Below, piece by piece: positions 1-63,922 of a DNA stretch of 63,922 nt (position 1 is its first letter; each line of letters begins with the position of its first letter). The notes under the pieces are model-generated. The model was not told the origin of the DNA. It was given only the letters and a program-made list of their open reading frames with translations, and did not search any database. The DNA is taken from contig DAIDLH010000040.1 in NCBI GenBank assembly GCA_027449605.1, positions 1-63,922 of the forward strand, written 5' to 3'. The position numbers and the translations under genes were made by a program. Origin of the DNA: Candidatus Muproteobacteria bacterium. GTDB lineage: Bacteria; Pseudomonadota; Gammaproteobacteria; Acidiferrobacterales; Sulfurifustaceae.

Positions 1-837
1 GAACCTATCTCAAAATCATTAACAGCATGAACATGTACCTCTATAATCGTGTTCATGCTGCGCATGCGCGACGAGCACTGGGAACGGATCCGGGAACACT
101 TTCCCGAGGAACACATTCCGGAAGGACGTGCCGGTCGCAAACCCATTCCCACCCGCAAGGTCCTCGAAGCGGTGCTCTGGATTCTCAACACCGGCGCGCA
201 GTGGCACATGCTGCCGCAGGGCTATCCGAATTACAAAACGGTCCATCGCCGCTTTCAGCAGTGGTGTCGCAGCGAGGTGTTGCGAGCCGTCTTGACCGAT
301 CTGGCCAATACGCTTCGAGACGAAGGCGGTCTCGACGAATCGGAATGCTTCATCGACGCCACGTTCGCCTCGGCCAAGGGCGGCGGGGAGGAGATTGGCC
401 CGACCAAGCGCGGCAAAGGCGTGAAAATCATGGCGATCGTGGATCGCCACGGATTGCCGCTCGCGGTCAGCACGCACGCGGCGAACCATCACGAAGTGAC
501 CCTGGTGCAGTTGAGTTTCGACTTCTACATGATCGAGGCCAAGCCGGAGAACCTGATCGGCGACCGCGCGTACGACAGCGACCAGCTCGACGAAGCACTG
601 AAGCAAGAAGGCGTGGAGATGATCGCGCCGCATCGCGCGAACCGAAAGAAACGCCAGACACAGGACGGCCGGCGACTGCGCCGCTACGAGCGGCGCTGGC
701 TGGTGGAACGGTTCTTCGCCTGGATTCAATGGCAACGTCGGCTCCTGGTTCGTTGGGAGTACTACGCTCAAAATTTTCTCGGCTTTGTCCAACTGGCGGC
801 CATGGTTATTCTGCTGAAGCAATTTTGAGATAGGTTC
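1..837 (+). mobile_element. IS5-family insertion sequence, complete
   Basis: A complete single-gene IS. The first 16 bases (GAACCTATCTCAAAAT) are the exact reverse complement of bases 822-837, giving perfect 16-bp terminal inverted repeats around one transposase gene. Length and layout fit the IS5 family (IS427/IS1031-like groups). The window starts on the first base of the left repeat, so the left flank and any target duplication cannot be seen. The right repeat ends 37 bases before nrdR, so the element has probably separated nrdR from whatever used to lie upstream (glyA in many gammaproteobacteria; inference). Confidence 0.93.
49..828 (+). CDS. IS5-family DDE transposase
   Basis: Cuts and joins DNA at the ends of the surrounding IS. 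The 259-residue product has an N-terminal IS5-type DUF4096-like region (about residues 8-80, with NTGAQW and a GYPNYKTVHRRF-type stretch) followed by a DDE nuclease fold: D103 in FIDATF, D172 in IGDRAYDS and E220 in VERFFAW. The reading frame opens with GTG at 49; ATG at 55 or 64 is also possible. It is a single uninterrupted frame, unlike IS427-type elements that need a frameshift, so the element looks able to move. The stop codon lies 6 bases before the right terminal repeat begins. Confidence 0.93.
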   Translation: MFMLRMRDEHWERIREHFPEEHIPEGRAGRKPIPTRKVLEAVLWILNTGAQWHMLPQGYPNYKTVHRRFQQWCRSEVLRAVLTDLANTLRDEGGLDESECFIDATFASAKGGGEEIGPTKRGKGVKIMAIVDRHGLPLAVSTHAANHHEVTLVQLSFDFYMIEAKPENLIGDRAYDSDQLDEALKQEGVEMIAPHRANRKKRQTQDGRRLRRYERRWLVERFFAWIQWQRRLLVRWEYYAQNFLGFVQLAAMVILLKQF

Positions 838-874
838 TTGTCACTTGTAACTTGCCACTTGCTACTATTTTAAT

Positions 875-1438
875 ATGCGCTGCCCGTTCTGTTCCGCCGA
901 TGAAACCCGTGTCGTCGATTCGCGGCTTTCCGACGAAGGCGATTCCGTGCGCCGTCGCCGCGAGTGCGAGGTCTGCGGCGAGCGCTTCACCACCTTCGAG
1001 CGCGCCGAGCTGCGCCTGCCCCAGATCATCAAGTCCGACGGACGCCGCGAGCCGTTCAACGAAAAGAAATTGCATAACGGCCTGTCGCGCGCGCTCGAGA
1101 AACGTCCGGTGGACACCGACGCGATCGAGAAAATCATCGGCCGCATCCGGCACCAGCTCATGGCCAGCGGCGAAGGCGAGGTGCCGTCGCGCCAGATCGG
1201 CGAGTGGATCATGGAAGAGCTGAAAGACCTCGACGCGGTGGCGTACGTGCGTTTTGCCTCGGTGTATCGCAGCTTCCAGGACCTCAACGCGTTCCGCGAG
1301 GAAGTACAGCGCCTGCAGAACGAGCCGAGCGCCGAGACACGCCGCAAGCAGCTGTCGCTGATTCCGGAACCGGAAACGCCGTCCAAGCCGGGCGCCGTGC
1401 CGGGCCGCAAGCCGCACGCCGCGGGCAAGAAACCATGA
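875..1438 (+). CDS. nrdR: Transcriptional repressor NrdR
   Basis: Represses ribonucleotide reductase genes in response to dATP/ATP and binds NrdR boxes. The 187-residue protein begins with a zinc ribbon (C3, C6, C31, C34) followed by an ATP-cone domain at about residues 46-136. The C-terminal 40 residues are a low-complexity Pro/Lys-rich tail, making it longer than the usual 150-170. There is no clear Shine-Dalgarno before the ATG. The stop overlaps the ribD start (ATGA at 1435-1438), so the two genes are translationally coupled, the usual nrdR-ribD arrangement of gammaproteobacteria. The IS5 element ends 37 bases upstream. Confidence 0.96.
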
Positions 1439-2535
1439 CCACTTCCGCCGCCGATGCGCGCTTCATGGCGCGCGCCCTGCAACTCGCGCGCCGCGGGATG
1501 TACACGACCGATCCCAACCCGCGCGTCGGCTGCGTGATCGTGAAGGACGGAAAAATCATCGGCGAGGGCTGGCACGAGCGCGCCGGCCAGGCGCACGCCG
1601 AGATCAACGCGCTGAACCAGGCCGGCAAGATCCAGGCGCACAGCGCCGGCGTGTACCTGACGCTCGAACCCTGCTGCCATCACGGCCGCACGCCGCCGTG
1701 CACCCAGGCGCTGATCAAGACGGGCGTGACGCGGGTCGTGGCGGCGATGCGCGATCCGAACCCGCACGTGGCGGGCAAGGGCGTCAAGGAACTGGAGAGT
1801 CACGGCATCCGCGTGGACGTCGGGCTCATGGAGAAGGAGGCCGAGGCGCTCAATCCCGGATTCGTGAGCCGCATGAAGCGCGGCCGGCCTTACGTGCGTG
1901 TGAAGCTGGCCGCGAGTCTCGACGGGCGCACCGCGATGGCCCGCGGCGAGAGCAAGTGGATCACCGGCGAGGCGGCGCGCGCCGACGTGCAGAAATGGCG
2001 CGCGCGCAGTTCCGCGATCCTGACCGGCGTGAGCACGGTGCTGGCGGACGATCCGTCGCTGAACGTGCGCGACTTCAAGACCGGCCGCCAGCCGATGCGC
2101 GTGGTGGTGGACAGCCGGTTGCGGATGCCGGCCACGGCGCGCCTGTTGCGCGGCGAGGGCAAGACGCTGGTGGTGACGGCGAGCGGGGACGCGACATTGA
2201 CGGATAAATTGCGAAAGGCCGGCGCCGAAGTGGCGAACATGCCGACGCCGGAGAAGACCGTGGACTTGGAAACGCTGATGAAGCATCTTGCCTGGCTGGA
2301 AATGAACGAAGTGCTGGTCGAGGCGGGCGCGACCCTGTGCGGCGCGCTGCTGTGGGCGAACCTGGTGGACGAGCTGGTGCTCTATTACGCGCCGCACGTC
2401 ATGGGCGGCCATGAGCGCGGCATGTTCATGTTGCCGCCGCTGGCGCGCATGGCGGACCGGATCAATCTCGACATCCAGGACGTCCGGCCCATCGGCAAGG
2501 ACTGGCGGATGATCGCGAGGGTGAGCCAAAAGTAA
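1435..2535 (+). CDS. ribD: Bifunctional diaminohydroxyphosphoribosylaminopyrimidine deaminase / uracil reductase RibD
   Basis: Catalyses the second and third steps of riboflavin synthesis: deamination and then NADPH-dependent reduction of the pyrimidine intermediate. Of 366 residues, the first ~145 form a cytidine-deaminase-like domain with zinc ligands H54 (HAE, catalytic E56), C80 and C89 in an [12 protein letters not shown]-type motif. The remainder is the RibD C-terminal reductase, with a GRTAM stretch and a [14 protein letters not shown] region. The start ATG overlaps the nrdR stop; longer upstream reading in this frame belongs to an nrdR shadow. ribE follows after 10 bases. Confidence 0.97.
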
Positions 2536-2545
2536 GGCGCACAAC

Positions 2546-3202
2546 ATGTTCACCGGAATCATTCAATCGATCGGAAAAATCGCCGCCCTGGAACAGAAGG
2601 GCGGCGACGCCCGTCTGCGCATCGCCACCGGCAAGCTCGACATGTCGGACGTGAAGACCGGCGACAGCATCGCCGTCGGCGGCGTCTGTCTGACGGCGGT
2701 GACGCATTCCGCGGGGGATTTCACCGCGGATGTCTCCGGTGAAACCCTGTCACGCACCACGCTCGGCCGCTTGCGCGCGGGCGACGCCGTGAACCTGGAA
2801 AAGGCCCTGACGCTGTCCACGCCGCTGGGCGGGCACCTGGTGAGCGGTCACGTGGACGGCGTCGGCGCCGTCATCGGCCGTCACGATGCCGGCCGTTCGG
2901 TGCGGTTCCGGTTCAGGGCGCCGGCGGCGCTGGCCAGATACATCGCGGAAAAGGGTTCCATCTGCGTCGACGGCGTGAGTCTGACCGTGAACGCCGTCGA
3001 GGGCGCGGAGTTCGAGGTCAACATCGTCCCGCACACGCTGACGGAAACGACGCTCGGCGCGCTCAAGAGCGGCGCCGAGGTCAATCTCGAGGTGGATATT
3101 CTGGCGCGTTACCTGGAACGGCTGATGCTGGGCGAGCGCGCGGCGGAAAACGGTTCGGCGATCACCCGCGAGTTTCTCGCCAAACACGGGTTCATGAAAT
3201 AA
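2546..3202 (+). CDS. ribE: Riboflavin synthase alpha subunit
   Basis: Dismutates two 6,7-dimethyl-8-ribityllumazine molecules to riboflavin plus the pyrimidine precursor. The 218-residue product starts with the diagnostic MFTGIIQ and carries two tandem lumazine-binding barrels (about 1-97 and 98-195), each with a GDS/GS-I-V/C-V-G/D-GVSLTV-type block. It lies 10 bases after ribD in the same operon. The expected next gene, ribBA, is not adjacent: two minus-strand genes (3209-5106) intervene. Confidence 0.97.
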   Translation: MFTGIIQSIGKIAALEQKGGDARLRIATGKLDMSDVKTGDSIAVGGVCLTAVTHSAGDFTADVSGETLSRTTLGRLRAGDAVNLEKALTLSTPLGGHLVSGHVDGVGAVIGRHDAGRSVRFRFRAPAALARYIAEKGSICVDGVSLTVNAVEGAEFEVNIVPHTLTETTLGALKSGAEVNLEVDILARYLERLMLGERAAENGSAITREFLAKHGFMK

Positions 3203-3208
3203 CCGGTT

Positions 3209-3799
3209 TTATTGCCGCGGCAGCACCTGGAAGTTGGCGCTGGTCTTGGCGAGCACGACGGTTTTGGACTTCTTGCCGGTCTTCATGATCAGCTTGCTGA
3301 CGACTCGGTATTTCCCGAGCGGAGTGGTTTCGGGTATCGGCAGCCGCGTTTCCCCGGTGTAGTAACCGCTGGTGCGCAACTGATCGCCGATCGATTCGGT
3401 TTTGGTCGCAACCCGCATGCCGTTGGCCGCGTAGATTTCGCGCACTTCCTCCAGCGTCCGGTTCTGACGGACGTTCTGCTGGAGATAGATTTCCCTGCGG
3501 ATAACGAGATGGCGGCAGGGTCTGATCCCGGCCGGTTCGAGTTGCATCCGGTACAGGCGGACGACGGGTTTGACGCCGCGCGGCAGCGGCTTGAAGTTGC
3601 GCGCGGCGGATTCGGTGTCGGTTTCGGAGAAACGGTACTGCGTCGAATAATCCTGATCCTTGCGGGATTCCTCGAATTGCGCGCAGGTTTCCTCGCGATG
3701 CGTCGCGCAGCCGGAGGCGAGCAGGCTCAGTCCGATAAGAATTGCCGGGCTCAGCCGGCGCGGACGAAGGAAGCGCCGGGCGAATGTCATGTCAGTCAA
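3209..3799 (-). CDS. Putative lipoprotein of unknown function
   Basis: A 196-residue protein that I do not recognise. It has a basic N-terminus (RRFLRPRR), a hydrophobic stretch (AILIGLSLL) and a lipobox-like LLASGCA with Cys near residue 31, so a lipid-anchored protein is predicted. The rest is soluble and basic with no clear motif. It ends 7 bases from the convergent ribE stop and begins 21 bases downstream of the kinase gene 3820-5106, which is on the same strand. The pair is probably co-transcribed, so a partner or target of the kinase is a reasonable guess only. Confidence 0.75.
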   Translation of the reverse strand: MTDMTFARRFLRPRRLSPAILIGLSLLASGCATHREETCAQFEESRKDQDYSTQYRFSETDTESAARNFKPLPRGVKPVVRLYRMQLEPAGIRPCRHLVIRREIYLQQNVRQNRTLEEVREIYAANGMRVATKTESIGDQLRTSGYYTGETRLPIPETTPLGKYRVVSKLIMKTGKKSKTVVLAKTSANFQVLPRQ

Positions 3800-3819
3800 C
3801 GGCGATGCTCCGTGGTGAT

Positions 3820-5106
3820 TCAGCCGCCCCAGGCCTGACGCAAGGTATCGTAATTATCCCGGGTCTTTCTGACGCCGAACGATCTTGATCCGGAGCCATT
3901 GGCGGACAGGGAAACCGGTTGACGGCGTGCCGACGGGGTTGGTTTTTGCTGAGCGCTTCTTTGAACGGCGACATTGGCCGCAAGAATATTATTCTGCGGC
4001 GTTTTGTGCAACGGATGGATGTCGAGCGCCGTCACCAGCAACAGCGCCATCGCGATCAGCGAAAGCTCCAGCCACGCTCCGCCCCAGATGCGTTGCCGCG
4101 CCGATTCGTCCCGGCGCTTCCAGGGGCGGTGTTGCTGGAAGCTCGTGTCGCCGGCGAGGGCGGAATGACGGCGTTCCACGAGACCGAGCTTGAGCAGGGC
4201 GGTGCGGAATTCCGCCGCGGTCTGGAAGCGCCGGTTCGGATCTTTCTCCATCGCCTTGAGGATGACCGCTTCCAGCTCGCGCGGCAGTCGTCGCTGGAAT
4301 TCCTTCGGGCTCGGCGGATTTTCCTGTACATGCGCGTGCATGAGCCCGTAATCGCTGCGGCGCTCGAACGGCAGACGGCCGGTGACCGCCTCGAACAGGC
4401 TGACGCCGAGCGTGTACACGTCGGAGCGGCAGTCGGTCTCGCGGCCGTTGATCTGTTCCGGCGAAATGTAGAGCAGCGTCCCGACCATGATGCCCTTCTG
4501 GGACGGGTCGTGGTTGTCCATGAGCCGCGCGATGCCGAAGTCCATCAGTTTGATGACGCCGTCGCGGGTGATGAAGATGTTGCTCGGCTTGAGGTCGCGG
4601 TGCACCACGCCCATCTGGTGCACGTGCTCCACGCCGCGCAACGCCTGATCGAAAATGCGTATCGCCTCGGAGGCCGGCAGCGGGCCGTAATGACGCAGGC
4701 GGTTTTCCAGCGTTTCCCCTTCGACGTACTCGAGCACCAGTATCTCTCCGGCCGGATGTTCCATCAGCTCGTAGAGGGTGATGATGTGCGGGCTGTTCAG
4801 CCGCGCCTGGGCCTGGGCTTCGGTATGGAAACGCTTGAGATATTCGGAGTGCCGGCAGAGCTGCGGCGGCAGCACCTTGATCGCCACGGTGCGGTTCAGT
4901 TCGGTATCGTGGGCGCGGTACACCACGCCCATGCCGCCGACGCCCACGCGGCTCAACGTCAGGTATCGACCGACCATGCTGCCGGGTTCGAGCACCTCCG
5001 GAACCGGATCGTCCCCGGTGCGTGTCGCGGCGATCTGCGCCCGCCTTTCGGTGAAACGGTCGGAGATAATGATGGTGCTTTGCAACTTGTCGGCTTTGGC
5101 GGCCAT
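3820..5106 (-). CDS. Membrane-anchored PknB-type serine/threonine protein kinase
   Basis: A eukaryotic-type Hanks kinase of 428 residues. The domain (about 46-305) has the glycine loop GVGGMG (55-60), the ATP-anchoring lysine in VAIK (K77), the catalytic loop HRDLKPSN (H169-R170-D171) and DFG (189-191), followed by an APE-like SPEQ, so it should be active. One transmembrane helix is predicted at about 344-362. The 66-residue tail beyond it is Ser/Arg-rich and lacks PASTA repeats. The kinase is therefore cytoplasmic with a short periplasmic tail. Together with the downstream lipoprotein gene it splits the rib operon between ribE and ribBA. Confidence 0.93.
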   Translation of the reverse strand: MAAKADKLQSTIIISDRFTERRAQIAATRTGDDPVPEVLEPGSMVGRYLTLSRVGVGGMGVVYRAHDTELNRTVAIKVLPPQLCRHSEYLKRFHTEAQAQARLNSPHIITLYELMEHPAGEILVLEYVEGETLENRLRHYGPLPASEAIRIFDQALRGVEHVHQMGVVHRDLKPSNIFITRDGVIKLMDFGIARLMDNHDPSQKGIMVGTLLYISPEQINGRETDCRSDVYTLGVSLFEAVTGRLPFERRSDYGLMHAHVQENPPSPKEFQRRLPRELEAVILKAMEKDPNRRFQTAAEFRTALLKLGLVERRHSALAGDTSFQQHRPWKRRDESARQRIWGGAWLELSLIAMALLLVTALDIHPLHKTPQNNILAANVAVQRSAQQKPTPSARRQPVSLSANGSGSRSFGVRKTRDNYDTLRQAWGG

Positions 5107-5344
5107 GGGTTTTTAGTGTCCGGAACCGGGAAAAATCCCGCGGATTCCGCCCTCCCTGGCAGTACCCGCGTAAGCATTAAGTATGGTGCGGGAAGCGTGA
5201 AACGCATGACGGTGCGGGACGGAAGACCGGGATAGTCCGACAAGCGGCGGGCCGGGTTTAAGCGCCGGATCCGGCTGGGATCAGCGCATCCGGCGCGAAA
5301 ATAGGTGATAATGCACGCCCAATCCCGGAATTATTAAAGAATTT

Positions 5345-6517
5345 ATGCCGATAAGCCCGGCAGTTGAGATCATTGACGAGCTGAAACGCGGCCGCATGGT
5401 CGTGCTGATGGACGACGAAGACCGCGAGAACGAAGGCGACCTGGTCATGGCCGCCGTGCACGCGCGTCCGGAAGATGTCAATTTCATGGCGCGCTTCGGC
5501 CGCGGGTTGATCTGCCTCACGCTGACGCAGGATCGCTGCCGGCAGTTGCAGTTGCCGCTCATGGTCAGCGACACGCATCACCGGCGCGCGACCAATTTCA
5601 CCGTCTCCATCGAGGCGGCCGAGGGCGTGACCACCGGCATTTCCGCCGCCGACCGCGCGCGCACCATCCAGGCGGCGGTCAAAAAGGACGCCAAGCCGGG
5701 CGACATCGTCCAGCCGGGACATATTTTTCCGTTGATGGCGCAACGCGGCGGCGTGCTCGCGCGCGCCGGGCACACCGAGGCCGGCGTGGACCTCGCGCGC
5801 CTCGCGGGACTGGAACCGGCGAGCGTGATCTGCGAAATCATGAACGAAGACGGCACCATGGCGCGGCTGCCGGAGCTTGAAGAGTTCGCGCGCCGGCACG
5901 GACTCAAGATCGGCACCATCGCCGATCTCATCCGCTACCGCACCGAGCATGAATCCACCATTCAGCGCGTCGGCGAGTGCACGATGCCGACGGAATTCGG
6001 CGACTTTCGCGTCGTCGCCTATCACGACGACATCGGCGACGCGGTGCATCTCGCGCTGGTGCGCGGCGACATCCAGCGCGACCGGCCGGTGCTGGTGCGG
6101 GTGCACGTGCAGGAAAGTCTGCTCGATCTCGTCACCACCGCGCATCGCGCCGGTTCCTGGACTCTGCACGAAGCGCTGGCGCATGTCACGGAGGAAGGTT
6201 CCGGCATCGTGGTCATCCTGCAGCAGGAGGAAAAGCCCGCCGACCTGGTGCAGCGCATCCGGCATTTTCAGGCGCAGGGCAAAGCATTAGAATCGGGCTC
6301 GGGGAAGCCGGGGCGCGCCGAAATGCGCACCTATGGCCTCGGCAGCCAGATTCTCGCCGACCTCGGCGTGGGCAAGATGCGCGTGCTGGGCCATGCGAAG
6401 AAGACGCCCGGCCTGTCGGGTTTCGGGCTGGAAATAGTCGCGTACGTGGAAAACAACCCAGCGCTGCTCTCAGTTAATCGGCGCAATCAGAACAAAGAGA
6501 AAAAGGTAACCGGATGA
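5345..6517 (+). CDS. ribB: 3,4-dihydroxy-2-butanone-4-phosphate synthase with degenerate GTP cyclohydrolase II domain (RibBX type)
   Basis: Makes the four-carbon riboflavin precursor from ribulose-5-phosphate. The N-terminal ~200 residues are a full RibB domain ([11 protein letters not shown] near 23-33, [16 protein letters not shown] further on). Residues about 208-370 are homologous to GTP cyclohydrolase II, but the zinc-binding cysteines and the S-xxC-x-C block are absent; the equivalent stretch reads [11 protein letters not shown]. The second domain is thus probably not a cyclohydrolase, as in the RibBX proteins of many gammaproteobacteria, and a separate ribA is expected elsewhere. Its stop overlaps the ribH start (ATGA). 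Confidence 0.93.
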
Positions 6518-6990
6518 GTGACATAAAAAACATTGACGGCGATCTGATCGCCCGCACCGCGCGTTTCGGCATCGCGCTCGGACGTTTCAACGGTTTCATC
6601 GGCGAGCGGCTGCTCGAAGGCGCGGTCGATACGCTGTTGCGTCACGGCGCCGAAGCGGCCAATATCGAGGTGGTGCGCGTACCCGGCGCGTTTGAAATGC
6701 CGCTCGCGCTCAAGACTATGGCCGCGTCCAGAAAATACGACGCGCTGATCGCGCTGGGCGCGGTGATACGCGGCGAGACGCCGCACTTCGAATACGTCGC
6801 CGGCGAGTGCGCCAAGGGCGTGGCGCAGGTGGGCATGCAGTTCGACCTGCCGGTGGCTTTTGGCGTGCTGACGGTGGATACTATCGAGCAGGCGATCGAG
6901 CGCGCCGGCGCCAAGGCCGGCAACAAGGGCGTGGATGCCGCGTTGACCGCCATCGAGATGGTCAATCTTCTCAAGAAACTTCGCGTTTGA
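6514..6990 (+). CDS. ribH: 6,7-dimethyl-8-ribityllumazine synthase
   Basis: Condenses the RibB product with the RibD product to give lumazine, the substrate of riboflavin synthase. The 158-residue protein has the standard family length and blocks: RFNGFI near the N-terminus, [24 protein letters not shown] and a [12 protein letters not shown] stretch, with the catalytic His in the TPHFEYV block. It overlaps ribB by 4 bases and is followed after 9 bases by nusB, the conserved ribH-nusB pair. Confidence 0.97.
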
Positions 6991-6999
6991 GGGGGCCCC

Positions 7000-7440
7000 A
7001 TGAACAAGGGCAGTCGTCACAAGGCGCGTCGCGCCGCCGTGCAGGCCCTGTACCAGTGGCAGCTGACGCAGCAGCCGCCGGGAGACATTGAAGATCATTT
7101 CATCCTCGACCACGAGATGAATGACGTCGACGTCGATTATTTCCATCATCTGGTGCGCGAGATTCCGCTGCACATTCACGAACTGGACGATCACATTTCC
7201 CCGCACCTCGACCGCAAGCTGAACGACGTGGACCCGGTCGAGCTCGCCTGCCTGCGCATCGGCACCTACGAGTTCGAGTTTCATCCCGAGATTCCCTACA
7301 AGGTCATCCTCAACGAATCCGTGGAGCTGGCGAAAACCTTCGGCGCCGAGCACGGCCACAAGTACGTCAACGCCATTCTCGACAAGGTCGCCGCCGGTCT
7401 GCGCGCGAGTGAAATCAAGTCGGCCCATTCCACGGCCTGA
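7000..7440 (+). CDS. nusB: Transcription antitermination factor NusB
   Basis: Binds boxA RNA with NusE (S10) and supports rRNA antitermination. The 146-residue all-helical protein starts KGSRHKARRAAVQALYQWQ, the typical arginine-rich RNA-binding opening, and ends with the conserved EIPYKVILNESVELAKTFG and KYVNAILDKVA blocks. A GGGG stretch lies just upstream of the ATG. It is followed by thiL after 9 bases. Confidence 0.96.
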   Translation: MNKGSRHKARRAAVQALYQWQLTQQPPGDIEDHFILDHEMNDVDVDYFHHLVREIPLHIHELDDHISPHLDRKLNDVDPVELACLRIGTYEFEFHPEIPYKVILNESVELAKTFGAEHGHKYVNAILDKVAAGLRASEIKSAHSTA

Positions 7441-7449
7441 CCCCGGTCA

Positions 7450-8409
7450 TTGAACGAGTTAGAGCTGATCCGCCACTTCTTCGCGCGCCAGCCGGTGTCG
7501 CGCGCCGACGTGGCCGCCGGCATCGGTGACGATTGCGCGCTGCTGCGTCCGCCCGCGGGCCAATCGCTCGCGGTGACTTCCGACCTGCTGGTGTCGGGCG
7601 TGCATTTTCTGCCGGACGCCGATCCGGTTTCCCTCGGTCACAAGGCGCTCGCGGTCAATCTCAGCGACCTGGCCGCGATGGGCGCGGAACCGGCTTGGTT
7701 TCTGCTGAATCTGGTGCTGCCCGAGGCGGATGCGCCGTGGCTCGAGCGGTTCTGCCGGGGAATGTTCGATCTCGCGCGCCAATACGACGTGCAGCTCGTC
7801 GGCGGCGACACCTCGCGTGGACCGCTGACGATTGGCATCGAGGCGCATGGTTTCGTGCCCGAAGGCGCGGCTTTGCGGCGTTCCGGCGCTCGTGTTGGCG
7901 ACCGGGTTTACGTGACCGGCACGCTCGGCGACGCGGCCGTGGCGCTCTTGCACCGGTTGGGCAAAGAGCGGCTTTCCGAAGCTGACTTCGCGGCGCTCGT
8001 GGAACGTCTCGACTGGCCCGTGCCACGGGTGCGCGAAGGCATGGCGCTGCGCGGGATCGCGACCGGCGCGATCGATATTTCCGACGGGCTGCTGGCGGAT
8101 CTCGGGCATGTCCTGGAAATGAGCCGGGTCGGCGCGCGTATTTTTCTGGATAAAATACCGTTGTCGCCGATTTGCCGGGAGCATGTCGGGAAATCCGGCT
8201 GGGAAGCGGCGCTGGCCATGGGCGACGATTACGAGTTGTGCTTTACCGTGCCGACGAAAAACACCGGAGCGTTGGAGAAACTTCAGTTCGCCTGTGGGCT
8301 GCATTGCATCGGGGAGATCGAAGCCGAGCCAAGCCTGCGCATCGTGGATGAATCGGGCAAGCCTTACCACCCGACGTTCACGGGCCACGACCACTTTGCC
8401 GGGAAATGA
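7450..8409 (+). CDS. thiL: Thiamine-monophosphate kinase
   Basis: Phosphorylates thiamine monophosphate to the active diphosphate cofactor. The 319-residue protein has the PurM/AIR-synthase-like ThiL fold: GIGDDCALL at the N-terminus, VTSDLLVSGVHF, the metal-binding GGDTSRGP and a GAIDISDGLLADL block. No ATG is available near the N-terminus, and the TTG at 7450, 10 bases after the nusB stop, gives the canonical NELELIRHFF opening. nusB-thiL adjacency is conserved; the usual next gene, pgpA, is absent and purT follows instead. Confidence 0.95.
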   Translation: MNELELIRHFFARQPVSRADVAAGIGDDCALLRPPAGQSLAVTSDLLVSGVHFLPDADPVSLGHKALAVNLSDLAAMGAEPAWFLLNLVLPEADAPWLERFCRGMFDLARQYDVQLVGGDTSRGPLTIGIEAHGFVPEGAALRRSGARVGDRVYVTGTLGDAAVALLHRLGKERLSEADFAALVERLDWPVPRVREGMALRGIATGAIDISDGLLADLGHVLEMSRVGARIFLDKIPLSPICREHVGKSGWEAALAMGDDYELCFTVPTKNTGALEKLQFACGLHCIGEIEAEPSLRIVDESGKPYHPTFTGHDHFAGK

Positions 8410-8482
8410 ATAGACAGGATTAAAGAAAATATTTTTTAGTTTTAATCTTGTTAATCCTCTTTTAATCCTGTTAATCCTGTGA
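8410..8482. repeat. Dispersed palindromic repeat, 'ttaatcctg' family, copy 1
   Basis: Starts with gacaggattaaa and ends with tandem copies of a ttaatcctgtt-like unit, so the two sides can pair. The same sequence family recurs at 36537-36606, next to ubiG. It fills most of the gap between thiL and purT. Function is unknown; small repeats of this kind are often found between genes. Confidence 0.75.
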
Positions 8483-8508
8483 ATTCTTTTTTGAGAAGGA
8501 AATAAAAA

Positions 8509-9708
8509 ATGAAAATCGGTACGCCACTGAGTCCCGGCGCCACGCGCGTGATGCTGCTGGGGGCGGGAGAACTGGGCAAGGAAGTGATCATCGCCCTGCA
8601 ACGGTTGGGGGTGGAGGTGATCGCGGTGGATCGCTATCCTGACGCGCCGGGGCATCAGGTCGCGCATCGCGCGCACGTGATCAACATGGCCGACGGCGCC
8701 GCACTGAGGGCGCTGGTGGAAAAGGAACGGCCGCACATCATCGTTCCCGAAATCGAGGCGATCGCCACCGACATGCTGGCGCAGATCGAGCGCGACAAAC
8801 TCGCCGAGGTCATCCCCGTGGCGCGCGCGGCGCAGCTCACCATGAACCGCGAAGGCATCCGGCGGCTCGCCGCCGAGACGCTGGAGCTGCCGACTTCGCG
8901 CTATGCGTTCGCTACCAGCCTGACCGAACTCAAGGAAGCCATCGACGGGGGAATCGGGTATCCGTGTCTTATCAAGCCGGTGATGTCATCGTCGGGCAAG
9001 GGCCAATCCACGGTGAACGGCCCGGAAGACGTGGCCAGGGCCTGGGACTACGCCATGAGCGGCGCGCGCGTGAACCAGACGCGCGTAATCGTCGAGGAAA
9101 TGATCAAATTCGATTACGAAATCACCCAATTGACGGTGCGCGCCGTCGGCGATTCCGGCCAGGTCGAGACTTTCTTCTGCGATCCCATCGGCCACGTGCA
9201 GGTCAAGGGCGATTACGTCGAGTCCTGGCAGCCGCAGCCGATGAGCGACAAGGCGCTCAAGCGTTCGCGCGAGATCGCCAAAAAAGTCACGGACAATCTC
9301 GGCGGGCGCGGCATTTTCGGCGTGGAGCTGTTCGTGCGCGGCGACCAGGTGTGGTTCAGCGAGGTCAGTCCGCGACCGCACGACACCGGCATGGTGACCA
9401 TGATCAGCCAGGTGCAGAATGAATTCGAACTGCACGCGCGCGCGATCCTGGGTCTGCCGGTGTCGGTGGCGATGCGCGCGCCGGGCGCGAGCGCGGTGAT
9501 CTACGGCGGCATGGACGCCAAGGGCATCGCCTTCGAGGGCGTGGACGAGGCGCTGCGCGTGCCGCAATCGGATCTGCGCCTGTTCGGCAAACCGGAAGCG
9601 TTCACGCGCCGGCGCATGGGCGTGGCGCTGGCCAACGGCGCCGACACGGACGAGGCCCGCGCCCGCGCCAGGCTCGCGGCATCCAAGGTCAGGCCGGTCA
9701 AGGCCTGA
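8509..9708 (+). CDS. purT: Formate-dependent phosphoribosylglycinamide formyltransferase
   Basis: Catalyses the third step of purine synthesis using formate and ATP instead of formyl-THF. The 399-residue ATP-grasp protein has the expected length and signatures: an N-terminal [17 protein letters not shown] nucleotide-binding start, [11 protein letters not shown] in the ATP-grasp region, an [10 protein letters not shown] metal-binding stretch and [15 protein letters not shown] good Shine-Dalgarno (gagaagga) precedes the ATG. It stands alone after a repeat-filled gap and is followed by a HIT gene after 14 bases. Confidence 0.97.
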
Positions 9709-9722
9709 ATCGGACGACGGCC

Positions 9723-10145
9723 ATGACGGATTGTCCGCTTTGCCGGCCGGAGAAGGAAACCGTGCTGTGGAGCGATGCCCGTTGCCGGGTGATCCTGGTG
9801 GACGATCCGGATTACGCCGGTTTCTGCCGCGTCATCTGGCAGCAGCATGTGAAGGAGATGACCGACCTCGCGGATTCGGACCGTGCCCATTTCATGGCCG
9901 TGGTGTTCGCCGTCGAGCAGGCATTGCGTGAATCAATGAACCCCGACAAAATCAATCTCGCATCGCTCGGCAACCAGGCGCCGCATCTGCACTGGCACGT
10001 GATTCCGCGCTTCGCCGACGACGCGCATTTCCCCGATCCGGTCTGGGCACCTCGTCGGCGTCCGGGACGATCGCGGACCGCCGACCTGCCCGCACTGGTT
10101 CAGCGCTTGCGGCGGAATCTCGGCGTCGTCGCTCCGCAGGATTGA
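9723..10145 (+). CDS. HIT family nucleotide-binding protein
   Basis: A histidine-triad protein of 140 residues, probably a nucleotide hydrolase or transferase acting on a dinucleotide or an AMP conjugate. The signature is HLHWHVIP at 88-95 (H88, H90, H92). The N-terminus has a CPLC pair (C4, C7), seen in many HIT proteins as half of a zinc site. The C-terminal 40 residues are Arg/Pro-rich. It lies 14 bases after purT, probably in the same transcript; the precise substrate cannot be told from sequence. Confidence 0.9.
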   Translation: MTDCPLCRPEKETVLWSDARCRVILVDDPDYAGFCRVIWQQHVKEMTDLADSDRAHFMAVVFAVEQALRESMNPDKINLASLGNQAPHLHWHVIPRFADDAHFPDPVWAPRRRPGRSRTADLPALVQRLRRNLGVVAPQD

Positions 10146-10250
10146 CGGCGCGTAACCGACTGTGGGCATGAGCCCGTCTGGGTTATCATTTGTTTATACC
10201 AGCAGGCCTTCCGAACCTGCACGCCGGCAAATGCCGGATCACGCGGAGTC

Positions 10251-10619
10251 ATGATGCAAGAGCCTCTCATTCCGAACGCAGGCGACAGTCCCGAGCCGGG
10301 GAACCTGAAATCGCTCAAGAATGTCGCCACCGCGGTTTATGCCCTGCAGGCGGCGAGCTTTCTGCTCGGGATCACCTATTTCATCGCGGTGATTCTCGAT
10401 TACGTCAAGCGTGACGACGCGCGCGGGACCTGGCTCGAATCACATTTCCGCTGGCAGGTGCGCACGTTCTGGTTCGGTCTGCTGTGGCTCGGTCTCGGCG
10501 TTCTGACCTACGTCATCGCCATCGGCTGGTTGATTCTGTTTGCTGCCGCGCTGTGGCTGATCTACCGCATCCTCAAGGGCTGGCTGAATCTCAACGACGG
10601 CAAGCCGATGCCCGTCTGA
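10251..10619 (+). CDS. DUF4870-like small membrane protein
   Basis: A 122-residue protein with three hydrophobic segments (about 32-50, 70-88 and 90-108) separated by a charged loop, DYVKRDDARGTWLESHFRWQ, with the SH-x-W-Q type block typical of DUF4870/YidH-like inner membrane proteins. Function is unknown. Two adjacent ATG codons (10251, 10254) are possible starts. It sits between the HIT gene and tsaB on the same strand. Confidence 0.85.
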   Translation: MMQEPLIPNAGDSPEPGNLKSLKNVATAVYALQAASFLLGITYFIAVILDYVKRDDARGTWLESHFRWQVRTFWFGLLWLGLGVLTYVIAIGWLILFAAALWLIYRILKGWLNLNDGKPMPV

Positions 10620-10661
10620 GCCACGACCATCCGCGTTTAACTGACACCCTGGTTGCCCTGC

Positions 10662-11336
10662 TTGAAAATCCTGGCCCTGGATACTTCCACCGAAGCCTGT
10701 TCCGCCGCGTTGTGGCTGGACGGCGAGGTGATCGAGCGCCTTGAAACCGGCGCCCAGCATTCGGAGCGCATTCTGTCCATGGTGCATGAAGTACTGGCGC
10801 AGGCCGGTTTGGCGCTGACGCAACTCGATGCCGTCGCTTTCGGACGCGGCCCCGGATCGTTCACCGGTCTGCGCATCGGCGCCGGCGTGACGCAGGGGCT
10901 GGCGTTCGGCGCGGATCTTCCCGTGGTGCCGGTGTCTTCGCTCGCCGCGCTGGCACAGGGTGTGGAGGCGCCGCGCGTGCTGGCGGCGCTCGACGCGCGC
11001 ATGCAGCAAGTGTATTGGGGCGCCTATGTGCGAAACGCGCAGGGCATGGTCGAGCTCGTCGGCGAGGAAAAGGTGCTTTCACCGGCGCAGGCGCCGGTGC
11101 CCGATGACGCAACGTGGATTGGCGCCGGCAGCGGCTGGGACCAATATCATGTACTACTCACGGCGCGCCTGAAGAGCCGCGTCAGCGCGTGGCGCGCACA
11201 GTGCTTCCCGCGCGCAGGTTCTGTCGCCCGGCTGGGCGCGTATCTGCATGAAAAGGGAACGGCGTTGCCGGCGGAGCAGGCGCTTCCGGTGTATCTGCGC
11301 GACGACGTGGCGGTGAAACAGGCGAAGCGCCGATAG
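10662..11336 (+). CDS. tsaB: tRNA threonylcarbamoyladenosine biosynthesis protein TsaB
   Basis: The non-catalytic partner of TsaD in making t6A37 on tRNAs that read ANN codons. About 224 residues, with the ASKHA-type opening KILALDTSTEACSAAL, HSERILSMV and the FGRGPGSFTGLRIG block. There is no ATG; TTG at 10662 gives the standard start, and TTG at 10653 is an alternative. No obvious Shine-Dalgarno is present. It is convergent with ppsR and their ends abut. Confidence 0.93.
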   Translation: MKILALDTSTEACSAALWLDGEVIERLETGAQHSERILSMVHEVLAQAGLALTQLDAVAFGRGPGSFTGLRIGAGVTQGLAFGADLPVVPVSSLAALAQGVEAPRVLAALDARMQQVYWGAYVRNAQGMVELVGEEKVLSPAQAPVPDDATWIGAGSGWDQYHVLLTARLKSRVSAWRAQCFPRAGSVARLGAYLHEKGTALPAEQALPVYLRDDVAVKQAKRR

Positions 11337-12164
11337 TCAGCTTTTCACGCGCTGGATGAGCCCGGTGGTGTGCAGGATGGAAATGGCGATTTCCTCGACC
11401 GACATGGTCGTGGTGTCGAGAACCGGGAGCTGCGCCTGGAGCATCAGATTTTCCGCAGCGTGGATCTCGCTGCGGCAGTTTTCCAGCGAGGCATAGCGGC
11501 TTCCCGGCTTGCGTTCGTTACGGATTCTGGCCAGCCGTTCGGCCTGGATGGTCAGGCCGAACAGCTTCGCCCGGTGCGGCCGCAGCGGCTTCGGCAGGTT
11601 CTGTTCCCGGAAATCGTCCGGCGTCAGCGGGTAATTGGCGGCGTGGATGCCGTACTGCATGCCGAGGTAGAGGCAGGTCGGCGTCTTGCCGGTGCGCGAC
11701 ACGCCGGTCAGGATCACCTCGGCGCGGTCGTAGTTGGCGGTGTTGACGCCGTCGTCGTGCGACAGGGTGTAGTTCACCGCGTCCATGCGTTTCTGATACG
11801 CCAGCTCGTCGCCCATGCCGTGGCTCAGTCCGAGCGTGCGGGAGGAGATCAGACCCAGCTCCGATTCCAGCCGTCCGATGAAATCCGCGAAGACATCCAG
11901 AAACAGCGCGTTGGCGGAAGCGACCACGCTGCGCACGTCGTCGTTGATCAGGGTGCTGAAGACGATCGGCGGTTTTCCTTCCCGGACGGCGGTGCGGTTG
12001 ATTTCGGCGACCGCCGTTTCCGCCTTTTCCACCGTGTCCACGAACGGCAGCGTATGTTTGCGGAACTCCGCGTCAGGAAATTGCGTGAGCAGGGTTTTAC
12101 CGAGCAATTCCGCGGTGATGCCGGTGCGGTCCGATACGAAGAAGACGGTGCGCTGCATTTTCAT
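11337..12164 (-). CDS. ppsR: Phosphoenolpyruvate synthase regulatory protein (bifunctional kinase/pyrophosphorylase)
   Basis: Phosphorylates (ADP-dependent) and dephosphorylates PEP synthase, so it controls gluconeogenic entry. 275 residues, matching the DUF299 family: FFVSDRTGITAELLG at the N-terminus, the P-loop GVSRTGKTPT in the middle and an NYPLTPDD block. The start could be the ATG at 12164 or the second Met (12158). The target gene ppsA is not in the window. The gene is convergent with tsaB. Confidence 0.95.
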   Translation of the reverse strand: MKMQRTVFFVSDRTGITAELLGKTLLTQFPDAEFRKHTLPFVDTVEKAETAVAEINRTAVREGKPPIVFSTLINDDVRSVVASANALFLDVFADFIGRLESELGLISSRTLGLSHGMGDELAYQKRMDAVNYTLSHDDGVNTANYDRAEVILTGVSRTGKTPTCLYLGMQYGIHAANYPLTPDDFREQNLPKPLRPHRAKLFGLTIQAERLARIRNERKPGSRYASLENCRSEIHAAENLMLQAQLPVLDTTTMSVEEIAISILHTTGLIQRVKS

Positions 12165-12256
12165 GTCTGCCGTATGGGCCGCTCGGATTATGACAAGCGG
12201 AGTATGCAGCAGGGCCCGCGGCCGTGCAAAGTCTGACCGTCAGGTCCGGCTTGAAA

Positions 12257-13204
12257 TCATATGACGCGGTTCCGCGGCTCGCCGCGGACGAAGGCTTCGA
12301 TATTGTCGATCAGCTGATCCGCCATGGTTTGCATGGCATCGCGGCTGGCCCAGGCGACGTGCGGCGTCAGGATGAAATGGGGCAGATCGAGATCGAGCAG
12401 CGGATTGCCGTCGCGCGGCGGTTCGACGGCCAATACGTCGAAGCCGGCGCCGCCGATCGCGCCTTGCTTGAGCGCCTGCACCAGTGCGGTCTCGTCCACC
12501 AGTCCGCCGCGCGCGGTGTTGATGAGCAGGGCGTGAGGACGCATTTTCTTCAGTTCCGCGGCGCCGATCAGATGGCGCGTCTCGGGCGTGAGCGGACAGT
12601 GCAGCGTGATCACGTCGCTCTCTTTCAGGACGTTCTCAAACGCCGCATATCCGGCGCGCACCGTTCGAGCGTTCTTGTGCTCGGCGAACATGACGCGCAT
12701 GCCGAACGCCTCGCCCAGTTTCGCCGTGGCCCGGCCCAATGCGCCGCCGCCGATCACGCCGAGCGTGCTGCCGTGCAGATCGCGGATCGGGCGCGTGAAC
12801 AGGCAGAACTGTTCGGCCTTTTGCCACAGTCCGCGGCGCACGTCCTCGCGGTAACCCGGCAGGCTGCGTTGCAGCGAAAGAATCATCGCGAACACGTGCT
12901 CGGGAACGGTGTGCACGGCGTAATTGCGGATGTTGGACACGACGATGCCGTGTGCACGGCAATAGTCGAGGTCGACGTTGTTGGTGCCGGTGGCGCACAC
13001 CGCGATCATCCTCAGCGACCCGGTCCGCGAAAGACTGTCGGCCATGAGCGGAACCTTGTTGCTGATGGCGATGGTCACGCCTTGCAGGCGCTCCGCGACC
13101 TGCGTGGCATGGGTGGCCGGATAGTCGCGCCACTCATGCGGAAAGTCGGGGCGGCGGATGTCGGCCTGGATGCTGTCGCGGTCGAGAAAGACGATGCGTT
13201 CCAT
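12257..13204 (-). CDS. D-2-hydroxyacid dehydrogenase (glycerate dehydrogenase-like)
   Basis: NAD-dependent reductase or dehydrogenase of 2-hydroxyacids. 315 residues with the D-isomer family layout: a catalytic domain split around a Rossmann domain (LGVIGGGALGRA), the catalytic Arg in INTARGGLVDE, the Glu in VLAVEPP and the His in TPHVAWAS. The closest-looking members are glycerate/hydroxypyruvate dehydrogenases (HprA-like), but the substrate is not fixed by sequence. It starts 6 bases after the hyfI-like gene ends on the same strand, so it may be the last cistron of the Hyf-like operon. Confidence 0.9.
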   Translation of the reverse strand: MERIVFLDRDSIQADIRRPDFPHEWRDYPATHATQVAERLQGVTIAISNKVPLMADSLSRTGSLRMIAVCATGTNNVDLDYCRAHGIVVSNIRNYAVHTVPEHVFAMILSLQRSLPGYREDVRRGLWQKAEQFCLFTRPIRDLHGSTLGVIGGGALGRATAKLGEAFGMRVMFAEHKNARTVRAGYAAFENVLKESDVITLHCPLTPETRHLIGAAELKKMRPHALLINTARGGLVDETALVQALKQGAIGGAGFDVLAVEPPRDGNPLLDLDLPHFILTPHVAWASRDAMQTMADQLIDNIEAFVRGEPRNRVI

Positions 13205-13210
13205 CGGAGG

Positions 13211-13738
13211 CTATTTTCCGCTGGAAGAACGTCTGCCTATGGCCTCGAGTATGCCGCGCATCAAATCCAGCGGCGTCGGCGGGCAGCCGCGGATGACGGC
13301 GTCCACGGGGATCACGTTCGACACCGCGCCGCAGGAGGCGTAGCTCACGCCGAATTCGCCGCCGTTCGCGCCGCACTCGCCCACGGCGATCACCAGCTTG
13401 GGTTCGGGCGTGGCGTCGTAGGTGCGGCGCAGCGCCGCTTCCATGTGGCGTGACACCGGCCCGGTGACCAGCAGCATGTCGGCATGGCGCGGGCTTGCGA
13501 CGAAGTGCACGCCGAAGCGCTCGATACCGTAATAGGGATTGTTGAGCGCGTGGATTTCCAGTTCGCAGCCGTTGCACGAGCCGGCGTCCACCTCGCGGAT
13601 CGCGAGGCTCCCGCCGAACAGTTCGCCGATCCTGTCTTTCAGCTGTGCGCCGATTTCATCCAGCGCCGGTTCCTCGATTTTCGGCAGACGCTCGGTGACG
13701 ATGCCGATGCGCTGGATCTTGTTCAGGATTCGCAGCAT
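13211..13738 (-). CDS. Hydrogenase-4-like small subunit (HyfI/NuoB homologue)
   Basis: The iron-sulfur small subunit of a complex I/hydrogenase-4-like membrane complex. 175 residues of the NuoB/HyfI/HycG family. Four cysteines for one 4Fe-4S cluster (the N2/proximal position) are present: C55 and C58 in CNGC, C122 in GECG and C152 in GCPP. Spacing is of HyfI type, not the CC pair of NuoB. It lies 11 bases after the large-subunit gene, completing the order hyfB-C-E-F-G-I. The cluster ligands are kept even though the partner lacks Ni-Fe ligands. Confidence 0.9.
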   Translation of the reverse strand: MLRILNKIQRIGIVTERLPKIEEPALDEIGAQLKDRIGELFGGSLAIREVDAGSCNGCELEIHALNNPYYGIERFGVHFVASPRHADMLLVTGPVSRHMEAALRRTYDATPEPKLVIAVGECGANGGEFGVSYASCGAVSNVIPVDAVIRGCPPTPLDLMRGILEAIGRRSSSGK

Positions 13739-13749
13739 GTCACGGGCTC

Positions 13750-15336
13750 CTAGAGGTCATGGCCGGAATAGGAGCCGTTCACGGATTTGTTGCACACCGG
13801 GAAATCCGGAACGATGTTGTCGCGCACCAGTTTCTCGAGCGTCGGCCAGGTGAGCCAGCTCGGGTCGCGCGGAAAATAGCGGGCGATCCGGCCGCCGTCG
13901 CCGAAGCGCACGTAAGCCAGGATTTCGCCGCGGAAACCCTCGACCAGGCCCAGGCCTTCCGTGCCCGCCGCCGGCGATGTCAGCGCCACGTGAACCGGAC
14001 CCGCCGGGAGGTCCGCCAGCAGTTTCTCGATCAGCGTGAAGGACGCCAGGATTTCCCGCATGCGCACTTCCACGCGCGTCGCCACGTCGCCCTGCGTGAA
14101 TACCGGCACTTCAAGATTCATCCCCTGGTACGGCGCATAAGGCGCGTGCTTGCGCACGTCGAAGGCGACGCCGCTGGCGCGACCGACGTAACCCAGCGCC
14201 CCGAACGCCTTCGCGGCATCGGGAGCAAGATAGCCCGTGGTGTCGAGCCGGTCCTCGAGCGATGGCAGATCCTCGACGATGTTGTACAGGCCGGCCAATT
14301 CCCTGCGCAGCGAAACGATCTGTTTCTGCATCGCGGCCGATGCCTGATCGCCGATGTCGGCGGCGACGCCGCCGGGAACGACGACGTCCATCATGAAGCG
14401 GTGGCCGAAGGCTTCGCGGCTCAGGCGCTGCCACAGCTCGCGCAGTCTTCCGAACTGGTAGAACGCGAAAGTGAACGAGACGTCGTTGCAGATCGCGCCG
14501 ATGTCGCCCAGGTGATTCGCGACGCGCTCGCGTTCGGCCATGATGGCGCGCAGCGAAAGCGCGCGCGCCGGCATCTCGATGGCGGCGGCTTTTTCCATGG
14601 CCATGCACGCCGCCCAGGCATGCGCCACGGTGGAATCGCCGGAGACGCGCCCGGCGAGCCGCGCGAGGCCCGCGGCGTCCCGGCCTTCGGCGATCTTTTC
14701 GATGCCCTTGTGCACGTAGCCCAGGCGCTCCTCGAGATTCAGCACGGTTTCGCCCACCGCCTGGAAACGGAAGTGCCCCGGCTCGATGATGCCGGCATGG
14801 ACCGGCCCGACGGGAATTTCATACACGCCGCTGCCGTGGGCAAAGAGAAAGCGGTAGTTGTCGTTCGGCGGCGTCGGCGCCGGCGGGTGTCCCGCCGTCG
14901 GGAAATCCTTGCGCAACGGGAATTCGGAATCCTTCCACGCCCGATGCCGCGTCCAGCGGCGCGGGTCGGGATGATCGGTGAAGACCACGCCGAGCATGTC
15001 CTGCATGTGCCGCTCCGGACGGTCGGCGGCGACGTAATAAGGAGTATGCGACGGCAGGATCGGCGTGGCGCGCTTGACCTGCGTGCGCGCGATGAAATAG
15101 GCGCCGTCCTTTTCAAAAGCGGCGTTGACGGTCAGCTCTTCGCCGTTGTCCTCGCCCCAGGCCGCCACCCAGCGGCAATCCTGGTTCCTGGCCTCGTGGG
15201 CAAAATGACCCCAGTCGCCGGCGCCGATTTTCAGCAGCCGCGCCGGCGCGAGCCCGGGCGCCGGTTCTTCCTGCACGTTGATTTCCCGCAGCGACAGCCT
15301 GCCGAGAAACGAAGTCATCCAGGCATTCGTCGTCAT
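13750..15336 (-). CDS. Hydrogenase-4-like large subunit (HyfG/NuoCD homologue) lacking Ni-Fe cysteines
   Basis: A 528-residue fusion of a NuoC-like N-terminal domain (about 1-170) and a NuoD/hydrogenase-large-subunit domain (about 175-528). Where hydrogenases have RxCGxC the protein reads RVSGDSTVAH (230-239), and the C-terminal DPCxxC motif is replaced by PDFPVCNKSVNGSYSGHDL with one cysteine. A Ni-Fe centre is therefore not expected. The start is the ATG at 15336, overlapping the stop of the preceding antiporter-like gene; longer upstream reading is a shadow of that gene. Electron donor and acceptor are unknown. Confidence 0.9.
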   Translation of the reverse strand: MTTNAWMTSFLGRLSLREINVQEEPAPGLAPARLLKIGAGDWGHFAHEARNQDCRWVAAWGEDNGEELTVNAAFEKDGAYFIARTQVKRATPILPSHTPYYVAADRPERHMQDMLGVVFTDHPDPRRWTRHRAWKDSEFPLRKDFPTAGHPPAPTPPNDNYRFLFAHGSGVYEIPVGPVHAGIIEPGHFRFQAVGETVLNLEERLGYVHKGIEKIAEGRDAAGLARLAGRVSGDSTVAHAWAACMAMEKAAAIEMPARALSLRAIMAERERVANHLGDIGAICNDVSFTFAFYQFGRLRELWQRLSREAFGHRFMMDVVVPGGVAADIGDQASAAMQKQIVSLRRELAGLYNIVEDLPSLEDRLDTTGYLAPDAAKAFGALGYVGRASGVAFDVRKHAPYAPYQGMNLEVPVFTQGDVATRVEVRMREILASFTLIEKLLADLPAGPVHVALTSPAAGTEGLGLVEGFRGEILAYVRFGDGGRIARYFPRDPSWLTWPTLEKLVRDNIVPDFPVCNKSVNGSYSGHDL

Positions 15337-16799
15337 AGCGGCGAGCTTCCCGAGATCAGTACCGTCGCCTGTTCGAACCATTTCGACAGGAACACCGGGA
15401 TGGCGATGCCGAGCCACAGCACCAGCCCGAGCTGGATCATCACCGGCAGCATGTTGGCGCGCACCGGCAACTGGCCTTCCGGCGCGTCGCCGTACACCAT
15501 CGGGTGCAAGTGCCGGAACAGCCCGGCGAAGGCGATCGCCAGGCCCACGAGCAGCGGTACGGTCAGCCACGGCCACGACTTCATGGTCGCCGACAGCACG
15601 AGGAATTCGCTCACGAACACGCCGAACGGCGGAAAGCCGGCGATGGCCACGGTGCCGAGCAGCAGACCCCAGCCCACCGCCGGCTGGGTGCGGATCAGGC
15701 CGCGGATTTTTTCGATGGTCTGCGTGCCGGCGATCTGCGCCGCGTGGCCGACGGTGACGAAGATCGCGGACTTGGTGAGCGAGTGCACGGTCATGTGCAA
15801 CAGCGCGCCGAAGGTGGCGAGCGGCCCGCCGATGCCGAAGGCGAAGGTCATGAGCCCCATGTGTTCGATCGAGGAGTAGCTGAACATGCGCTTGATGTCG
15901 CGCTGCCGGTGCAGGAACAGTCCGGCGACGGTGAACGACAGCAGGCCGAAGCCCATCATGAGATAACCGGCGAGGTTGCTGTGCAGCGATCCGTCGACGA
16001 GCATTTTCACGCGCACCAGCGCGTACAGCGCCACGTTGAGCAGCAGTCCCGAGAGAATCGCCGACATCGGCGTCGGGCCCTCGGAATGCGCGTCCGGCAG
16101 CCAGTTGTGCAGCGGCACCAGGCCCACCTTGGTGCCGTAGCCCACCAGCAGGAACACGAACGACAGCGTCAGCACCGTCGGTTCGAGTTGCGCGGCGGAA
16201 CTGTACAGCACGTTCCACAGCAGCGCGTCGTCGCGCACCGGAATGACGCGCTCCGCGGCGAAGAACAGCAGCACGGTGCCGAACAGCGCCTGGGCGATGC
16301 CGACGCCGCAGAGGATGAAATACTTCCATGCCGCCTCGACCGCCTCCGGCGTGCGGTACAGCGAAACCAGCAGCACCGTCGCCAGCGTCGCGCCCTCCAT
16401 CGCCACCCACAGGATGCCGACGTTGTTGGTGGTGAGCGCGGCGTACATCGCGAACATGAAGCCCTGGTACATGGAGTGATACAGCCGCATGCGGCGCTTG
16501 CTGATGTGCCGCGTTTCCACCTCGTGCTGCATGTACGGACGCGAGAAGATCGCCGTGGTCAGGCCGACGAAGGCGGTGAGCGTCACCAGATAGACGTTGA
16601 AGGCGTCGATATAGAGCATGCGGCCCGGCGACAGGAGCGGGCCGCCCGCGAACACGTCCAGCGCCAGTCCCAGGGAGGCGACGAGCGTCAGGGCGGCGAG
16701 CGCGACGTTGACCCATCCGGCCTGGCGCAGGTGGCCGATCAGGGCCATCAGCACGATGCCGGCGAGCGGGATCAGCAATACCAGCCACAAGGCGGTCAT
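15333..16799 (-). CDS. Hydrogenase-4-like membrane subunit HyfF (NuoL/M/N-type antiporter homologue)
   Basis: A 488-residue integral membrane protein with about 13-14 hydrophobic helices of the proton-conducting NADH dehydrogenase/MrpA family: TTNNVGILWVAMEGATL, HNWLPDAHSEGPTPMSA and YSSIEHMGLMTFAFG are the conserved blocks. It should be one of two ion-pumping subunits, with HyfB. Start ATG at 16799 overlaps the hyfE-like stop by 4 bases, and its own stop overlaps the large-subunit start by 4, so the operon is tightly coupled. Confidence 0.92.
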   Translation of the reverse strand: MTALWLVLLIPLAGIVLMALIGHLRQAGWVNVALAALTLVASLGLALDVFAGGPLLSPGRMLYIDAFNVYLVTLTAFVGLTTAIFSRPYMQHEVETRHISKRRMRLYHSMYQGFMFAMYAALTTNNVGILWVAMEGATLATVLLVSLYRTPEAVEAAWKYFILCGVGIAQALFGTVLLFFAAERVIPVRDDALLWNVLYSSAAQLEPTVLTLSFVFLLVGYGTKVGLVPLHNWLPDAHSEGPTPMSAILSGLLLNVALYALVRVKMLVDGSLHSNLAGYLMMGFGLLSFTVAGLFLHRQRDIKRMFSYSSIEHMGLMTFAFGIGGPLATFGALLHMTVHSLTKSAIFVTVGHAAQIAGTQTIEKIRGLIRTQPAVGWGLLLGTVAIAGFPPFGVFVSEFLVLSATMKSWPWLTVPLLVGLAIAFAGLFRHLHPMVYGDAPEGQLPVRANMLPVMIQLGLVLWLGIAIPVFLSKWFEQATVLISGSSPL

Positions 16800-17473
16800 C
16801 GATCCACCTCGCGCAGGCGGTTCAGCCGGTCCACGTCGAGCGAGTCGATGGAAGCGCGCATCTGGAAGAAGAACACACCGAACAGAATCGCCGCCACCAG
16901 CACGTCGAAGGCGATGCCCAGTTCTACGACCATCGGCATGCCGTAGGTGGAGACCACGGCGGCGAAGAACAGCCCGTTCTCGATGGACATGAAGCCGATG
17001 ACCTGCGAGATCGCCTTCTTGCGCGTGATCATGAGCAGCATGCCGAGCAGCACCACGGCGATGCTCACGGCGATGGTGTTGCGCGTGATCAGCGCCGACA
17101 GCTGCACGATCGGAAGCGCGACGTGGTAGCTGAAGATCACGAGGCCGCCGCCGGCGAGCAGCGTCAGCGACGGATAGGCGACGGCTTCCACGTCGCGGTG
17201 AATCCTGAGACGCACCGCCAGACGGTGCAGCATCCACGGTATCAGCAGCGCCTTGAGCAGGAACGTCATGCCGGCAGAGATGTAGAGATGCGGGTGATTC
17301 GTGGCGTAGGCGACCAGCGCGGTGGTCACGGCCAGCAGCGTTCCCTGCCACGCGAAGGTGTGGATCAGCGGCACGATGCGCGCCTGCGCCAGCATCACGA
17401 ACGAGGTGAACAGCACGATCGCGGCGAACAGCAGGATCGCCTGATCGTAGAGGCTGAGCTGGCCGAGTTCCAT
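16796..17473 (-). CDS. Hydrogenase-4-like membrane subunit HyfE
   Basis: A 225-residue membrane protein with about six to seven helices, matching HyfE. The C-terminal third resembles NuoK: AISQVIGFMSIENGLFFAAV carries the conserved in-membrane glutamate (E in SIEN). It starts 2 bases from the end of the hyfC-like gene and overlaps the hyfF-like start. Its role is inferred to be part of the ion-translocating arm. Confidence 0.9.
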   Translation of the reverse strand: MELGQLSLYDQAILLFAAIVLFTSFVMLAQARIVPLIHTFAWQGTLLAVTTALVAYATNHPHLYISAGMTFLLKALLIPWMLHRLAVRLRIHRDVEAVAYPSLTLLAGGGLVIFSYHVALPIVQLSALITRNTIAVSIAVVLLGMLLMITRKKAISQVIGFMSIENGLFFAAVVSTYGMPMVVELGIAFDVLVAAILFGVFFFQMRASIDSLDVDRLNRLREVDR

Positions 17474-17474
17474 G

Positions 17475-18422
17475 TCAGAGCCCCGATTCCAGCACCACCC
17501 GGGTCAGCATGCCGAGCAGGCTCAGGAGGAAGGCGAAGCCGAGGAACTGCGGCACGCGGAACAGGCGCATCTTGGCCATGACCGTTTCCCAGGTCACCAG
17601 CAGCACGCCCAGCAGCGCGAGCTTGCCGGCGATCGCGACCAGTCCCTTCGCCAGGTTGTCCGGGGACATTTCGGTGGCGATGCCCCAGGGGAAAAACACG
17701 TTGGCGACCAGCACCAGGTAGATCATCAGCTTGAGCTGGCCGGCCCATTCGATGAGCGCCAGGTGCCGGCCGCTGTATTCCAGGATCATCGCTTCGTGCA
17801 CCATGGTCAGCTCGAGATGCGTCGCGGGATTGTCCACCGGGATGCGGCCCGATTCCGCCACCGCCACCATCATCAGGCCGAGCGCCGCGAAGATGAACGA
17901 GGGCCGCAGCACCAGCCCGCTGTTCAGCGTGTAAGTCACGGCCTCGGAAAGGTTGGTCGTCGAGGCCGACATCGCCAGCGTGAACACCGCCATCAGCATG
18001 ACCGGTTCGGCGAGCGCGCCGATCATCATCTCGCGCGACGAACCCATGCCGCCGAAGGCGGTGCCGATGTCCATGCCGGCGAGCGCGGTGAAGAAGCGCG
18101 CCAGCGCGAAGAAACCGACGAGCACGATGACGTCGGCGATCGCGGCCGTCGGCAGGTTCACCGCCACCAGCGGCACGACCGCGGCGGCCAGCACCGTGGC
18201 GCCGAAAACGATGTAGGGCGTGGCGCGGAAAATCCACGAGGCGTTCGCGGCCAGCACCGTGTGCTTGCGGAACAGCTTGGCGAGGTCGCGATACGGTTGC
18301 CACAGCGACGGCGCGGCGCGGTTCTGCATGTGGCACTTCACGCGCTTGATCCAGCCGCCGAGCAGCGGCGCCATCGCGACGAACAGCAGAGTCTGGGCCA
18401 GCGCCATCAGCCAGTCGGTCAT
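17475..18422 (-). CDS. Hydrogenase-4-like membrane subunit HyfC (NuoH homologue)
   Basis: A 315-residue integral membrane protein of the NuoH/HyfC/HycD family, the subunit that joins the membrane arm to the hydrophilic arm and frames the quinone-like cavity in complex I. Recognisable blocks are PYRDLAKLFRK near residue 45, FFTALAGMDIGTAFGGMG, and the acidic loop ESGRIPVDNPATHLELTMVH followed by EYSGR. Start ATG at 18422 overlaps the hyfB-like stop by 4 bases; the reading upstream in this frame is a shadow of hyfB. Confidence 0.92.
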   Translation of the reverse strand: MTDWLMALAQTLLFVAMAPLLGGWIKRVKCHMQNRAAPSLWQPYRDLAKLFRKHTVLAANASWIFRATPYIVFGATVLAAAVVPLVAVNLPTAAIADVIVLVGFFALARFFTALAGMDIGTAFGGMGSSREMMIGALAEPVMLMAVFTLAMSASTTNLSEAVTYTLNSGLVLRPSFIFAALGLMMVAVAESGRIPVDNPATHLELTMVHEAMILEYSGRHLALIEWAGQLKLMIYLVLVANVFFPWGIATEMSPDNLAKGLVAIAGKLALLGVLLVTWETVMAKMRLFRVPQFLGFAFLLSLLGMLTRVVLESGL

Positions 18423-20446
18423 GTCACCACCCACAGCAGCAGGATCAGCGTGAAGAAGGAGTAGGCGAGGTAGGTGTGTATGCTGCCGGTCTGGATCAGG
18501 CCGATGCGGCGCGCCGCCGCCAGCACCAGGCGGCCGATGGGCTCGTAAAGGCGCGACCAGGATTTGTCGTGAACCTGCAACTGGTGACGGATGCCTTCGG
18601 TGCGCAGCGGTTGCGCGGGATTCACGGTTTCCTCGATGTCGACCTTCAGGTCCCAGACCGGCGCGAAGACGCGCTGGATCGGCATCGAGAACGCGGTGCC
18701 GGTGTACTGCATGCGCGAGTTGAGCGAGCCGAAGCCGCAATCCCACGGATCGCCGCGCCGGATATTGACCGCGCGCACCCGCAGCCAGGCGTAGGCGACG
18801 AGCGCGAACAGCAGGATGCCAACCAGCACCAGCGGCGCGGAGTACGACGCAACCCTGGGCGAAATCGGGGTGAGCCACAGCCAGCCGTGGGCCGCGGCGC
18901 TGGGCGGACCCTGGCCCAGCAACTGGTTGGGAATGGCGTCGATGACGCCGATGACCGCGGACGGGAAGATGCCGAACAGCACGCACAGCACCGCCAGCAG
19001 GCCCATGCCGAGGCGCATGCCGATCGCCGCCTCGTGCGCGTGGCCCACCCGCCGGCTGCGCGACTGTCCCAGGAACGCGACGCCGTAGACTTTCACGAAG
19101 CAGGTCGCCGCCAGCACCGCCGACAGCGCCAGCACCGCGGCCGCGACCGGGATGAGGCTGCGCAAGACGCCGCTTTCCAGCGCCGGCGCCTGCAACGCGG
19201 CCTGGAAGGTGAGCCATTCGGAAACGAACCCATTCAGCGGCGGCAGGCCGGATATGGCGAGGCAACCGATCAGGAAAAACACCGCGGTCTGCGGCATGCG
19301 CCGGATCAGTCCGCCCATGTTGTTCAGGTCGTATTCATGACAGGCGTGCGCGATCGCGCCGGCGCCGAGGAACAGCAGGCCCTTGAACAGCGCGTGACTC
19401 AGGATGTGATACAGCGCCGCGAGCAGGCCGAGCACGCCGAGGACGACGTGTCCGGTGCCGATGAAGATCATGGACAGGCCCAGCCCCGAGAGAATGATGC
19501 CGACGTTCTCGATCGAGCTGTAGGCGAGCAGGCGCTTGAGATTGTTCTGTATCAGCGCGTACAGCACGCCCAGCAACATGGAAGCGGAGCCGATGATCAG
19601 CAGCACCACCCCCCATTGCCACTGGATGTCGCCCACCAGGTCGTACGTGAAACGGATCAGTCCGTAGATCGCCACCTTGAGCATCACGCCGCTCATGAGC
19701 GCCGAGATGTGCGAGGGCGCCACCGGATGCGCTTCCGGCAGCCACGCGTGCAGCGGCACCATGCCCGCCTTCATGCCGAAGCCGATGAAGGCCAGCGCGA
19801 AGGCGATCGACGCCCAGGTGGCGGACAGGTCGGCGTCGCGCATGGCCTCGAAGGTGAAGCCGCCGCCGAAACCGGCGAGCACGCCGAACCCGAGCAGTAT
19901 CGCGACGCCGCCGATGTGCGCCATGAGCAGGTACAGGAACGCCGCGCGCCGGTTGGCGGCGTGCTGGTGCTGATAGGCGACCAGGAAATAACTCGACACC
20001 GACATCAGTTCCCAGGAGATCATGAATACGAAGGCGTCGTCCGCGAGCAGCACCAGCAGCATGCCGAGAACGAACAGGCCGCTGAACAGGCCGAGCGCGA
20101 AGAGCGCCTGCTTGTTTCCCGGATGGGTGTACTCGCGCAGGTAGCCGGGCGCGAACAGGCTGGTCACGAACACGAGCAGCCCGACGATGCTGAAGAAGAA
20201 TCCGGAGAGCGGATCGAAGCGCAGATGCCACTTGAGCCAGGGCAGGCCGAGCGCGAGCACGTCGGTGGCGGGTGTTTCGTCGATCATGGCCCAGCCGCCG
20301 GCGACGATGGCCAGCAGGCCGCACGCGCCGAGAAACAGCGATGAACCGTAGCGCAACAGATGGGGGTAGCGATCCGCGCCCAGCGATACGACGCCGGATG
20401 CCAGGGCGCCGGCCAGAGCCAGATAGGCGAAGATCAGCGGTGACAA
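18419..20446 (-). CDS. Hydrogenase-4-like membrane subunit HyfB (NuoL/M/N-type antiporter homologue)
   Basis: First gene of the six-gene operon. 675 residues with about 15-16 hydrophobic helices. Family blocks include DDAFVFMISWELMSVSSYFL, HAWLPEAHPVAPSHISA followed by GVMLK (the Lys typical of proton-channel half-sites), and YSSIENVGIILSGLG, and there is a long amphipathic C-terminal extension as in HyfB. HyfA, HyfD, HyfH and HyfJ homologues are absent from the window. The 140 bases upstream, before the corC-like gene, should hold the operon promoter; I could not assign it. Confidence 0.93.
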   Translation of the reverse strand: MSPLIFAYLALAGALASGVVSLGADRYPHLLRYGSSLFLGACGLLAIVAGGWAMIDETPATDVLALGLPWLKWHLRFDPLSGFFFSIVGLLVFVTSLFAPGYLREYTHPGNKQALFALGLFSGLFVLGMLLVLLADDAFVFMISWELMSVSSYFLVAYQHQHAANRRAAFLYLLMAHIGGVAILLGFGVLAGFGGGFTFEAMRDADLSATWASIAFALAFIGFGMKAGMVPLHAWLPEAHPVAPSHISALMSGVMLKVAIYGLIRFTYDLVGDIQWQWGVVLLIIGSASMLLGVLYALIQNNLKRLLAYSSIENVGIILSGLGLSMIFIGTGHVVLGVLGLLAALYHILSHALFKGLLFLGAGAIAHACHEYDLNNMGGLIRRMPQTAVFFLIGCLAISGLPPLNGFVSEWLTFQAALQAPALESGVLRSLIPVAAAVLALSAVLAATCFVKVYGVAFLGQSRSRRVGHAHEAAIGMRLGMGLLAVLCVLFGIFPSAVIGVIDAIPNQLLGQGPPSAAAHGWLWLTPISPRVASYSAPLVLVGILLFALVAYAWLRVRAVNIRRGDPWDCGFGSLNSRMQYTGTAFSMPIQRVFAPVWDLKVDIEETVNPAQPLRTEGIRHQLQVHDKSWSRLYEPIGRLVLAAARRIGLIQTGSIHTYLAYSFFTLILLLWVVT

Positions 20447-20586
20447 ATCTTTTTGAATCCGGTGACGGGCGCGGACTTTTTGTTCGCGCGCGATCCTGCT
20501 TGTTTTATCGAATCCCCGCGGAAGCGCGAAGATTCCCTGCCGCGAACGATGCTAGAGCCTGGGGTCGAAAAATTCAAGCGCGGCGG

Positions 20587-21882
20587 TCAGGAAGGGGTGG
20601 AGGTGGTTTCCGTTTCCGGCGCGGCGACCGGCTGCACGCGCGCGATCTCGATGGCGGTGCCGCGGGTGCGCAGGATTTCCACCAGGTAACCGTGGATCAT
20701 CAGGCTGGTGCCGGGCTCGGCGATGTCCTCGAGGTATTCCACGATCAGCCCGTTCAGGGTGCGCGACTCGTCGGTCGGCAGGTTCCAGCCGAGCCGGCGG
20801 TTGAGGTCGCGCAGGCTGACGGCGCCGCGCACCAGGAAGCTGCCGTCCGGCTGCGGCTGGACGTCTTCCATGTGGCCGAGCGCCTGGGCGCTGAAGTCGC
20901 CGACGATCTCCTCGAGGATTTCGTCCAGCGCCACCAGCCCGCGGATGTCGCCGTACTCGTCGACCACCAGGCCGACGCGGCGCTTGACCTGCCGGAAGTT
21001 GAGCAATTGCGTGTTGAGCGTGGTGCCGGACGGGATGAAGTAGGGTTCGACGATGACCTGGCCGAGCGATTCCCGGTCGAGCTTGCCCTCGCGCATCAGG
21101 TTCATGACGCGGCGCACGTGGATCATGCCGGTGACGTTGTCGAGACTGCCGTGGTAGACCGGCAGCCGCGTGTAACGGCTGCTGGTGATCTGGGTGACGA
21201 TGTCGTCCCATTCCGCGTCCAGGTTCACGCCCTCGATTTTTCCGCGCGGCACCATCACCTCGTCCACCGTCACTTTTTCGAGGTCGAGGATCGCGAGCAG
21301 CATGTCCTGGTGGCTTTCCGGAATCAGCACGCCGGCTTCCATGATGATGGCGCGCAGCTCCTCCGGGCTCACCTGGTCGGCGGACCGGGCCTGCACGCGC
21401 ACGCCGACGAGACGCAGCAGCCCGTTGGCCAGGCCGTTGACGACCCACACCACCGGGTAGATGAGCCACAGCATCGGCCGCAACACGTAGGCGCTGGGAA
21501 AGGCGATGCGCTCCGGGTGCAGCGCCGCCAGCGTCTTGGGCGCGAGATCGGTGAGAATCAGGATCACGAGGGTGATGATCACGGTGGCGATGCCGACCGC
21601 GCTTTCTTCCTTGCCCCACAGGCGGATGACGGTCACCGTCGTGAGCGCGGAGAACAGCGCGTTGACCGAATTGCTGCCGAGCAGGATGACGCCGATGAGG
21701 CGGTCGGGGCGGGTCAGCAGCCGTTCGGCGAGGCGCGCGCCGCGGTGGCCGGAGGCGGTAAGGTGCCGCAACCGGTGGCGGTTGAGGCTGACCATGGCGA
21801 TCTCGGCGGCCGAAAAAAAGGCGGAAAGGAAAACCAGAAAAACCAGGGCGCCGATCAGCGCGCCAACGGGGATATCAGCCAA
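20587..21882 (-). CDS. CNNM/CorC-family membrane protein with CBS domains (YfjD-like)
   Basis: A 431-residue protein with an N-terminal CNNM (DUF21) membrane domain of about four helices (SAFFSAAEIAMVSLNRHRL; ILTDLAPKTLAA), a tandem CBS pair (about 205-330, including VMVPRGKIEG and VDEYGDIRGLV) and a C-terminal CorC_HlyC domain. Family members are linked to magnesium/cobalt transport; the old haemolysin label is not informative. YfjD-type genes usually sit beside ypjD and ffh; here those lie at 26.4 and 28.2 kb, separated by a SulP and a TSUP gene. Confidence 0.92.
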   Translation of the reverse strand: MADIPVGALIGALVFLVFLSAFFSAAEIAMVSLNRHRLRHLTASGHRGARLAERLLTRPDRLIGVILLGSNSVNALFSALTTVTVIRLWGKEESAVGIATVIITLVILILTDLAPKTLAALHPERIAFPSAYVLRPMLWLIYPVVWVVNGLANGLLRLVGVRVQARSADQVSPEELRAIIMEAGVLIPESHQDMLLAILDLEKVTVDEVMVPRGKIEGVNLDAEWDDIVTQITSSRYTRLPVYHGSLDNVTGMIHVRRVMNLMREGKLDRESLGQVIVEPYFIPSGTTLNTQLLNFRQVKRRVGLVVDEYGDIRGLVALDEILEEIVGDFSAQALGHMEDVQPQPDGSFLVRGAVSLRDLNRRLGWNLPTDESRTLNGLIVEYLEDIAEPGTSLMIHGYLVEILRTRGTAIEIARVQPVAAPETETTSTPS

Positions 21883-21974
21883 GGACGGTGGTCCTCCCTG
21901 TGAGATGTGAAAATTGTAACACCGCCCGGGCCGGGTTTGTCGCCGGGTTGCGTCGGGCTTTTCATGCGCCTAAG

Positions 21975-22105
21975 GGAACCTCTGATTAAGTCCGTTCGTG
22001 GTGAGCCTGTCGAACCATGAACGGACGAATCACCTGTTATTTACGGTCTTTCCCGTTCACCCTTCGACAAGCTCAGGGCGAACGGGAGACTTAATCAGAG
22101 CTTCC
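21975..22105. repeat. MITE-like inverted-repeat element, copy 1 of the 'gagcctgtcgaac' family
   Basis: Ends are near-perfect inverted repeats: ggaacctctgattaagtc at 21975-21992 against gacttaatcagagcttcc at 22088-22105 (17 of 18 pair). The 4-base word TAAG flanks both sides (21971-21974 and 22106-22109), as expected for a target duplication. Inside lie gtgagcctgtcgaaccatga and ttcgacaagctcagg, the arms of a widespread extragenic palindrome. There is no coding capacity. A related, more degraded copy is at 30163-30306. Confidence 0.75.
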
Positions 22106-22122
22106 TAAGCGCGTGAACGCGT

Positions 22123-23883
22123 TCACGCGGGCGCTTGAGAGCCGTCGTGCGCTTCCCCGGCATCCGATCCGGTCCGCGCCAGGCGTCGCATGAGTTCCTT
22201 CAGCGCCGCGTCCTCGGAGGCAAAGATGTTGTCCTGGCCGATTTTTTCGATCAATCCGGTGCGCTGCATGACCTCGATCACGTTGCCCTTGATGCTGCAG
22301 AAGGCCAGCGTGATTTTGTTCTGGCTCAGCCGGTCCACCAGATTTTTCAGCATCTCCACGCCCGAGGCGTCCAGTCCGTTGACGGCGCTTCCCACTACCA
22401 GGATGTATTTCAGATCCGGGTCGTTGCTGACGAGGTACAGCACGGACTCCTCGAAATAAGTCACGTTGGCGAAGTACAGCTGGCCGTCGAAGCGTATCGC
22501 CGTCACCTGCGGGTGAAGCCGGGGCAGGTTGAACCGCTCGGCGTTGCGCAGCATGCCGTCCTTGTCGAGACCCAGCAGCACGATGCGCGGCTTCATGGTG
22601 CGGAAGAGAAACAGCGCCAGGGACAGGAGGATGCCGGTGAGAATGCCGTTCTGGATGTTCGGGGCGAACACCAGCGTGGCGACGAAGGTGATGATCGCGG
22701 CGGCGCCATCCTGTTTGCCGGCGACCCAGGACTCCTTGATGGTCTTGAAACTGATGAGGCCGATGACCGCCATCATGATGATGGCCGCCAGCACCGGCTT
22801 GGGCAGGTGATGCAGCAGCGGCGTGAAGAACAACAGCGTCAACAGCACGGCGACCGCCGAGAATATCGAGGACATCCCGGTCCGGGCGCCGGCGGCGAGA
22901 TTGAGCGCCGAGCGCGAAAACGAGCCGCTCACCGGCATCGCGTGGCTGAACGCCGCCGCGACTTTCGCCAGACCCTGGCCGATCAGCTCCTGGTTTTCGT
23001 TCCACGGGGTGCGGGTCTTGATGGCGATGATCTTGGAGCTCGACATGGCCTCCATGAAACTGATGAGCGCGATCACGAACGCCGTCGGCAGCATGTGCAT
23101 GCTCGCCTTCCAGTCCACCGGCGGGATGCTGATGCCGGGAAGGCCCTGCGGAATGGCGCCGACGATGCGGCCGCCGAGCGCCTCGAAGCCGATGGCGTAA
23201 CTGACGTAGGTGGTCAGCGCCACGGTGATGAGCACGCCCGGGAGCCGGGGCGCGAATTTTTTCATCAGCGCCATCAGCGCGAGCGAGCCGAGGCCGAAGA
23301 GCAGCGACTCGACGTGCATGGCGTCGATGTTTTCAATGACATGCAGGATGTCGGTCAGAAAATGCTGACTGTTTTTCAGCGACAGGCCGACCATGGCGGG
23401 GAGCTGCGCCAGGCCGATGATGATGGCGGCGGCGTTGATGAAGCCGCGCAGCACCGGGTAGGACAGGAAATTGAGCAGCACGCCCATGCGCGCCACGCCC
23501 AGCCCGATCTGGACCAGGCCGGACAGGAGCGCCATCAGGATGACGTAGGAATAGAACTGCTGCGTCCCGTAGGTGGCGAGCGGCATGATGCTCGCGGCGG
23601 TGAGCAGCGACGTCATCGCCACCGGCCCGGTCGACAACAGCAACGACGAACCGAACAGCACGCCGACGATCACCGGGATGAGCGCCGCGTACAGCCCGTA
23701 ATAGGCGGGCACCCCGGACAATTGCGCGTAGGCGAGGGACTGCGGTATGGCGACCAGCGCCACCGTCAGTCCCGCGATCAGGTCGTCCTTCAGCGTGTGC
23801 CGGTTGACCTGCGGCCACCATTGCAGAAACGGGAAAAGACGCCGCCAGAGGGGGCTGTAATTGGAAACGGCGGGTTGATTCAT
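22123..23883 (-). CDS. SulP-family anion permease with STAS domain
   Basis: An inner-membrane anion transporter (sulfate, bicarbonate or another anion; substrate not determinable). 586 residues: a SulP membrane region (about 25-440, many helices, opening LKDDLIAGLTVALVAIPQSLAYA and including PVSGSFSRSALNLAAGARTG) and a cytoplasmic STAS domain (about 455-565, with VGSAVNGLDASGVEMLKNL). The length is typical of the family. It is monocistronic between the MITE-like repeat and the TSUP gene. In a sulfur-oxidising or CO2-fixing organism either sulfate or bicarbonate uptake would fit. Confidence 0.93.
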   Translation of the reverse strand: MNQPAVSNYSPLWRRLFPFLQWWPQVNRHTLKDDLIAGLTVALVAIPQSLAYAQLSGVPAYYGLYAALIPVIVGVLFGSSLLLSTGPVAMTSLLTAASIMPLATYGTQQFYSYVILMALLSGLVQIGLGVARMGVLLNFLSYPVLRGFINAAAIIIGLAQLPAMVGLSLKNSQHFLTDILHVIENIDAMHVESLLFGLGSLALMALMKKFAPRLPGVLITVALTTYVSYAIGFEALGGRIVGAIPQGLPGISIPPVDWKASMHMLPTAFVIALISFMEAMSSSKIIAIKTRTPWNENQELIGQGLAKVAAAFSHAMPVSGSFSRSALNLAAGARTGMSSIFSAVAVLLTLLFFTPLLHHLPKPVLAAIIMMAVIGLISFKTIKESWVAGKQDGAAAIITFVATLVFAPNIQNGILTGILLSLALFLFRTMKPRIVLLGLDKDGMLRNAERFNLPRLHPQVTAIRFDGQLYFANVTYFEESVLYLVSNDPDLKYILVVGSAVNGLDASGVEMLKNLVDRLSQNKITLAFCSIKGNVIEVMQRTGLIEKIGQDNIFASEDAALKELMRRLARTGSDAGEAHDGSQAPA

Positions 23884-24131
23884 GACAGGTATTCGGTCAG
23901 GTTCGTTTTTATTGAACGGGCGGTCTGGCGGAACGCTTGCTCTTCGTCACGTGCGGCGTCGATTCTAACATCATTGCGCCGCTTTCCCGGAACGACGCGT
24001 GACGACACCGGAAAAGGCCGGTTCAGGTCAGCTTCGGCGGCGTCACCGGACAGACGATGTTGAGCGGACAGTCCGCTTCATGGTTGTTGCCGAGCGACTT
24101 CCAAGGCCGCGCGTCGCTTCCGGCGCCGGAT

Positions 24132-26075
24132 TTATTTCACGACCAGCACCGCGCAGCGGGTCTGGTCGATCACGCGTTCCGACGTGCTGCCCAGCAGCAC
24201 GCGTTCGAGACCGGTGCGCCCGCGGCTGCCCATGATGATCAAATCGGCGTTCTTCTCGTTCGCGGTTTGCAGGATCATTTCGTCGGCGCGGCCGTGGGGA
24301 ATCTTTCCTTCCACGTCCACGCCTTCCTGTTTGAGGAAGGAGACGAGGCGGTTCACGATCTGGTGCGCCTCGCGCTTGCGCTCCTCGCTGTGCACCGGCA
24401 ACGTGACCGACACCACCGTGACCGGCGTATGGCACAGCTTCGCCAGCCGCGCCGCGGTCAGCGCCGCGGCGTCGCTGTAGCGCGAGCCGTCGGCGGCGAC
24501 GATGAAGCGCCGTCCGACCAGTTCCGCTGCGCGCGGCACGACCAGCACGTTGCACGGCGCGTGGCCGATGACGCGCACGGTGGTGGGACCGACCATCAGG
24601 CGCGCCAGCCCGTGCCGGCCACGCCGTCCCATGACGATCAGATCGGCCTGCGTCTTCTCGGCCTGGGAGATGATTTCCTGATGGATCTGGTTCGCCTGCG
24701 TGGCCTCGCTCTGGCACGCGACGCCGGCCGCGGCCGCCTGCCGCTGTATCTGGTCGAGATGCGCGCGCGCCGCGTTGAGTTCACGGGCGAGAAACTGCTC
24801 GCCCATCGCGTCGAGCTCGGTGTCGCCGCCGGCGACGATGTCGACAACGTGCACGCGCGCGCCGCATTTGCCGGCCATGCGCACGGCTTCGCGCACCGCG
24901 CCGGCGCTGTATTCGGAACCGTCGCTGGCGAGCAGGAAGCGCTCGAAGCGTCCCACCGGCGACAGTTGGGCCGCGGCCGGCGTCGCCACCACGTCGGGGG
25001 CGAACGCCGCCGCCGGCGCGCCGGCCAGCGCCGCCTCGCGGCGCTGCAGACTGATGCCGCGCCACAGGGCCGAGAACACGATCGCGGCGCCGGCCGCCAG
25101 CGCCCCGATCAGCACCACGAAGCTGATGTTCTTGAGCGCGCCGGGAAGATGCGGCGCAAGCTCCTCGATCAGCTTCAGCTCCGAAAGATAAACCGGGATG
25201 ACGATGGCGCGTGAAACCAGCACCAGCACCATGATCACGCCCATGACCATCTTGATCATGTGCGGCTTGACGTAGGTGGTGCCGATCGCGCCGAGCTGGA
25301 TGCCGAACAGCGAGCCGGCGAGGATGATCATCGCCAGACGGATGTCGACGAGCCCGCTCCAGGCGAACTTCATGGTGCCGCCGACCCCCATGACGAAGGC
25401 GATCACGAGCTCGGAGGCCGAGGCCATGAGCGAAGGGGCGCCCAGGACGTAATGCATCGCCGGCACGCCGATGAATCCGCCCACGGCGATGGTGGCCGCG
25501 AGCATGCCGGTGGCGAAACCGAGCGGGATCGTGAACAGCACCGACACGCGTGCGTTCAGGCTCTTGAAGTAAACCATCGTCCCGGGGATATGGATGGATT
25601 GCACCCAGCGCGCGAGGCGGGCGGTTTTCTCCTCGCTGTTGTCGGCGGAATCCCGCGTTTTCATCGCGTCCCACAGCACGTAGCTGCCGATGATCCCGAG
25701 GATGATCACGAACGCGAGGCTGACGTACAGGTTGGAGCCGGCGTCGCCGAAAGCGCGGTGGATGCTTTCCTGGATATGTGCGCCGTAAATCACGCCGGCC
25801 TCGGCGGAGACGCCGAGCACCAGCCCGAGCTTCACGTCCACCTGGCCGTACTTGGCGCGCTTGATCGCGCCCACCAGCGCCTTCGGGAATTTGTGGCAGA
25901 TGTTCGAGGCGACCGCGACGATGCCGGGCACGCCCATGCTCATCATCGCCGGCGTGAGCACGAAGGCGCCGCCCGAGCCGATGAAGCCGCTCACCAGACC
26001 GCCGATGAAACCGACGACGAGAAGATAGGTGACGTCGAGCGCGTTCAGCGGGATGAAATTCGTCGCGATTTCCAT
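24132..26075 (-). CDS. TSUP (TauE/SafE) transporter fused to two universal stress protein domains
   Basis: A 647-residue fusion. Residues about 12-340 form a TauE/SafE-type membrane exporter (FIGGLVSGFIGSGGAFVLTPAMM; GGFIGVPAMHYVLGAPSLMASAS), a family that moves sulfite, sulfoacetate or similar anions. Two UspA domains follow (about 377-515 and 520-647). The second has the complete ATP motif GSRG-x9-GS; the first reads GRRG-x9-GP and may bind less well. ATG at 26075 has a strong GGAGG upstream; reading further upstream overlaps the small gene 26084-26323. The fusion suggests that transport is gated by adenylate or stress state (inference). Confidence 0.92.
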   Translation of the reverse strand: MEIATNFIPLNALDVTYLLVVGFIGGLVSGFIGSGGAFVLTPAMMSMGVPGIVAVASNICHKFPKALVGAIKRAKYGQVDVKLGLVLGVSAEAGVIYGAHIQESIHRAFGDAGSNLYVSLAFVIILGIIGSYVLWDAMKTRDSADNSEEKTARLARWVQSIHIPGTMVYFKSLNARVSVLFTIPLGFATGMLAATIAVGGFIGVPAMHYVLGAPSLMASASELVIAFVMGVGGTMKFAWSGLVDIRLAMIILAGSLFGIQLGAIGTTYVKPHMIKMVMGVIMVLVLVSRAIVIPVYLSELKLIEELAPHLPGALKNISFVVLIGALAAGAAIVFSALWRGISLQRREAALAGAPAAAFAPDVVATPAAAQLSPVGRFERFLLASDGSEYSAGAVREAVRMAGKCGARVHVVDIVAGGDTELDAMGEQFLARELNAARAHLDQIQRQAAAAGVACQSEATQANQIHQEIISQAEKTQADLIVMGRRGRHGLARLMVGPTTVRVIGHAPCNVLVVPRAAELVGRRFIVAADGSRYSDAAALTAARLAKLCHTPVTVVSVTLPVHSEERKREAHQIVNRLVSFLKQEGVDVEGKIPHGRADEMILQTANEKNADLIIMGSRGRTGLERVLLGSTSERVIDQTRCAVLVVK

Positions 26076-26083
26076 GCCGCCTC

Positions 26084-26323
26084 CTATTTCTTCGCCTTGA
26101 TGCCGAGGACTTCCCAGAAGTGCGCGGTGAAGTTCCCGTGAATGAAGGAAAACAGGAAGGCGACCGCCACCGGCGCGATGAAATACCATCCGCCCTGCGA
26201 GGTGAACGCGAGGATCTCGTCCTCAAAAAGATAAAGCAGGAAGTAAAGCACCACGGACACCAGTCCGAAGAGCGCGGCGCGCGTGACCTGTTTGCCGGCC
26301 AGGTCCAAAGATGTGTTTGTCAT
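26084..26323 (-). CDS. Small two-helix membrane protein upstream of the TSUP-USP gene
   Basis: A 79-residue protein with two hydrophobic helices (about 16-33 and 44-60) and a short basic C-terminal tail. I do not recognise the family. It ends 8 bases before the TSUP-USP start on the same strand, with a good GGAGG (in the reverse strand) before its ATG, so the two are co-transcribed and it may be an accessory subunit of the transporter (inference). Confidence 0.8.
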   Translation of the reverse strand: MTNTSLDLAGKQVTRAALFGLVSVVLYFLLYLFEDEILAFTSQGGWYFIAPVAVAFLFSFIHGNFTAHFWEVLGIKAKK

Positions 26324-26398
26324 TCCAAACCTCCCCTCGTTAATGCAGGCACCGGAATTGATTGTTATGTCTGAAACCGTCTGGTCGCTCGCGCGGCC

Positions 26399-27214
26399 TC
26401 AAACCCGCTTGAGCAGCACCTCCAGCACGAACTTGCTGCCGAAGTAGGCGAGCAGCAGCAGCGCGAAACCGCCCAGGGTCAGGTGAATCGCCGGACGGCC
26501 GCGCCAGCCGAGCCGCCAGCGCCCGACGAGCAGGACCGCGTACACGACCCAGGCGAGCGCCGCCAATATCATATGATGCGTGAATTTGAGCGCCTGGCCG
26601 AAGATCGCCTCGGAAAAGAACACGCCGCTGACCAGCGTCAGCGTGAGCAGCGCGAAGCCGAAGCCGATCATCTGGAACATCACGCTTTCCATGGTCTGCA
26701 TCGGCGGCAGCGCGCGGAGGAATCCGCCCGGATGCCGGCCGTGCAGGTGGCGTTCCTGCATCAGCAGCATCAGGCTCTGCACCGTGGCCAGGCACAGCAG
26801 GCTGTAGGCGAGGATCGAAACGAAGATGTGCGCCGCCGACACGCTGGAGGTCAGCGGCAGCGACATGTACCCGGGCCAGAGCCATTCCACCATCACCGTC
26901 AGGCCGGCGATCGGCATGATCAGGATGCCGAGGTTGTCCACCGGGCGGATCAGCGAGGCAAAGAGATACAATGCCGCGATCACGCCGGCCACGAGCGAAA
27001 TCGCGGGAGTCAGCGCCAGGTTCAGGCCGGTGTCGAGCCACAGCCGCGTGTACAGCAGCGTCGCGTGCAGCACCACCGCGCCGAGGCCGAGGGCGAATAT
27101 GCCGGTTTTGGCGCTCCCGGTCACGGCCTCGCCGCGCGCCAGGCGCAGGCCGAGCAGCAGGCCGACGCTGAGATACAGCGCCAGGGCGAGGAAATTCATG
27201 ACGGGATTGGTCAT
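26399..27214 (-). CDS. ypjD: Cytochrome c assembly (CcsA/YpjD-like) membrane protein
   Basis: A 271-residue inner-membrane protein with about eight helices of the CcmC/CcsA/YpjD family; conserved histidines lie in SAAHIFVSILAYS and KFTHHMILAALAW, the second pair being the probable haem-contact region. It is divergent from the MBL gene and sits two genes from ffh, the usual ypjD-ffh neighbourhood. The start is ATG at 27214; the long reading upstream in this frame is an antisense shadow of the MBL gene. Its exact role in YpjD proteins is not established. Confidence 0.88.
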   Translation of the reverse strand: MTNPVMNFLALALYLSVGLLLGLRLARGEAVTGSAKTGIFALGLGAVVLHATLLYTRLWLDTGLNLALTPAISLVAGVIAALYLFASLIRPVDNLGILIMPIAGLTVMVEWLWPGYMSLPLTSSVSAAHIFVSILAYSLLCLATVQSLMLLMQERHLHGRHPGGFLRALPPMQTMESVMFQMIGFGFALLTLTLVSGVFFSEAIFGQALKFTHHMILAALAWVVYAVLLVGRWRLGWRGRPAIHLTLGGFALLLLAYFGSKFVLEVLLKRV

Positions 27215-27271
27215 AATGTGCGGCGCCCATGATGGCACAGGTCGGTCTGGCTTTGAAGCGCAAAAGGAAAC

Positions 27272-28072
27272 ATGCATGAGGATTTTGCCAAGGTATTCCC
27301 GCCACCGATGAAAATCCGGATTCTGGGAGCCAGCGGCGGTATCGGCGCGCAGGCGCGCACGACGTCGATCCTGGTGGACAACGACATTCTCGTCGACGCC
27401 GGCACCGGCGTCGGCGACCTGACGCTGGACGAAATGCGCGCCATCGATCACGTGTTTCTGACGCACTCGCACCTCGACCACGTGACCATGCTGCCGTTCA
27501 TGCTCGACACCGTGGGCGCGAGTCGCGCGCGGCCGCTGCGCGTGTACGCGCAGGAGGCGACGCTGGCGACGCTGCGCACGCATCTCTTCAGCGGCGGGCT
27601 CTGGCCCGACTTCAGCCGCATCCCGACGCCCGAAGCGCCGTTCATGACTTACCACGTCCTGCCGGCCGGCGGCGAGCTGACGCTCGAGGGGCGCCGCCTG
27701 CGCAGCATTCCGGTGACGCACGTCGTGCCGGCGGTGGGTTACCTGTTGAGCGGAACGAACGGCAGTCTCGCCTTCAGCGGCGACACCACGACCACGGAGG
27801 AATTCTGGCGGGTGCTGAACGCCACCGGCGACCTGAAACACGTGATTGTCGAAACCAGTTTTCTGGACGCCGAGGAAAAACTGAGCCGGGTGTCCAAGCA
27901 CCTGTGCCCTTCGTTGCTGGCGGCGGAACTGAAAAAACTGAAACCGGGCCCGCGGGTGCACATCACGCATTTGATGCCGGGCGAGGAAGACGCGATCATG
28001 CGCGAGATCGCGGGACACATTCCCGGCGATACGCCGCGGCGACTTATGCGCGGCGAAGTATTTGAGCTATGA
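27272..28072 (+). CDS. MBL-fold hydrolase, class II cAMP phosphodiesterase-like
   Basis: A metallo-beta-lactamase-fold protein of 266 residues with the metal motif THSHLDH (H65, H67, D69, H70), a second-metal aspartate in FSGDTT, and late histidines in THVVPAVGY and ITHLMPGEE. The pattern best fits class II 3',5'-cyclic nucleotide phosphodiesterases. The substrate is not certain. ATG at 27272 is close behind an AAGGAA; ATG at 27308 (KIRILGASGG) is the other candidate and removes 12 poorly conserved residues. Confidence 0.88.
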   Translation: MHEDFAKVFPPPMKIRILGASGGIGAQARTTSILVDNDILVDAGTGVGDLTLDEMRAIDHVFLTHSHLDHVTMLPFMLDTVGASRARPLRVYAQEATLATLRTHLFSGGLWPDFSRIPTPEAPFMTYHVLPAGGELTLEGRRLRSIPVTHVVPAVGYLLSGTNGSLAFSGDTTTTEEFWRVLNATGDLKHVIVETSFLDAEEKLSRVSKHLCPSLLAAELKKLKPGPRVHITHLMPGEEDAIMREIAGHIPGDTPRRLMRGEVFEL

Positions 28073-28076
28073 ATAT

Positions 28077-28186
28077 TTTCACCGCAAAGACGCAAAGAGC
28101 GCAAAGTGAAATAAAATGGGGCTGCGCCAAAAACTATGTCGGTTTTAACTTGAAAGAGGTTTTCTTTGCGTCCTTTGCGGTGAAAT
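28077..28186. repeat. Dispersed palindromic repeat, 'ccgcaaagacgcaaag' family, copy A1
   Basis: Left arm (28077-28106, ttcaccgcaaagacgcaaag) pairs with the right arm (28161-28184, ctttgcgtcctttgcggtgaa) around about 55 unrelated bases, giving a long imperfect hairpin. It fills the gap between the MBL gene and ffh. Other copies are at 32205-32292, 35718-35806 and 43243-43409; arms are conserved and centres are not. Confidence 0.85.
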
Positions 28187-28195
28187 TTAATTACC

Positions 28196-29551
28196 ATGTT
28201 TGACAATCTAAGCCAACGACTGCAAGCCACCCTCAAGCGCCTGCGCGGCGAGGGCCGGCTCACCGAGGAGAACACGCGCGAGGCCTTGCGCGAGGTGCGC
28301 ATGGCGCTGCTCGAGGCCGACGTCGCGCTGCCGGTGGTGAAGGATTTCATCGAGCACGTGCGCGCCAAGGCCGCCGGGCAGGACGTGCTGGCAAGCCTCA
28401 CGCCGGGGCAGGCGCTGGTCAAGGTGGTCAACGACGAGCTGGTCGCGCTCATGGGCGCGGCCAACGAGCGGCTGAACCTGGCGGTGCGTCCGCCGGCGGT
28501 GATCCTGGTGGCGGGCCTGCAAGGTTCCGGCAAGACCACGACCGTCGCCAAGCTCGCGCGTTTCCTGCAAGAGCGCGAGAAAAAATCGGTGATGGTGGCG
28601 AGCGCCGACGTGTATCGCCCGGCGGCGATCGACCAGTTGCAGAAACTCGCGGCCACGATCGGCGCCGAATTCTTCCCGAGCCGCACCGACCAGCAGCCGG
28701 AGAACATCGCGCGCCACGCCGTGGACGAGGCGCGCAAGCGGGTCATGGACGTGCTGATCCTCGACACCGCCGGCCGCCTGCACGTGGACGAGGCGATGAT
28801 GCGCGAGATCCGCGCGGTGCACGCCGCGATCGAGCCGGTGGAAACGCTGTTCGTGGTCGACAGCATGACCGGCCAGGACGCGGTGAACACGGCCAAGGCG
28901 TTCGACGCGGCGCTGCCGCTCACCGGCGTGATCCTGACCAAGACCGACGGCGACGCGCGCGGCGGCGCGGCGCTGTCGATTCGCCAGGTGACCGGCAAGC
29001 CGATCAAGTTCCTCGGCGTGGGCGAGAAGACCAGCGCGCTCGAGGCGTTCCATCCGGAGCGCGTCGCGGCGCGCATCCTCGGCATGGGCGACGTGCTCGG
29101 CCTGGTGGAGGAGGCGGCCCGCGCCGCCGACAAGGAGAAGGCGCAGGAGTTCGCCCGGAAGCTGGCGAAGGGCAAGGGGTTCGACCTTGAGGATTTCCGC
29201 GACCAGATGGCGCAGATGGAGAAGATGGGCGGCGTCGCGAACCTGATGGGCAAGCTCCCCGGCATGGGCGAGGCGCCGGACGCGGCCAAGGCGCAACTCG
29301 GAGACAGGCAGGTGAAGCAGCTGGTCGCGATCATCAACTCCATGACGCCGCAGGAACGGCGCTTCCCGGACACGATCCGCGGTTCGCGCAAGCGCCGCAT
29401 CGCCGCCGGTTCCGGGACGCAGGTGCAGGACGTCAACCGCCTGCTGAAGCAGTTCGATCAGATGCAGAAGATGATGAAACGCATGGGCAAGGGCGGATTG
29501 CAGAAGCTGCTGCGCGATGTCAAGGGCCGTTTGCCCGGTCTTCCCGGATGA
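28196..29551 (+). CDS. ffh: Signal recognition particle protein Ffh
   Basis: The GTPase that binds signal peptides and 4.5S RNA and delivers ribosomes to FtsY. 451 residues: N domain (1-90), G domain with P-loop GLQGSGKTTT, DTAGRL and TKTDGDARGG, and a methionine-rich M domain (about 325-451, with GSRKRRIAAGSGT for RNA binding and a QMQKMMKRMGKGG tail). Length is normal. The palindromic repeat A1 ends 9 bases before the ATG, so its promoter must lie in or beyond the repeat. Confidence 0.98.
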   Translation: MFDNLSQRLQATLKRLRGEGRLTEENTREALREVRMALLEADVALPVVKDFIEHVRAKAAGQDVLASLTPGQALVKVVNDELVALMGAANERLNLAVRPPAVILVAGLQGSGKTTTVAKLARFLQEREKKSVMVASADVYRPAAIDQLQKLAATIGAEFFPSRTDQQPENIARHAVDEARKRVMDVLILDTAGRLHVDEAMMREIRAVHAAIEPVETLFVVDSMTGQDAVNTAKAFDAALPLTGVILTKTDGDARGGAALSIRQVTGKPIKFLGVGEKTSALEAFHPERVAARILGMGDVLGLVEEAARAADKEKAQEFARKLAKGKGFDLEDFRDQMAQMEKMGGVANLMGKLPGMGEAPDAAKAQLGDRQVKQLVAIINSMTPQERRFPDTIRGSRKRRIAAGSGTQVQDVNRLLKQFDQMQKMMKRMGKGGLQKLLRDVKGRLPGLPG

Positions 29552-29657
29552 TATTCGCCGGATGAAAACCGCGCTTTGTCGTTTGATCGGGCTCAGTTAA
29601 CAAACCGGCGGCGACAGCGTATAGTTTCGCCTCCACGAGGAGATACGGAAGGGGATC

Positions 29658-30158
29658 ATGGCAACGGAACATCACAGAGAAACGACGCAGCACCGCCCCC
29701 GCGCTCCGGAGCGCCGTGCCGTCACCCAGGACACGATACAGAAACTGATCGCGGAACGGACCGAGATGCTGGCGCTGTACTGCCAGCTGGCCGGCATCGA
29801 TCCCTACAAGAACGGAAAGAATTCGCGCGCCAAGCCGGACCAGGAGCAGCTCCAGAAATTCTGCCAGGTGCTGGTGGACTACATCGCCGCCGGCCATTTC
29901 AGTCTTTACGAGCGCATCGTCAACGGCACCGAACGCCGCCAACAGGTTTCGCAGCTGGCGGAAAAACTTTATCCGCAGATCGCCAGCTCCACCGAGGCCG
30001 CGCTCGACTTCAACGACAAGTACGATTGCGGCGATCACTGCGAGATCGGCCTGGCGTTTGCCGACGACCTGTCGCAGCTCGGCGAAAAACTCGCCGCCCG
30101 CATCGAGCTCGAAGACAGGATGATCAAGCACCTCGTCGAGAGTCGCCGGTCTTCGTAG
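29658..30158 (+). CDS. Rsd/AlgQ-family sigma-70-binding regulator
   Basis: A predicted helical protein of 166 residues resembling the anti-sigma-70 factors Rsd (Escherichia) and AlgQ (Pseudomonas). Matching stretches are ERTEMLALYCQLAGIDP, QKFCQVLVDYIAAGHFSLYE and TEAALDFNDKYD, which align with the core helices of that family. The first ~28 residues are a His/Arg-rich extension. A good Shine-Dalgarno (aaggggatc) precedes the ATG. Role: sequestering the housekeeping sigma factor on entry to stationary phase (family knowledge). Confidence 0.85.
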   Translation: MATEHHRETTQHRPRAPERRAVTQDTIQKLIAERTEMLALYCQLAGIDPYKNGKNSRAKPDQEQLQKFCQVLVDYIAAGHFSLYERIVNGTERRQQVSQLAEKLYPQIASSTEAALDFNDKYDCGDHCEIGLAFADDLSQLGEKLAARIELEDRMIKHLVESRRSS

Positions 30159-30162
30159 GAAG

Positions 30163-30306
30163 TCTTTAAGTCCGCTCGTGGTGAGCCTGTCGAACCATGA
30201 ACGGACTAATCGCCTGACATATACCGCGTTTCGCCTTTACCCTTCGATAAACTTGTCCCGGTTGCACCGTTCGGTCTTCGACAAGCTCAGACCGAACGGC
30301 GAGACG
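30163..30306. repeat. MITE/REP-like repeat, copy 2 of the 'gagcctgtcgaac' family (degraded)
   Basis: Contains gtggtgagcctgtcgaacca and gtcttcgacaagctcagac, the same arms as at 21975-22105, but the outer terminal repeats are eroded (gaagtctttaagtcc on the left) and a second partial arm (cccttcgataaacttgtccc) lies inside. It occupies the gap between the Rsd-like gene and moaA. Confidence 0.7.
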
Positions 30307-30320
30307 GAGGGTTGGGACCT

Positions 30321-31307
30321 CTAACCCCCGGTCCGGGACATGAACCGCACGATTTTCCGGGGCTGTTCCCGGAATTCGTGCCGTTCCGGCTTGCGCGCGA
30401 TCGCCGCGCGGATCGCCGCCTTCAGTTCCGCGTCGCCGATTCCCTGCCGCAGCAGCGGGCGCAATTCCAGTTTGTCCTCCTGGCCGAGACACAGATAAAG
30501 CGCGCCGTCCGCGGACAGACGCACGCGGTTGCAGGTTTCGCAGAAGTGCTGCGAGATCGGCGTGATGAAACCGATGCGCAGATTCGTGCCGGCGACGCCG
30601 ACGTACCGCGCCGGGCCGCCGCCCGGCATTACCGCCGGCACCAGCTCGAATTTCGTTTCGAGCCGCCGCCGCACTTCCTCGAGACTCAGGTAACGATCCG
30701 TGGCCGAGCGGCCGGTGTCGCCCATGGGCATGGTTTCGATCAGCCGCAGCGTGAAGTCGTGCGCGGCGCAGAAATGCACCATGTCCTCGATCTCGTCGTC
30801 GTTCACGCCCTTCATCACCACCATGTTGATCTTGATCGGGCGCAGGCCGGCGTCGCGCGCCGCCGCCAGCCCGTCGAGCACCTTGTTCAGTTTGCCGCCG
30901 CGGGTGATGGCGTGGAAACGTTCCGGCCGGAGCGAATCGAGGCTGACGTTGATGCGCTGCACGCCGGCCCGGAACAGCGCACGCGCGTGTTTTTTCAGTT
31001 GCACCGCGTTGGTGCTGAGCGACAGGTCGTCGAGATGCGGCAGCGCCCGCAACCGCGCGGCCAGTTCCGGCAATTGATGGCGCGTCAGCGGTTCGCCGCC
31101 GGTGAGGCGCACGCGGCGCACGCCGAGCTCGGTGAAGGCGCGCATGACGCGCTCGATTTCGTCGAACGTGAGCCAGTGCTCCGGTTCGGAAAAATCCCGA
31201 TAGTTTTCCGGCAGGCAATAGGTGCAGCGCAGGTCGCAGCGGTCGGTGACCGACAGACGCACGTATTCGATCGCGCGGTGGAAAGAATCGATGAGCCGGG
31301 GTTCCAT
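30321..31307 (-). CDS. moaA: GTP 3',8-cyclase MoaA
   Basis: Radical-SAM enzyme for the first step of molybdenum cofactor synthesis. 328 residues with the N-terminal SAM cluster C24-x3-C28-x2-C31 (CDLRCTYC), the LTGGEPL block, the C-terminal second cluster C256-x2-C259-x13-C273 (FCETCNRVRLS) and the required C-terminal Gly-Gly. It is single in the window without moaB/C/D/E. Presence of MoCo synthesis fits enzymes such as formate or sulfite dehydrogenases, none of which is in this window. Confidence 0.97.
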   Translation of the reverse strand: MEPRLIDSFHRAIEYVRLSVTDRCDLRCTYCLPENYRDFSEPEHWLTFDEIERVMRAFTELGVRRVRLTGGEPLTRHQLPELAARLRALPHLDDLSLSTNAVQLKKHARALFRAGVQRINVSLDSLRPERFHAITRGGKLNKVLDGLAAARDAGLRPIKINMVVMKGVNDDEIEDMVHFCAAHDFTLRLIETMPMGDTGRSATDRYLSLEEVRRRLETKFELVPAVMPGGGPARYVGVAGTNLRIGFITPISQHFCETCNRVRLSADGALYLCLGQEDKLELRPLLRQGIGDAELKAAIRAAIARKPERHEFREQPRKIVRFMSRTGG

Positions 31308-31425
31308 GTCGTGTAACTATAAGAGCATCGCGAGGCGGCGTACACCACGGAAACAGTACGGGTATGACCGGCGTCCCGCCGACGGGTTCCGCCGCGATGA
31401 AGCTTGCCGCCACGGCGGGCCGGCG

Positions 31426-32178
31426 TTATTTCAGGAAGTCGGCGGCGTTCATGGCCCGGCCGTTCACGCCGCGGCTGTCGGGTCCGAGCAGGTAAAGATA
31501 GGCGGGCATGATGTCCTCCGGCGCGGCGAGGGCGTCGCGGTTTTCGCCGGGGTAGGCGCGGGAGCGCAGCCTGGTGCGCACCGCGCCGGGGTCCAGGCTG
31601 TTGGCGCGGAGATTTTCGCCGGAGGAAATTTCGTCGGCCACGATCTGCATCAGCCCTTCGAGACCGAAGCAGGACACGCCATAGGCGCCCCAGTAGGCGC
31701 GCCCGCGGCGGCCGACGTCGGCGGTGGTGAAGACGATCGAGGCGTCGGCGGATTTCCGCAGCAGCGGCAGGCAGGCGCGGGTCAGCAGCCAGGCGGCGTG
31801 CAGGTTCACCTGCATCACGCGATACCACATGTCCGGTTCGTAGAGATCGACCGGCGTGAGCGTGCCGGCGTCGGCGGCGTTGTGCAGCAGGCCGTCGAGG
31901 CGGCCGAATTCCTTCTCGACGGTCTGCGCCACCTGTTCGTAATGCGCCGGGGTGGCCTGGGCCAGGTCGAGCGGCAGTATCGCCGCCTGCGGCCCGCCGC
32001 GGCGCTCGATTTCGTCGTACACTTCTTCCAGTTTCGCGGCGGTGCGCCCCAGCAGGATCACGTTCGCGCCGTGCGCGGCGAACGCCAGCGCCGCGGCGCG
32101 GCCGATGCCGTCGCCGGCGCCGGTCACGAGTATGTGGCGCGCGGCGAGAAGGTCGGGAGCGGGCGTGTAACGCGGCAT
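31426..32178 (-). CDS. yciK: YciK-like short-chain dehydrogenase
   Basis: NAD(P)-dependent oxidoreductase of 250 residues with the cofactor motif TGAGDGIGRA, the NAAD block and an active-site-type YxxxC (YGVSCFG) where classical SDRs have YxxxK; in this protein the tyrosine is kept but the lysine is not at the usual place. Family and position relative to gph/mupP and ubiG match YciK of Pseudomonas. The substrate is unknown. Confidence 0.85.
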   Translation of the reverse strand: MPRYTPAPDLLAARHILVTGAGDGIGRAAALAFAAHGANVILLGRTAAKLEEVYDEIERRGGPQAAILPLDLAQATPAHYEQVAQTVEKEFGRLDGLLHNAADAGTLTPVDLYEPDMWYRVMQVNLHAAWLLTRACLPLLRKSADASIVFTTADVGRRGRAYWGAYGVSCFGLEGLMQIVADEISSGENLRANSLDPGAVRTRLRSRAYPGENRDALAAPEDIMPAYLYLLGPDSRGVNGRAMNAADFLK

Positions 32179-32204
32179 ATAAAGGAAGTTCTGATTATAC
32201 GGTC

Positions 32205-32292
32205 ATTCACCGCAAAGACGCGAAGAATGCAAAGAAAAGCTCAGGAGAGTAAAACCCAAGGAATCTTTGCGCTCTTTGCGCCTTTGCGGTAA
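32205..32292. repeat. Dispersed palindromic repeat, 'ccgcaaagacgcaaag' family, copy A2
   Basis: Left arm ttcaccgcaaagacgcgaag at 32205-32226, right arm gcgctctttgcgcctttgcg at 32270-32288. The same arms as A1, A3 and A4. Lies just upstream of the yciK-like gene. Confidence 0.85.
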
Positions 32293-32416
32293 GCAATGTT
32301 ATTCATAGTGCGTGGCAGGATGGTGCGGATTGTAACGCAAGCCGCGCCGTCGCGCAGTGGTCACGCGCGGCATTCCTGATTATCATGTCACCGGGACCAA
32401 GACTTGAGGGAACATC

Positions 32417-32632
32417 ATGAAGAAATTCTTTATCGGATTAGTGATCGGCTTGCTCGTCGCCTTCCCGCTGGGCATCAACTTCGGCCGGGACGTGCCGCTG
32501 CTGAGCAATCCGTTCGCGGCCAAGCCCGACATCACCGAACGCGTCAAGGAACGCACCGGCGAGCTGTTCAAGGAGACGAAGGAGGCGATCCACGACGCCA
32601 CCAAACCGGCCAGGGACAAGCTGGAAAAGTAA
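32417..32632 (+). CDS. Small single-helix (YtxH-like) protein
   Basis: 71 residues: a short lysine-led start (MKKF) then one hydrophobic helix (about 5-20, IGLVIGLLVAFPLG) and a charged helical tail (about 38-71, KERTGELFKETKEAIHDATK). A gaggga sequence lies 7 bases before the ATG. This helix-plus-amphipathic-tail layout resembles YtxH/apolipoprotein-like stress proteins, but the family assignment is weak. Function is unknown. Confidence 0.7.
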   Translation: MKKFFIGLVIGLLVAFPLGINFGRDVPLLSNPFAAKPDITERVKERTGELFKETKEAIHDATKPARDKLEK

Positions 32633-32639
32633 TTCCGAT

Positions 32640-32707
32640 GTAGGGTGGGCATTGTCCACCGTCGAACAATCAGCGAAGCCGTGATGGTGGGCGATGCCCA
32701 CCCTACG
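32640..32707. repeat. Hairpin repeat of the 'gtagggtgggc' type
   Basis: gtagggtgggcattgtccacc at the left pairs with ggtgggcgatgcccaccctac at the right with few mismatches, enclosing about 25 bases. It lies between two convergent genes (32417-32632 and the response-regulator gene) and could end transcripts from either side. Sequences of this type are common dispersed elements. Confidence 0.75.
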
Positions 32708-32764
32708 GGCCGCATGATTCGCTCTTTCATCGAGGGAAGGCTTCGATAGCTGACTACATTGTCC

Positions 32765-33766
32765 TCAGGCGAACCGGGTTTTCCCGTCGTCGTTGACGCA
32801 AATGCGGTTGCGGCCGTTCTTCTTGGCGAGATAGAGGCGACTGTCCGCGACGCCCAGCAACTGGTCGATGTCCTCCGCGGGATCCACGCCGAACGAGGAA
32901 ATGCCGATGCTGACGGTGATCGGCACGATCTTGTCGCCGACGATGAATTGCTCGCGTTCGATGGCGACGCGGATGCGCTCCGCCAACACCGCGGTGCCGA
33001 GACGGTTGAAGTCCGGCAGCAGGATGGCGAACTCCTCGCCGCCGATGCGCGCCACCGTACCCGCGCCATGCGTCAGTTCCATCAGGATATTCGCCACCAC
33101 GATCAGCGCCTCGTCGCCGGCCTGGTGGCCGTAGGTGTCGTTGATCTTCTTGAAGTGGTCGATGTCGAGCAAAATTACCGACAGGTCCGACACGTAACGC
33201 CGCGCCATCGCCAGCACCCGCGCGCCGTTCTCGAAGAAAGCGCGCCGGTTCTTGATCCTGGTCAGCGCGTCGGTGGTGGCCTGTTCCGCCAGCGCCTTCT
33301 GGCTGGATTCGAGCTCGCGGATGGTGCGCGCCAGCCGGTAATGCACGTTGACGCGCGCCTGGATTTCCATTTCGTCGATCGGCTTGGTGATGAAGTCGTT
33401 CGCGCCGTTGAGAAACGCCAGGTTGCGGTCGATGTTGTCCTCGGCCGTGGTCATGACGATGACCGGCATGTTCCTGAAGCGATCGTTCTCGTCCTTGCGG
33501 ATGTTGACCAGCAACTGATGGCCGTTCATGTTCGGCATGTGGATGTCGGTGATGACGAGCGCGATGTCGGGGCGCTGTTCCAGCATTTGCCAGGCCTGCA
33601 CGCCGTCCTTCGCGTGCAGCATGCGGTAGCCGCCGCCGAGATATTTCGACAGCAGCGCCGTGGTCGTCATGGAATCTTCCACCAGCAGCAGCAGCGGCAG
33701 TTCGTCCGTATTCTTGGCGTGTTCGTGCGGCACTTTCAGGTTGAGCGATCCATGGCGTTCAACCAA
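32765..33766 (-). CDS. Response regulator with diguanylate cyclase (GGDEF) output
   Basis: Two-component regulator of 333 residues that should make c-di-GMP on phosphorylation. Receiver domain about 24-145 with phospho-acceptor D74 (ITDIHMP) and KPI at about 128-130; a short coiled linker; GGDEF domain about 165-325 with active-site GGEEF at 242-246. No RxxD inhibitory site precedes it. The apparent start is TTG at 33766; no ATG lies before the receiver domain. No cognate histidine kinase is adjacent. Confidence 0.93.
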   Translation of the reverse strand: MVERHGSLNLKVPHEHAKNTDELPLLLLVEDSMTTTALLSKYLGGGYRMLHAKDGVQAWQMLEQRPDIALVITDIHMPNMNGHQLLVNIRKDENDRFRNMPVIVMTTAEDNIDRNLAFLNGANDFITKPIDEMEIQARVNVHYRLARTIRELESSQKALAEQATTDALTRIKNRRAFFENGARVLAMARRYVSDLSVILLDIDHFKKINDTYGHQAGDEALIVVANILMELTHGAGTVARIGGEEFAILLPDFNRLGTAVLAERIRVAIEREQFIVGDKIVPITVSIGISSFGVDPAEDIDQLLGVADSRLYLAKKNGRNRICVNDDGKTRFA

Positions 33767-33826
33767 AATATAGCACGCGTCGGACCGGACGATCGTGAAT
33801 GAACGACCGTTCCGGTCGGAGATTCC

Positions 33827-35047
33827 CTAGCCAGGCTGCACGTCGCGCACAGCTTTTTCGATCGGCTCCGGCTCCGCCAGCGCCTTGTCTCCGCCCACGC
33901 CCATCTCGGAGAACTTGCGCGCGCCGGGCAGCAGCTTGGCCTCGTACGATCCCACCGCCTTGTTGTAATCGGCGACCGCGCCGTTGAGGCTGCGCCCGAG
34001 CTTCATGAGGTGCTCGCTGAAGGTGGCGAGTCGGCCGTAGAGTTCCTCGCCGACGTCGCGGATTTTCTCGGCGTTGGCCGCGAGGCTTTCCTGGCGCCAG
34101 CCGTAGGCCACGGCGCGCAGCAGTGCGACGAAGCTCGTCGGCGTGGTGAGGATGACCTTCTGTTTCATCGCGTCCTCGATCAGCTCGCGGTCGAGGTCGA
34201 GCGCCGCGGTCAGGAACTGCTCGCCGGGGATGAACAAGATCACGAAGTCCGGCGCGTTCTTGAACTGCGTCCAGTAGCTCTTGCTCGACAGCTCGCGCAC
34301 GCGCTCGCGCACCTTGCGCGCGTGATGTTCGAGGTGCTTGCGGCGCGTCTCGTCGTCGGTGGCCTCGACCGCGCTGAGATAGGCGTCGAGAGGCGTCTTC
34401 ACGTCCACCACGATCTCGCGCCCGCCGGGCATGCGCACGATCATGTCCGGGCGCATCCGGCCTTCCTCGGCGCCGGTGTTTTCCTGTTCGTAGAAGTCGC
34501 AGTGCTCGACCATGCCGGCGAGCTCGGCGATGCGCTTGAGCGTCAGCTCGCCCCACTGGCCGCGCACCTCCGGGCGGCGCAGCGCCTGCACCAGGTTGCG
34601 CGTCTCGCCCTGCAGCAGTTGCTGCGTCTGGGTCATGGTTTCGAGATGCTTGGTGAGCGAGCCGTAGGCCTGCTTGCGCTCGTTTTCCATCAGCCGGATC
34701 TGCTGCTCGGTTTTTTCCAGCGCCTCACGCACCGGCTTGATCAGGTTCTCGACCGCCTTTTCCTTCAATTCGAGATCGCCTTTGGCCTGCACGTGGAATT
34801 GCTTGAGCGTTTCCTGCGCCAGTTGCAAGAACGCCTGGTTGTTGTCCTTGAGCGCGCGGTTGGAGAGGGCGGCGAAGGTTTGTTCGAGTCCGGCGAGTTT
34901 TTCCTGCGCCGCCTTGCGTTCCAGTTCGAGCGTGGTCACGAGTTCCGTCAGCCGCTTCTGGCTGCGCAGATGCGCGACCAGCCAGCCGATCGCGACTGCC
35001 AGCAGGATCACGACGGCGGTAATAATAAGTGTCACGACGTTAGACAT
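33827..35047 (-). CDS. rmuC: DNA recombination protein RmuC
   Basis: A predicted nuclease-fold protein of the RmuC family that limits recombination at inverted repeats. 406 residues: an N-terminal membrane helix (about 5-25, VVTLIITAVVILLAVAIGWL), a long coiled coil (about 28-150) and the RmuC domain (about 165-350, with RPEVRGQWGE, DMIVRMPGGREIVVDVKTPLDAYL and FVILFIPGEQFL). Start overlaps the end of gph by 8 bases, so the two are coupled. Confidence 0.95.
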   Translation of the reverse strand: MSNVVTLIITAVVILLAVAIGWLVAHLRSQKRLTELVTTLELERKAAQEKLAGLEQTFAALSNRALKDNNQAFLQLAQETLKQFHVQAKGDLELKEKAVENLIKPVREALEKTEQQIRLMENERKQAYGSLTKHLETMTQTQQLLQGETRNLVQALRRPEVRGQWGELTLKRIAELAGMVEHCDFYEQENTGAEEGRMRPDMIVRMPGGREIVVDVKTPLDAYLSAVEATDDETRRKHLEHHARKVRERVRELSSKSYWTQFKNAPDFVILFIPGEQFLTAALDLDRELIEDAMKQKVILTTPTSFVALLRAVAYGWRQESLAANAEKIRDVGEELYGRLATFSEHLMKLGRSLNGAVADYNKAVGSYEAKLLPGARKFSEMGVGGDKALAEPEPIEKAVRDVQPG

Positions 35048-35708
35048 CGCTTTTCAGCCAGTCGAGAATTTCGAGCGGCGCGCGGATCATGCCGTCGGCG
35101 CCCCAGTTTTGCGGTTTTTCATCGTTGCTAATGTACCCGAACAGCGCCACCAGCGTCTTCATGCCGGCGCGCCGGCCGGCGATGATGTCGCGCTCGGCGT
35201 CGCCCACGTACAGGCATTCTGGCGGCTGGCTGCCGGCCTGCGTGCACGCCAGCAGCATCGGTTCCGGATGCGGCTTGCGGTTGGGCACGGTGTCGCCGCT
35301 GACCACACACGCCGGCGCGGGATCGAGTCCGAGGCCGGTCACCAGCGGATCGGTGAGGAACGCCGGTTTGTTGGTGACGATGCCCCAGTTGATGCCCTGG
35401 CGTTGCAGCGATTTCAGCAGCGGTTCGATGCCCTCGAACGGTTTCGTGTGCTTGCACAGATCGGCGGAATAGAGCACCAGAAACCGCTCACGCAGCCGGT
35501 CGAAACCGTCGTCACCGGGACCGACGTTGAAGCCGAGCTTAATCAGCGCCGTGGCGCCATGCGACACCTCGGGGCGGATGGTTTCATAGGGCAGGGCCTG
35601 CTTGCCTTGCTCCACCAGCAGCGTGTTCAGCGCATGCGCCAGGTCCGGCGCGGTGTCGGCCAGCGTGCCGTCGAGATCGAAGAGGACGGTGCGGATTTTG
35701 GAAGGCAT
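35040..35708 (-). CDS. gph: HAD-family phosphatase (Gph/MupP-like)
   Basis: A phosphoglycolate phosphatase-type HAD hydrolase of 222 residues: catalytic DLDGTL near residue 11, IVTNKP for motif II/III and VGDAERDIIAGRRAGM for motif IV. In Pseudomonas the homologue in this neighbourhood, next to ubiG and yciK, is MupP, a MurNAc-6-phosphate phosphatase of peptidoglycan recycling, so MupP is as likely as Gph. It lies between rmuC (overlapping) and ubiG. Confidence 0.9.
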   Translation of the reverse strand: MPSKIRTVLFDLDGTLADTAPDLAHALNTLLVEQGKQALPYETIRPEVSHGATALIKLGFNVGPGDDGFDRLRERFLVLYSADLCKHTKPFEGIEPLLKSLQRQGINWGIVTNKPAFLTDPLVTGLGLDPAPACVVSGDTVPNRKPHPEPMLLACTQAGSQPPECLYVGDAERDIIAGRRAGMKTLVALFGYISNDEKPQNWGADGMIRAPLEILDWLKSDV

Positions 35709-35717
35709 TTATGAATG

Positions 35718-35806
35718 TTCGCCGCAAAGACGCGAAGGACGCAAAGAAAATCTTATGGATATTAAAACACAAGAAGTCTTTGCGCTCTTTGCGCCTTTGC
35801 GGCAAA
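35718..35806. repeat. Dispersed palindromic repeat, 'ccgcaaagacgcaaag' family, copy A3
   Basis: gttcgccgcaaagacgcgaag on the left pairs with cgctctttgcgcctttgcgg on the right. It lies in the 112-base gap between ubiG and gph, which otherwise holds nothing visible. Confidence 0.85.
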
Positions 35807-35820
35807 AACTCATATAGATT

Positions 35821-36531
35821 TTATTCACTGCGCGTGCAATAGGCGATGTAGTTCACGTCCACGCCGCGCCCGAGGCGGTACTCGCGCGTGAGCGGGTTGT
35901 AGTGCATGCCGATCAGCTCGTGCAGGGTCAGGCCCGCGTGCCGCGCCCAGCCTTCGAGTTCCGAGGGCTTGATGAACTTCATGTATTCGTGCGTGCCCTT
36001 CGGGAGCAGATTCAGAACGTATTCCGCGCCGACGATCGCGAACAACCAGCTCTTCGGGTTGCGGTTGATGGTGGAGAAGAACACCTGGCCGCCGGGCTTG
36101 ACCAGTTGCGCGCAGGCGGCGATGGTCGAGGATGGGTCGGGCACGTGCTCGAGCATTTCCATGCAGGTGACGACGTCGAAGGAACCGGGCCGTTCGCGCG
36201 CGAGGTCCTCGGCGCTGACGTGGCGGTAATCGACCTTGAGCCCCGACTCCTTGAGATGCAGCTTGGCCACCGCGAGCGGCGCTTCGCCGAGATCGATGCC
36301 GGTGACCGCGGCGCCGTGCGCGGCCATGCTCTCGGCGAGGATGCCGCCGCCGCAGCCGACGTCGAGCACGGTCTTGTCCTTGAGCCCGACGCGATCATTT
36401 ATATAATTGAGGCGCAGCGGGTTGATTTCGTGCAGCGGCCGGAACTCGCTGTGCGGATCCCACCAGCGCGCCGCGAGCTGCGCGAATTTGGCGATCTCGT
36501 CCGGGTCGACGTTTTGTGCGGTTTGGGCCAT
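35821..36531 (-). CDS. ubiG: Ubiquinone biosynthesis O-methyltransferase UbiG
   Basis: SAM-dependent methylation of two hydroxyl groups on ubiquinone precursors. 236 residues with [19 protein letters not shown] at the start, the SAM loop [15 protein letters not shown], the LEHVPDP stretch and a C-terminal [10 protein letters not shown] that is typical of the family. ubiG followed by gph/mupP is a conserved gammaproteobacterial pair. Confidence 0.97.
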
Positions 36532-36536
36532 CTGAA

Positions 36537-36606
36537 TGAACAGGATTTACAGGATTAGTAACAGGATTAAAAGAAGATTTTAAAACAATCCTGTTAATCC
36601 TGTCTT
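36537..36606. repeat. Dispersed palindromic repeat, 'ttaatcctg' family, copy 2
   Basis: aacaggatttacaggatt on the left and aatcctgttaatcctgt on the right form a hairpin around an AT-rich centre. The same family as 8410-8482. It fills the gap between the deaminase stop and the ubiG start. Confidence 0.75.
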
Positions 36607-37921
36607 ATATACCCTTGATCTTGTCGTGCCACTGCGCCGCCTTGTCCCGCAGCGCGGCTTCATCGAGGCTGGTCAGCTGGTGTTTCGCAAGCAGATGCCG
36701 GCCGTTCACCCACACGTCCGAGACCTGGTCGCGCGTGGCGGTATAGACGATCTGCGACACCGGATCGTACACCGGCTGGCTGCCGATGGCGGAAAGATCA
36801 ATGGCCGTGATATCGGCGGCCTTGCCGGCGGTGAGCGAACCGGTGCGCGCCTCGATGCCCAACGCCTTCGCGCCGTTGAGCGTCGCCATGCGCAGCGCCG
36901 TGTGCGCCGGGATCGCCGTGGCGTCACCGCTCGTTCCCTTGGCGAGCAGCGCGGCGATGCGTATTTCCTCCAGCATGTCGAGGTTGTTGTTGCTGGCCGC
37001 ACCGTCGGTGCCGAGCGCCACGTTCACGCCGGCCTGCACCAGCGCCGACACCGGGCAGAAGCCGCTCGCAAGTTTCAGATTCGATTCCGGGCAGTGAACG
37101 ACGCTGACGTTATCCCTGGCGAGCAATTCGATTTCGGCCGGCAGCAACTGCGTCATGTGCACCGCGATCAGCCGCGGACCGAGAATGCCGAGGTTGACGA
37201 GCCGCGCCAGCGGCCGCATGCCGTGCTGCTTCATGCCGCCGTCCACCTCGTGCGCGGTTTCATGCACGTGCATGTGGATGGGAATGTCCAGCTCGTCGGC
37301 GTACATGCGGATTTTCTCGAACGGCGCGTCCGAGACCGTGTACGGCGCGTGCGGCGCGAAGGCGGTGCTGACGAGTTCGCTGTTGCGCAGCTCGTCGTGC
37401 AGCTTCAGGCCCTTGTGCAGGTACTCGTCCGCGTTCTGCGCCCAGGCGCTCGGAAAGTCGATCATGATCAGCCCGATGCAGGCGCGCATGCCGGCGTCGT
37501 GGCAGACGCGCGCGGTGACGTCGGGGAAGAAATACATGTCGCTGAAGCAGGTGGCGCCGCTCTTCAGCATCTCGGCGATGGCGAGTTCGGTGCCGTCGCG
37601 CACGAAATCGGGGCTGACCCACTTCGCCTCCGCCGGCCAGATATGATGATTGAGCCAGTCCATGAGCGGCAGATCGTCCGCCAGCCCGCGGAACAGGCTC
37701 ATGGCGGAGTGGGTGTGTGCATTCACCAGACCGGGGATGACGGCATGGTGCGGGAGATCGACCGTCTCCGTTGCGCGATAGTGCGTGACGGCATCGGCGG
37801 TGGGCAGGACTTCGAAGATCTTTCCGCCGAGGATGGCGATGCTGTGGTGGTCCAGTGTCTTGCCGTCGGGCTCTACGGGAATCACCCAGCGGGCATTTAT
37901 TAAGGTGTCGATGGTTTGCAT
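36605..37921 (-). CDS. mtaD: 5-methylthioadenosine/S-adenosylhomocysteine deaminase (TRZ/ATZ family)
   Basis: Amidohydrolase of 438 residues that deaminates methylthioadenosine, feeding methionine salvage. Metal motif NAHTHSAMS, later H in HMHVHETAHEV, H in IAVHMT, and D in ALGTDGAASNNNLDM are all present. ATG at 37921 gives the usual N-terminus (QTIDTLINARWVIPVEP); reading further upstream runs through repeat DNA and is not coding. It is near the divergent mtnA, matching the Pseudomonas layout. Confidence 0.93.
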   Translation of the reverse strand: MQTIDTLINARWVIPVEPDGKTLDHHSIAILGGKIFEVLPTADAVTHYRATETVDLPHHAVIPGLVNAHTHSAMSLFRGLADDLPLMDWLNHHIWPAEAKWVSPDFVRDGTELAIAEMLKSGATCFSDMYFFPDVTARVCHDAGMRACIGLIMIDFPSAWAQNADEYLHKGLKLHDELRNSELVSTAFAPHAPYTVSDAPFEKIRMYADELDIPIHMHVHETAHEVDGGMKQHGMRPLARLVNLGILGPRLIAVHMTQLLPAEIELLARDNVSVVHCPESNLKLASGFCPVSALVQAGVNVALGTDGAASNNNLDMLEEIRIAALLAKGTSGDATAIPAHTALRMATLNGAKALGIEARTGSLTAGKAADITAIDLSAIGSQPVYDPVSQIVYTATRDQVSDVWVNGRHLLAKHQLTSLDEAALRDKAAQWHDKIKGI

Positions 37922-37991
37922 GGATTCTGTATTTATGGCGGTCGGGCGAGGGGAGTATACCTGACCATCGTACCTGAGAAAGCTGCCTGTC

Positions 37992-38160
37992 TGTTTCGTC
38001 ACCACGGCGAAAGCCGGGGTCTGGCAGTTTGTTGAAAAAGTCCGAAAAACATCCGAATCCGTCATTCCGGCGCAAGCCGGAATCCAGAATATTATTGATT
38101 TTTTGATTTTAAAATTTCGGACCCCGGCTTTCGCCGGGGTGACGAAACATTTTTCAACGA
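37992..38160. repeat. Composite palindromic repeat of the 'gtcattccggcg' family, copy C1
   Basis: Most of the 394-base gap between the deaminase start and the OmpA-like gene. Outer arms cagtttgttgaaaaag (about 38025) and tttttcaacgaactgctg (about 38150) are inverted. Inside are gtcattccggcgcaagccgg (38061-38080) and a second arm pair gtttcgtcaccacggcgaa (37992-) versus tcgccggggtgacgaaac (38131-38148). It looks like one repeat inserted in, or recombined with, another. A related simple copy is at 44536-44605. Confidence 0.75.
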
Positions 38161-38261
38161 ACTGCTGGGTCTTGAATGGTTCGCGCGCGTTGCGCGTGAT
38201 CTCAAAACCTGCCTGTGGGTCGGCCGCCCATAAGTAATACGCCGCCGCCGGCAGCTCACCC

Positions 38262-38290
38262 AAAAACAAGGGCCAGCTTGCGCCGGCCCC
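38262..38290 (-). terminator. Rho-independent terminator for the OmpA-like gene
   Basis: On the minus strand, GGGCCGGC and GCTGGCCC form an 8-bp stem (one G-U) around a GCAA tetraloop, followed by TTGTTTTT. It lies about 25 bases past the OmpA-like stop. Confidence 0.85.
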
Positions 38291-38315
38291 GTTGAGACAA
38301 CGTCTTTCTGATTTT

Positions 38316-38954
38316 TTACTCGGCCTTTATTTCGATCTCCGCGCGGCGGTTCTGTGCGCGGCCTTCGGCGGTGTCGTTGCTGGCCACCGGATCCGACTCG
38401 CCCATTCCCGAGAGCACGATACGTTTCGGGTCCACGCCGTTGGCGACGAGATACTCCTGCGCGGCCCGGGCGCGACGCATGGACAGGTCGCGGTTGTACT
38501 CTTCGCTGCCTACGCTGTCGGTGTAGCCGGTGACCCGAATGGTCGCGTCGTCAGGATACGTTTTCAGCTGGGCAACCGCGGTATCGAGTCGTTGCCTGTC
38601 TTCCACCCGCAATACCGCTTTGTCGAAACCGAACCGGGCTTCTTCGGCGATGTTGATGGGCTCACTGCGCGGTTCGATGGCGGCGATCTCGGCGTTCTGT
38701 GACGCCGCGGGTTCAGTCGAGGCCGACGCGGCGGCGACCGGCGGGAGCAGATCGGCGTTGCATCCCCGGGTCGCCGATTGCGCGCTCCAGGTGGAGGTGC
38801 GCACGCAGTGACTGCCGCCGTCGCGCACCACGTCACCCGAGCTGTCATGCACATAGCCGCTGCGCATGAGGTCCGAGGCGGCGAAACTTTGCGGAGCGAC
38901 GACGAGCCATCCGCCGGATATCAAGGTTGCCAACAATATGGGTCTCAGTTCCAT
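38316..38954 (-). CDS. OmpA-family outer membrane/peptidoglycan-binding protein
   Basis: 212 residues with a signal peptide (about 1-25, ending SFAAS), a short region containing a Cys pair (HCVRTSTW; RGCNADLLPP), an Ala/Ser linker, and a C-terminal OmpA domain (about 105-210) with TGYTDSVGSEEYNRDLSMRRA and the NRRAEI end that binds peptidoglycan. There is no N-terminal barrel, so a periplasmic or lipid-independent anchor role is likely. It has its own terminator downstream. Confidence 0.9.
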   Translation of the reverse strand: MELRPILLATLISGGWLVVAPQSFAASDLMRSGYVHDSSGDVVRDGGSHCVRTSTWSAQSATRGCNADLLPPVAAASASTEPAASQNAEIAAIEPRSEPINIAEEARFGFDKAVLRVEDRQRLDTAVAQLKTYPDDATIRVTGYTDSVGSEEYNRDLSMRRARAAQEYLVANGVDPKRIVLSGMGESDPVASNDTAEGRAQNRRAEIEIKAE

Positions 38955-39298
38955 GTCAGTTCCTCCTTAATTCATGGCAATAGAAAATTCCCACGGGCCT
39001 TTCGATGAAAACCTCGTGGGGGCGGAGTGCGTTATATCGGCAGCTCCGCACTCATTGAGACCCTGATTTCACGCAAAGTTGCATTTCTCTGCTTTCAGTG
39101 GTGTTTTTATGAAATCGGGTTCGATTCGTTCCATCCTGCCGCCGCCCGGGCTGCAACAGAATTCGTTACACCCGCTCGGCGGCGTGAACACGAAAAGGCA
39201 GCCTGTTTCGCTCGTCCTGTCATTATTAAATGTGTGTTCACGACTGCTCTGCCTCACCACGCTTCCGCGGGAATGACGATACGGTATACTCACTTTTC
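38955..39298. other. Divergent intergenic region between the OmpA-like gene and mtnA
   Basis: 344 bases with no convincing coding capacity. A TATACT hexamer at 39285-39290 could be the mtnA -10 box. Near 38990-39021, cccacg/cgtggg form a short hairpin. At the right side (about 39250-39275) a half arm related to the gtcattcc repeat family (cttccgcgggaatgacg) is present. Apparent reading frames here are short and lack family features. Confidence 0.5.
39285..39290 (+). promoter_or_regulatory. Candidate mtnA -10 box
   Basis: TATACT lies 8 bases before the mtnA ATG. A -35 hexamer at the right distance is poor (cttccg). If real, the transcript would start one to three bases before the ATG and be nearly leaderless. 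Confidence 0.35.
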
Positions 39299-40369
39299 AT
39301 GAGCACTCCCGCCCCTCAAACCAAAGAAATCCCTTACGACAAAATCCGCGCAGTCGAATGGGAAAACGGCCGCTTGAAACTCATCGACCAACGCATCCTC
39401 CCCGGCAAATTCGAACATCTATATTTCGACCATCTCCCGGATGCTGCCCGAGCGATCACGGACATGGTGGTGCGCGGGGCGCCGGCGATTGGCGTCACGG
39501 CGGCCTATGCGGTGGTGCTGGCGGCGCGGGACAGATATAAGGAAAACCCCAACGGCTGGCAGAAGGCGATCCAGGCGGATTTGAATTTCCTCGCCGAAGC
39601 GCGGCCGACGGCGGTGAACCTGTGCTGGGCGGTGGAATATATGCGTGGCCTCATCAATGCCGGCATTTCGGGCGATCCGACGCCGCGGCTATTGGCGGAG
39701 GCGCAGCGCATTCACGCCGACGACATCGCCGCTAACCGGCACATGGGCGAGCTGGGCGCGGCGCTGATCGAGCCGGGCAGCGGAGTGCTGACGCACTGCA
39801 ACACCGGGGCGCTGGCCACGGGCGGTTACGGCACGGCGCTCGGGGTGGTGCGCGCCGGCTATGCGGCCGGGAAGATCAAAAGCGTGTTCGCTGACGAAAC
39901 CCGCCCCTGGCTTCAGGGCGCGCGCCTGACGGCCTGGGAGCTGGTGCAGGAAGGGATCCCGGCGACCCTGATCGCCGACAGCGCCGCGACGTACTTGATG
40001 AAGCAGGGCAAGGTGGCGTGGGTGATCGTGGGCGCGGACCGCATCGCCGCCAATGGCGACACCGCCAACAAGATCGGCACCTACATGACCGCGGTGGCGG
40101 CGCGCCATCACGGGGTCAAATTCATGGTGGTGGCGCCCACCAGCACCGTGGACATGAATACCCCCGATGGCGCGGCGATCCCCATCGAGACCCGGGCCGA
40201 GGCCGAGGTTCTCAACTTCGGCGGCACCCGCACCGCGCCGGAAGGCATACAGGCCTGGAATCCGGCCTTCGACATCACCCCGGCGACGTTGATCGACGCC
40301 ATCGTGACCGAAAAAGGCGTGGTCACGAACCCCACCCGCGACAAGATGGTCGAGATGATGGCCCGCTAA
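39299..40369 (+). CDS. mtnA: S-methyl-5-thioribose-1-phosphate isomerase
   Basis: Aldose-ketose isomerase of methionine salvage. 356 residues, normal length: [34 protein letters not shown] with the catalytic Cys, [18 protein letters not shown], the catalytic Asp in [15 protein letters not shown] and an APTSTVD block. ATG at 39299 gives the conserved start region; the upstream extension in this frame is repeat-derived. It is followed by two hairpin repeats before gyrA. Confidence 0.95.
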
Positions 40370-40387
40370 CAGAATGTGCGGCAAACC

Positions 40388-40472
40388 CCCTCTCCCTGCG
40401 GGAGAGGGCTGGGGTGATTTTGTAAGACATTTATTATCCCCCTCATCCTGACCTTCTCCCTCCGGGAGAAGG
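40388..40472. repeat. Tandem hairpins of the 'ccctctccctgcgggagaggg' type
   Basis: Two stable hairpins: 9-bp arms at 40388-40408 around TGC, and 9-bp arms at 40452-40472 around TCC, with related sequence. Between them is an AT-rich stretch. They may end mtnA transcription (gattttgt follows the first), but elements of this sequence are also widely dispersed in proteobacterial genomes. Confidence 0.7.
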
Positions 40473-40574
40473 AAGCATTTTCATGCTGCCCCGAAGGCTG
40501 TTTTCCCCGCTGAATTTCGCTGTTTTCCGCCCCGCAAACCGCCTCTTATTAGAGTGCAGTGGGCGGGCTATCCA

Positions 40575-40583
40575 TGCTAAAAT
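40575..40583 (+). promoter_or_regulatory. Candidate gyrA promoter with extended -10
   Basis: TGC followed by TAAAAT, an extended -10 with 5 of 6 consensus bases, about 95 bases before the gyrA ATG. The -35 region is weak, as is usual for extended -10 promoters. The rest of the 308-base gap is hairpin repeats and nothing else visible. Confidence 0.4.
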
Positions 40584-40677
40584 TTCGCGCTTCCGCCACT
40601 CCCGGGACAGGCAGAAAAACAATTACTTATCGGTTACTTATCAATAAGTTATCCGCGATCAGGTAACCAATTTCTAA

Positions 40678-43233
<2,556 letters not shown>

Positions 43234-43242
43234 GTAATAGTT

Positions 43243-43409
43243 TTCGCCGCAAAGGCGCAAAGAGCGCAAAGAAAAGCTTTTTGAATGGAACCTATGACAT
43301 GTTTTTCTTCTGGGAATGAAGGCTTGTCGTGAGCACAAGCACGATGTATCAGTTTTTATCCTGAGAAGTTTTATTTTTTCTTTGCGTTCTTTGCGTCTTT
43401 GCGGCAAAT
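43243..43409. repeat. Dispersed palindromic repeat, 'ccgcaaagacgcaaag' family, copy A4
   Basis: Left arm ttcgccgcaaaggcgcaaag (43243-) and right arm ctttgcgtctttgcggcaaa (to 43409) enclose a centre about 70-80 bases longer than in the other copies. Fills most of the gyrA-serC gap. Confidence 0.85.
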
Positions 43410-43435
43410 GATCATATAAGGGGTTTATTCACAAT

Positions 43436-44521
43436 ATGACAAGAATATTCAATTTCAGCGCGGGTCCGGCGGTGTTGCCGGAGGAAGTGTTGCAGCAGGC
43501 GCAGGCGGAACTGCTCGACTGGCACGGCAGCGGCATGTCGGTGATGGAGATGAGCCATCGCGGCAAGGAGTTCATCGCCATCGCCGAGAAGGCCGAAGCC
43601 GACCTGCGCGCGCTCATGAACATCCCGGCGAACTACAAGGTGCTGTTCCTGCAAGGCGGCGCCTCGGCGCAGTTCGCCATGGTGCCGATGAACCTGTTGC
43701 GCGGAAAAAAATCCGCCGATTACGTCAACACCGGCGAGTGGTCGAAGAAGGCGATCAAGGAAGCCAAGAAATTCGGCGGCGTGAACGTCGCCGCGACTTC
43801 GGAGCCGACGAATTTTTCAACCGTGCCGCCGCAGAAGGACTGGAAGCTCGACCCGGACGCGGCCTATGTGCATTACACACCGAACGAAACCATCGGCGGC
43901 GTGGAATTCAGCTTCGTGCCCGAGACCGGCGGCGTGCCGCTGGTGGCGGACATGTCCTCGACGATCCTGTCGCGCCCGGTTGACGTGACGAAATTCGGGC
44001 TGATCTACGCCGGCGCGCAGAAAAACATCGGCCCGGCGGGACTGACGATCGTGATCGTGCGCGAGGACCTGATCGGCGGCGCGCCGGCGAGCGCGCCCTC
44101 GATGATGGATTACAAGATCCACGCCGAGAACGGCTCGATGTACAACACGCCGCCGACCTACGCCTGGTACATCGCCGGGCTGGTGTTCGAGATGCTGCTG
44201 AAAAAGGGCGGGCTCAAGGCCATGGCCGAGGTCAACCAGCGCAAGGCCGGGAAGCTCTACGCCTACATCGATTCGAGCGGCGGCTTCTACAAGAACCCGG
44301 TCGAAAAGCACAGCCGTTCGTGGATGAACGTGCCGTTCACGCTCAAGAGCGAGACGCTCGACGAGCCGTTCCTCAAGGGGGCGAAAGCCGCCGGGCTGGT
44401 GCAGCTCAAGGGACATCGTTCCGTCGGCGGCATGCGCGCTTCGATCTACAACGCCATGCCCGAGGCCGGCATCGACGCGCTGATCGCCTACATGCGGGAC
44501 TTCATGAACAAGAATGGATGA
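43436..44521 (+). CDS. serC: Phosphoserine aminotransferase
   Basis: PLP enzyme of serine (and pyridoxine) synthesis. 361 residues, typical length: [15 protein letters not shown] opening, [23 protein letters not shown], the PLP lysine in [10 protein letters not shown] and a final [10 protein letters not shown]. In many gammaproteobacteria serC lies between gyrA and pheA as here. Confidence 0.97.
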
Positions 44522-44535
44522 ACCGTCGATAAAAT

Positions 44536-44605
44536 GTCGTCATGCCGGCGAACGCCGGCATCCAGTTACATAAAATATCTGGATTCCGGCTTCCGCCGGA
44601 ATGAC
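44536..44605. repeat. Palindromic repeat of the 'gtcattccggcg' family, copy C2
   Basis: gtcgtcatgccggcgaacgc at the left and ccggcttccgccggaatgac at the right form a hairpin with atccag/ctggat inner arms. Related to 37992-38160. Lies between serC and serA. Confidence 0.8.
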
Positions 44606-44707
44606 AGCAACGAGTTTAAAGAGGTTTGTGTAGAAGTGATTCCCTTGGCGCTCCTGGCGTCCTGGCGGTAAAAACTAATCGGTAAAAACTAATTTAGGAT
44701 CGGACAA

Positions 44708-45871
44708 ATGTTCAAGATTCAGACACTCAACAACATCTCCGCGCTCGGGCTGGCGCGCCTGCCCAAGGAACAGTTCCAGGTTTCGAACGACATGAAGGAC
44801 CCGGACGCGATCCTGCTGCGTTCGTTCAAGATGCACGACATGGAAATCCCGAAGAGCCTCAAGGCCGTCGGCCGCGCCGGCGCGGGCGTGAACAACATTC
44901 CGGTCGAGAAGCTGACGAAGATGGGCATTCCGGTGTTCAACGCGCCCGGCGCCAACGCCAACGCGGTGAAGGAGCTGGTGCTGGCGGGCATGCTGCTCGC
45001 CTGCCGTCACATTCCCGCGTCGTGGGAGTTCGCGCGTAACCTGTCCGGCACCGATCCCGAGATCAGCAAGGCGGTGGAGACGGGCAAGAAGAATTTCGCC
45101 GGCTTCGAACTGCCGGGCCGCACGCTGGCGGTGATCGGTCTCGGCGCCATCGGGCGCAACGTCGCCAACATGGGCCTCGCGCTCGGCATGAAGGTGATCG
45201 GTTTCGATCCGGGCCTGACCGTCGAGGGCGCGTGGCAGTTGTCGGCCGACGTGAAGAAGGCGAACAGCGCGGACGAGGCGCTGCGCGCCGCCGACTTCGT
45301 GACCTTCCACGTGCCGCTCATGGAATCGACGAAAAATCTCATCAACACCGAGCGCCTGAAGCACATGAAGGACGGCGTCATCATCCTCAACTTCGCGCGC
45401 GAGGGGATCGTGGACGACACCGCGGTCAGCGACGCGATCAAGCTCGGCAAGGTGTACGGCTACGTCTGCGACTTTCCGAGCAACCTGCTCAAGAACCACG
45501 AGCGCGTGATCGCGCTGCCGCACCTCGGCGCCTCGACCGCCGAGGCCGAGGACAACTGCGCCGTCATGGTCGCGGAGCAGGTGAAGGATTTCCTCCAGAA
45601 CGGCAACATCCGCAACTCGGTGAATTACCCGGAAGTGGCGATGGCGCGCGAGACGGCGCACCGGATGGTGGTGGCCAACGCCAACGTGCCCAACATGCTC
45701 GGCCTGATTTCCGAAACCCTGGGACAGGCCAAGCTCAACATCCACGACATGATCAACCGTTCACGCGGCGATTACGCGTACACGGTGGTGGACCTCGACA
45801 GCCCGATCACGGAAGATGTGCGTCTGAAGGTGGCGGGTATCGGCGGCGTGCTGATGGCGCGCATCATCTGA
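44708..45871 (+). CDS. serA: D-3-phosphoglycerate dehydrogenase
   Basis: First step of serine synthesis. 387 residues: split catalytic domain with Rossmann block AVIGLGAIGRNVANMG, the catalytic Arg in LNFAREGIVDD, the Glu in the following loop and the His in LPHLGASTAEAEDN; a C-terminal ACT domain follows (about 320-387), so serine feedback is possible. It is the short form without an additional substrate-binding domain. It is placed between serC and pheA, and pheA follows after 14 bases. Confidence 0.96.
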   Translation: MFKIQTLNNISALGLARLPKEQFQVSNDMKDPDAILLRSFKMHDMEIPKSLKAVGRAGAGVNNIPVEKLTKMGIPVFNAPGANANAVKELVLAGMLLACRHIPASWEFARNLSGTDPEISKAVETGKKNFAGFELPGRTLAVIGLGAIGRNVANMGLALGMKVIGFDPGLTVEGAWQLSADVKKANSADEALRAADFVTFHVPLMESTKNLINTERLKHMKDGVIILNFAREGIVDDTAVSDAIKLGKVYGYVCDFPSNLLKNHERVIALPHLGASTAEAEDNCAVMVAEQVKDFLQNGNIRNSVNYPEVAMARETAHRMVVANANVPNMLGLISETLGQAKLNIHDMINRSRGDYAYTVVDLDSPITEDVRLKVAGIGGVLMARII

Positions 45872-45885
45872 GGACATGGGCAAAA

Positions 45886-46979
45886 AAGACAAAAACGGCG
45901 GAGCCGCGGCGCAGATAAAAGTCCTGCGCGGAAAAATCGACGCGCTGGACGTGAAACTCCAGGCGCTGATCAACGAGCGCGCGCAACTCGCGCTCGAGAT
46001 CGCCGAAACCAAGCAGCGCGAAGGCGGCAACAATTTCTACCGACCCGAGCGTGAGGCCGAGGTGCTGCGCCAGGTGATGGCGCGGCACCGGGGGCCGCTG
46101 TCCGCGGAGGCGATGGCGCGGCTGTTCCGCGAGATCATGTCCGCGTGCCTGGCGCTCGAATCGCGCCTGCGCGTCGCCTTCCTCGGTCCCGAAGGGACGT
46201 TCACGCAGGAAGCGGCGCTCAAGCATTTCGGCCACTTTGTCGAAACCGCGCCGCTCGCGGCCATCGACGAGGTGTTCCGCGAGGTGGAATCCGGCAGCGC
46301 GCAGTTCGGCCTGGTGCCGGTGGAGAACTCCACCGAGGGCGTGATCAATCACACGCTCGACATGTTCATGACCTCGCCGCTCAAGATCTGCGGCGAGGTG
46401 GAATTGCGCATCCATCATCACCTGCTCGGCAAGGGCGACAATCCTTCCACCGCGCGGCGCGTGGTGTCGCACCAGCAGTCGCTGGCGCAGTGCCGCGAGT
46501 GGCTCGACGCCAACCTGCCCGGCATCGAGCGCGTGGCGGTGGCGAGCAACGCCGAGGCCGCGCGCATGGCGGCGGCCGACGTCGGCGTGGTCGCGATCGC
46601 CGGCGACACGGCGGCGCGTCTCTACGGGCTCAAGACCTTCGCTTCCAACATCGAGGACCGGCCGGACAACACCACGCGCTTCATCGTGCTGGGCCGCGAA
46701 CTGTTTCCGCCGACCGGACGCGATCGCACCTCGCTGCTCGTCTCCGTCAAGGACCAGCCCGGCGCGCTCTTCAACGCACTCCGGCCCTTCGCCGACCATG
46801 GCGTCAGCATGAACCGGATCGAGTCGCGCCCAGCCCATGGCAGCCTCTGGCAGTATGCGTTCTTCATCGATTTGCTGGGCCATGTCGACGATGCGCCGAT
46901 GCGTGCGGCCCTGGATGGGCTGGCACCCCATGCCGCCGAAATCCGCATCCTCGGTTCCTACCCGGTCGCCATCCCGTGA
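45886..46979 (+). CDS. pheA: Bifunctional chorismate mutase/prephenate dehydratase
   Basis: Converts chorismate to phenylpyruvate for phenylalanine. About 364-367 residues: chorismate mutase (about 15-95, IDALDVKLQALINERAQLA), prephenate dehydratase (about 98-275, FLGPEGTFTQEAALKHFG and the TTRFIVLG end) and an ACT domain (about 287-360, DQPGALFNALRPFADHGVSMNRIESRP) that binds phenylalanine. Start could be ATG 45876 or a slightly later codon. DNA style changes within the ACT-encoding part (about 46,750-46,800); see findings. Its stop overlaps the aroA start (GTGA). Confidence 0.93.
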
Positions 46980-48319
46980 GCGCGGCCGTCGACGCTGCGC
47001 GGTCGGTTCCCGGTGGCCGGGACTGGATCGTGGCACCCGCCCGGGCACCGCTGCGTGGCGCGGTTTCGGTGCCCGGCGACAAGTCCGTGTCGCACCGGGC
47101 CCTGATGCTGGCCGCGCTGGCCGACGGCCCGAGCCGGATCGAGGGTTTCCTGGAAGGCGAGGACACGCTCGCGACGGCGCGCATCCTGCAGCAGCTGGGC
47201 GTGGTCATCGACGCGCCGGCGCCCGGCGTGCGCGTGGTCCATGGCGTCGGGCTGCACGGTCTCCGGGGCAGCGCGGGGGACCTTGATTGCGGCAACGCCG
47301 GCACCGGCATGCGCCTGCTGGCCGGGCTCCTGGCCGGGCAGCAGTTCGACAGCACGCTGGTCGGTGATGCTTCGCTCTCGCGCCGGCCGATGGGGCGGGT
47401 GATCCGCCCGCTGGCAGCAATGGGTGCGCGCATCGACAGTGCCGATGGCCGGCCGCCCCTGCACGTGCGGGGCGGTCGCCCGCTGCAGGGCGGGCTCTAC
47501 CAGACGGAGGTGGCCAGTGCCCAGGTCAAATCCGCCATCCTGCTGGCCGGCCTGTATGCGCACGGCACGACCGAGGTGCGAGAGGCCCAGCCCACGCGCG
47601 ATTACACCGAGCGCATGCTCGAGGCCTTCGGCTGGCCGATCGCGTACGGTCCAGGCTGGGCGCGGCTCGATGGCGACCAGGCACTGCGCGCCACGACGGT
47701 GCGAGTCCCCGCCGATTTCTCGTCGGCCGCCTTCCTCGTGGTGGCTGCGACCCTGATTCCCGGCAGCGAGCTGGCGTTGCCCGGCGTGGGGCTCAACGAG
47801 CGCCGCACGGGACTGCTGGCGGTGCTGCGCGCGATGGGCGCCGACATCGCCGTCACAGGCGAGCGACGGCTCGGTGGCGAGGTCGTCGGCGACCTGCGGG
47901 TGCGCCACGCGCCATTGCACGGGATCGCGGTCGATCCCGTGCATGCGCCGGACATGATCGACGAGTTCCCGGTGCTGTTCGCTGCCGCCGCGTGCGCGCA
48001 GGGGACCACCCACGTGCAAGGCGCGGCCGAGTTGCGCGTCAAGGAATCGGATCGGATCGCGGTCATGGCCACCGCGCTGCGCACGCTCGGTGCGCGGATC
48101 GAGGAAACGCCGGATGGCGCGGTCATCGAGGGTGGGGCGTTGCATGGCGGCCGCGTCGACAGCCGGGGCGACCATCGCTGCGCCATGAGCCTGGCCGTCG
48201 CCGCCCTGCGCGCGGATGCTCCGGTCCGCATCGACGACTGTGCGAACGTCGCGACGTCATTTCCCGGTTTCGAGGCCCTCGCGCAGGGGCTGGGGCTGCC
48301 GCTGCAGGTGCTGCCGTGA
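46976..48319 (+). CDS. aroA: 3-phosphoshikimate 1-carboxyvinyltransferase (EPSP synthase)
   Basis: Sixth step of the shikimate pathway. 447 residues from GTG 46976 (overlapping the pheA stop): VPGDKSVSHRALMLAALADG, GNAGTGMRLLAGLLAG, PLHVRGGRPLQGG, SAQVKSAILLAGLYA and the DPVHAPDMIDEFPVL plus ELRVKESDR blocks, so it is complete. The glyphosate-region motif is GNAGTGMR. Reading upstream in this frame is a pheA shadow. kdsB follows with another GTGA overlap. Confidence 0.96.
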   Translation: MSAAVDAARSVPGGRDWIVAPARAPLRGAVSVPGDKSVSHRALMLAALADGPSRIEGFLEGEDTLATARILQQLGVVIDAPAPGVRVVHGVGLHGLRGSAGDLDCGNAGTGMRLLAGLLAGQQFDSTLVGDASLSRRPMGRVIRPLAAMGARIDSADGRPPLHVRGGRPLQGGLYQTEVASAQVKSAILLAGLYAHGTTEVREAQPTRDYTERMLEAFGWPIAYGPGWARLDGDQALRATTVRVPADFSSAAFLVVAATLIPGSELALPGVGLNERRTGLLAVLRAMGADIAVTGERRLGGEVVGDLRVRHAPLHGIAVDPVHAPDMIDEFPVLFAAAACAQGTTHVQGAAELRVKESDRIAVMATALRTLGARIEETPDGAVIEGGALHGGRVDSRGDHRCAMSLAVAALRADAPVRIDDCANVATSFPGFEALAQGLGLPLQVLP

Positions 48320-49095
48320 GCGCGCCGGGCCTGCCGCCGTTCACCGTCGTGGTGCCGGCGCGGCATGCCGCGACCCGGCTGCCCGGCAAGCCATTGCGTC
48401 TGCTCGCGGGCGAGCCGCTCATCCGGCACGTCGTGCGGCGCGCGCTGGACGTTGGCGCGGAATGCGTCGTACTGGCGACCGATGATGCGCGGATCGCGGA
48501 GGCGGTCGCCGACCTGCCGGTGCAGGCGCTGATGACACGGGCCGACCATGCCTCCGGCAGCGACCGCCTTGCCGAGTGCGCCGCGCTTGGTGGCTGGGAC
48601 GACGCGCGGATCGTGGTCAACCTGCAGGGTGACGAGCCGTTCGTGCCCGCGATCGCGGTGCACGCCGCAGTCGCCGCGCTGGCCACCGGCGAGGCGCCCA
48701 TGGCGACGCTGGCGGTGCCGCTGGAATCGCCCGAAGCCCTCTTCGATCCGAACGTCGTCAAGCTTGTCCGCGACCGGCAGGGCCACGCGCTTTACTTCAG
48801 CCGCGCGCCGATCCCGTGGGCGCGCGACGCGCTGGCGAAGGACCCTCGCCAACTGCCGCCGGGGTTGCCGCTGCTGCGGCATATCGGCCTGTATGCCTAC
48901 CGTGCGGGCTTCCTGCGGAACTATGCGAAGTTGCAGCCCACGCCGCTGGAGCGCGCAGAAGCACTGGAGCAATTGCGCGTGCTCGAGCATGGCTACCGCA
49001 TCCGGGTCGCGGTGATCGACGGAACCTGGCCGCCCGGCATCGACACGGCCGCGGATCTTGCCCAGGCGGAGGCCTTCCTGCGCCGGCAGGGCTAG
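48316..49095 (+). CDS. kdsB: 3-deoxy-manno-octulosonate cytidylyltransferase
   Basis: Activates Kdo as CMP-Kdo for lipopolysaccharide inner core. 259 residues: VVPARHAATRLPGKPL opening, RADHASGSDRLAE, VNLQGDEPFVP, PIPWARD, HIGLYAYRAGFLRNYAKL and LEQLRVLEHGYRIRV. Starts at GTG 48316 over the aroA stop. The aroA-kdsB overlap shows co-transcription. Confidence 0.96.
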   Translation: MSAPGLPPFTVVVPARHAATRLPGKPLRLLAGEPLIRHVVRRALDVGAECVVLATDDARIAEAVADLPVQALMTRADHASGSDRLAECAALGGWDDARIVVNLQGDEPFVPAIAVHAAVAALATGEAPMATLAVPLESPEALFDPNVVKLVRDRQGHALYFSRAPIPWARDALAKDPRQLPPGLPLLRHIGLYAYRAGFLRNYAKLQPTPLERAEALEQLRVLEHGYRIRVAVIDGTWPPGIDTAADLAQAEAFLRRQG

Positions 49096-49170
49096 GCCCG
49101 GTGCGGGTCATCCCGGGCCCGGCTACCATGCGGCTCAACGCCTGCTGCTGGCGCCCCAAGGGAGTGCACC

Positions 49171-50607
49171 GTGTCCGCAGAGCCCCTGCCATCGCTGCCG
49201 TTCGAGACACTCGACTGGGTCAACGCGCGCGAACCGGTACGGTTGGCGGCCTTGCGGGGCCGCGTGGTGATCCTGCTGTTCTGGACCTCGGACGATTGCC
49301 ATAGCTGCAACGTGCTGCCGCGGCTCCATCGACTCATGGCAAAGTTCCACGATGGCGTCGTGGTCCTGGCGATGCACACCCCGCGCTATGCCATGCAGCG
49401 ACAGTCGCTGGTGGTGACCAAGGCGACGCACAGGCTGCACCTGCGCGTGCCGGTGGCCAACGACGGCGATTGGCGCGCGTGGCGCGCTTACGGCATCGAC
49501 ACGTGGCCGACCGCAGTCGTGATCGACTGCGATGGCCGCATAGCCTATCGGTTCAGGGGCGAGGGACTGGCCGAGGATGTCGAGGCCGTCGTCGGCAACC
49601 TGCTCGAGGACGCCGCCGCGCGCGAGGTGCGCCGGTTCGACGCCCCGCCCGGCGTGAGCGGTGGCGAGCCGCAGATGAGCTTGCGATTCCCCGGTGGGCT
49701 GGCGATCGGCGAGCAGCGCGTCTACGTATGCGACAGCAGCCGCAATCGCATTCTCGAATGCACCCACGACGGCCGCGTGCTCCGCCAGTTCGGGTCCGGG
49801 ACGCCCGGCTACTGGGATGGCCACCTCGCCGAGGCGGGTTTCTGCGACCCCTGCGGCCTGGCCTTGTCCGGGGAATCGCTTTATGTCGCCGACAGTGGCA
49901 ACCATGCGGTGCGTCGCGTGCGCCTGGCGTCGGGCCAGGTCGAGACGATCCTCGGCTGTGGCCGACTGGGCTATGACGCGCCGCGCGATGGCGTCTCGCC
50001 GAAGGAGCTTGCGATCAGTGCGCCCCGATCGGTGCTGGTGCGCGAGAACCAGTTGTACGTGAGCCTCGGCGGGCAGCAGCAGGTCTGGCGCCTCGACCTC
50101 GGTTCCAACCATGTCGAGGTACTGCTCGGCAGTGGTCGCAATGCATTTGTCGACGGGCCGGCGCGCGAGGCCAGCCTAGCGCAGCCGTGCGGCCTGGCCT
50201 TTTCCGCCGGGTTGCTCGTCGTCGCCGATGCGGCGGGCAATGCCGTCCGGGCGCTGCGCCTGGCGGATGGCTACCTCGTCACGATGGTCGGGGCGGGACC
50301 ATGGCGGCCGGGACTTGCCGATGGCATCGGTACCGCGGCGCGCTTCGCCCATCCGGAGGGCGTGGCTGCGGATGCATCCGGCCACATCTACGTGGCCGAC
50401 ACGTTCAACGGGCGGATCTGCCGCGTCTTCTCCGGCGGGCGCGGCACGTGGTCCGCCCAGACCCTGGCCTTGCCGCAGCACCTCCAGGAGCCGGCTTCGC
50501 TGGCGCTGTCCGGGCGCACGCTGTGGATCGCCGAGCGCAGCGCGCACCAGCTGCTGAAGTTCGACCTCGACCGGGGAACGCTGGGGAAGTTCGTCATTGG
50601 CGGGTAG
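49171..50607 (+). CDS. Thioredoxin-like plus NHL-repeat protein
   Basis: 478 residues; starts at GTG 49171. The first ~150 form a TlpA/AhpC-like thioredoxin domain with CHSC (FWTSDDCHSCNVL). The rest is an NHL-type six-bladed propeller with repeats of the FPGGLAIGEQRVYVCDSSRNRI, PCGLALSGESLYVADSGNHAV and HPEGVAADASGHIYVADT type. The layout matches the NHLRC2-like family. No signal peptide is clear. It lies between kdsB and uvrC and its substrate is unknown. Confidence 0.88.
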   Translation: MSAEPLPSLPFETLDWVNAREPVRLAALRGRVVILLFWTSDDCHSCNVLPRLHRLMAKFHDGVVVLAMHTPRYAMQRQSLVVTKATHRLHLRVPVANDGDWRAWRAYGIDTWPTAVVIDCDGRIAYRFRGEGLAEDVEAVVGNLLEDAAAREVRRFDAPPGVSGGEPQMSLRFPGGLAIGEQRVYVCDSSRNRILECTHDGRVLRQFGSGTPGYWDGHLAEAGFCDPCGLALSGESLYVADSGNHAVRRVRLASGQVETILGCGRLGYDAPRDGVSPKELAISAPRSVLVRENQLYVSLGGQQQVWRLDLGSNHVEVLLGSGRNAFVDGPAREASLAQPCGLAFSAGLLVVADAAGNAVRALRLADGYLVTMVGAGPWRPGLADGIGTAARFAHPEGVAADASGHIYVADTFNGRICRVFSGGRGTWSAQTLALPQHLQEPASLALSGRTLWIAERSAHQLLKFDLDRGTLGKFVIGG

Positions 50608-50616
50608 GATCGCGGC

Positions 50617-52449
50617 ATGCACGAAATCCCGGCCGCCGCATTCGACGGCAAGGCATTTGCCCGCCACCTGACCCACGCGCCCGGCGTCTACCGCATGTAT
50701 GGCGCGGGCGATGCGTTGCTGTACGTCGGCAAGGCGGGCAACCTCAAGAAGCGCGTCAGCAGCTATTTCATGCGCCCGCAGATGGAGCCGCGGATCGCTG
50801 CGATGGTCGCGCAGATCGTGCGCATGGAGACCACGGTGACGCGCACGGAAAGCGAGGCGCTGATGCTCGAGGCGCAACTCATCAAGGAGCTGCGCCCGCG
50901 GTACAACATCCTGCTGCGCGACGACAAGAGTTATCCATGGGTCGTGCTGAGCGCGCATCCGGAATTCCCGCGCATGGCCTACCATCGGGGTGCGCGCAAC
51001 GGCCCCGGCGAGTATTTCGGGCCCTTCCCGAGCAGCGGCGCGGTGCGCGAGAGTCTCAACCTGCTGCACAAGCTGTTCCGCCTGCGCGGGTGCGAAGACA
51101 GCTATTTCCGCAACCGCACGCGGCCCTGCCTGCAGCACCAGATCGGACGCTGCAGCGCCCCCTGCGTCGGCTTGATCAGTGCAGCCGACTACGCGCAGGA
51201 CGTGCGCCATGTCCGCATGTTCCTGCAGGGCCGCAGCAGCGTGATCATCGATGAACTTTCGAGCGCGATGCGCGTGGCGAGCTCCGAGCTGCGGTTCGAG
51301 CAGGCAGCGCGCCTTCGCGACCAGGTGCAGGCGCTGCGCAGCGTGCAGAGCGCGCACTACGTCATCGGCGCCAGCAATGACATGGACGTGCTGGCCTGCG
51401 CGCTGCAGGGCGAGACGGCCTGCGTCAGCGTGCTGTTCTTCCGCCACGGGATGGCGCTGGGGTCGCGCGACTTCTTCCCGCGTCTTGGCGTCGACGCGCC
51501 GACGCCGTCCGCGTTGCTCGCGCAGTTCATTGCGCAGTACTACGGCGACCATCCCGCACCGCCCGAAATCGTGCTCGCCGAAGCGCCCGAGGACGACGCG
51601 TTGCTCGCCGAGGTGCTTGTCGCGCGGGCAGGGCACGATGTCAGCATCCGCAGCCGGGTGCGCGGCGACCGCGCGCGCTTCGTCGAACTGGCCACCCGCA
51701 ACGCGCAGGCAGGGCTCGCGGGTCGCCTGGCGAGCCGCCAGACGCTGGACGCGCGCTTTGCCGACCTCACGCGCTTGCTGGGGCTGGCAGCGCCGCCGGC
51801 GCGCATCGAATGCTTCGACATCAGCCATACGCTGGGCGAAGCGACTGTGGCGTCCTGCGTCGCGTTCGGGCGCGACGGGCCGTTGAAGGGCTATTACCGC
51901 AAGTTCAACATCGCGGGCATCGCGGCGGGCGATGACTACGCGGCGATGGAGCAGGCGCTCACGCGGCGATTCCGGAGGGCGGCCGAAGGGGGCGACTGGG
52001 CCAGCCCTGACCTGCTGTTGATTGACGGTGGTGCTGGCCAGGTGGCCCGCGCGCAGCAGGTGCTCGCGGAACTCGGCCTGACCGCCATCCCGATCGTTGG
52101 CGTGGCCAAGGGACCTGCCCGCCGCAGCGGCGAGGAGACACTGGTGCTCGCGCAGGGGCGCGGCGAGATCCATCCGGGCAGCGCATCGCCGGCGTTGCAG
52201 CTGGTCAACGCCGTTCGCGACGAGGCGCACCGGTTCGCCATCGGCGCGCATCGGCGTCGGCGCGAGATGGCGCGCGAGCGCGGTTCGCTGCAGGAGATCC
52301 CGGGCATCGGACCGCGCCGGCGCCGAGCCCTGCTGGATGCCTTCGGTGGCCTCGCCGGCCTCCAGGCCGCCGGCGTCGAGGAGATTGCGCGCGTCAATGG
52401 CATCGATCGCGAGCTCGCCGGTCGGATCTATGCAGCGTTGCATGGCTGA
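50617..52449 (+). CDS. uvrC: Excinuclease ABC subunit C
   Basis: Makes both incisions in nucleotide excision repair. 610 residues: GIY-YIG N-terminal nuclease (about 17-95; GVYRMYGAGDALLYVGKAGNLKKR), a UVR segment (about 205-240), an RNase-H-like domain (about 385-540; FDISHTLGEATVAS and LLIDGGAGQVARA) and a C-terminal helix-hairpin-helix (IPGIGPRRRRALLDAFGG). It begins 9 bases after the Trx-NHL stop. pgsA follows, a conserved pair. Confidence 0.97.
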   Translation: MHEIPAAAFDGKAFARHLTHAPGVYRMYGAGDALLYVGKAGNLKKRVSSYFMRPQMEPRIAAMVAQIVRMETTVTRTESEALMLEAQLIKELRPRYNILLRDDKSYPWVVLSAHPEFPRMAYHRGARNGPGEYFGPFPSSGAVRESLNLLHKLFRLRGCEDSYFRNRTRPCLQHQIGRCSAPCVGLISAADYAQDVRHVRMFLQGRSSVIIDELSSAMRVASSELRFEQAARLRDQVQALRSVQSAHYVIGASNDMDVLACALQGETACVSVLFFRHGMALGSRDFFPRLGVDAPTPSALLAQFIAQYYGDHPAPPEIVLAEAPEDDALLAEVLVARAGHDVSIRSRVRGDRARFVELATRNAQAGLAGRLASRQTLDARFADLTRLLGLAAPPARIECFDISHTLGEATVASCVAFGRDGPLKGYYRKFNIAGIAAGDDYAAMEQALTRRFRRAAEGGDWASPDLLLIDGGAGQVARAQQVLAELGLTAIPIVGVAKGPARRSGEETLVLAQGRGEIHPGSASPALQLVNAVRDEAHRFAIGAHRRRREMARERGSLQEIPGIGPRRRRALLDAFGGLAGLQAAGVEEIARVNGIDRELAGRIYAALHG

Positions 52450-52499
52450 CGCCGCGCGCTTGCGCGTGCCACACTCCTGCATCGACTGACGACGCCCGC

Positions 52500-53060
52500 A
52501 TGCGCATCAATTCGCCTACCTGGCTTACGCTGTTCCGTATTGGCTTGCTGCCAGTCTTCGTGGTTGTCTTCTATCTTCCATGGCGGTTTTCGAGCCTGGC
52601 CGCTGCCGTGGTGTTCGTTGCCGCGGCGCTCACCGATGGTCTGGACGGCTGGCTGGCGCGGCGCCTGCGCGCAACCTCGCAGTTCGGGGCCTTCCTGGAT
52701 CCGGTGGCCGACAAGCTCATGGTGACCGTGGCGCTGTTCTTGCTGGTGGCCGACCATCCCACGGCGCTGATGGCGGTGACGGCCGCCGTGATCGTCGGGC
52801 GCGAGATTGCGGTCTCCGCATTGCGGGAATGGATGGCCGGGCTCGGCCAGCGATCGCGCGTGCGCGTGCAATGGGTGGGCAAGCTGAAGACCGTCTTCCA
52901 GTTCGTGGCCATCGTCGTCCTGCTCGTCGAGCATGATGCGGGCACGCTGCGCTTCTACAAGGTGGGCGAGTCCCTGTTGCTGCTGGCCGCGGCCCTGACG
53001 CTGGTCTCGGGCATGGGGTACCTGCGGGCTGCCTGGCCGCTTCTGGGCGAGCCGGACTGA
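52500..53060 (+). CDS. pgsA: CDP-diacylglycerol-glycerol-3-phosphate 3-phosphatidyltransferase
   Basis: Membrane enzyme making phosphatidylglycerophosphate. 186 residues: four or more hydrophobic segments and the CDP-alcohol phosphotransferase motif DGLDGWLARRLRATSQFGAFLDPVADK split across DG-x2-AR-x8-G-x3-D-x3-D. Followed by three tRNA genes, the uvrC-pgsA-tRNA-Gly-Cys-Leu order seen widely in gammaproteobacteria. Confidence 0.95.
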   Translation: MRINSPTWLTLFRIGLLPVFVVVFYLPWRFSSLAAAVVFVAAALTDGLDGWLARRLRATSQFGAFLDPVADKLMVTVALFLLVADHPTALMAVTAAVIVGREIAVSALREWMAGLGQRSRVRVQWVGKLKTVFQFVAIVVLLVEHDAGTLRFYKVGESLLLLAAALTLVSGMGYLRAAWPLLGEPD

Positions 53061-53111
53061 CGTGCAGGGGTTGACAGTCCCCGCAGTCACCCTACAATTC
53101 CGTTTCCCAGC

Positions 53112-53187
<76 letters not shown>

Positions 53188-53194
53188 GATTCGC

Positions 53195-53226
53195 AAAACC
53201 TCGGGGAACCGGGGTTTTGTTTTTTC
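53195..53226 (+). terminator. Rho-independent terminator after tRNA-Gly
   Basis: AAAACCTCGG pairs with CCGGGGTTTT (10 bp, one G-U) around a GGAA loop, followed by GTTTTTTC. It lies between tRNA-Gly and tRNA-Cys, so the tRNAs probably do not form one transcript, or the site is only partly efficient. Confidence 0.85.
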
Positions 53227-53267
53227 TGGGCCAAGACCGCACAATCGCTGGGTGATCGATCCATCGG

Positions 53268-53341
53268 GGCCAGGTGGCAGAGTGGTTATGCAGCGGCCTG
53301 CAAAGCCGTGTACGCCGGTTCAATTCCGACCCTGGCCTCCA
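53268..53341 (+). tRNA. tRNA-Cys (GCA)
   Basis: 74 nt with CCA. Acceptor GGCCAGG pairs with CCTGGCC; anticodon loop CTGCAAA reads GCA; T arm GGTTCAATTCC. Discriminator base is U, as required for CysRS. Confidence 0.96.
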
Positions 53342-53454
53342 CCATTCCATGCGGTCATCGACGGCCTGTCTCCGGACGGGTCGCGGGTCGATGGCGGGTG
53401 CGGCGATGGACGCCGTGCCGGTCATTTGACCCATGGTTGGACCGCAGCGCGCCC

Positions 53455-53541
53455 GCCCGGGTGGCGAAATCGGTAGACGCAGCGGACTTAAAATCCGCAG
53501 GCCGCAAGGCCGTGCCGGTTCGAGTCCGGCCCTGGGCACCA
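53455..53541 (+). tRNA. tRNA-Leu (TAA)
   Basis: 87 nt with CCA and a long variable arm (ggccgcaaggcc), typical of class II tRNA. Acceptor GCCCGGG pairs with CCTGGGC (one G-U); anticodon loop CTTAAAA reads TAA; discriminator is A. Confidence 0.96.
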
Positions 53542-54117
53542 TGAGCCAACCGTTTTGTCCGGCCTGAAAGGTTGGCTGGATCGGCTCCATGCCCGTCCGT
53601 TGGCCTTCGTTCCGCCGCAGTGGCGCCGCCGCTCGCGCGCTCCTCTTGACTGCTTGCCGCCGCCAGAAGCACGAGGTCAATCCGCGCGCGTACCAGGGTC
53701 GCCGCCACGATGCATCCGCAGCACGACGCGAGGTGGGGACGTCGCAACGTGGCCAACGCACTCGCCACCAACTGGATGAGGACCTGCATGCCTCAGGGGT
53801 TTTGCTTGCAGGGGCGTGGGAAGGGCTTGCCAGCGCCGCGCATGCGGGGATCCGGGCACGAGGACATGGCGTTGCCGGCGAGGCATCTCGGCTGCGGTCG
53901 TTCGCTGCGCGGGATGCTCGTTCCGTCCTTGCGTGGAAGTGCCGAGCGTTTGGTTGTAAGGTCGAATCGGGAGATCGCAATGCCCATGCCGCAGGCGGAT
54001 TTGCGTTCCCCGGGGTCGAGCGCCCTGCGGGACCGCGGGAAGCGGTGTGGTTCGATGGAAACAGCAGGATCGATGGCTCAGCGTTGTTGCGACGGTGTGT
54101 CGCAATCGGGGTGGGGC
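53542..54117. other. Intergenic or 5' region without a recognisable gene
   Basis: 576 bases between tRNA-Leu and the hemerythrin-GGDEF-EAL gene. The reading frame of that gene stays open back to an ATG at 53710, but the encoded stretch (rich in Arg, Cys and Gly, no motif) does not look like a domain. A promoter is expected here but none is convincing. Confidence 0.4.
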
Positions 54118-57100
54118 ATGGCTTCCGTTGGACGTAGGGATGAGGTCTGGCAGCTCGCGTTCGGCGACGAGCTTCTGACGGGTCATGCCGAAATCGATGG
54201 TCAGCATCGTCGACTGGTCGACCAGTTCAATTCATTGACCCGCCTCGCTGGCGAAGCCGACGTCCAGTCCGCGCACCTGGAAGGGATCCTCGTCGAACTC
54301 GAGGCTTATACCCGGTATCACTTCGGTACTGAAGAGCGGTTGATGAGGGATTCCCGTGTGGATCCCCTCCACCGGCGCGTGCACCACGATGCACATTTGT
54401 CCTTCGTCCGGTTCGTTCGCCGCGCGAAGGAGGTCGCGCATGTTCATCCGCGGGAGACAGCGAGCTATCTGGCGCTGTTCCTCGGCCAGTGGTTGCTCCA
54501 CCACATCATGCACGTCGACCGCGAGCTCGTGGACTGCCTTGATCGGGAGACGCGGGCACGGCCGGCGCAGGACGATTTCGCCTCCGCCCTCATCCACATC
54601 AACAGCGACCTTTACAACCTCGTGGGGCAGCACGTTTTCCAGATTTTCGACGTGAACGCACGCCTCGAGACGGAAGCCGAACATCGTGCGTTCATCGGTC
54701 GCGTGCTCGAGGAGATGCAGGCGGTTTATCGGAAGCTGCTCGCCATCGGGTCGGAGTTGATCAGTTCCCTTCAACCGGCCGATGCAGCGATGGTGGTCTG
54801 CAGGAATCTCGGATGCCTGGGGCTGTTCGACGACGTCTGCGTCGTCTCCGGGGCCTTCCGGGACAAGCGCGCCGTCTTCGGATTTGCGGGCGACCGGGCA
54901 TTCGCGGAATGGTTCATGCGCGGGACCCCGGCCGACGTGGCGGTCCATCCGCTCGAGCGCGTCCTTGAATCACGGCAAGCCCTGTTCTGGAATGCCCAGG
55001 TTGGTGAAAGTCGTTCCGCCGATGCAAGGGACAGCCGGGATCTGCAGTCACCCGATCGCGTCTTCGCCGTTCCCATCTTCCGCCAGGAGCAGGTTTTCGC
55101 CGTGCTGGGCGCAACGCTGCGCAGGGGCACGAAGTTGGAGGACGAAGTCAGGGATCTGGTCTTGCAGATCGCGCGGCAGCTTGGCCTGGCATTCGAGCAG
55201 ATCGAACTGCGCCATGTGCTCGAGCACCAGCGCGACGAGCAACGGTACATGGCCTACCACGACAGCCTGACTGGGCTGACGAACCGGCTTGGCCTCGAGG
55301 AAGAGGTCGAGCGCATGGTTGCCGACGCACGTGCCGGCAGCCGGTGGTTCACCCTGGCCCTCATCGATCTTGATCATTTCAAGCCGATCAACGATGCCTG
55401 GGGCCACGGTGTTGGGGATCAGCTGCTGCGCCAGCTGAGCGAGCGCCTGCAGGCGAGCCTTGAGCCGTCGGAGGTGCTTGCGCGACTCGGCGGCGACGAA
55501 TTCGTGGTGCTGGCCCGCGGCCTGAAAGCCGAGCCCGATGCTCCGGGATTCCAGCGATGGCTTGGGCGGCTGGATCGCGCGATCGAGGCGCCGTTCGTTC
55601 TGGGCGATCAGCACACGGCAACGATCAGCATGAGCGTTGGAATCGCCGGGTATCCCTCGGACGGCGAGGACTTCAACACGCTGCTGCGGGTTGCCGACGG
55701 CGCGATGTTCCGCGCCAAGGACCACAAGGCAGGCGGATCGCGCTGGTGGCGCATCGGTCAGCGGGACGAGGGCGACGCCGCGCCCGCGAGCGAGATCGAC
55801 CCGTTCGGATCCGAGGCCGCACTCCTTCTCGGCAAGCATGCGCAGAGCCTGGCGCTGGCGTGTCCCTTATACACAGAGGAATTCGCCGCGCTGTTGAAGG
55901 CAGATGTGCGTAATGAGAGCATCATCGAGCGGATGGCGGACGATAGCCTCGACTCGCTGGCGCGACGCCAGAGCGAACATTTTGCGTGCGTCTTGAGCCC
56001 GGAGCTCACGCGCGCGGAGCTCGTGGAGCGTGCTTCCCGGATTGGGGAAGTGCATGCTTTGCTGGACGTTCGCGGCAGTAAGGTATTCGAGGCTTACTCA
56101 CGGTTTGAGCGCTGCCTCCGGAATCAGTTGGAACAGATGCCGATGCGTACCGATCATCGCGAGCGCGTTCTCCAGGTCGTGAGCAAGCGGTTCGTCGAGG
56201 ACTTCGCCCAGGAAATCACGGCCCAAGAGGAAGTCATTACCTCGAGCTTTTTGCGGTTGTCCTCTCCCGTTCCGACAGCAGGAAGCCTTGCGGACCGCAT
56301 CGCGGTGGAACTGGATCGGGCCGCAGGACTGCCGGGAGTCGTGGCCGCGCTCCTTTTCGCGGTCGGCCCGCAGAATCAGCTGAGGTGCGTCCAGGCATCC
56401 GGTGCGGACGGACAGACGGTCGCAGCGTTTCTCAACGACCCCGCGCATGCCCCGGTGCTGGACCCCAGGTCAGGTCGTGGCAACACGGCCGCGGTGGCGG
56501 CATGGCTGGATGCGCAGGTGCATGTCACCGACCGGTTCCATCACGATCCCATCTACGACCATTGGAAGGACGAGCCGGCATTCCGCAATTTCCAGTCCAT
56601 CGTTGGCATCCCGCTGGTCAACGCCTCGGGCCGCGTTATTCGCGTCCTGAGTCTTGCAGGGCGGTATCCGAATCAATTTCGACCCGCGTGGTACCAGCGC
56701 CTGGTGACGATGATCCGGGATCGATGGGTCGGTTTGTGGGACGAGCCCGCCAGGGAGATTCCGCAGATCGAAGACCACCCGATGGGCGACATTCGGCTGG
56801 CCTTCTATTCCGATCGCATCCAGCCGTTCGTGCAGCCAATCATGGCGTTTGCATCAGGCGAAGTGACCCGTGTCGAAGTGCTCGCACGCCTGCGGCTCGA
56901 TGATGGCCGGATCCTGACACCGGACCGCTTCCTGCACCTGCTGAGCGAAGAGGACCTGTGGCGGATGTTCCAGAAAATGATGGTCGTCAGTTCCCGGTTT
57001 CTTGCCGAATGGCGGGAGTCCGGTCGGGCGCTGGCATTGTCGATCAACGTACCACCGTCGATATGCGTACGCGAGGATCTCGACGCGTTTGTGCTCGGCG

Positions 57101-57816
57101 TGCTGGAACAGCACCGCTTGCCCGTGGACGCACTCGTTCTCGAGTTGCTGGAGGCAGGATCCGTCGATGAGCACTTGTTGCAGGAATCGACGACGCGTCT
57201 GGCAGGTCATGGCCTGCATCTCGAGCTGGATGATCTGGGCTCGGGATTCAGCAGTCTGGTGCGCTTCCTCCAGTTGCCGTTCGCGGCGACCAAGATCGAC
57301 CGGGGCATTACGCTGGAACTGCGCAAGCATCCTGACAAGGCGATGGGCCTGATCGAAGGAATCATTGACATTGCCACAGCTTTCTCGCGACCGATCGTCA
57401 TCGAAGGTTTGGAGGACGCCGGCATGGTCGAAGCATGCGGCGTTCTTGGCGTCGACTTTGGCCAAGGGTATTGCCTCGCTCGTCCGATGGCCGCCGAGGA
57501 TTTCCCGCGCTGGCTGGACCAGTATCGGGCGCCGCCACCCGACCGGCGCATTCGCAGTTTCTTGGGTGCATTGGCCATTGCATGGGCAACGCATCGCAGC
57601 ATCACCGAGATTGCGAAACTCGGTCCGCTGGAGGTTTGCCCGCTCACGCACTTCCTGCGTCAGGTTCGTGGTCCGGATTGCGATGCCGAGGCCCTCCATG
57701 CGGCGATCCACGACGGGGGCCGCAATGCCGCGATCGAGGCACTCAAGTTGATCGAGTGGCTTGTTCAGGAAGCCGTGAGAGAAGGCGGCACCCCGGGCGA
57801 GGCACCGTCCTCTTGA
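54118..57816 (+). CDS. Hemerythrin-GAF-GGDEF-globin-GAF-EAL c-di-GMP turnover protein
   Basis: A predicted soluble 1232-residue protein that could both make and break c-di-GMP. In order: hemerythrin (about 10-140) with all seven diiron ligands (H30, H68, E72, H89, H93, H129, D134); a GAF-like region (about 190-370); a GGDEF domain (about 378-540) with intact GGDEF at 458-462 and no RxxD inhibitory site; a globin-like sensor (about 560-710) with likely proximal H646 in RIGEVHALLDV; a second GAF-like region (about 725-880); and an EAL domain (about 900-1150) with EVLAR (E920), INVPP, LDDLGSGFSSL, TKIDRG and VIEGLED. An 80-residue tail follows. The start is uncertain: 54118 (chosen, just ahead of the hemerythrin), 54073 or further upstream. 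Confidence 0.88.
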   Translation: MASVGRRDEVWQLAFGDELLTGHAEIDGQHRRLVDQFNSLTRLAGEADVQSAHLEGILVELEAYTRYHFGTEERLMRDSRVDPLHRRVHHDAHLSFVRFVRRAKEVAHVHPRETASYLALFLGQWLLHHIMHVDRELVDCLDRETRARPAQDDFASALIHINSDLYNLVGQHVFQIFDVNARLETEAEHRAFIGRVLEEMQAVYRKLLAIGSELISSLQPADAAMVVCRNLGCLGLFDDVCVVSGAFRDKRAVFGFAGDRAFAEWFMRGTPADVAVHPLERVLESRQALFWNAQVGESRSADARDSRDLQSPDRVFAVPIFRQEQVFAVLGATLRRGTKLEDEVRDLVLQIARQLGLAFEQIELRHVLEHQRDEQRYMAYHDSLTGLTNRLGLEEEVERMVADARAGSRWFTLALIDLDHFKPINDAWGHGVGDQLLRQLSERLQASLEPSEVLARLGGDEFVVLARGLKAEPDAPGFQRWLGRLDRAIEAPFVLGDQHTATISMSVGIAGYPSDGEDFNTLLRVADGAMFRAKDHKAGGSRWWRIGQRDEGDAAPASEIDPFGSEAALLLGKHAQSLALACPLYTEEFAALLKADVRNESIIERMADDSLDSLARRQSEHFACVLSPELTRAELVERASRIGEVHALLDVRGSKVFEAYSRFERCLRNQLEQMPMRTDHRERVLQVVSKRFVEDFAQEITAQEEVITSSFLRLSSPVPTAGSLADRIAVELDRAAGLPGVVAALLFAVGPQNQLRCVQASGADGQTVAAFLNDPAHAPVLDPRSGRGNTAAVAAWLDAQVHVTDRFHHDPIYDHWKDEPAFRNFQSIVGIPLVNASGRVIRVLSLAGRYPNQFRPAWYQRLVTMIRDRWVGLWDEPAREIPQIEDHPMGDIRLAFYSDRIQPFVQPIMAFASGEVTRVEVLARLRLDDGRILTPDRFLHLLSEEDLWRMFQKMMVVSSRFLAEWRESGRALALSINVPPSICVREDLDAFVLGVLEQHRLPVDALVLELLEAGSVDEHLLQESTTRLAGHGLHLELDDLGSGFSSLVRFLQLPFAATKIDRGITLELRKHPDKAMGLIEGIIDIATAFSRPIVIEGLEDAGMVEACGVLGVDFGQGYCLARPMAAEDFPRWLDQYRAPPPDRRIRSFLGALAIAWATHRSITEIAKLGPLEVCPLTHFLRQVRGPDCDAEALHAAIHDGGRNAAIEALKLIEWLVQEAVREGGTPGEAPSS

Positions 57817-57956
57817 TGCCGATTGCATTCCACGCTTCGAACGAGCCAACTTTTGCGCACGGACCGCCGCCCGCTTGAGCCCAGGGTTGCTCGGCCGATG
57901 GATGACCCTGCAATCTCCAAATGACATTGATTACGGTCCTTCGGGAGTGCTGGTTC

Positions 57957-58193
57957 ATGGATAAGAAATCGCGATTCTGGTTTCCTGCAAAGCGGTATGG
58001 GTGGGGCTGGGGACTGCCCGTTTGCTGGCAGGGCTGGGCCGTTTTGCTGGGCTATTTCGCGCTCATGCTCGCGGTCCAGGCGATCGTGCCACCCGCACGC
58101 GACATGCCGCTTTCCATCGTGATCGAGGTTGTCCTGACGGCCGCATTTCTCGTGGTCGTCTGGGCCACGGGCGAGCCGCTGCGCTGGCGATGA
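57957..58193 (+). CDS. Small two-helix membrane protein
   Basis: 78 residues: a Trp/Tyr/Gly-rich start (FWFPAKRYGWGWGLPVCWQGW), two hydrophobic helices (about 24-42 and 50-68) and a short basic end. ATG at 57957 is preceded by GGGAG at 9 bases. Small proteins of this style are common beside GGDEF/EAL genes, but I do not recognise a family. Confidence 0.7.
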   Translation: MDKKSRFWFPAKRYGWGWGLPVCWQGWAVLLGYFALMLAVQAIVPPARDMPLSIVIEVVLTAAFLVVVWATGEPLRWR

Positions 58194-58230
58194 AGGAAGC
58201 AGGACGCTGACGACCCCGCCAGCTTGGGTC

Positions 58231-58725
58231 GTGCGGAGCGTCCGTGCAGCGAGGCCGTGCAGCCGGCGCGACTTCCGAAAATCCGTGGCCAACGCCGCAT
58301 CGGTTGAGCTGCGCCGGCAAATCGCCTACAAAGCCCAGGGGTCCGGGCGCACGCTGAGCATCGTCGATTGCTGGTATCCATCGAGCAAGACCTGCTCGGC
58401 CTGTGGCGCGGTCAACAGGGCGCTCACGCTGAGTCAACGCCACTGGATGTGTTCCGCCTGCGGCGCCGAGCACGACCGCGACGACATCGCCGCGATCAGC
58501 CTCGACCGCGAACGCCCGGGCCCGATCACTGCAAATCCCCCGATGAGCGGGGAAATCGACGCACGGGAAGACTTCGGCGCGGTGGCGGAAGTGCCGGTCA
58601 TCGCGCTTGCGCAGCGCCGCCGTTCGCCGAGCCGCGAGGAGCTTTACAACAGCCGCAGGCTGGTCACCCATCGCCACGCGTTGCGCGCCGAACCGCCCGA
58701 AACGCCGGTCCGGAGCCGGTGGTGA
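58231..58725 (+). pseudogene. tnpB (IS200/IS605-type) C-terminal remnant
   Basis: Only the end of a TnpB RNA-guided nuclease is left: KSVANAASVELRRQ, YKAQGSGR, IVDCWYPSSKTCSACG and CSACGAEHDRDDIAAISL. The four zinc cysteines and the third RuvC aspartate (HDRD) are kept; DRDxNAAxN is altered to DRDDIAAIS. The first RuvC aspartate, the glutamate and the N-terminal RNA-binding part are missing. An extra tail follows the zinc ribbon. No TnpA is nearby. Its DNA end matches the partial element at the right edge of the window. Confidence 0.85.
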
Positions 58726-58745
58726 GGGTGGGGAGCGAGACTCAG
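58525..58745 (+). repeat. Right end of tnpB-type element, copy 1
   Basis: About 220 bases that match, in inverted orientation, bases 63727-63922. Clear shared blocks are cggcgcggtggcg, gccgaaccgcccgaaacgcc (approximately) and a common terminal word gagactcag ending at 58745. A difference of about 28 bases near 58635 shifts the reading frame relative to the other copy. The region covers the tnpB 3' end, where a guide RNA is normally made. Confidence 0.8.
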
Positions 58746-58801
58746 GTTGTTCCATAATCGGTCGACGGCCGGCCTGACGGCGGCGACTTCGGGGATTCCG
58801 C

Positions 58802-61060
58802 ATGAACCTATCCGCACGGCGCATCCTTGTGGGCGCCATTGCACTCGGCATGGCTACCGAAGCATTCGCGGGAGCGCCACCGGATTTCCAAGCGTTGAGC
58901 CGGATCGTATCGGTCTCCGGCTACGAACAGCAGCTCTCGGGCGCCATCGCGCACCAACTGGCTGGGCTGCATCCGCATACCGACAACCTCGGGGACATCT
59001 GGGTCACGGTCGGCACTGGAGCACCCCATCGCCTCGTCGTCGCGGCGATCGACCAGCCGGGTTACGTCGTCAGTGGCATCACGGCCAAGGGTTACTTGCG
59101 CGTGCAGCGCCTGCCGCAGCGCAAGCCGAACGCGGTTTTCGACACCCTGCGCTTCGCCCAGCCCGCCTATGTCGTGACCCCGAAGGGTCTGCTGAACGCT
59201 GGATTCGCAGGCCTAAGCATCCACCTGTCGACCGGGCGGATGGATCCGCCAGCCATGTCGCACCTGGACAACTTGTACCTCGACATCGGGGCAACCTCCG
59301 CGGCCGAGGCCCGTACCGCCGGCGCCGACCTCCTCGAGCCCGTTGCCCTGGCGCAGCCGCCGATGACGGTGGGCACCGATGATGAAGCGGGCGCTGCGGC
59401 CGGTGATCGATTCGGTTGGGAAGCAGTGCTCGAGGCAGCCCAGGGGCTGGCGCGCACGTATGCCCGGGGTACCACGACCTTCGCCTTCGTGACCCAGCAA
59501 TGGCTCGGGGGACGTGGCTTGTCGCGGCTTCTGACCGAGCTCCCCGTCGACGAGGCGGTCTTCGTCGGGCGGATCGAGCCGACAACGACCACGGCCGCCG
59601 ACTTGCGACCCGGTGATGGCGTGGTGATCGGCTCGACAGCGCCCGCGAGTGCAGGAACCCTCCCCGACGCGCTGCATGCCCTGGCCGTCGCGAACCACAT
59701 CCGCTCCGTTGTGCTCGACGAGAAACCCCCGGTGATCAGCGGTTTCGGCCCGAAGCCCAGCTGGCCCGGACGATTCGCGATGCTCGGTGTGCCGACGCTC
59801 TACCCCGTGACGCCGGCCGAGACCTTCTCGCGGTCCGACCTCCGCAAGCTGACCCGGCTGGTCGAAGATTATGTCGGCGAACCCGTGACGCCGATGAGCG
59901 AGGCGAACGACCCGTTCGATGCAGCACGCCAGCCTTCGGCGGGGTCCGGCGTTCCGGTCCTTGATCGGGCGCGAGCGCCTGACCCACGCCTGCTCAAGAC
60001 CCTCGAGGCGGTCACCACCGCATATGGCGCCAGCGGGCACGAGGAGGGCACACGCGAAGCGATCCTGAGCCGGTTGCCCGCGTGGGCGCGGCCGCTGGCG
60101 CACGTGGATCCGGCCGGCAATCTCGTGCTGCACATCGGGCATGCGGTGCCTGGCGTGCACGCGCCATCGATCCTCTTCGACGCGCACATGGACGAGATCG
60201 GCTACCAGGTGACCCGCATCAGGAAGGATGGCGCCCTCGTCGTGCGCGAACTCGGCGGGTTCTATGGGCGCTATTACCTAGGCCACGTGATGTTGGTCCA
60301 CCTTCCGGATGGCCAGAGCGTCGGTGCGGTGCTGGGTCTGCCGCACGGCTGGGATCGTCCCGGGTTCCGGTGGCCCCCAGCGATGAGCACGTTGAACGCG
60401 ACCGCGGAGGCCTATGTCGGCACCGATTCGCTTTCGGCGACCGAGCAGCTCGGAATCCGCGTCGGCGACTTTCTGACGATGCCGAAGACCTACCGGCCGT
60501 TGCTGGGCTCGCACTTCGAAATTCGCAGCATCGATGACCGGGCCGGAGATACCGCGCTCATCGAGGCCGTGAGGGCGCTCGGCCCCGACTTCGCTCGCAA
60601 GCACCCGGGTCGGCAACTGACCTTCCTGTGGGCCACGCGCGAGGAGGTCGGGCTGGAGGGCGCGGCTGCCTATGCAGCGCGGGTCGCGAAGCTGGGGCGT
60701 GAGCCGGACGTCGTGTTCGCCATCGACATGTTCGTGAGCAGCCAATCGCCGCTCGAGACGCACCGGTACGGTGACGAACCGCTGGGCAAGGGTTTCGTGG
60801 TGCGCGCGGTCGATCTGTCCCACATCGATTCGCCCGCCGACGTGGCGCGGGTCGTGGCCCTCTCGCGCGCCAACCATATTCCCGTGCAGTATGGCGTGAC
60901 GGGCGGCGGCAACGACGCAGCAGTGTACACGCGATACGGCGCCAATGCCGTGGCGCTGGGTTGGCCCACCAAATATTCGCACTCGCCGGCGGAGCAGTCG
61001 GACACGCGCGATGTCGAGGCGCTCAGCCGCATTTGCACCGTCCTGGCGACCCAATGGTAA
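58802..61060 (+). CDS. Secreted tandem M42 (glutamyl aminopeptidase/endoglucanase-like) metallopeptidase
   Basis: 752 residues with a signal peptide (about 1-23, ...TEAFAG). Two M42-like units follow. The C-terminal one (about 385-752) has the full co-catalytic metal set: DAHMDEIGY, SIDDRAGDT, TREEVGLEG, AIDMF and YSHSPAEQSD. The N-terminal one (about 28-370) has the same fold-type order but its metal positions are changed (AAIDQPGYV in place of AHMDEIGY), so it is probably structural. Export points to periplasmic peptide breakdown. The S9 peptidase gene follows after 170 bases. Confidence 0.88.
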   Translation: MNLSARRILVGAIALGMATEAFAGAPPDFQALSRIVSVSGYEQQLSGAIAHQLAGLHPHTDNLGDIWVTVGTGAPHRLVVAAIDQPGYVVSGITAKGYLRVQRLPQRKPNAVFDTLRFAQPAYVVTPKGLLNAGFAGLSIHLSTGRMDPPAMSHLDNLYLDIGATSAAEARTAGADLLEPVALAQPPMTVGTDDEAGAAAGDRFGWEAVLEAAQGLARTYARGTTTFAFVTQQWLGGRGLSRLLTELPVDEAVFVGRIEPTTTTAADLRPGDGVVIGSTAPASAGTLPDALHALAVANHIRSVVLDEKPPVISGFGPKPSWPGRFAMLGVPTLYPVTPAETFSRSDLRKLTRLVEDYVGEPVTPMSEANDPFDAARQPSAGSGVPVLDRARAPDPRLLKTLEAVTTAYGASGHEEGTREAILSRLPAWARPLAHVDPAGNLVLHIGHAVPGVHAPSILFDAHMDEIGYQVTRIRKDGALVVRELGGFYGRYYLGHVMLVHLPDGQSVGAVLGLPHGWDRPGFRWPPAMSTLNATAEAYVGTDSLSATEQLGIRVGDFLTMPKTYRPLLGSHFEIRSIDDRAGDTALIEAVRALGPDFARKHPGRQLTFLWATREEVGLEGAAAYAARVAKLGREPDVVFAIDMFVSSQSPLETHRYGDEPLGKGFVVRAVDLSHIDSPADVARVVALSRANHIPVQYGVTGGGNDAAVYTRYGANAVALGWPTKYSHSPAEQSDTRDVEALSRICTVLATQW

Positions 61061-61230
61061 GGCGGACCGGCCCGGTCGGCGTGCGCCCCTTGCCGCGGAG
61101 CCTTGATGGACCGTGGTGGCCGCGAGGCGGGGCGGCCACGGCCCATCCCGCGGCGACCGGGCGTGCATGCGCCTCCCGGTCGTCCGCGGCACGATTTCTG
61201 TTGTCCACTTCCCGAAAAGGAGAGGCTCCC

Positions 61231-63276
61231 ATGCGACGTCTGCGATGGATGGTTCCGACTCTGGCGCTGGCCCTGTTGTCGGCGATGCCTGCGCATGCCA
61301 GCGATGCGGCTGCCTGGGTACCGTTCCAACTGACCGATGTGCGGCAGATGGTTCGACTGCAGCAGCCGGTGATCGCGCCGGACGGCCGATACGTGGCGCT
61401 GGTCGTCACGCGCTTCGATTGGGCGACGGACGAGGCCCGCCCTGAGATCGACCTGGTCAACGTCGCCACGGGCCGGATCCGGCCGCTGACGCAGCGGCGC
61501 AAGGGGATCAGCGCCGTGCAGTGGGCGCCGGGGGGTCACCGGCTCGCGTTCATTGCCGAGGCTCCGCCGGAAGCGGCGGGTGCCGCGCCGAAGGCAGCGG
61601 CTGGCAAACCGGAGACGAAGTCCCAACCCCAGGTCTTCGTGATGCCGATGGACGGTGGCGATGCGCGGCAGGTCACGCACGCGCCGCGGGGGGTTGTCGG
61701 TTTTGCGTGGAGTCCCGACGGCCAGCGCATCGCCTTCATTGCCGAGGACGAGCCGGCCAATGCGAAGGCACTGGCCCAGCACGACGGAGCCTTTGAAGTC
61801 ACCGACGGCAACTTCCAGCTTCGCAATGCGTTGGCTCCCTGGCACTTGTGGGTCGTATCCAGCGAGGGCGGCAAGGCGACGCGGCTGACGCAGGGAACCT
61901 ACAGCCTGCAGACCGACCAGCAGGGCACGCCCTATCCAGCCTGGAGTGCCGACGGCAAGACAATCGCATTTATTCGCTACCCGAGCCCCTATTGGGGTCC
62001 CTCGTACCATTCGATCATCGATGCCATGCCTGCCGGAGGCGGCACGCCGCGTGTCCTCTCCGCCCGGCAAGGCGCCATGGCCGTGCGCTTCCAGCCCGGC
62101 AGTTCGTCGCGTTACGCCTACCTGCGTCCGCTGCATGGCGACGAGAACAACGGCAACGCGGTGTACGTGGGCGAATACGGGCACGATCGCGATGCGACGG
62201 CGGATCTTGCGCGCAACATCGATACCTATGCCTGGATGCCGGGTGGCCACGATCTGCTGGTGAGCGGCGAGCTGGGCACGCGCTCGGTGATGTGGCTGCA
62301 GCCGCTGGATGGACCAGCGCGATTGCTCGACCTGGGCCACGTCAACATCCAGCAGCACCAGCCCACTGTTTCCCGCACCGGCACCGTGGCCTTCATCGGC
62401 AGCACCGCCACGCATGCCGACGAGCTCTACGTGCTGCCGCACGTCGGCGATGCACCTCGGCGTCTGACGGATCTCAATGCCTTCACGGCAGATCGCCGTC
62501 TGGGCCGCACAGCGAGCATCGACTGGACCGGTCCCGGCGGGTTCCACGAGGACGGCGTGCTGGTCTATCCCGTCGATTTCCACCCGGGACAGCGTTATCC
62601 GCTCGTCCTGGTGATCCATGGTGGACCCGAAGGTGCGAGTACGGTGGCCTTCTCGCCGTTGACGCAGCTGCTGTCCGCTGCTGGGTTCGTCGTCTTCGAG
62701 CCCAACTATCGAGGCAGCACGAACCTGGGCAACGCCTATCAGCACGCGATCTATCGCGATACGGGGCAGGGCCCGGGCGAGGATGTCATGGCGGGCCTTG
62801 CGGCGGTCGAGAAGCTCGGCATCGTCGATGCGAACCGCATCGGCGTGAGCGGCTGGAGCTACGGTGGCTACATGACGACGTGGCTGACGGGCCACTACGG
62901 CGTCTGGAAGGCCGCGGTGTCCGGGGCGGCGCTGACCGACTGGGTGATGGACTACACGATCGCCTATTACCAGACGGGGGATACTTACTTCTTCGGGGGT
63001 TCGCCGTGGCGTGCCAAGGACTATGCGATCTGGCGCGCGCAGTCCCCCATTGCCTATGCCCAGCATGTCAAGGCACCGACGCTGATCATGGGGGACGTCG
63101 GCGATCCCAACGTGCCCCTGGTCAACAGCTACGAGTGGTACCACGCATTGCGCGACAACGGCGTCGAGGTGCGGTTCATCGCCTATCCAGCCGATACGCA
63201 CTTCCCGGAGGACATCGTGCAGACTACCGACGTCTATCGGCGGTGGGTCGGCTGGATGGAGCACTACCTGCATTGA
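61231..63276 (+). CDS. Secreted S9-family prolyl oligopeptidase-like peptidase
   Basis: 681 residues: signal peptide (about 1-24, ...MPAHAS), a beta-propeller (about 30-420, repeated WSPDGQRIAFIAE-type blades) and an alpha/beta hydrolase (about 430-681). The triad is S543 in GWSYGGYM, D625 in GDVGDPNVP and H657 in YPADTHFP. ATG at 61231 follows AAAGGAGAG. The fold fits dipeptidyl/acylaminoacyl peptidases; which of these is not determinable. It probably works with the M42 enzyme. Confidence 0.93.
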   Translation: MRRLRWMVPTLALALLSAMPAHASDAAAWVPFQLTDVRQMVRLQQPVIAPDGRYVALVVTRFDWATDEARPEIDLVNVATGRIRPLTQRRKGISAVQWAPGGHRLAFIAEAPPEAAGAAPKAAAGKPETKSQPQVFVMPMDGGDARQVTHAPRGVVGFAWSPDGQRIAFIAEDEPANAKALAQHDGAFEVTDGNFQLRNALAPWHLWVVSSEGGKATRLTQGTYSLQTDQQGTPYPAWSADGKTIAFIRYPSPYWGPSYHSIIDAMPAGGGTPRVLSARQGAMAVRFQPGSSSRYAYLRPLHGDENNGNAVYVGEYGHDRDATADLARNIDTYAWMPGGHDLLVSGELGTRSVMWLQPLDGPARLLDLGHVNIQQHQPTVSRTGTVAFIGSTATHADELYVLPHVGDAPRRLTDLNAFTADRRLGRTASIDWTGPGGFHEDGVLVYPVDFHPGQRYPLVLVIHGGPEGASTVAFSPLTQLLSAAGFVVFEPNYRGSTNLGNAYQHAIYRDTGQGPGEDVMAGLAAVEKLGIVDANRIGVSGWSYGGYMTTWLTGHYGVWKAAVSGAALTDWVMDYTIAYYQTGDTYFFGGSPWRAKDYAIWRAQSPIAYAQHVKAPTLIMGDVGDPNVPLVNSYEWYHALRDNGVEVRFIAYPADTHFPEDIVQTTDVYRRWVGWMEHYLH

Positions 63277-63318
63277 TGCTGGCCGACCCGGCGTGCGGCG
63301 GCGCGTCCGCCGCGCGCC

Positions 63319-63726
63319 TTACTGGTCGAGCAGCAGGCGTTCGAGTTCGAACACGTGCGGGTCGTCTTCGCCGAGCGCGCGCAAGGCTGCGGCCAGCCGC
63401 AGCAGGTATTCGGCATTGCGACCGCTGGGACCCGAGGCCCGGCGGATCTGGTCCGCAATCGCCGGTGCCGGCGCGTCGCCCAGCCAGGCCGGATTGCCGG
63501 GCTCGGCGATATAGATCCACGCGTCGATTTCCGTACCGTCTCTGCGTTGCAGCCGCACCGGGGACCGCTGATAGCCATTCTGCTCGCGGACGTCCAGATG
63601 CCCGAGGACGTTCGCGCCGACGCGGTAGGCCACGCCGGCGCACGTCGCACCCGAGGTCCTGACCAGTGTCAGCACGCGTCCGGGCGCTTCGGGGGTGCCG
63701 CGATGGTCGTGCGAGCCTTGCCAGAT
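63319..63726 (-). pseudogene. ChaC-like gamma-glutamylcyclotransferase, 5' end lost to a tnpB-type element
   Basis: Encodes only the second part of a ChaC protein: WQGSHDHRGTPEAPGRV, GVAYRV, LDVREQNGY, YIAEPGNPAWLG, IRRASGPSGRNAEYLL and DDPHVFELERLLL, then a TAA stop at 63319-63321. The N-terminal ~45 residues with the substrate-binding GYGSL loop are absent. Homology stops exactly where the element end (63727) begins, so an insertion has removed the start. ChaC enzymes break down glutathione; this copy should be inactive. Confidence 0.85.
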
Positions 63727-63922
63727 CTGAGTCTCACGCCCCACCCTCGCCGCCGGTTCCGGACCGGCGTTTCGGGCGGTTTGGCGCGCAGCGCCTGGCG
63801 ATGGGTTCGCGGTTCGGCGACCGGCGGTGCTGCGGCAGCGCGATGACCTGCGCTGTCGCCACCGCGCCGAGGTCTCCCCGCGCGTCAGTTCCCCCACTCA
63901 TTGGGGTACGCCCCTCCGGGCC
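63727..63922 (-). mobile_element. Right end of tnpB-type element, copy 2 (cut by window edge)
   Basis: Runs from the window edge toward lower coordinates and ends with gagactcag (reverse strand) at 63727, the same terminal word as copy 1 at 58745. In the reverse strand one frame encodes a tail (SGGTDARGDLGAVATAQVIALP, then NREPIARRCAPNRPKRRSG) similar to the tail after the zinc ribbon in copy 1. The rest of the element lies outside the window. Confidence 0.8.

Follow-up and report, generated by a model that had tools for sequence, protein, structure and literature searches.

Hemerythrin and globin sensors are each already known, singly, in enzymes of c-di-GMP metabolism. According to excerpts of a 2022 review (PMC9388753), the Vibrio cholerae protein Bhr-DGC consists of a hemerythrin and a GGDEF domain, and it is active, by about tenfold, in the reduced (diferrous) state; the same excerpts state that a hemerythrin-containing phosphodiesterase of the EAL type had yet to be discovered. 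A 2008 survey had counted one hemerythrin protein with both GGDEF and EAL domains (PMC2556348). On the haem side, Paenibacillus dendritiformis DcpG carries a haem globin and both c-di-GMP activities in one chain; its phosphodiesterase answers O2, NO drives its synthesis, and GCS-HD-GYP shows no activity when NO or CO is bound (excerpts of PMC10882959). We analysed a gene on a stretch of 63,922 nucleotides (contig DAIDLH010000040.1; hereafter the window), whose product has the domain order hemerythrin, GAF, GGDEF, protoglobin, GAF, EAL, and tail (Table 1). Like Bhr-DGC, it has an N-terminal hemerythrin placed to control a GGDEF domain, and unlike Bhr-DGC it also has a globin and an EAL domain. 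It shares with DcpG a predicted haem globin and both predicted activities in one chain, and differs from it by the hemerythrin, of which the excerpts of PMC10882959 make no mention.

Table 1. Features of the gene and its product (positions are those of the window).
Feature	Residues	Position	Strand	Evidence
Whole gene	1232 aa	54118..57816	+	Single open frame; start codon putative
Hemerythrin (HHE) domain	about 15-140	54160..54537	+	Pfam, TIGR02481, alignment, model
Linker helices, HHE to GAF1	154-176 and 186-216	54577..54765	+	AlphaFold model
GAF1	about 220-335	54775..55122	+	Pfam and model
Long helix into GGDEF	342-380	55141..55257	+	AlphaFold model
GGDEF domain, without RxxD I-site	379-537 (GGDEF at 458-462)	55252..55728	+	Pfam, alignment, Foldseek
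Globin (protoglobin/globin-coupled-sensor type)	about 565-714	55810..56259	+	Pfam, profile search, model
Codon at the distal-Tyr (B10-type) position	A590	55885..55887	+	Profile search and alignment
Codon of the candidate proximal haem ligand	H646	56053..56055	+	Profile search and alignment
GAF2	about 735-888	56320..56781	+	Second GAF_2 stretch; phmmer to relatives; Pfam GAF in relatives (e.g., L104)
EAL domain	891-1123	56788..57486	+	Pfam, alignment, tree
C-terminal tail	1131-1232 (C1174 and H1194xxxH1198)	57508..57813	+	Alignment with relatives

The translation runs through 1232 codons without an internal stop, and the other two forward frames contain 25 and 18 stops. Extending the frame upstream to 53710 adds no Pfam match, and the added part shows a flatter codon-position G+C pattern than the gene; for these reasons we prefer 54118 as the start. 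A separately assembled contig, JAKAEJ010000064.1 (MAG WY1.bin20, coverage 2.07 according to the contig name), which may share the sampling project of the window, aligns colinearly and without gaps to the 11,408 bases of positions 52406-63813, with 12 mismatches. This speaks against a frameshift or an assembly join between the GGDEF and EAL halves, a risk raised in the original prediction, and leads us to reject an assembly chimera within the gene. Eight of the 12 mismatches fall inside the gene, a modest excess (Fisher p 0.025) that may reflect low coverage or relaxed constraint. They cause six amino-acid changes (L58F, H128Y, F290L, E945D, F1114Y, and C1119Y) and leave the metal ligands and catalytic residues named below untouched. 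The change H128Y was considered as the loss of a diiron ligand and rejected, the alignment placing the ligand at H129. The gene could be decaying, with an architecture that is no longer meaningful: six of the eight differences between the assemblies change the amino acid, the EAL branch is long in the tree described below, and there is a TnpB fragment downstream. We consider this highly improbable given a frame of this length without a stop, the retention of all the named ligands and catalytic residues, and a gapless second copy whose differences avoid every one of them.

The gene is directly preceded by tRNA-Gly, tRNA-Cys, and tRNA-Leu (53112-53541). It is followed by a small frame (about 57957-58193) that by eye resembles a short membrane protein, and by a TnpB-type C-terminal fragment (58165-58725; Cas12f1-like_TNB, E 3.9e-18). 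Two self-similar stretches were found in this region, one of 208 bases (about 57.1-58.8 kb against the window end at 63727-63906, inverted, 75%) and one of 80 bases (58666-58745).

The N-terminal domain matches Pfam Hemerythrin at residues 22-139 (38.5 bits, cut-off 25.3) and TIGR02481 (81.5 bits, cut-off 51.75, E 5e-23), and falls below the cut-off of the stand-alone bacteriohemerythrin model NF033749 (74.6 against 84 bits). Judged by these profiles, it is the domain of a sensor, outside the stand-alone subfamily. Structures of DcrH and of bacteriohemerythrins match inside residues 20-141, and the DcrH match together with a 16-row alignment locates all the diiron ligands (H30, H68, E72, H89, H93, H129, and D134); all are invariant in the alignment except H68, which is nearly so (Gln in one relative, L166). 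The model of residues 1-546 (pLDDT 79.6, pTM 0.57) consists of four long helices over residues 24-146, the linker helices, a GAF domain, a helix over residues 342-380, and the GGDEF domain. Its top Foldseek match is a bacteriophytochrome diguanylate cyclase, followed by other GGDEF structures. A match to residues 15-362 in one further genome (G225) includes the linker region (154-216). Pfam GAF_2 is found in two stretches, the better one at residues 278-360.

The catalytic domains are clear-cut in Pfam (GGDEF at residues 379-537, 132 bits; EAL at residues 891-1123, 131 bits); in PHROGs they are the only parts of the protein with matches. The GGDEF motif and the DxDxF segment are intact, so the active site of a diguanylate cyclase is complete and activity is predicted. 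At the I-site position, EPSE takes the place of RxxD. The EAL domain aligns with E920 (motif EVL), N977, E1009, E1012, D1038, D1039, K1059, E1096, and Q1116 in place. We take these to be its metal and substrate residues, and phosphodiesterase activity is likewise predicted. The original prediction had thus correctly identified, from the letters alone, a hemerythrin with seven diiron ligands, two GAF-like regions, an intact GGDEF without an RxxD feedback site, and an EAL domain with its main acidic and Asn/Lys residues. It had not mentioned the tail, the linker helices, or Ala590. The Cys and HxxxH of the tail are common to nine of 22 aligned relatives (by eye) and resemble a zinc motif of CZB. 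Pfam lends a CZB identity no support: a search with the tail and those of six relatives, at E up to 10, returned no CZB. The window's tail matched no Pfam family, and among the six relatives' tails there was one weak, unrelated SPDY match, in L193.

The globin is less conspicuous. The Pfam match to Protoglobin (PF11563) at residues 578-693 scores 25.3 bits, barely above the cut-off of 25 (29.1 bits when all six frames were searched), and a search of the PDB with the single sequence gave two chance matches, whereas the profile search succeeded. The predicted structure is confident: it has a globin fold and is nearest to sensor globins, and H646, in an EVHA motif, shares an alignment column with the proximal His of HemAT. 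The original prediction had proposed a globin with H646 as candidate proximal ligand, and the fold on which that proposal depended is indeed predicted for this region. It had also proposed a comparison of two oxygen or redox signals, and a reading of O2 by both sites is not supported. In O2-sensing globins, a distal Tyr stabilises O2; here the position is occupied by Ala590, the only Ala among 29 aligned rows, of which 18 have Tyr. Because of this replacement, sequence comparison favours an NO/CO or redox site over a firm O2 site. The globin of a classical globin-coupled sensor stands at the N-terminus of the chain, whereas this one is internal, between the GGDEF domain and the GAF2-EAL part.

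The globin might instead be haem-free or structural, with the hemerythrin as the only gas or redox sensor. The proximal His is absent from nine of the 29 family globins, this protein has lost the distal Tyr, and the structural matches of the model include RsbR, which we take to be haem-free. All the same, H646 is retained in its motif and the His is kept in the other 20 rows, and we regard a haem-free globin as improbable in this protein. Elsewhere in the family, in the globin-EAL proteins of L181, L198, and L200-L202 (family f2), the proximal His is replaced by Tyr, Leu, or Asn, and three of these loci have two neighbouring copies; these globins may be haem-free.

The taxonomic frame of our searches depends on the host of the contig. 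At E 1e-50, each of the 18 other genomes of the family having any UvrC match has one, and the window's bin has two. The second lies on another contig of the bin (C81); it is 95.9% identical to the UvrC of a genome of the same genus (G014), and the window's UvrC is only 48.8% identical to it. DNA like the tRNA-Gly/Cys stretch, with pieces of tRNA-Leu, also has a second copy on C81. The divergent second UvrC and the repeated tRNA stretch lead us to conclude that the window's contig is probably foreign to its bin, i.e., mis-binned. The genome of the near-identical assembly has no UvrC match at E 1e-20. We had considered a recent gain of the gene by the bin's genus, the globin-GAF2 part being unmatched in the other 19 of the 20 family genomes, and set it aside, as this absence is uninformative if the contig is mis-binned. 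Class, order, and family below are those of the bin, and those of the contig may differ.

Counting the own genome, the search with the globin and GAF2 gave matches in 11 of the 369 genomes of the class and in 19 of the 57 of the order. In the family, the own genome was the only one of 20 to match, and in the order of G375 two of five genomes did. We examined the 14 non-own class matches, 13 of the 24 non-own order matches, one match from G801, and L011. The family globin occurs in 29 of their reading frames: 16 have GGDEF, globin, and EAL in that order, one (L108) has the same order but only part of the GGDEF domain in frame, one (L111) has the globin first, and 11, from eight loci of which three hold two frames each, are globin-EAL proteins without GGDEF. 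The latter strengthen the idea, already put forward in the original prediction, that the globin belongs with the EAL half. Pfam, applied to 19 of the frames, recognises GAF, GAF with PAS, MASE4, or nothing as the N-terminal sensor, and phmmer found hemerythrin in none of the 29. Conversely, the search with the hemerythrin side (residues 1-365) gave matches in 44 of the 369 genomes of the class, the own among them, and the 15 regions examined hold 16 hemerythrin reading frames, none with the family globin; two of them, L166 and L167, are HHE-GAF-GGDEF-EAL proteins in Pfam. These 29 and 16 frames are a sample, not a census. At the level of the phylum, a globin-GAF profile found matches in 90 of the 398 genomes; among the matches listed, most cover the GAF part only and some the globin only. 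The search for globin-GAF2 relatives on plasmids gave no match at E 1e-3. In the sequences sampled, GGDEF-globin-GAF-EAL thus recurs as a core, and the sensor in front of it is exchangeable. The six-part order had been put forward as unfamiliar; its pairing of hemerythrin and globin does look new, but its core recurs, with a hemerythrin-GAF part placed in front.

The constancy of the EAL domain, present in all 29 frames, and the lack of GGDEF in 11 bear on the roles of the two enzymatic domains. In many tandem GGDEF-EAL proteins, the GGDEF domain acts as a GTP-binding regulatory domain for the EAL domain. If this were so here, the protein would be mainly a phosphodiesterase fed by both sensors, and the EAL domain would be the constant output of the family. 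We find this somewhat unlikely: the GGDEF motif and DxDxF segment of the protein are intact, and a helix of 39 residues leads into the domain.

We inferred trees of both catalytic domains, excluding near-identical copies of the window's protein (one row, L194, a member of the core family, carries the label 'other'). Among the 50 rows of the EAL tree, the protein groups with the globin-GAF-EAL proteins in a 28-row clade (98/97) and, within it, in a subgroup of 11 (92/91); L111, L166, and L167 are the next to join, giving 31 rows (100/97). The tree of the GGDEF domains (54 rows, including a random draw of 35 of the 102 unlabelled ones) places it among 21 rows (99/98) that include L111, L166, L167, and one Acidithiobacillus protein, with no finer placement. 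In the simplest history, a sensor of the HHE-GAF type seen in L166 and L167 would have come to precede the GGDEF-globin-GAF-EAL core.

The best explanation, to which we assign a probability of about one half, is a bifunctional c-di-GMP enzyme with a diiron-controlled synthesis half and a haem-controlled hydrolysis half in tandem. The enzyme would probably be dimeric, and its function is predicted from relatives. In the first half, the diiron hemerythrin, helices, GAF1, long helix, and GGDEF would form a redox- or O2-controlled diguanylate cyclase, active in the reduced diferrous form as in Bhr-DGC and turned down by O2 or oxidation. In the second half, the globin, GAF2, EAL, and tail would form a phosphodiesterase under haem control: ligand binding to the haem held by H646 would alter the EAL output. 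With the distal Tyr lost, this haem would probably prefer NO or CO, or report its own redox state, and not hold O2 firmly. Net c-di-GMP would then be set by both inputs together. The responses of DcpG and GCS-HD-GYP given above count against this model, and for that reason we predict no sign for the haem input. The model is weakest at its putative cofactors, at the relatives without a proximal His, and at the chance that the GGDEF domain only regulates the EAL domain. More doubtful is its fullest form, in which a diiron site (O2 or redox) gates synthesis and an NO/CO-tuned haem gates hydrolysis, so that a single enzyme takes a two-input decision in one polypeptide; that the protein could compare two signals and switch between synthesis and hydrolysis, as the original prediction proposed, remains an inference.

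If correct, and within the reach of these searches, this would be the first chain to pair a hemerythrin with a globin. No c-di-GMP protein with both is described in the titles and abstract openings listed by the literature searches, or in the excerpts searched of PMC8846402 (without its census figure and Table S1 of c-di-GMP protein domains), PMC2556348, PMC10882959, PMC4331095, PMC1592074, PMC6416229, PMC11841059, PMC13401364, PMC12442639, and PMC9388753, a scope largely outside subscription journals. Having diiron, haem, and both activities in one chain would allow a direct test of how a cell distinguishes O2 from NO, or redox state from gas binding, within a single molecule.

Among described proteins, Ferrovum Bhr-HD-GYP also has a hemerythrin controlling a c-di-GMP phosphodiesterase, with HD-GYP in place of EAL (excerpts of PMC9388753). 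The Acidithiobacillus proteins GCS-GAF-GGDEF-EAL, Protoglobin-GGDEF-EAL-CZB, and GCS-EAL share the vocabulary of globin, GAF, GGDEF, and EAL, but their globin is written first, and the main text of PMC6416229 does not name hemerythrin. In DosC-like cyclases, the globin precedes the GGDEF domain, whereas here it follows it. With L166 and L167, the protein shares its N-terminal half, but in those two GGDEF and EAL adjoin, without a globin or second GAF; all three add to the hemerythrin-EAL proteins. The 16 proteins of the core family share the GGDEF, the internal globin, and the EAL, with a GAF between (Pfam or phmmer); the nearest members also share the tail, and the EAL tree groups the family with the window's protein. 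They differ from it at the N-terminus, where they have the sensors listed above in place of the hemerythrin. The protein thus looks like a new sensor combination, hemerythrin with globin, in a known and much-shuffled family.
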